Origin: an uncultured Phycisphaerales bacterium
Lineage (GTDB): Bacteria; Planctomycetota; Phycisphaerae; Sedimentisphaerales; Anaerobacaceae
DNA length: 14,779 nucleotides
Direction: 5' to 3'
Assembly: GCA_937927975.1 (NCBI GenBank)
Contig: CALEZT010000029.1
Coordinates: 1-14,779 of the forward strand
Every line of letters starts with the position of its first letter. Position 1 is the first letter of the stretch. The notes under the pieces were generated by a model. That model was not told the origin of the DNA. It was given only the letters and a program-made list of their open reading frames with translations, and made no database searches. Shown one piece after another: positions 1 through 14,779 of the stretch. The translations under genes were made by a program, and so were the position numbers.

Positions 1-47
1 GAGTTCGTATTCGGTGACTGGAGTTCAGACGTGTGCTCTTCCGATCT
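1..47. other. Sequencing adapter remnant at contig end
   Basis: Bases 14-47 match the 34-base Illumina TruSeq read-2 adapter, ending in GTGCTCTTCCGATCT. Bases 1-13 sit where the P7 tail and i7 index would lie, but I cannot assign them exactly. This stretch is an untrimmed library artefact. It must not be annotated as gene sequence, although an open reading frame runs through it from the GTG at 33 and adds five false residues (MLFRS) to the terminase. Confidence 0.96.
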
Positions 48-1133
48 CTGCTGGCGTGTATCTGCGATGAATTGGCATTCATGGGTCTGGACGAGGAAAG
101 TAAGGTCCGCAGTGATACCGAACTCGTTCGAGCCATCCTTCCATCGTTGGCGACTACCGGCGGGAAGTTCATCGGGATCAGCAGTCCATACGCTCGGAAG
201 GGATACTGCTGCACAACCTTCAAGCGGTATCACGCCAACAATAGCGGCAAGGTGCTTGTGTGGAACTGCCCATCGAGGACCATGAACCCGACGTTGCCTC
301 AGTCTGTCGTTGATGAAGCGATGGCGGAGGACCTCGCAGCCGCCAAGAGCGAATACCTGGGCGAGTTCCGGGACGACGTTTCGTTGTGGCTGCCCATCGA
401 GGTCATCCAGCAATGCGTTATCGAAGGCCGCAAGGAGCTTTTGCCCCGCAAAGGCGTTTCATATTTCGCGTTCGCGGATCTGTCTGGTGGTCGTTCCGAT
501 TCCGCGGCATTATCCATCGCCCATGCAGCCGACGGCAAAGTCATTCTCGATTGTCTGCGGCAGTGGCGGGCTCCCTTCAATCCGACGTTGGCGATTCAGG
601 ATATGAGTGACCTGTTGAAATCCTACGGGCTGCGACATTGCGTGGGCGATAGGTATGCGGGCGAGTTCGTCCGGCAGGCGTTCGGCAAGTGCGGCATCAG
701 CTACAAGGCGGCCGAGCGGTCGAAATCCGAATTGTATCTGGATTTCCTCTCTCGTCTGTGCTCCCAGCAGGTGGAGTTGTTGGACGACGAAACGCTCATC
801 AAACAGCTTGCCAGTCTGGAGCGGCGAACCCGAAGCGGCGGCAAAGATACGGTCGATCATCCGCCCGGCAGCCACGATGATTGTGCGAACTGTGCGGCAG
901 GCGTGGCAAGTATGGCGTCCAGACCGGTCTTCAAGATCGGATTCGCCAGGTTCGACCGGAACCCGCTGATGCGTCGGCGGCTGATGCCGGGCCAGTCACA
1001 GGCAGGGCCTACGCTGGGGCAAGCTCTACTGGGGCTCGCCACGAGGGACGTGCCGCCAGTATCGCAGCCGCCACAATCGCAACCGGAGATGTCACCCGCG
1101 AAGCGATACATGAAACCAACGAGAAACTATTAA
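48..1133 (+). CDS. terL: Phage terminase large subunit, 5'-truncated
   Basis: This is the ATP-driven DNA-packaging motor and nuclease of tailed phages. The window keeps the end of the ATPase domain and the whole nuclease domain. A Walker-B-like CDELAF has its Asp-Glu at 66-71. It is followed by a coupling-type motif, GISSPYARKG, at 174-203. The RNase-H-fold nuclease shows candidate metal-binding acids in ADLSGGRSD (Asp at 477), VGDRYAG (Asp at 648) and HPPGSHDDC (Asp at 876 and 879). The last 80 or so residues are a Pro/Gln-rich tail. The Walker A part is missing only because the contig ends there; the first genuine codon is CTG at 48. The gene stops with TAA at 1131-1133. Three small phage-type genes follow in the same direction with short gaps, as in a packaging module. 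Identification rests on the motif order; the exact catalytic acids are inferred. Confidence 0.9.
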   Translation: MLACICDELAFMGLDEESKVRSDTELVRAILPSLATTGGKFIGISSPYARKGYCCTTFKRYHANNSGKVLVWNCPSRTMNPTLPQSVVDEAMAEDLAAAKSEYLGEFRDDVSLWLPIEVIQQCVIEGRKELLPRKGVSYFAFADLSGGRSDSAALSIAHAADGKVILDCLRQWRAPFNPTLAIQDMSDLLKSYGLRHCVGDRYAGEFVRQAFGKCGISYKAAERSKSELYLDFLSRLCSQQVELLDDETLIKQLASLERRTRSGGKDTVDHPPGSHDDCANCAAGVASMASRPVFKIGFARFDRNPLMRRRLMPGQSQAGPTLGQALLGLATRDVPPVSQPPQSQPEMSPAKRYMKPTRNY

Positions 1134-1164
1134 AACGATACGTATGCAGGGAAAGGATTATGAA

Positions 1165-1836
1165 ATGACGGAACAGGAAAACAAGCTGGCAGCATTCGAC
1201 AAGGCCCACGAAGGCGAGGATGGTTTCGTCATCGACCCGAGCGGCGTTTGGGTCTTGTATAGCGACGGTGCCAGACGGAGCCGCGAGGCCTACGGCCCAC
1301 TGGGTCAGGCTCTTGTTGAACCGGATCGAAACGAAGCCGAACGTCGGCGGCAGCAGTTGCTCTTCTGGACGATCCGCCTGAAACAGTTGGTGGATGCGTT
1401 CACCAGAACGAAGACCGCCGCTGAGAATACCACGCAGGACGAACCGCGTTTCCGGCAGAACCTTGAACGGTTGAAAGAACTGCAAACGGCGGTCCGATCC
1501 GCCAGGAGCAAGCTCAGCCATTTGCAGACGCTGGAGCGGGGTTATACGTCGTCCGATGTTGAGCGGGCGTGGGATGTATGGCAGGAGTTTGCACAGGCCA
1601 TCCGGGAGGAGTCCGAAGCCCGCCGTAAGTTCGAGAACGCCCTATTGAACAAGTCGTCTCCTGGCCTCCTCGAAAAGCTCAAGGCCAAGCTCGACGAAGC
1701 CCAGCGGCAGGCTCACCGATGGATGGAACGATGGAACAATTTCAAGCCTGCCGAAGCCCGCGACAATGTATCGGAGCAACTGGATACCCAACGACGCCAG
1801 GAACGTGAAAGCGAATTGGCAGAAATCGAAGTCTGA
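1165..1836 (+). CDS. Hypothetical phage protein, coiled-coil
   Basis: I do not recognise a named family. The product is 223 residues, very rich in Arg, Glu, Gln and Lys, with no signal peptide or membrane segment. A short N-terminal part with the string DPSGVWVLYSDGARR (near residues 30-45) looks folded. From about residue 65 to the end it reads as long charged helices that probably form coiled coils. I chose ATG 1165 rather than the in-frame ATG 1144 because AAGGA at 1153-1157 lies seven bases before it. It starts 31 bases after the terminase stop and 24 bases before the next gene, so it is most likely in the same transcript. A scaffold or accessory role in head assembly would fit this position, but nothing in the sequence proves it. 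Confidence 0.75.
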   Translation: MTEQENKLAAFDKAHEGEDGFVIDPSGVWVLYSDGARRSREAYGPLGQALVEPDRNEAERRRQQLLFWTIRLKQLVDAFTRTKTAAENTTQDEPRFRQNLERLKELQTAVRSARSKLSHLQTLERGYTSSDVERAWDVWQEFAQAIREESEARRKFENALLNKSSPGLLEKLKAKLDEAQRQAHRWMERWNNFKPAEARDNVSEQLDTQRRQERESELAEIEV

Positions 1837-1860
1837 TTTATGGATGAAAGGAAGTGCCGT

Positions 1861-2169
1861 ATGAAAGACCTGATGCTCCACACAAGGGAGAGCGATGAGG
1901 ACCTCGTCCGCTACGAGGATGAGGCCGACGATCCACGGTTCGACTCCGGTTCGGGAACCGCGTCCGCTCCGGTCCTGAATTGTCCGAGAGCAACCGCCGA
2001 GAGCCAGAACGCCCGAAACGTCAGCGATGGGCTCCCGGTCTTGGAGGTGCCGAAGCACAACGTGAAACCGAAGCAGACCGACAAGGCCAAGACCGTGGCG
2101 AACGATGACGACAACAGTGGCGATGTTCCGACGCTGGAAACGCCCACAGACGAACTCAGGAGGCAATGA
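1861..2169 (+). CDS. Hypothetical small acidic phage protein
   Basis: Unrecognised protein of 102 residues. It has a strongly acidic N-terminal third (DEDLVRYEDEADD), no membrane segment and little hydrophobic content, so it is probably largely disordered. Two short related segments, DGLPVLEVP near residues 62-70 and GDVPTLETP near residues 88-96, look like a degenerate internal repeat and might be binding motifs. ATG 1861 is preferred over the upstream in-frame ATG 1840 because AAGGAAG at 1848-1854 is spaced six bases before it. The stop overlaps the start of the next gene (TGATG), which indicates translational coupling. The function is unknown. Confidence 0.65.
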   Translation: MKDLMLHTRESDEDLVRYEDEADDPRFDSGSGTASAPVLNCPRATAESQNARNVSDGLPVLEVPKHNVKPKQTDKAKTVANDDDNSGDVPTLETPTDELRRQ

Positions 2170-2408
2170 TGGCATTGTACAGATTGATGACACGAGATCG
2201 GCACGGCCTCAAGGTCGGCAAGCATTCGATGGGTCCGGTGGAGGGCGGCGTGTTTTCGCGGGTCGTGAAGCCCGGCGAGATCATCGAGTCCGAACAGCCG
2301 TTGGACCAGTTGTTCCGCAACAAATTCGAGCGGGTGCATGACGTGACGCCGGAGCCGGAAGCCGAGCCGAAGACCGCCAAGATGCCCCCACGTAAGGTGA
2401 AGAGGTGA
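2169..2408 (+). CDS. Hypothetical small basic phage protein
   Basis: Unrecognised protein of 79 residues. The body (MALYRLMTRDRHGLKVGKHS and on to FERVHD, about residue 58) looks like a compact folded domain. The last 20 residues are a Pro/Lys/Glu-rich tail ending PPRKVKR, which could contact nucleic acid. Two adjacent start codons exist, ATG 2166 and ATG 2169. The perfect AGGAGG at 2158-2163 is five bases from the second and only two from the first, so 2169 is preferred. It overlaps the stop of the preceding gene by one base. It is the last gene of the small cluster after terL; no portal gene follows, which is unusual for an intact head module. Confidence 0.65.
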   Translation: MALYRLMTRDRHGLKVGKHSMGPVEGGVFSRVVKPGEIIESEQPLDQLFRNKFERVHDVTPEPEAEPKTAKMPPRKVKR

Positions 2409-2579
2409 CCGGCCCTGAACAAATCTCGATTCATGACGGCCGCGAAGCCCGCTCGCGGTCCTGGCGGGGCCTTCCCCGGCAGGCTCCTTACGACGCCCAC
2501 GTCGCGGGTCCCTGGACGTGGGACGTTCTTTGCGACAATCCGCCGACCGGTCAAACTCATTCTCTTCCATCGGCGGCTG

Positions 2580-2610
2580 GGGGGCTGGCAGTTCGTTTCG
2601 TCCAGCCCCC
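2580..2610. repeat. Perfect 9-bp inverted repeat
   Basis: GGGGGCTGG at 2580-2588 and CCAGCCCCC at 2602-2610 are perfect complements separated by 13 bases. The run that follows on the + strand is TATAAAAAAA, not T-rich. On the - strand the T-run comes before the stem. It therefore does not have the form of an intrinsic terminator in either direction. It could be an RNA structure or a protein-binding site. Confidence 0.7.
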
Positions 2611-2680
2611 TATAAAAAAATCTGGCATCGGGGCGATTTGGGCATGAGAGTACGATAATATAGATGGAAGGGGGTGGCAC

Positions 2681-2704
2681 GGCTCGGGAGTAGCTACCTG
2701 AGCC
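2681..2704. repeat. Imperfect palindrome upstream of integrase
   Basis: GGCTCGGG at 2681-2688 pairs with CCTGAGCC at 2697-2704 with a single G-T mismatch. The eight-base spacer and its edges contain the palindrome GTAGCTAC. Size and form would suit an operator or one arm of a serine-recombinase attachment site; neither can be shown from the sequence alone. Confidence 0.45.
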
Positions 2705-2705
2705 G

Positions 2706-2781
2706 GACCATCAAACCTTCGACCGGATGGTCGGCCACCCCTCTTTTTGATAACCGAGTCGGTCGAAGGGAAGGGTCGAAG
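2706..2781. promoter_or_regulatory. Candidate operator repeats before integrase
   Basis: GACCATC at 2706-2712 has its complement GATGGTC at 2726-2732. CCTTCGACC at 2716-2724 has its perfect complement GGTCGAAGG at 2761-2769, and GGTCGAAG recurs at 2774-2781, 13 bases further on. The last copy covers the translation-start region of the recombinase (ATG 2784). A protein bound to these copies could block its expression, so autoregulation or control by an element-encoded repressor is a reasonable inference. Confidence 0.4.
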
Positions 2782-2783
2782 AT

Positions 2784-4544
2784 ATGACAACTGAATCGGA
2801 CAAGAAGCTCAGGGCAGTATCGTACTGCCGGACGAGCAGCGAGGGCCAGCGGGACAACACATCAATCCCACGGCAGAGGGAGGACAACGAGAAATTCATC
2901 GCCTCGCAGGGATGGGAGTTCGTCCGGCACTACGTCGATGAGTCTTTGACCGGCAGCAAGGTCGAAGGCCGCGAAGACTTCCAACGGATGATGCGGGACG
3001 CGACGGACGGGCAATTCGATGTGATTGTCTGCTGGGATGTTACGCGATTCGCACGGGATGGCTGCGACATCGTCAGCAACGCGAAGTTCCTCAAAACTAC
3101 CTTCGGCGTCCACGTCGTTGACACGAAGGGGCAATTCGACAACCGGGACCATCGCAGGACGTTGACGAATTTTGTTCAAGCTGGCGTGGCGGAGGATGAA
3201 CGGCTGAGGATTATGGAGCGTTTGGTCGGTGGACGCATACGGCGGGCAAAGGAAGGTCTGCCGTGGGGGTCCAAACTCCCCGCTGGTCGAGCATTCAAAC
3301 GAACCGGCAAACACACCGGTGAATGGTATGTTACAGAGGAAGGCGAGAGGCTTCGGGAGTTGCTCACACGATACGCAGATGGCGAGCCGCTCAAGGTGTT
3401 GTGCCGCGAGTACGGAGGTATCTCGTCCCAAGCGATAACGCGAAATGTCCGTGAGAGCCAATTGGCGGGTACGTTCCATGCGAAGTTCAACGCACCGGAT
3501 ATCGGCATGAAGAACCTCAAGATAGCCGTTCCGGGCGTGCCGCCAGTCATCACGCCGGAGCTTGAGCAACGGGTCAAGGCCCGAATGGCCCACAATCAGA
3601 AGTGGAACAAACAAGAGAAGCAAAAGTACCTTCTCGGGGGTTTTGTGACGTGCGCACATTGCGGACGTCCCCTGTGCGGCCAGACCAACGGTGACTATGT
3701 CTACTATCGACACGTCTACCAGTACGGTGAGAAACGCAAGTGCCCCTATCGCTGCATTCAGGGCAACCTGCTGGATACTCATGTTCTTGACCACTTGTAC
3801 AGCTTCTTCCTCGACGAACCTGCCTACAACGAAGCTGTCAAAGCAACCCTGCCGTCGGACGATGACCGAAAGGTGCTTGCCAAAGATATCAAAGCGGCCG
3901 AGAGACGGCTGATCGCTGTGGGCAAGGAGATCGGGAACCTTGTCAACGCGATCGCGGCCGGAGCGGACGTGGGCCTTCTATTGGACAAACAGCACCAGCT
4001 AAAAGCTGAGAAGCAGACGTTGGAAACCCGCTTGGACGATCTGCGGCAGACCCTCGCGACCATGCCCAGCCGGGAGCACTTGGAGAGGGACGCGATGCTT
4101 CTGAGGCTGCGGCTGGTTCAGGAGTACAAAGGCCGCGACTGGCGGAAACTGCCCTACGGGGAAGTCCGACGGTTCCTCCACTTCCTGTTCGGGGACAATC
4201 CGAAGGCTAAGGGATATGGCATCTTCGTCGAATGCAAGGGTGACGTTTGGCACGTGACCTTCAAGGGCTGCGTCGAGTTCTACCATGACGTTGTGAATGG
4301 CAGGCCAATATCTCACGCATTGCAGGCAGCGGCCGAAACCGCCAATCGGGAAATCCGAGGCATCCTCAAGGAGGGCATCGAGCGTGCGAACGCAGAGTAC
4401 GAGCAGGCCATGAAGAAACTGGAGCGGTCTCGTGGCGTCGTAAAACCTGACAATGATCCTTTCGTGGCAAGCACTTACAAACCGGGGGCAAGGTACGGGT
4501 TGAACGTTCGCCTTCTGAGCACATTCACCATGGCCCCGTCGTAA
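2784..4544 (+). CDS. Large serine recombinase (phage integrase)
   Basis: This is a site-specific recombinase that joins attP and attB through a Ser-DNA intermediate. At 586 residues it is in the usual size range of large serine recombinases. The N-terminal resolvase domain (about 9-155) has YCRTSS with the nucleophile at Ser18, and the conserved TRFARDG segment. A recombinase domain follows (about 160-280). A zinc ribbon comes next, with Cys290, Cys293, Cys320 and Cys324 as likely ligands. A coiled coil lies at about 365-430 (KDIKAAERRLIAVGKEIG onward), the part that controls synapsis and directionality in this family. No key residue is missing, so it is probably active. The ribosome site is weak (GAAGGGAAGG at 2764-2773), which may keep expression low. 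It lies at the edge of the phage-like region, consistent with an att-proximal integrase. A transposon-borne recombinase is possible, but the terminase module favours a prophage. Confidence 0.93.
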   Translation: MTTESDKKLRAVSYCRTSSEGQRDNTSIPRQREDNEKFIASQGWEFVRHYVDESLTGSKVEGREDFQRMMRDATDGQFDVIVCWDVTRFARDGCDIVSNAKFLKTTFGVHVVDTKGQFDNRDHRRTLTNFVQAGVAEDERLRIMERLVGGRIRRAKEGLPWGSKLPAGRAFKRTGKHTGEWYVTEEGERLRELLTRYADGEPLKVLCREYGGISSQAITRNVRESQLAGTFHAKFNAPDIGMKNLKIAVPGVPPVITPELEQRVKARMAHNQKWNKQEKQKYLLGGFVTCAHCGRPLCGQTNGDYVYYRHVYQYGEKRKCPYRCIQGNLLDTHVLDHLYSFFLDEPAYNEAVKATLPSDDDRKVLAKDIKAAERRLIAVGKEIGNLVNAIAAGADVGLLLDKQHQLKAEKQTLETRLDDLRQTLATMPSREHLERDAMLLRLRLVQEYKGRDWRKLPYGEVRRFLHFLFGDNPKAKGYGIFVECKGDVWHVTFKGCVEFYHDVVNGRPISHALQAAAETANREIRGILKEGIERANAEYEQAMKKLERSRGVVKPDNDPFVASTYKPGARYGLNVRLLSTFTMAPS

Positions 4545-4563
4545 CCTCCACACAGACAACATG

Positions 4564-5040
4564 TTACAAGCCCCGGCATTCTTGTATGTCACTCGCCAGA
4601 GGGGGCGCGTGCCAAATGCGTGCCAAATCGGCGTTTGCGGTCCTGATACTCGCCTTGCGGGCGCGGTCGATCATGTCGTCGCGAACCCACAGGCAGAATT
4701 TGTGTGTGGTGCTGAAGTTCGAGTGACCCGCAAGCTTCATGACCTCGAACTCACTGAGACTCCTGGCCAGCCAGTTGCTGATCGCCGTTCGCCTCAGATC
4801 GCGGAACGTGCCATGATCAATGCCCGCACGCCGGAGAATCTTGCCGAAGGCAATATTGAACTTCGGGATAAGTGCCTGACGCGAATCGGAGTGCCGCCAC
4901 TTGCCCTTGCCCCGCAGCATCCCCGTGCACAAGGCCACGAAGACCAGCAGATTCCAGCGGACTACAGCTCCGGCCTGGCGTTGGTGAACGAAATCCTGGG
5001 CGGCTCTGACGATGCGGGCCGCACGCCGACGCCCTGACAT
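4564..5040 (-). pseudogene. Decayed tyrosine integrase fragment
   Basis: The 158 residues resemble a tyrosine recombinase catalytic domain with large losses. Box I is recognisable in VALCTGMLRG. After it the sequence jumps almost directly to IDHGTFRDLRRT and LAGHSNFSTTHKF, so roughly 100 residues of a normal catalytic domain are gone. The nucleophile position after STTHKF is Cys (TGC) instead of Tyr, and the fragment contains no tyrosine at all. The usual His of the HxxR motif is Arg (FRDLRRT). The N-terminal arm- and core-binding domains are not found upstream. The reading frame is still open to TAA at 4564-4566, and a strong AAGGAGG (5047-5053) lies six bases before ATG 5040, so a short protein could be made, though it could not cut DNA. 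It converges on the serine recombinase with 19 bases between stops and is probably a relic of an earlier element. Confidence 0.85.
4607..4628. repeat. Tandem 11-bp repeat
   Basis: GCGTGCCAAAT occurs twice back to back at 4607-4617 and 4618-4628, inside the 3' end of the integrase fragment. It may be a slippage duplication acquired during decay, or a remnant of an attachment or arm-binding site. Eleven bases is not a multiple of three, so if it was acquired late it also shifted the frame of the integrase C-terminus. Confidence 0.7.
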
Positions 5041-5363
5041 CGAAACCCTCCTTGACACACTCTGGGCGGGCCGGCGAAATACGGGACGCCAGCCCGGACA
5101 ATTCTGGCATGACGCTACCGCTGATCCACAAGGGACGCTGGCTCTCTGCGAACCGGGGGAGGGATTCACAGCAGCCTTCCATTCGATGACTCGTTCCGTT
5201 CGTTACGGAGATTATCTGCTTGACTTTGCCATCCGGCGGGTCAATATGTCCAGCAGACTGCCAAGGCAACATTGACGGGTGACTCTGCTGATTCGTGGAT
5301 GGATGGGGGCGCCTGCAAGGGCTGCCGCATGAGATCACCAGGAGAACACCGGGACGAGCTTCT
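5041..5363. other. Intergenic region before the PAS kinase
   Basis: This 323-base stretch lies between the divergent integrase fragment and the histidine kinase. I find no integrase N-terminal sequence in any - strand frame. A + strand frame over 5012-5275 has no ribosome site or recognisable motif. It most likely contains the kinase promoter and possibly the old element boundary. Apart from the promoter candidate listed separately, I see nothing further in it. Confidence 0.6.
5220..5247 (+). promoter_or_regulatory. Possible sigma-70-type promoter for kinase
   Basis: TTGACT at 5220-5225 is followed after 16 bases by CAATAT at 5242-5247, about 117 bases before the chosen kinase start. The -35 box is good and the -10 box poor. 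A second TTGACA at 5052-5057 has no convincing -10 partner. This is a weak, pattern-only prediction. Confidence 0.25.
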
Positions 5364-8300
5364 ATGACAGAACACCGCAGAAACGAAGCCAATGATCGGC
5401 CGGCAGCATCCGCCCCGGGGGAATTGGAGCGACTGCGTCGCCGAGTGGCGGAACTGGAACGTCGGGAGGCCGAGCACAGGCAGAAGGAACAGGCCCCGGG
5501 GCAATCAGACGAACGATTTCGCCTGTTCTATGAACAATCCCCTCTCGGATACCAGTCTCTGAATGCGGACGGTCGCATTCTTGAAGTCAACCCGGCCTGG
5601 CTCAAGATCCTCGGATATGAGCGGGACAACGTGGTGGGACGGTGGTTTGGGGATTTTCTTACGCCTGACTCTCGGCAGGTGTTTCCGGATCGCTTTGCAC
5701 GGTTCAAGGAGGTCGGCGAGGTCCACGATGTGCGGCTTGAGATGGTCTGCGGAGACGGTCGGATCCGATGCGTCGAGTTCGACGGGAGGATTTCGCGGAC
5801 GCCGGAGGGACATTTCGACCGGACGCACTGCGTTCTGCGGGATGTAACCGAACGCAGAGAAGCGGAGCAAGCCATCCGACGGAACGAGGCCCGATATCGC
5901 CTCTTCGTGGAGACGACGAACGAAGGGATTTGGGCCATGGACGCCGACCACAAGACCACCTTCGTCAATGCCCGGATGGCCGCGATGCTGGGGTATGCCG
6001 AGGAGGAGATGATCGGACGGGTGGTCGAGGAGTTCATGTTCGACGAGGATCTGCCCGCACACCGGGACCGGATGGCCACTCGACACGAGGGGAAGGCAGC
6101 GCGGTACGAACACCGTTTCCGTCGCAAAGATGGAGGGGAAGTGTGGACCCTCGTGTCGGCAACCGCCCTCACGTCGTCGCAGGGTCGGTTTGAAGGTTCC
6201 TTCGCCCTGTTCGCAGACATCACGGAGCGTAAACGGACTGAGGAAGCCCTGCGCCGAAGCGAGGAACGGTTTCGGGCCATTTTCGACGGCGCCGCCGCGA
6301 TGGTCGCCGTAGCGGACACCGGCGGACGCTGGGCGCACGTCAACCAGCACATGGCAAATCTGCTTGGTTACTCGGCTGGGGAACTGACCGGAATGCGAGC
6401 CCTCGACATCACGCATCCCGACGACCGACCGGAGGCCCAGGCATTGTTGGGCAGACTGCTCAATGGCGAGATTCCCTCGTACCGCATGGAGCGACGCCAT
6501 GTTCGCAAAGACGGCGGGGTCGTTTGGGTCGATCTCTCGGTCAGCCCGCTGCACGGCAATCAGGGCCAAATCGAGGGTTTGATCGGGGTGGCTTTCGATA
6601 TCACCGAGCAGAAGAAGTCTGCTTGGGCCCTGCAAGAGAGCGAGCAGAAATTCCGCGCCATCGCGGACTACACGTATGATCTTGAACTCTGGGCCGGGAG
6701 CGATGGGCGATTGATCTGGATGAACCCGGCGACCGAGCGGTTCACCGGCTACACCGCCGAAGAGTGCCAGGCGATGTCCGACTTCCCGACGCGGTTGATC
6801 CACGAACAAGATCGCGCGCGTGTCCTGGCACTGTACCGACAGGCGTGCGAAGGAGGCTCGGGCAATGACGTTCAGTTTCGCATCGTCCACCGCGATGGCA
6901 CGTTTACCTGGGTGTCCGCATCGTGGCAGTCCATTTGCGGACAAGACGGGGCCGACCTCGGGTGGCGCTGCAGCATCCGCGATATCGACGACCGGGTTCG
7001 AATCGAAGAGGCGTTGCGCGACTCGGAGGAAGTGTTCCGCACCGTCTTCGAGCAGGCGGCCGTCGGCATCGCCCAGGTGACGCCGGAGGGCCGTTTCGAA
7101 CATGTGAATTCTCGCTTGTGCGACATCCTCGGGTACTCCCGGGACGAACTACACAAGATGACCTTCCGCGATGTGACGTACCCCGAAGATCTGGAGCTTG
7201 AAGAGACCGACATCACCCGTGTGCTGGCCGGGGAGATCGATTCCTTTGAGATCGAAAAACGATACCTCCGCAAGGACGGACGTCTTGTTTGGGTGAAACT
7301 GTTCTCCAATGTCGTCCGGGATGAGCAGGGTCGGGTGAGGTATGCGATCGCGAGTGTGGTGGATATCACCGCGATCAAGGAGTCCGAGGAATCGCTGATC
7401 GACAGTTCGCGAAGACTAGACGAGACGATCCGGGCCGGAAACGTCGGTCTTTGGGATTGGGATCTTGCCACGAATCGGGTCCGGTATTCCGCGGAGTGGA
7501 AACGGCAGATCGGATACGAGGAAGACGAGATCGGGGATGCCTTCGAGGAATGGGAAAGCCGCGTCCATCCCGATGACCTGGAGCCGACGCTCGTCCGGAT
7601 CCGACAGGCCATTGCGGACGGCAAGGCCCGCTATCAGGTCGAATTCCGCTTCCGCCACAAGGATGGGACGTATCGTTGGATTCTCACTCAGGCCTCGGTC
7701 TTCCGCGACGAAGAAGGGCATCCAAACCGCGTGCTGGGTTCGCACATCGACATCACCGACCGCAAGCGGTCGGAGGAACTGCTGCGTTTGACGTCGCAGA
7801 TGCTCGACGCCGCACCGAGCTCGATTACCGTCCACGATTTCCAAGGGCGATTCCTCTACGCCAACGCAAAGACGTTTGAGATTCACGGGTGCTCGCCGGA
7901 GGAGTTCATGGCGATAAACCTCCACGATCTGGACATCCCGGAGAGCGAGGCGCTGATCGCCGAGCGGATGCAGGAGATCGCCGCTCGTGGAGAGGCCTCT
8001 TTTGAGGTGTCCCATCGCCGCAAAGACGGATCCAGCCTCCCCCTCGAAGTCTATGTCAAACAGGTCGTGTGGGATGGGGTCCCGGCCATGTTGAGTGTCG
8101 CGACCGATATCACCGAACGCAAGCGCGCTCACGAAGCGGTCGAGGGCCAGCGGGCGGAGTTGGAGGCCATCTACGAAAATGCACCGGTGATGATGTGCGT
8201 GCTGGAGAGCGACCGTCGCGTGCTCTATGCGAACCGTGCCTTCAGCGAATTCACAGGGTGCTCCCAGGAGCAGTTGAAGGCCGGTCGCGCCTGCGGGGTC

Positions 8301-10247
8301 TTCGGATGCATCAACGCCCTGTCGGACCCGCGAGGCTGCGGGTATGGGAGCGACTGTGAGCATTGTTCAATCCGCCTGGCCATGGAAGACACGTTCCAGA
8401 CCGGAACGAGCCATCGCGACATCGAGTATCACGCCACCCTGGAGCGCCGCGGCGCGCGACGCGAAGTCGTCCTCCTGGGGGCCACCGCGAGAATCGAGGG
8501 AGAAGGCCGATACAATCTCCTGCTTTGCCTGCAGGACATCACCGACCGCAAGCGGTCGGAGACCCGACTCCAGCAGACAACGAAGCTGCTGCGAGCCATC
8601 CGAGACGCGCAGAGCCTCTACATCGCGGGGGCTGAGACCAGGGAGGTCTACAATGCCCTGTTGCAGACTCTGGTGACCATGACCGACAGCGAGTTTGGCT
8701 TCCTGGACGAAGTCCTCCGAGACGAGGCCGGGCAGTTGTACAAACGAAGTCTGGCCATCTCCGACATCTCCTGGGACGAACATTCTCGCAGACTGTATCA
8801 ACAGCTTGTTCAGGGGAACCTCGAATTCCGGAATCTGGACAATCTCGCGGGCCTGCCCGCTGCTACGGATTCGTTGGTGATCTCCAATGCTCCTGATCAA
8901 GACCCGCGATCCGGCGGGGTCCCCAAGGGCCACCCGTCCCTTCGCACGTTCATGGGAGTGCCGATGCACTTCGGCGGTCAGATCCAGGGCGTGGCCGGAG
9001 TAGCCAATCGACCGGGAGGTTACGACGAGCGGATCGCCGAATTCCTGGAACCGTTCGTGGCCACCTGCGCCGGCATCATTCACGCGGTTCAGAACGATAC
9101 CAAGGAACAGCAGTACAAAGAGGCGCTGCGGGAGAACCACGCCAACCTGCTGGCCATTCTCGAAAACACCGAGGACCTGATCGCCTCGCGCGACCGCGCC
9201 GGTCGTCTGGTGTTCTACAACACCGCTTTCGCCCGCATGGTCAAACGGCTGTTCAACGTGGAGGCGCAGTCCGGACTCCGAACGATGGATTATCTGCCGC
9301 CGGACAAGCGGGAGCATTGGGAGCAGGTCCTCTCTCGCGTCCTGGCGGGGGAGCGCGTGCGCGAAAATTTCAGGTGGGACCACGGCAACCAGAATGTACG
9401 CTGGTATGAGATTTCCTTCCATCCCATCCGAAAGGGCGAGGAGACTATCGGCACGGTCGAGTTCAACAGGGATATCACCGAACAGAAGCGACTGCAGGCA
9501 GAGGCCGAACAGCGGCAGCGGGAATTGTATCGCATCTCCCGGCTCAGCACGCTGGGCGAAATGGCTTCGGGCATCGCCCACGAGCTCAACCAACCGCTCA
9601 CCGCGATCCTCAGCTACGGAGAGGCCTGCCAGCGCCGCATGCAGGCCGACTCCCCGGATTTGTCTTTGATCACCCAATACCTCGAGCAGATTGTCTCACA
9701 AGGCCAGCGGGCGGGACTGATCATTCGTCGCATGCGGGCCATGGCGAAGGGACAGCAGGCCCAATTCGTTTCCGCGAACCTCAATGAGACCATTGAGGCC
9801 GCCGTCGGGATGATCCGGTGGGAACTGTCGCAAAACGAGATCGCAGTACGTGTGGACATCGCCGAATCACTGCCGCCGGTGTATGGCGATCCGATCCAGA
9901 TCGAGCAGGTCCTGCTGAATCTGATCCGCAACAGCGTGGACTCCATGGGAGGCGTGCCTCCGGAACAACGTTCATTGACGGTGCGAGCGACCCTGTTGGA
10001 CGACGATCGCCTTTGTGTGGAAGTCTGTGATTCGGGAATCGGACTGCCCCCGGCAGACCAGGGCAGCGTCTTCGATCCGTTCTTCACCACGAAGCCCGAC
10101 GGGCTGGGGATCGGCCTGTCGATCAGCCGCTCCATTGTTGAGGCGCACCGCGGAACCCTTGAGGCCAGGAACAATCCCGACCATGGGGCAACCTTCTCGC
10201 TCACCCTGCCTGTTCGGAAAATGGCCGACGAGCGGGAACCGAGGTAG
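5364..10247 (+). CDS. Giant soluble multi-PAS/GAF sensor histidine kinase
   Basis: It autophosphorylates on His and passes phosphate to a response regulator, probably the FixJ-type one downstream. Layout in 1627 residues: coiled coil about 18-45; PAS domains at about 49-165, 174-290, 299-417, 426-545, 554-672, 681-801, 806-920 and 927-1063, most ending in a DIT(E/D)-type exit motif; GAF about 1074-1245; ninth PAS about 1255-1375; HisKA with phospho-acceptor His1406 in GIAHELNQPL; HATPase with N-box Asn1523, DSGIGLP, FDPFFTTK and GLGIGLS. All catalytic boxes are intact, so it should be active. There is no membrane segment or signal peptide, so it senses in the cytoplasm. PAS8 carries Cys977, 982, 992, 998 and 1001, a possible metal or redox site. 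ATG 5364 is preferred to ATG 5295, which would add 23 atypical residues and has no ribosome site, but 5364 also has only a weak one. The HisKA type resembles FixL/NtrB kinases. Ligands are unknown. Confidence 0.93.
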   Translation: MTEHRRNEANDRPAASAPGELERLRRRVAELERREAEHRQKEQAPGQSDERFRLFYEQSPLGYQSLNADGRILEVNPAWLKILGYERDNVVGRWFGDFLTPDSRQVFPDRFARFKEVGEVHDVRLEMVCGDGRIRCVEFDGRISRTPEGHFDRTHCVLRDVTERREAEQAIRRNEARYRLFVETTNEGIWAMDADHKTTFVNARMAAMLGYAEEEMIGRVVEEFMFDEDLPAHRDRMATRHEGKAARYEHRFRRKDGGEVWTLVSATALTSSQGRFEGSFALFADITERKRTEEALRRSEERFRAIFDGAAAMVAVADTGGRWAHVNQHMANLLGYSAGELTGMRALDITHPDDRPEAQALLGRLLNGEIPSYRMERRHVRKDGGVVWVDLSVSPLHGNQGQIEGLIGVAFDITEQKKSAWALQESEQKFRAIADYTYDLELWAGSDGRLIWMNPATERFTGYTAEECQAMSDFPTRLIHEQDRARVLALYRQACEGGSGNDVQFRIVHRDGTFTWVSASWQSICGQDGADLGWRCSIRDIDDRVRIEEALRDSEEVFRTVFEQAAVGIAQVTPEGRFEHVNSRLCDILGYSRDELHKMTFRDVTYPEDLELEETDITRVLAGEIDSFEIEKRYLRKDGRLVWVKLFSNVVRDEQGRVRYAIASVVDITAIKESEESLIDSSRRLDETIRAGNVGLWDWDLATNRVRYSAEWKRQIGYEEDEIGDAFEEWESRVHPDDLEPTLVRIRQAIADGKARYQVEFRFRHKDGTYRWILTQASVFRDEEGHPNRVLGSHIDITDRKRSEELLRLTSQMLDAAPSSITVHDFQGRFLYANAKTFEIHGCSPEEFMAINLHDLDIPESEALIAERMQEIAARGEASFEVSHRRKDGSSLPLEVYVKQVVWDGVPAMLSVATDITERKRAHEAVEGQRAELEAIYENAPVMMCVLESDRRVLYANRAFSEFTGCSQEQLKAGRACGVFGCINALSDPRGCGYGSDCEHCSIRLAMEDTFQTGTSHRDIEYHATLERRGARREVVLLGATARIEGEGRYNLLLCLQDITDRKRSETRLQQTTKLLRAIRDAQSLYIAGAETREVYNALLQTLVTMTDSEFGFLDEVLRDEAGQLYKRSLAISDISWDEHSRRLYQQLVQGNLEFRNLDNLAGLPAATDSLVISNAPDQDPRSGGVPKGHPSLRTFMGVPMHFGGQIQGVAGVANRPGGYDERIAEFLEPFVATCAGIIHAVQNDTKEQQYKEALRENHANLLAILENTEDLIASRDRAGRLVFYNTAFARMVKRLFNVEAQSGLRTMDYLPPDKREHWEQVLSRVLAGERVRENFRWDHGNQNVRWYEISFHPIRKGEETIGTVEFNRDITEQKRLQAEAEQRQRELYRISRLSTLGEMASGIAHELNQPLTAILSYGEACQRRMQADSPDLSLITQYLEQIVSQGQRAGLIIRRMRAMAKGQQAQFVSANLNETIEAAVGMIRWELSQNEIAVRVDIAESLPPVYGDPIQIEQVLLNLIRNSVDSMGGVPPEQRSLTVRATLLDDDRLCVEVCDSGIGLPPADQGSVFDPFFTTKPDGLGIGLSISRSIVEAHRGTLEARNNPDHGATFSLTLPVRKMADEREPR

Positions 10248-10347
10248 ACAAACTGGCTCCAATGCACCAGAATGACTGGAGAGAAACCGTCGTGACGTCC
10301 GATCATAGAATCATATGCTCTCCCCAGCACAAAGGAGTTCTTCACCG

Positions 10348-10977
10348 ATGGAACCGCAGCAACCTACTGTGTTTGTGGTGGACGACGATGAGGCGGCGAG
10401 AATGGGCGTAGAGGCCTTGGCGGCCAGCGTTTCATTCAAAGTGGAGGCCTTCGCATCGGCCCAGGAGTTCCTCGATGCCTGTTCGCCCGACGCATTCGGA
10501 TGTCTGCTGCTGGACGTGCGTATGCCCAACATGAGCGGGTTGCGGCTCCAGGACGAGTTGAACCGCAAGCAATTCAATCTGCCGATCATCTTCATCACAG
10601 GGCACGGGGACGTCGCCATGGCGGTTGAGGCCTTCCAGAGAGGGGCGTTCGACTTCATTGAGAAGCCGATCCGGGGCCAGGTCCTCCTGGAGAAGATCCA
10701 GGACGCCATCGAGAAACACAAGCGTTTGCTCCTCCACAAGGCCAGGATGGAGCAGATCCAGAGGCGAAAGGCCCTGCTGACGGAGCGGGAGCTTGAGATC
10801 CTCGATTGCGTGCAACAGGGACAGGGCGCCAAGTCGATTGCGCAGCAGTTTCGTCTGAGCCGTAAGACCGTCGACGCTCACATGGCTGCGATCCGCCAGA
10901 AGATGGGGGTCGACTCCACGTCTCAGTTGGTCTTGCTGTTGTGCCAGAGCGGCCTCTTGCATCCGTCCTCCGCCTAG
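10348..10977 (+). CDS. FixJ/NarL-type response regulator
   Basis: This is a DNA-binding transcription regulator switched by phosphorylation, 209 residues long. The receiver domain (about 6-120) has the acidic pair Asp12/Asp13, phospho-acceptor Asp56 in LLLDVRMP, Thr84 in ITGHGD and Lys106 in DFIEKP; the TGHGD and DFIEKP strings are typical of FixJ receivers. A LuxR-type helix-turn-helix follows (LTERELEIL, SIAQQFRLSRKTVDAHMA, about 141-200). ATG 10348 is chosen because AAAGGAG at 10331-10337 precedes it by ten bases; an upstream in-frame ATG 10315 would put that site inside the gene. It lies 100 bases after the giant kinase and is followed by a strong terminator, so the two form a transcription unit and most likely a cognate pair. 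Target genes are not visible; the cheW operon next door is possible but unproven. Confidence 0.93.
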   Translation: MEPQQPTVFVVDDDEAARMGVEALAASVSFKVEAFASAQEFLDACSPDAFGCLLLDVRMPNMSGLRLQDELNRKQFNLPIIFITGHGDVAMAVEAFQRGAFDFIEKPIRGQVLLEKIQDAIEKHKRLLLHKARMEQIQRRKALLTERELEILDCVQQGQGAKSIAQQFRLSRKTVDAHMAAIRQKMGVDSTSQLVLLLCQSGLLHPSSA

Positions 10978-11002
10978 GGGTGAACAAATCGCCCATCCTT
11001 CG

Positions 11003-11027
11003 TGCCGGCTCCGCCGGCATTTTTTTT
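11003..11027 (+). terminator. Rho-independent terminator
   Basis: TGCCGGC at 11003-11009 and GCCGGCA at 11013-11019 form a perfect 7-bp GC-rich stem with a TCC loop, followed by eight T residues at 11020-11027. It lies 26 bases after the response-regulator stop and closes the kinase-regulator unit. Confidence 0.95.
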
Positions 11028-11277
11028 GTCATACGCTCCAGCCTCTGGGGAGAGAATGCACCCTGATTGGCCAAGCGATCCCTACTCGTCCTGGACCTGA
11101 TCCAGCCGCCCCCTGGAATGGATAGGGCGAAGTCGTATGCGTGTACGCGATTCATCCACTCCACATAGTCCGGACCTGCCTTATTTCCCAGCCCCAATAT
11201 GCCGACCCTCGTCCCGGTGACACAAACGTGCGATAGCATCTTCTCACAGCGTTCGGCAACTGGTTAAGGAGTCACAA
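11028..11277. other. Upstream region of the cheW operon
   Basis: No gene is supported in these 250 bases. A - strand reading frame covers part of it but runs on through the terminator and into the response regulator without recognisable motifs. The region should contain the promoter of cheW and the chemoreceptor; I see no confident -35/-10 or sigma-54 site. A good AAGGAG ribosome site (11266-11271) lies six bases before the cheW start. Confidence 0.6.
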
Positions 11278-11820
11278 ATGGCGGCAACATCGGTTCAGAA
11301 CAAAGAACGCGGGGCCCTGCTGGACAAGGAGGGCAAGTACCTGACCTTCGCCCTGGCCAACGAGGAGTACGGACTGGAGATCCTCAAGGTCCGCGAGATC
11401 ATCGGGTACATCGATGTGACCGCGGTGCCCCAGACGCCCCACCACGTCAAAGGCGTCATCAACCTCCGCGGGCAGGTGATCCCCGTCATCGACCTGCGGG
11501 CCAAATTCGGCATCGCCACCACCGAGGTCACCGATCAGACCTGCATCATTGTGGTGGAGATCACGCAGGCCGGACGCAAGTTCAACACCGGCATCATCGT
11601 CGACCGCGTCCAGGAGGTCCTGGACATTGCCGGCCAGGACATCGAGGAGGCCCCGCAGTTCGGCGCCTCGGTGGACACCAACTTCATCCTGGGCATGGGC
11701 AAGATCGGGGACAAGGTCAAGATCCTGCTGGATATCGACCGCGTCCTGGCCGGCGGCGACCTCGGCGCTCTGGGGGGCCGCTCCGTGGATCTTCCGCAGA
11801 CGACAGAGTCGGAGAACTGA
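11278..11820 (+). CDS. cheW: Chemotaxis coupling protein CheW
   Basis: CheW links chemoreceptors to the kinase CheA in the signalling array on the inner side of the membrane. The 180-residue product is one CheW domain (about 18-160). It has the opening strand KYLTFALANEEYGLEILKV, the segment EIIGYIDVTAVPQTP, the characteristic KGVINLRGQVIPVIDLR at 58-74, and the later DRVQEVLDI and KILLDIDRVL. Length is normal for the family, with a slightly extended N-terminus and a short polar C-terminus. The start is set by AAGGAG at 11266-11271. It lies 87 bases before the carbonic-anhydrase chemoreceptor on the same strand, so it probably serves that receptor. No cheA, cheR or cheB is present in the window. 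A 10-base direct repeat, GACAGAGTCG, sits just before and across its stop codon (11802-11811, 11819-11828). Confidence 0.95.
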   Translation: MAATSVQNKERGALLDKEGKYLTFALANEEYGLEILKVREIIGYIDVTAVPQTPHHVKGVINLRGQVIPVIDLRAKFGIATTEVTDQTCIIVVEITQAGRKFNTGIIVDRVQEVLDIAGQDIEEAPQFGASVDTNFILGMGKIGDKVKILLDIDRVLAGGDLGALGGRSVDLPQTTESEN

Positions 11821-11830
11821 CAGAGTCGCA

Positions 11831-11856
11831 AGGACCCCGTGGATACTGGGGTTCCT
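11831..11856 (+). other. Possible stem-loop between cheW and receptor
   Basis: AGGACCCC at 11831-11838 can pair with GGGGTTCCT at 11848-11856 with one bulged T and a nine-base loop. The following GTTCTGTTTG is not a proper T-run, so this is at most a weak attenuator or an RNA-processing site that could set a different level of receptor and CheW. The receptor start lies 52 bases later. Confidence 0.35.
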
Positions 11857-11907
11857 GTTCTGTTTGTGCGAATCAATCCTCACATTTTTGCCTGGAAAGG
11901 GACATGC

Positions 11908-14730
11908 ATGTTTAAGAAAATGAAGCTCGGAACGAAGATCTCTCTCGGTTTCTTCTGCCTTGTCGTGATTGTCGTCGTCTTGGGCGCCGCCGCCATTTGG
12001 AGTATGAAGACCGTTGAAGGGCAGTCGAAGACGCTGGCGAATGCGTATGTGCCCGAGGTGAAGGTGGCGAACAACGTGGAACGCTCCGCGCTGCACACGA
12101 TGTATGAGATGCGAGGTTACGGGTTCACGGAGGACGTCAAGTTTCTCGAACGAGGTCGCGCGAAGCTGGAGGAGGTGAAGAAGTACCTCAAAGAAGCCAA
12201 AGACCTTTCGGATCAGTCCGCAGAACTGGCAGAACTAAGAGACGCGGCGGCGACAGCCGAGGCGAAGGCAAAGGAATACGAAGATCTGGTCGGCCAGACG
12301 GTTGCGAAGAACCAGGCAATTGCCGGCGATCGCCAAAAACTCGATCACGCCGCGGCGGAGTACATCAAGCAGTGCACCGAGTTCCTTGCACATCAGACGG
12401 AGCTGATGAAGGGCGAACTTGGAGGCGCCGCGGAGCACGCGGACGCAAGGACACGCGGATCAGGCCACACCCCCACCGCAGCCCATCCTCCGGCCGCAAC
12501 CGTCCGTACGCCGATTGTGGCGATGCCGTGTCCTGTGGCCGACGAGGTCATCGAGCAACTCAAGCAAGGCAACAAGCGGTACGTGGACGGCCAACTCGCC
12601 ACACCCCATCTGGATCAGCCGCGACGGGCGGAAACCACATCGAAAGGACAGCGCCCGCAGGCGACCATTCTGGCGTGCTCGGATTCCCGAGTCCCGGTCG
12701 AGTCGATATTCGATCAGGGCATCGGCGACGTCTTCTCCGTACGCGTGGCGGGCAACGTCTGCGGCATCGATGAACTGGGGACAATCGAGTATGGCGTCGG
12801 GCATGTGGAGACACCGCTCGTCGTCGTGCTCGGCCACACGAAGTGCGGGGCCGTGACAGCCGCTGCCACCGGTGCGGCAGTCCATGGCAGCATTCCGGCG
12901 CTGCTGGACGACATCCAGCCGGCCGTCGACCAGGTCAAGAACAGTCAACCCCACTTGACCGGCGAGGCTTTCATTGACGCCTGCGCCACGGTGAACGTAT
13001 GGCGTTCCATTGAGCAGATGCTCACGCAAAGCCAGGTCCTGCAGGAACGGGCCAAGACGGGCAAGGTGAAGATCGTTGGCGCGGTCTACCACATCGGCGA
13101 GGGCACGATCGAATGGCTGGGTACGCACCCGAGGCAAAGCGAGCTGCTCGCCGTCGCGGTCCAGGAAAACCATAATTCCGCCGGCGCGACTGCCCTTGCA
13201 ACAGCCCAAGACGCTGCCAAGCGACTGGAACGGCTGGAGAAAATCCTGCTTGTCAATGAGATCATCGACTTGGGCAACGAGACCCGTATTGCGTGCTTCA
13301 AATCCCAGGCCCTTCGCGAGCCGAAGCTGATCGAGGCCGCCAATAAGCACTTCGAGGAGATGGACGCCAGGTTCGCAGCGCTCCGCAAGATCACTCACCT
13401 CAAGGAGGATCTGGATCGCATCGACCTGACCAAGAAGGCTGCGGATGAATACAAGACGGCGATGAACGATCTGTTGTCGAACTGGCTCGCCCTGCAGGAT
13501 ATTGCACAGAGACGTCAGGTCGCGGCCGATGCGGTTCTGGAGCAGGCGACAACGACGGCGGCAAAGGGCATAGAAGGCACGGAAGAGATTGCCCAGGAGG
13601 CCGCTCGTTCCCTGGCGATGTCATCGATCACCCTCATCATCGGTCTGATCGTAGCGGTTGTCGTCAGCGTGACTCTGGCGGTGTTCATCACACGCAGCGT
13701 CACCGGCCCCATCCGCAAGATCATCGCCGCCCTGACGGACGGGTCCGAGCAGGTCGCCTCCGCTTCGGGGCAGGTCTCTGCGGCTTCTCAGTCGCTGGCC
13801 GAAGGCGCCACGGAGCAGGCGGCGGGTCTCGAAGAGACCTCCTCCAGTCTGGAGGAGATGTCTTCCATGACCAAACAGAACGCGGACAATGCCCAGCAGG
13901 CCAACACGTTGGCCGCCGAGGCGAAGAAGGCGGCCGCCACCGGCGCTGAGTCGATGAGCCGGATGAACGCCGCGATCCACGAAATCCAGAAGAGTTCCGA
14001 CGAGACCGCCAAGATCATCAAGGTCATCGACGAGATCGCCTTCCAGACCAACCTCTTGGCCTTGAACGCAGCCGTCGAGGCGGCACGAGCGGGTGAGGCG
14101 GGCAAGGGCTTCGCCGTGGTCGCCGAAGAGGTGCGAAACCTCGCCATGCGGTCCGCGGAGGCGGCCAAGAACACCGCCAGCATGATCGAAGAATCGGTCA
14201 AGAACTCCAAGAACGGCGTGGACATCGCCACCGAAGTCGGCAAAGTCCTCGAAGAGATCGTCCAGAGTGTCAGCAAGACCACCGATCTGGTCAGCGAGAT
14301 CGCTGCGGCTTCTCAAGAGCAGGCGCAGGGGATCGATCAGGTCAACACGGCCGTCTCGCAGATGGACAAGGTCACCCAGCAGAATGCCGCCAATGCCGAG
14401 GAATCGGCCAGCGCTTCGGAAGAACTGAGCGCCCAGGCCGAGAGCATGCAGGAGGTCGTAGGTCAACTGGTGGCGATGGTCGGGGGGGCCAACTCACAGA
14501 AGACCCGTTCGGTGGAAACCAAGCCGGACCGCCATCACATTCATCTGAACCTGGAGCACAAGCTCCACATGAGCGAGAGGCCCAAGTCACGGGGCTTCGG
14601 CAGGTCGGATGAAGTTCTGCACAAGATCGCCGACCACGGGGACAAGGCCCCGCGCGCAGCGGCCCAGTCGGCCCGCAAGACGATTCCACTGGACAGCAGC
14701 GAAACCGACTTGAGCGAGTTCAACCACTAA
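11908..14730 (+). CDS. Chemoreceptor with inserted carbonic anhydrase
   Basis: A methyl-accepting chemotaxis protein of 940 residues. TM1 is at about 12-31 and TM2 at about 574-595. The helical extracytoplasmic sensor (HBM-like, about 32-171 and 436-570) is interrupted by a complete beta-carbonic anhydrase at about 210-411. The anhydrase shows predicted Zn ligands Cys257, His310 and Cys313 and Asp259/Arg261 of CSDSR. Linkers (172-209, rich in Ala/Pro/His, and 412-435) flank it. After TM2 a short RSVTGPIRKI stub, with no clear full HAMP domain, leads into the signalling coiled coil with hairpin tip EIAFQTNLLALNAAVEAARA starting at 709. A His-containing tail (876-887) and an acidic end, DLSEFNH, follow; no NWETF-like CheR tether is seen. 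ATG 11908 is set by GGAAAGG at 11894-11900; an upstream ATG 11839 is unlikely. It probably forms an array with CheW from the preceding gene. Known: beta-anhydrases interconvert CO2 and bicarbonate. Inferred: this receptor reads CO2, bicarbonate or the resulting protons. Confidence 0.93.
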   Translation: MFKKMKLGTKISLGFFCLVVIVVVLGAAAIWSMKTVEGQSKTLANAYVPEVKVANNVERSALHTMYEMRGYGFTEDVKFLERGRAKLEEVKKYLKEAKDLSDQSAELAELRDAAATAEAKAKEYEDLVGQTVAKNQAIAGDRQKLDHAAAEYIKQCTEFLAHQTELMKGELGGAAEHADARTRGSGHTPTAAHPPAATVRTPIVAMPCPVADEVIEQLKQGNKRYVDGQLATPHLDQPRRAETTSKGQRPQATILACSDSRVPVESIFDQGIGDVFSVRVAGNVCGIDELGTIEYGVGHVETPLVVVLGHTKCGAVTAAATGAAVHGSIPALLDDIQPAVDQVKNSQPHLTGEAFIDACATVNVWRSIEQMLTQSQVLQERAKTGKVKIVGAVYHIGEGTIEWLGTHPRQSELLAVAVQENHNSAGATALATAQDAAKRLERLEKILLVNEIIDLGNETRIACFKSQALREPKLIEAANKHFEEMDARFAALRKITHLKEDLDRIDLTKKAADEYKTAMNDLLSNWLALQDIAQRRQVAADAVLEQATTTAAKGIEGTEEIAQEAARSLAMSSITLIIGLIVAVVVSVTLAVFITRSVTGPIRKIIAALTDGSEQVASASGQVSAASQSLAEGATEQAAGLEETSSSLEEMSSMTKQNADNAQQANTLAAEAKKAAATGAESMSRMNAAIHEIQKSSDETAKIIKVIDEIAFQTNLLALNAAVEAARAGEAGKGFAVVAEEVRNLAMRSAEAAKNTASMIEESVKNSKNGVDIATEVGKVLEEIVQSVSKTTDLVSEIAAASQEQAQGIDQVNTAVSQMDKVTQQNAANAEESASASEELSAQAESMQEVVGQLVAMVGGANSQKTRSVETKPDRHHIHLNLEHKLHMSERPKSRGFGRSDEVLHKIADHGDKAPRAAAQSARKTIPLDSSETDLSEFNH
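12535..13140 (+). other. Beta-carbonic anhydrase domain within chemoreceptor
   Basis: This marks the inserted domain only. It opens with VADEVIEQLKQGNKRYVDG, the usual start of this family, and contains ILACSDSRVPVE, the strand VFSVRVAGNV, VVVLGHTKCGAV, VHGSIPALLDDI and the closing KVKIVGAVYHIGEG...EWLG. All three zinc ligands and the Asp-Arg dyad of beta-class enzymes are present, so catalysis is plausible. The similarity, as I remember it, is closest to stand-alone beta-anhydrases that carry export signals and work in the periplasm, which fits the predicted location outside the inner membrane. No frame break or stop occurs at either border. Confidence 0.93.
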
Positions 14731-14779
14731 GAAACTATCTCAAAACAGTGTCTTTGGCCGATAACCATCCGTAGGAGCC
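14731..14779. other. Downstream end of window
   Basis: These 49 bases follow the receptor stop. No terminator is visible before the end. TAGGAG at 14772-14777 could be a ribosome site for a further gene just outside, which would make the cheW-receptor unit longer, but the window ends too soon to say. Confidence 0.3.

Follow-up and report, generated by a model that had tools for sequence, protein, structure and literature searches.

A chemoreceptor gene from an uncultured Phycisphaerales bacterium raises the question of why a beta-carbonic anhydrase (CA) should lie in the middle of a sensor domain, and what it might contribute to sensing there. The gene occupies 11908..14730 of the plus strand of the window, the whole 14,779-nucleotide stretch of DNA analysed here, and forms a single open frame of 940 amino acids from the ATG at 11908 to the stop at 14730, with no internal stop on reading of the ORF. 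A preliminary description had placed a full beta-class CA in frame between two halves of a helical extracytoplasmic sensor, in an otherwise normal methyl-accepting chemotaxis protein (MCP); as a whole, this observation was confirmed by the frame, the domains, the order of transmembrane (TM) stretches, the active-site residues and the relatives. The N-terminus of most relatives aligns at the same ATG or within five residues of it, and third-position GC is high throughout the frame (0.66-0.86 in blocks of 100 codons), with values of 0.75, 0.83 and 0.76 in the blocks that hold the CA.

A methyl-accepting chemotaxis protein with an HBM-like sensor

Pfam analysis of the receptor protein located the MCP signalling domain (MCPsignal, PF00015) at residues 668-823 (13909..14376, plus strand) with an E value of 3.3e-48 and 164.2 bits against a curated cut-off of 34.6, and residues 596-851 aligned to the E. 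coli receptor chain 8c5v_I (E 4.1e-56 over these residues). Hydropathy revealed only two TM stretches in the whole receptor, one at each end of the sensor, at residues 6-36 (11923..12015, plus strand) and 566-599 (13603..13704, plus strand). The protein thus has the signalling domain and the two TM helices flanking an outer sensor, with predicted sidedness, that characterize an MCP. Since the TM stretches bound the sensor at each end, the CA is predicted to lie on the outer side of the membrane.

The sensor was assigned from an AlphaFold2 model and the match to McpS, and comprises a first half with helices H1 (after TM1), H2 and H3 (residues 38-171, 12019..12420, plus strand) and a second half with H4, H5 and H6 leading up to TM2 (residues 433-565, 13204..13602, plus strand). 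The predicted structure has the six-helix bimodular fold of McpS, a CA-less relative having stood in for the window sensor without its CA in both folding and search. Identity of the window sensor to McpS is 12%. Pfam gives it an HBM score of 23.1 bits, below the cut-off of 29.8. A nearly equal score, 24.0 bits (cut-off 28), comes from CHASE3, which is also a family of helical sensors. At E values up to 0.5, 20 of 27 family members gave an HBM match (best 5.9e-8), 23 a CHASE3 match and 21 a 4HB_MCP_1 match. The earlier assignment of this sensor to HBM therefore stands for the predicted fold and falls for family membership, and we describe the sensor as HBM-like by predicted fold without filing it as an HBM member. 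Compared with the HBM chemoreceptors McpS, McpQ and McpK, the window receptor is distinguished by an enzyme domain at the H3-H4 turn.

An anhydrase domain at a predicted helix-helix turn

The CA domain spans residues 209-414 (12532..13149, plus strand) and has the beta-CA fold, matching Pro_CA over residues 252-400 with an E value of 4.5e-39 and 134.6 bits (curated cut-off 25.7). Beta-CAs are defined by Cys-His-Cys zinc ligands and an Asp-Arg dyad. Cys257, Asp259 and Arg261 occur in the motif C-S-D-S-R (12676..12690, plus strand) and His310 and Cys313 in H-T-K-C (12835..12846, plus strand), all at the positions given in the preliminary description, and we take Cys257, His310 and Cys313 to be the zinc ligands and Asp259-Arg261 the catalytic dyad. 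The 27 aligned rows, collected by homology to sensor and CA and not by motif, all keep these five residues. With Pro_CA over its cut-off and all five active-site residues present, the insert is indeed a full beta-class CA, and its sequence suggests that the domain is enzymatically active.

The reading frame is unbroken over both borders of the insert, whose limits, formerly put at about residues 210-411, were refined to a first linker at residues 172-207 (12421..12528, plus strand), the CA at 209-414 and a second linker at 415-432 (13150..13203, plus strand). The first linker is rich in Ala, Gly and Pro (composition over 27 rows) and mostly predicted disordered, with pLDDT below 50 at residues 173-199 in the AlphaFold2 model; the second is predicted disordered at 422-431. 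The two linkers, of about 35 and 18-23 residues, are largely predicted disordered. At the same position eight aligned CA-less relatives have a short joint, of about 10 residues in six and 25 in two, in accordance with the earlier proposal that the halves would read as one continuous sensor if the insert were removed. The CA is thus predicted to be inserted at the turn between H3 and H4. Possible additional losses, or different inserts, are seen in four CA-less receptors (P0230, P0107, P0240 and P0242) with 23-54 residues at the H3-H4 joint.

Just ahead of the CA fold lies Cys208 (12529..12531, plus strand), invariant in 27 of 27 aligned rows and, besides the zinc ligands, the only invariant Cys found in the alignment of insert-type relatives. 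The stretch 56 to 41 residues before the first zinc Cys held a Cys in 29 of 29 insert-type proteins; the same was true of 3 of the 93 domains of the N-terminal type, 2 of the 80 from CA-only proteins and 2 of the 72 standalone CAs. Because this Cys is constant in the family and rare at this place in the other CAs of the set, a special constraint may act at the border of linker and CA, perhaps a dimer cross-link; a role in cross-linking across the dimer or in redox chemistry is speculation. Rv3588c-type beta-CAs (2a5v, 1ym3), like the free CAs of that family in bacteria, are separate proteins, whereas the window CA is an internal receptor domain with this constant Cys.

Histidine-rich linkers were considered as metal or proton binders and rejected, since the enrichment is mild (5.5 and 7.3% His in the linkers, 2.5 and 1.4% in the sensor halves, 3.7% in the CA) and both linkers lack His in one of 27 rows; we keep the point as a remark. 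Likewise only a lead is His162 near the end of H3 (12391..12393, plus strand), found in 17 of 26 receptors with the CA and 1 of 41 without: this residue, chosen post hoc, follows the CA in four of six independent pairs and never goes against it, which is not significant (median sign-test p 0.125). Co-variation with the CA across the sensor tip was not significant either (15 of 258 shifts).

Relatives carry the anhydrase in three arrangements

A search with the first 585 residues of the receptor matched 288 proteins, and at least 26 relatives with the insert layout were present among the 120 matches listed, aligning at 42-61% identity to the window receptor. Further searches added P0174, P0177 and P0206, giving at least 29 insert-layout relatives on other contigs and from several sources. 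Three of the 26 (P0018, P0020 and P0021) end or leave the frame ahead of the signalling motif, P0005 is a partial record, and the window receptor protein itself is listed on three contigs. A frame at 9107-10903 of contig C227 in genome G320 is of the insert type without the signalling-domain motif, a short or broken copy that is probably P0020.

The 256 distinct proteins among the matches listed were classified by a script using the order of motifs and TM stretches, with hydrophobic stretches inside the CA ignored; it relied on the motifs Cys-x-Asp-Ser-Arg and Gly-His-x-x-Cys, so degenerate CA copies would be missed, and the resulting counts mirror the queries and are not abundances. Insert-type receptors with a signalling motif numbered 27, window included, and three more stop short of it. 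A second group of 74 carries the CA N-terminally, with one CA in 53 proteins, two in 19 and three in 2. One further protein joins CA and MCP motifs in neither layout, 49 have a CA without an MCP motif (the three short insert-type proteins included), 100 have the MCP motif only and 5 have neither. A hydrophobic stretch precedes the first CA in 67 of the 74 N-terminal fusions and is absent there in the other 7. For these 67 and for the insert form, the order of TM stretches predicts a CA on the outer side. A same-architecture search was one test by which the preliminary description could have failed, had every related genome lacked the layout; at protein level, at least 29 insert relatives and the 74 N-terminal CA proteins among the matches listed decide it in favour of the description.

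The insert-type proteins come from sources named Phycisphaerae, Tepidisphaeraceae, Planctomycetaceae and Candidatus Hydrogenedentes, and the N-terminal type from Zixibacteria, Caldithrix, Pirellulales, Phycisphaerales and Desulfopila aestuarii DSM 18488, whose P0137 has two Pro_CA stretches, HAMP and MCPsignal. In genome samples from the class and the phylum of one carrier, the insert form occurred in at least 2 of 397 and at least 1 of 392 species genomes, respectively (carrier counted, E 1e-75 or better), these being lower bounds because at most three candidates per genome were scored among those listed. The insert form is rare in these genome samples.

Among 80 loci picked by CA similarity, five held CA-MCP fusions and five others a separate MCP gene nearby. 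In L015, from a Spirochaetia MAG (293-4583), a CA gene is followed after 27 bases by an MCP gene on the same strand (4HB, HAMP, MCPsignal), beyond which lie receiver-domain and CheW genes; this gene row reads as a split version of the CA receptor. CA and MCP genes are consecutive on one strand and 86 bases apart in L032 (Magnetococcales MAG), separated by one predicted frame in L017 (same MAG as L015), and more than 3 kb apart in L031 and L037. CA receptors thus occur in three arrangements: as an insert, as an N-terminal fusion of one to three CAs, and as neighbouring genes.

Apparent gain, exchange and loss of the cassette

A quick tree built from 131 CA domains placed the 29 CAs of the insert type together on a single side of one moderately supported branch (SH-aLRT 88), next to CAs of other fusions with weak support. 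A single clade of insert-bearing sensors was rejected (AU p 3.1e-49; 25 versus 20 rows, 45 in total, picked by the authors). The tree of the sensor halves (45 rows) called for eight changes, at least five of them forced by supported branches, a wider quick sensor tree (86 rows, three long branches) for eight, at least six of them forced, and a tree of 67 rows for seven, counts that by themselves do not separate gain from loss. The CAs of P0015, P0016 and P0020 nest in the insert family and their sensors among CA-less receptors, which points to a swapped-in CA cassette. Conversely, P0081 and P0092 are CA-less, nest among carriers and retain a 25-residue linker, which points to loss of the CA. 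From these signs of exchange and loss and the non-clade sensors in the trees, the CA appears to behave as an optional cassette. The sensor itself seems to grow by repeats, since extra half-sensor copies were read by eye in tandem in the CA-less relatives P0060, P0062 and P0063.

A proposed tethered enzyme as input

On balance we lean towards a receptor that senses inorganic carbon via a tethered enzyme, with the CA held at the H3-H4 turn and the sensor reading an anion or a proton. The CA would interconvert CO2 and HCO3- plus H+ beside the sensor, in the predicted periplasmic location, and its turnover would make dissolved CO2 visible to a sensor that alone could presumably bind only a proton or a small anion resembling a carboxylate. 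Occupancy of the dimer interface would then alter CheA activity through CheW, as in other receptors. As beta-CAs pair with each other, the two CA domains carried on the tip of a dimeric receptor could also do so. An HBM-type sensor is unlikely to read dissolved CO2 directly, but bicarbonate is a possible ligand for it, and pH a possible signal for a helical sensor. The ligands of HBM sensors characterized to date are mostly small organic acids, which bind at the dimer interface and stabilize the dimer (PMC5126104), so that reading bicarbonate would be a small step for an HBM-like sensor. Our preference for the tethered enzyme rests on four points: an active site that has been preserved, linkers predicted to be disordered, a CA that accompanies the receptor in several topologies and a sensor that also occurs without the CA. 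Predicted disorder on both sides of the CA would suit such a tether. The earlier suggestion of an enzymatic input for inorganic carbon or pH is plausible. We give less weight to the mode in which the CA acts mechanically on the bundle, given the predicted disorder of both linkers and the presence inside the family of CA-less receptors that still have a linker.

The constancy of Cys208 in the insert family would fit an arrangement in which the CA is a binding lobe and no enzyme, bicarbonate or CO2 occupancy shifting the CA-CA pairing at the tip and the movement being passed to the helices, as would the action of HBM ligands through dimer stabilization (PMC5126104). We regard this as unlikely: the whole catalytic set is invariant, which exceeds the needs of mere occupancy, the long and largely disordered linkers predicted for the insert form should uncouple rigid motion, and the N-terminal fusions hold their CA by a long linker before the TM stretch (median 83 residues, 70 measured).

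A CA serving outside sensing, anchored by the receptor at the array for periplasmic carbon supply or pH buffering while the sensor answers to an unrelated organic acid, is distinctly improbable. The CA is tied to other membrane proteins too, being fused in eight cases to PF07396 proteins, and CA-less versions of the sensor are common, as the 100 of 256 listed proteins with the MCP motif alone illustrate. Yet 102 of the 256 join CA and MCP (a group that the queries favour), anchoring would need no more than a lipid or a TM stretch, and the neighbouring-gene form in L015 sits with receiver and CheW genes. That the CA fold turns over a different substrate, COS or CS2 for example, and signals the presence of this gas is very improbable, the domain being far nearer to Rv3588c (111.3 bits, 35% identity) than to COS hydrolase (24.4 bits) or CS2 hydrolase (16 bits) and only 19% identical to 3vqj; a COS or CS2 hydrolase identity is accordingly disfavoured. 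An assembly artefact joining a CA gene wrongly into an MCP gene has a negligible chance and was rejected despite the adapter-like contig start, a sign of imperfect trimming at the end of the contig far from the gene, because both borders are in frame and the layout recurs in the relatives on other contigs.

Whether the tethered-enzyme reading extends to a whole class is, in our judgement, evenly balanced: enzymatic chemoreceptors would form an undescribed class over several phyla that transforms the stimulus before reading it, a CO2 nose in which a CA cassette has been gained, swapped and lost among HBM-like sensors and joined to them by insertion, N-terminal fusion or neighbouring gene.

As an observation on the PF07396 fusions, they comprise P0037, P0038, P0040, P0050, P0125, P0126, P0128 and P0197, seven of the eight having two CA copies by motif; PF07396 is presumably a porin family.

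Relation to known systems

In keeping with the preliminary statement that no described receptor carries this enzyme as an input module, no description of a CA-bearing chemoreceptor was found in the open-licence PMC literature, among the matches listed and by title and start of abstract. Term checks showed 'carbonic anhydrase' to be absent from PMC5088516 and the word 'carbonic' from PMC6321045, a review that counts more than 80 types of chemoreceptor ligand-binding domain. JGI labels some of the relatives 'methyl-accepting chemotaxis protein/carbonic anhydrase', so the co-occurrence is visible in databases and undiscussed in the open-licence literature searched. The chemoreceptor with an enzyme as its input module is real and recurrent, has an intact active site and is undescribed in that literature; its function is one that we infer.

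Animals and fungi sense CO2 in two parts, with a carbonic anhydrase and a bicarbonate-activated cyclase as separate proteins. There, as proposed here, the CA makes the bicarbonate that a receptor reads, and here both parts are proposed to lie in one chemoreceptor. A CO2-sensing carbonic anhydrase is also named in the PDB title of Can2. To our knowledge, TlpA of Helicobacter pylori has no enzyme domain, unlike the window receptor, and bacterial steering by dissolved CO2 or bicarbonate has been little studied. TlpA, a receptor for arginine and bicarbonate, is alike in being a bacterial receptor reported to respond to bicarbonate (PMC10058440). CtpL with PstS resembles the window receptor in that an additional protein of the periplasm readies the ligand for an HBM sensor (PMC5126104), but a carrier protein is recognised there and a covalently held enzyme is proposed here. 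Studies of nematodes and Helicobacter make up most of the open-licence matches listed on bicarbonate or CO2 chemotaxis. With a CA built into the receptor, steering by CO2 and bicarbonate becomes testable by point mutants of known effect in the zinc ligands and by classical CA inhibitors. If the proposal is true, stimulus conversion joins direct binding and carrier-protein binding as a chemoreceptor mode, and the receptor provides a ready natural blueprint for a genetically encoded CO2 sensor.

Flanking DNA

The start of the contig (window 1-47) we take to be apparent untrimmed sequencing-adapter sequence, and because of these adapter-like letters the start at 33 of the first frame is probably an artefact. 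Mobile-element genes occupy 33-5169, to the left of the signalling cluster: a terminase large subunit (33-1133), a recombinase (2784-4544, PHROG integrase), which we assume to be of the 'large serine' type, and an integrase-like frame on the minus strand (4564-5169). No tRNA genes were found in the whole window. Between 5295 and 10977 lie a 1650-aa histidine kinase with many PAS domains and one GAF domain and a response regulator of receiver plus LuxR type, and the next gene, directly 5' of the receptor and on the same plus strand, encodes a CheW coupling protein (11278..11820, CheW 4.3e-36).
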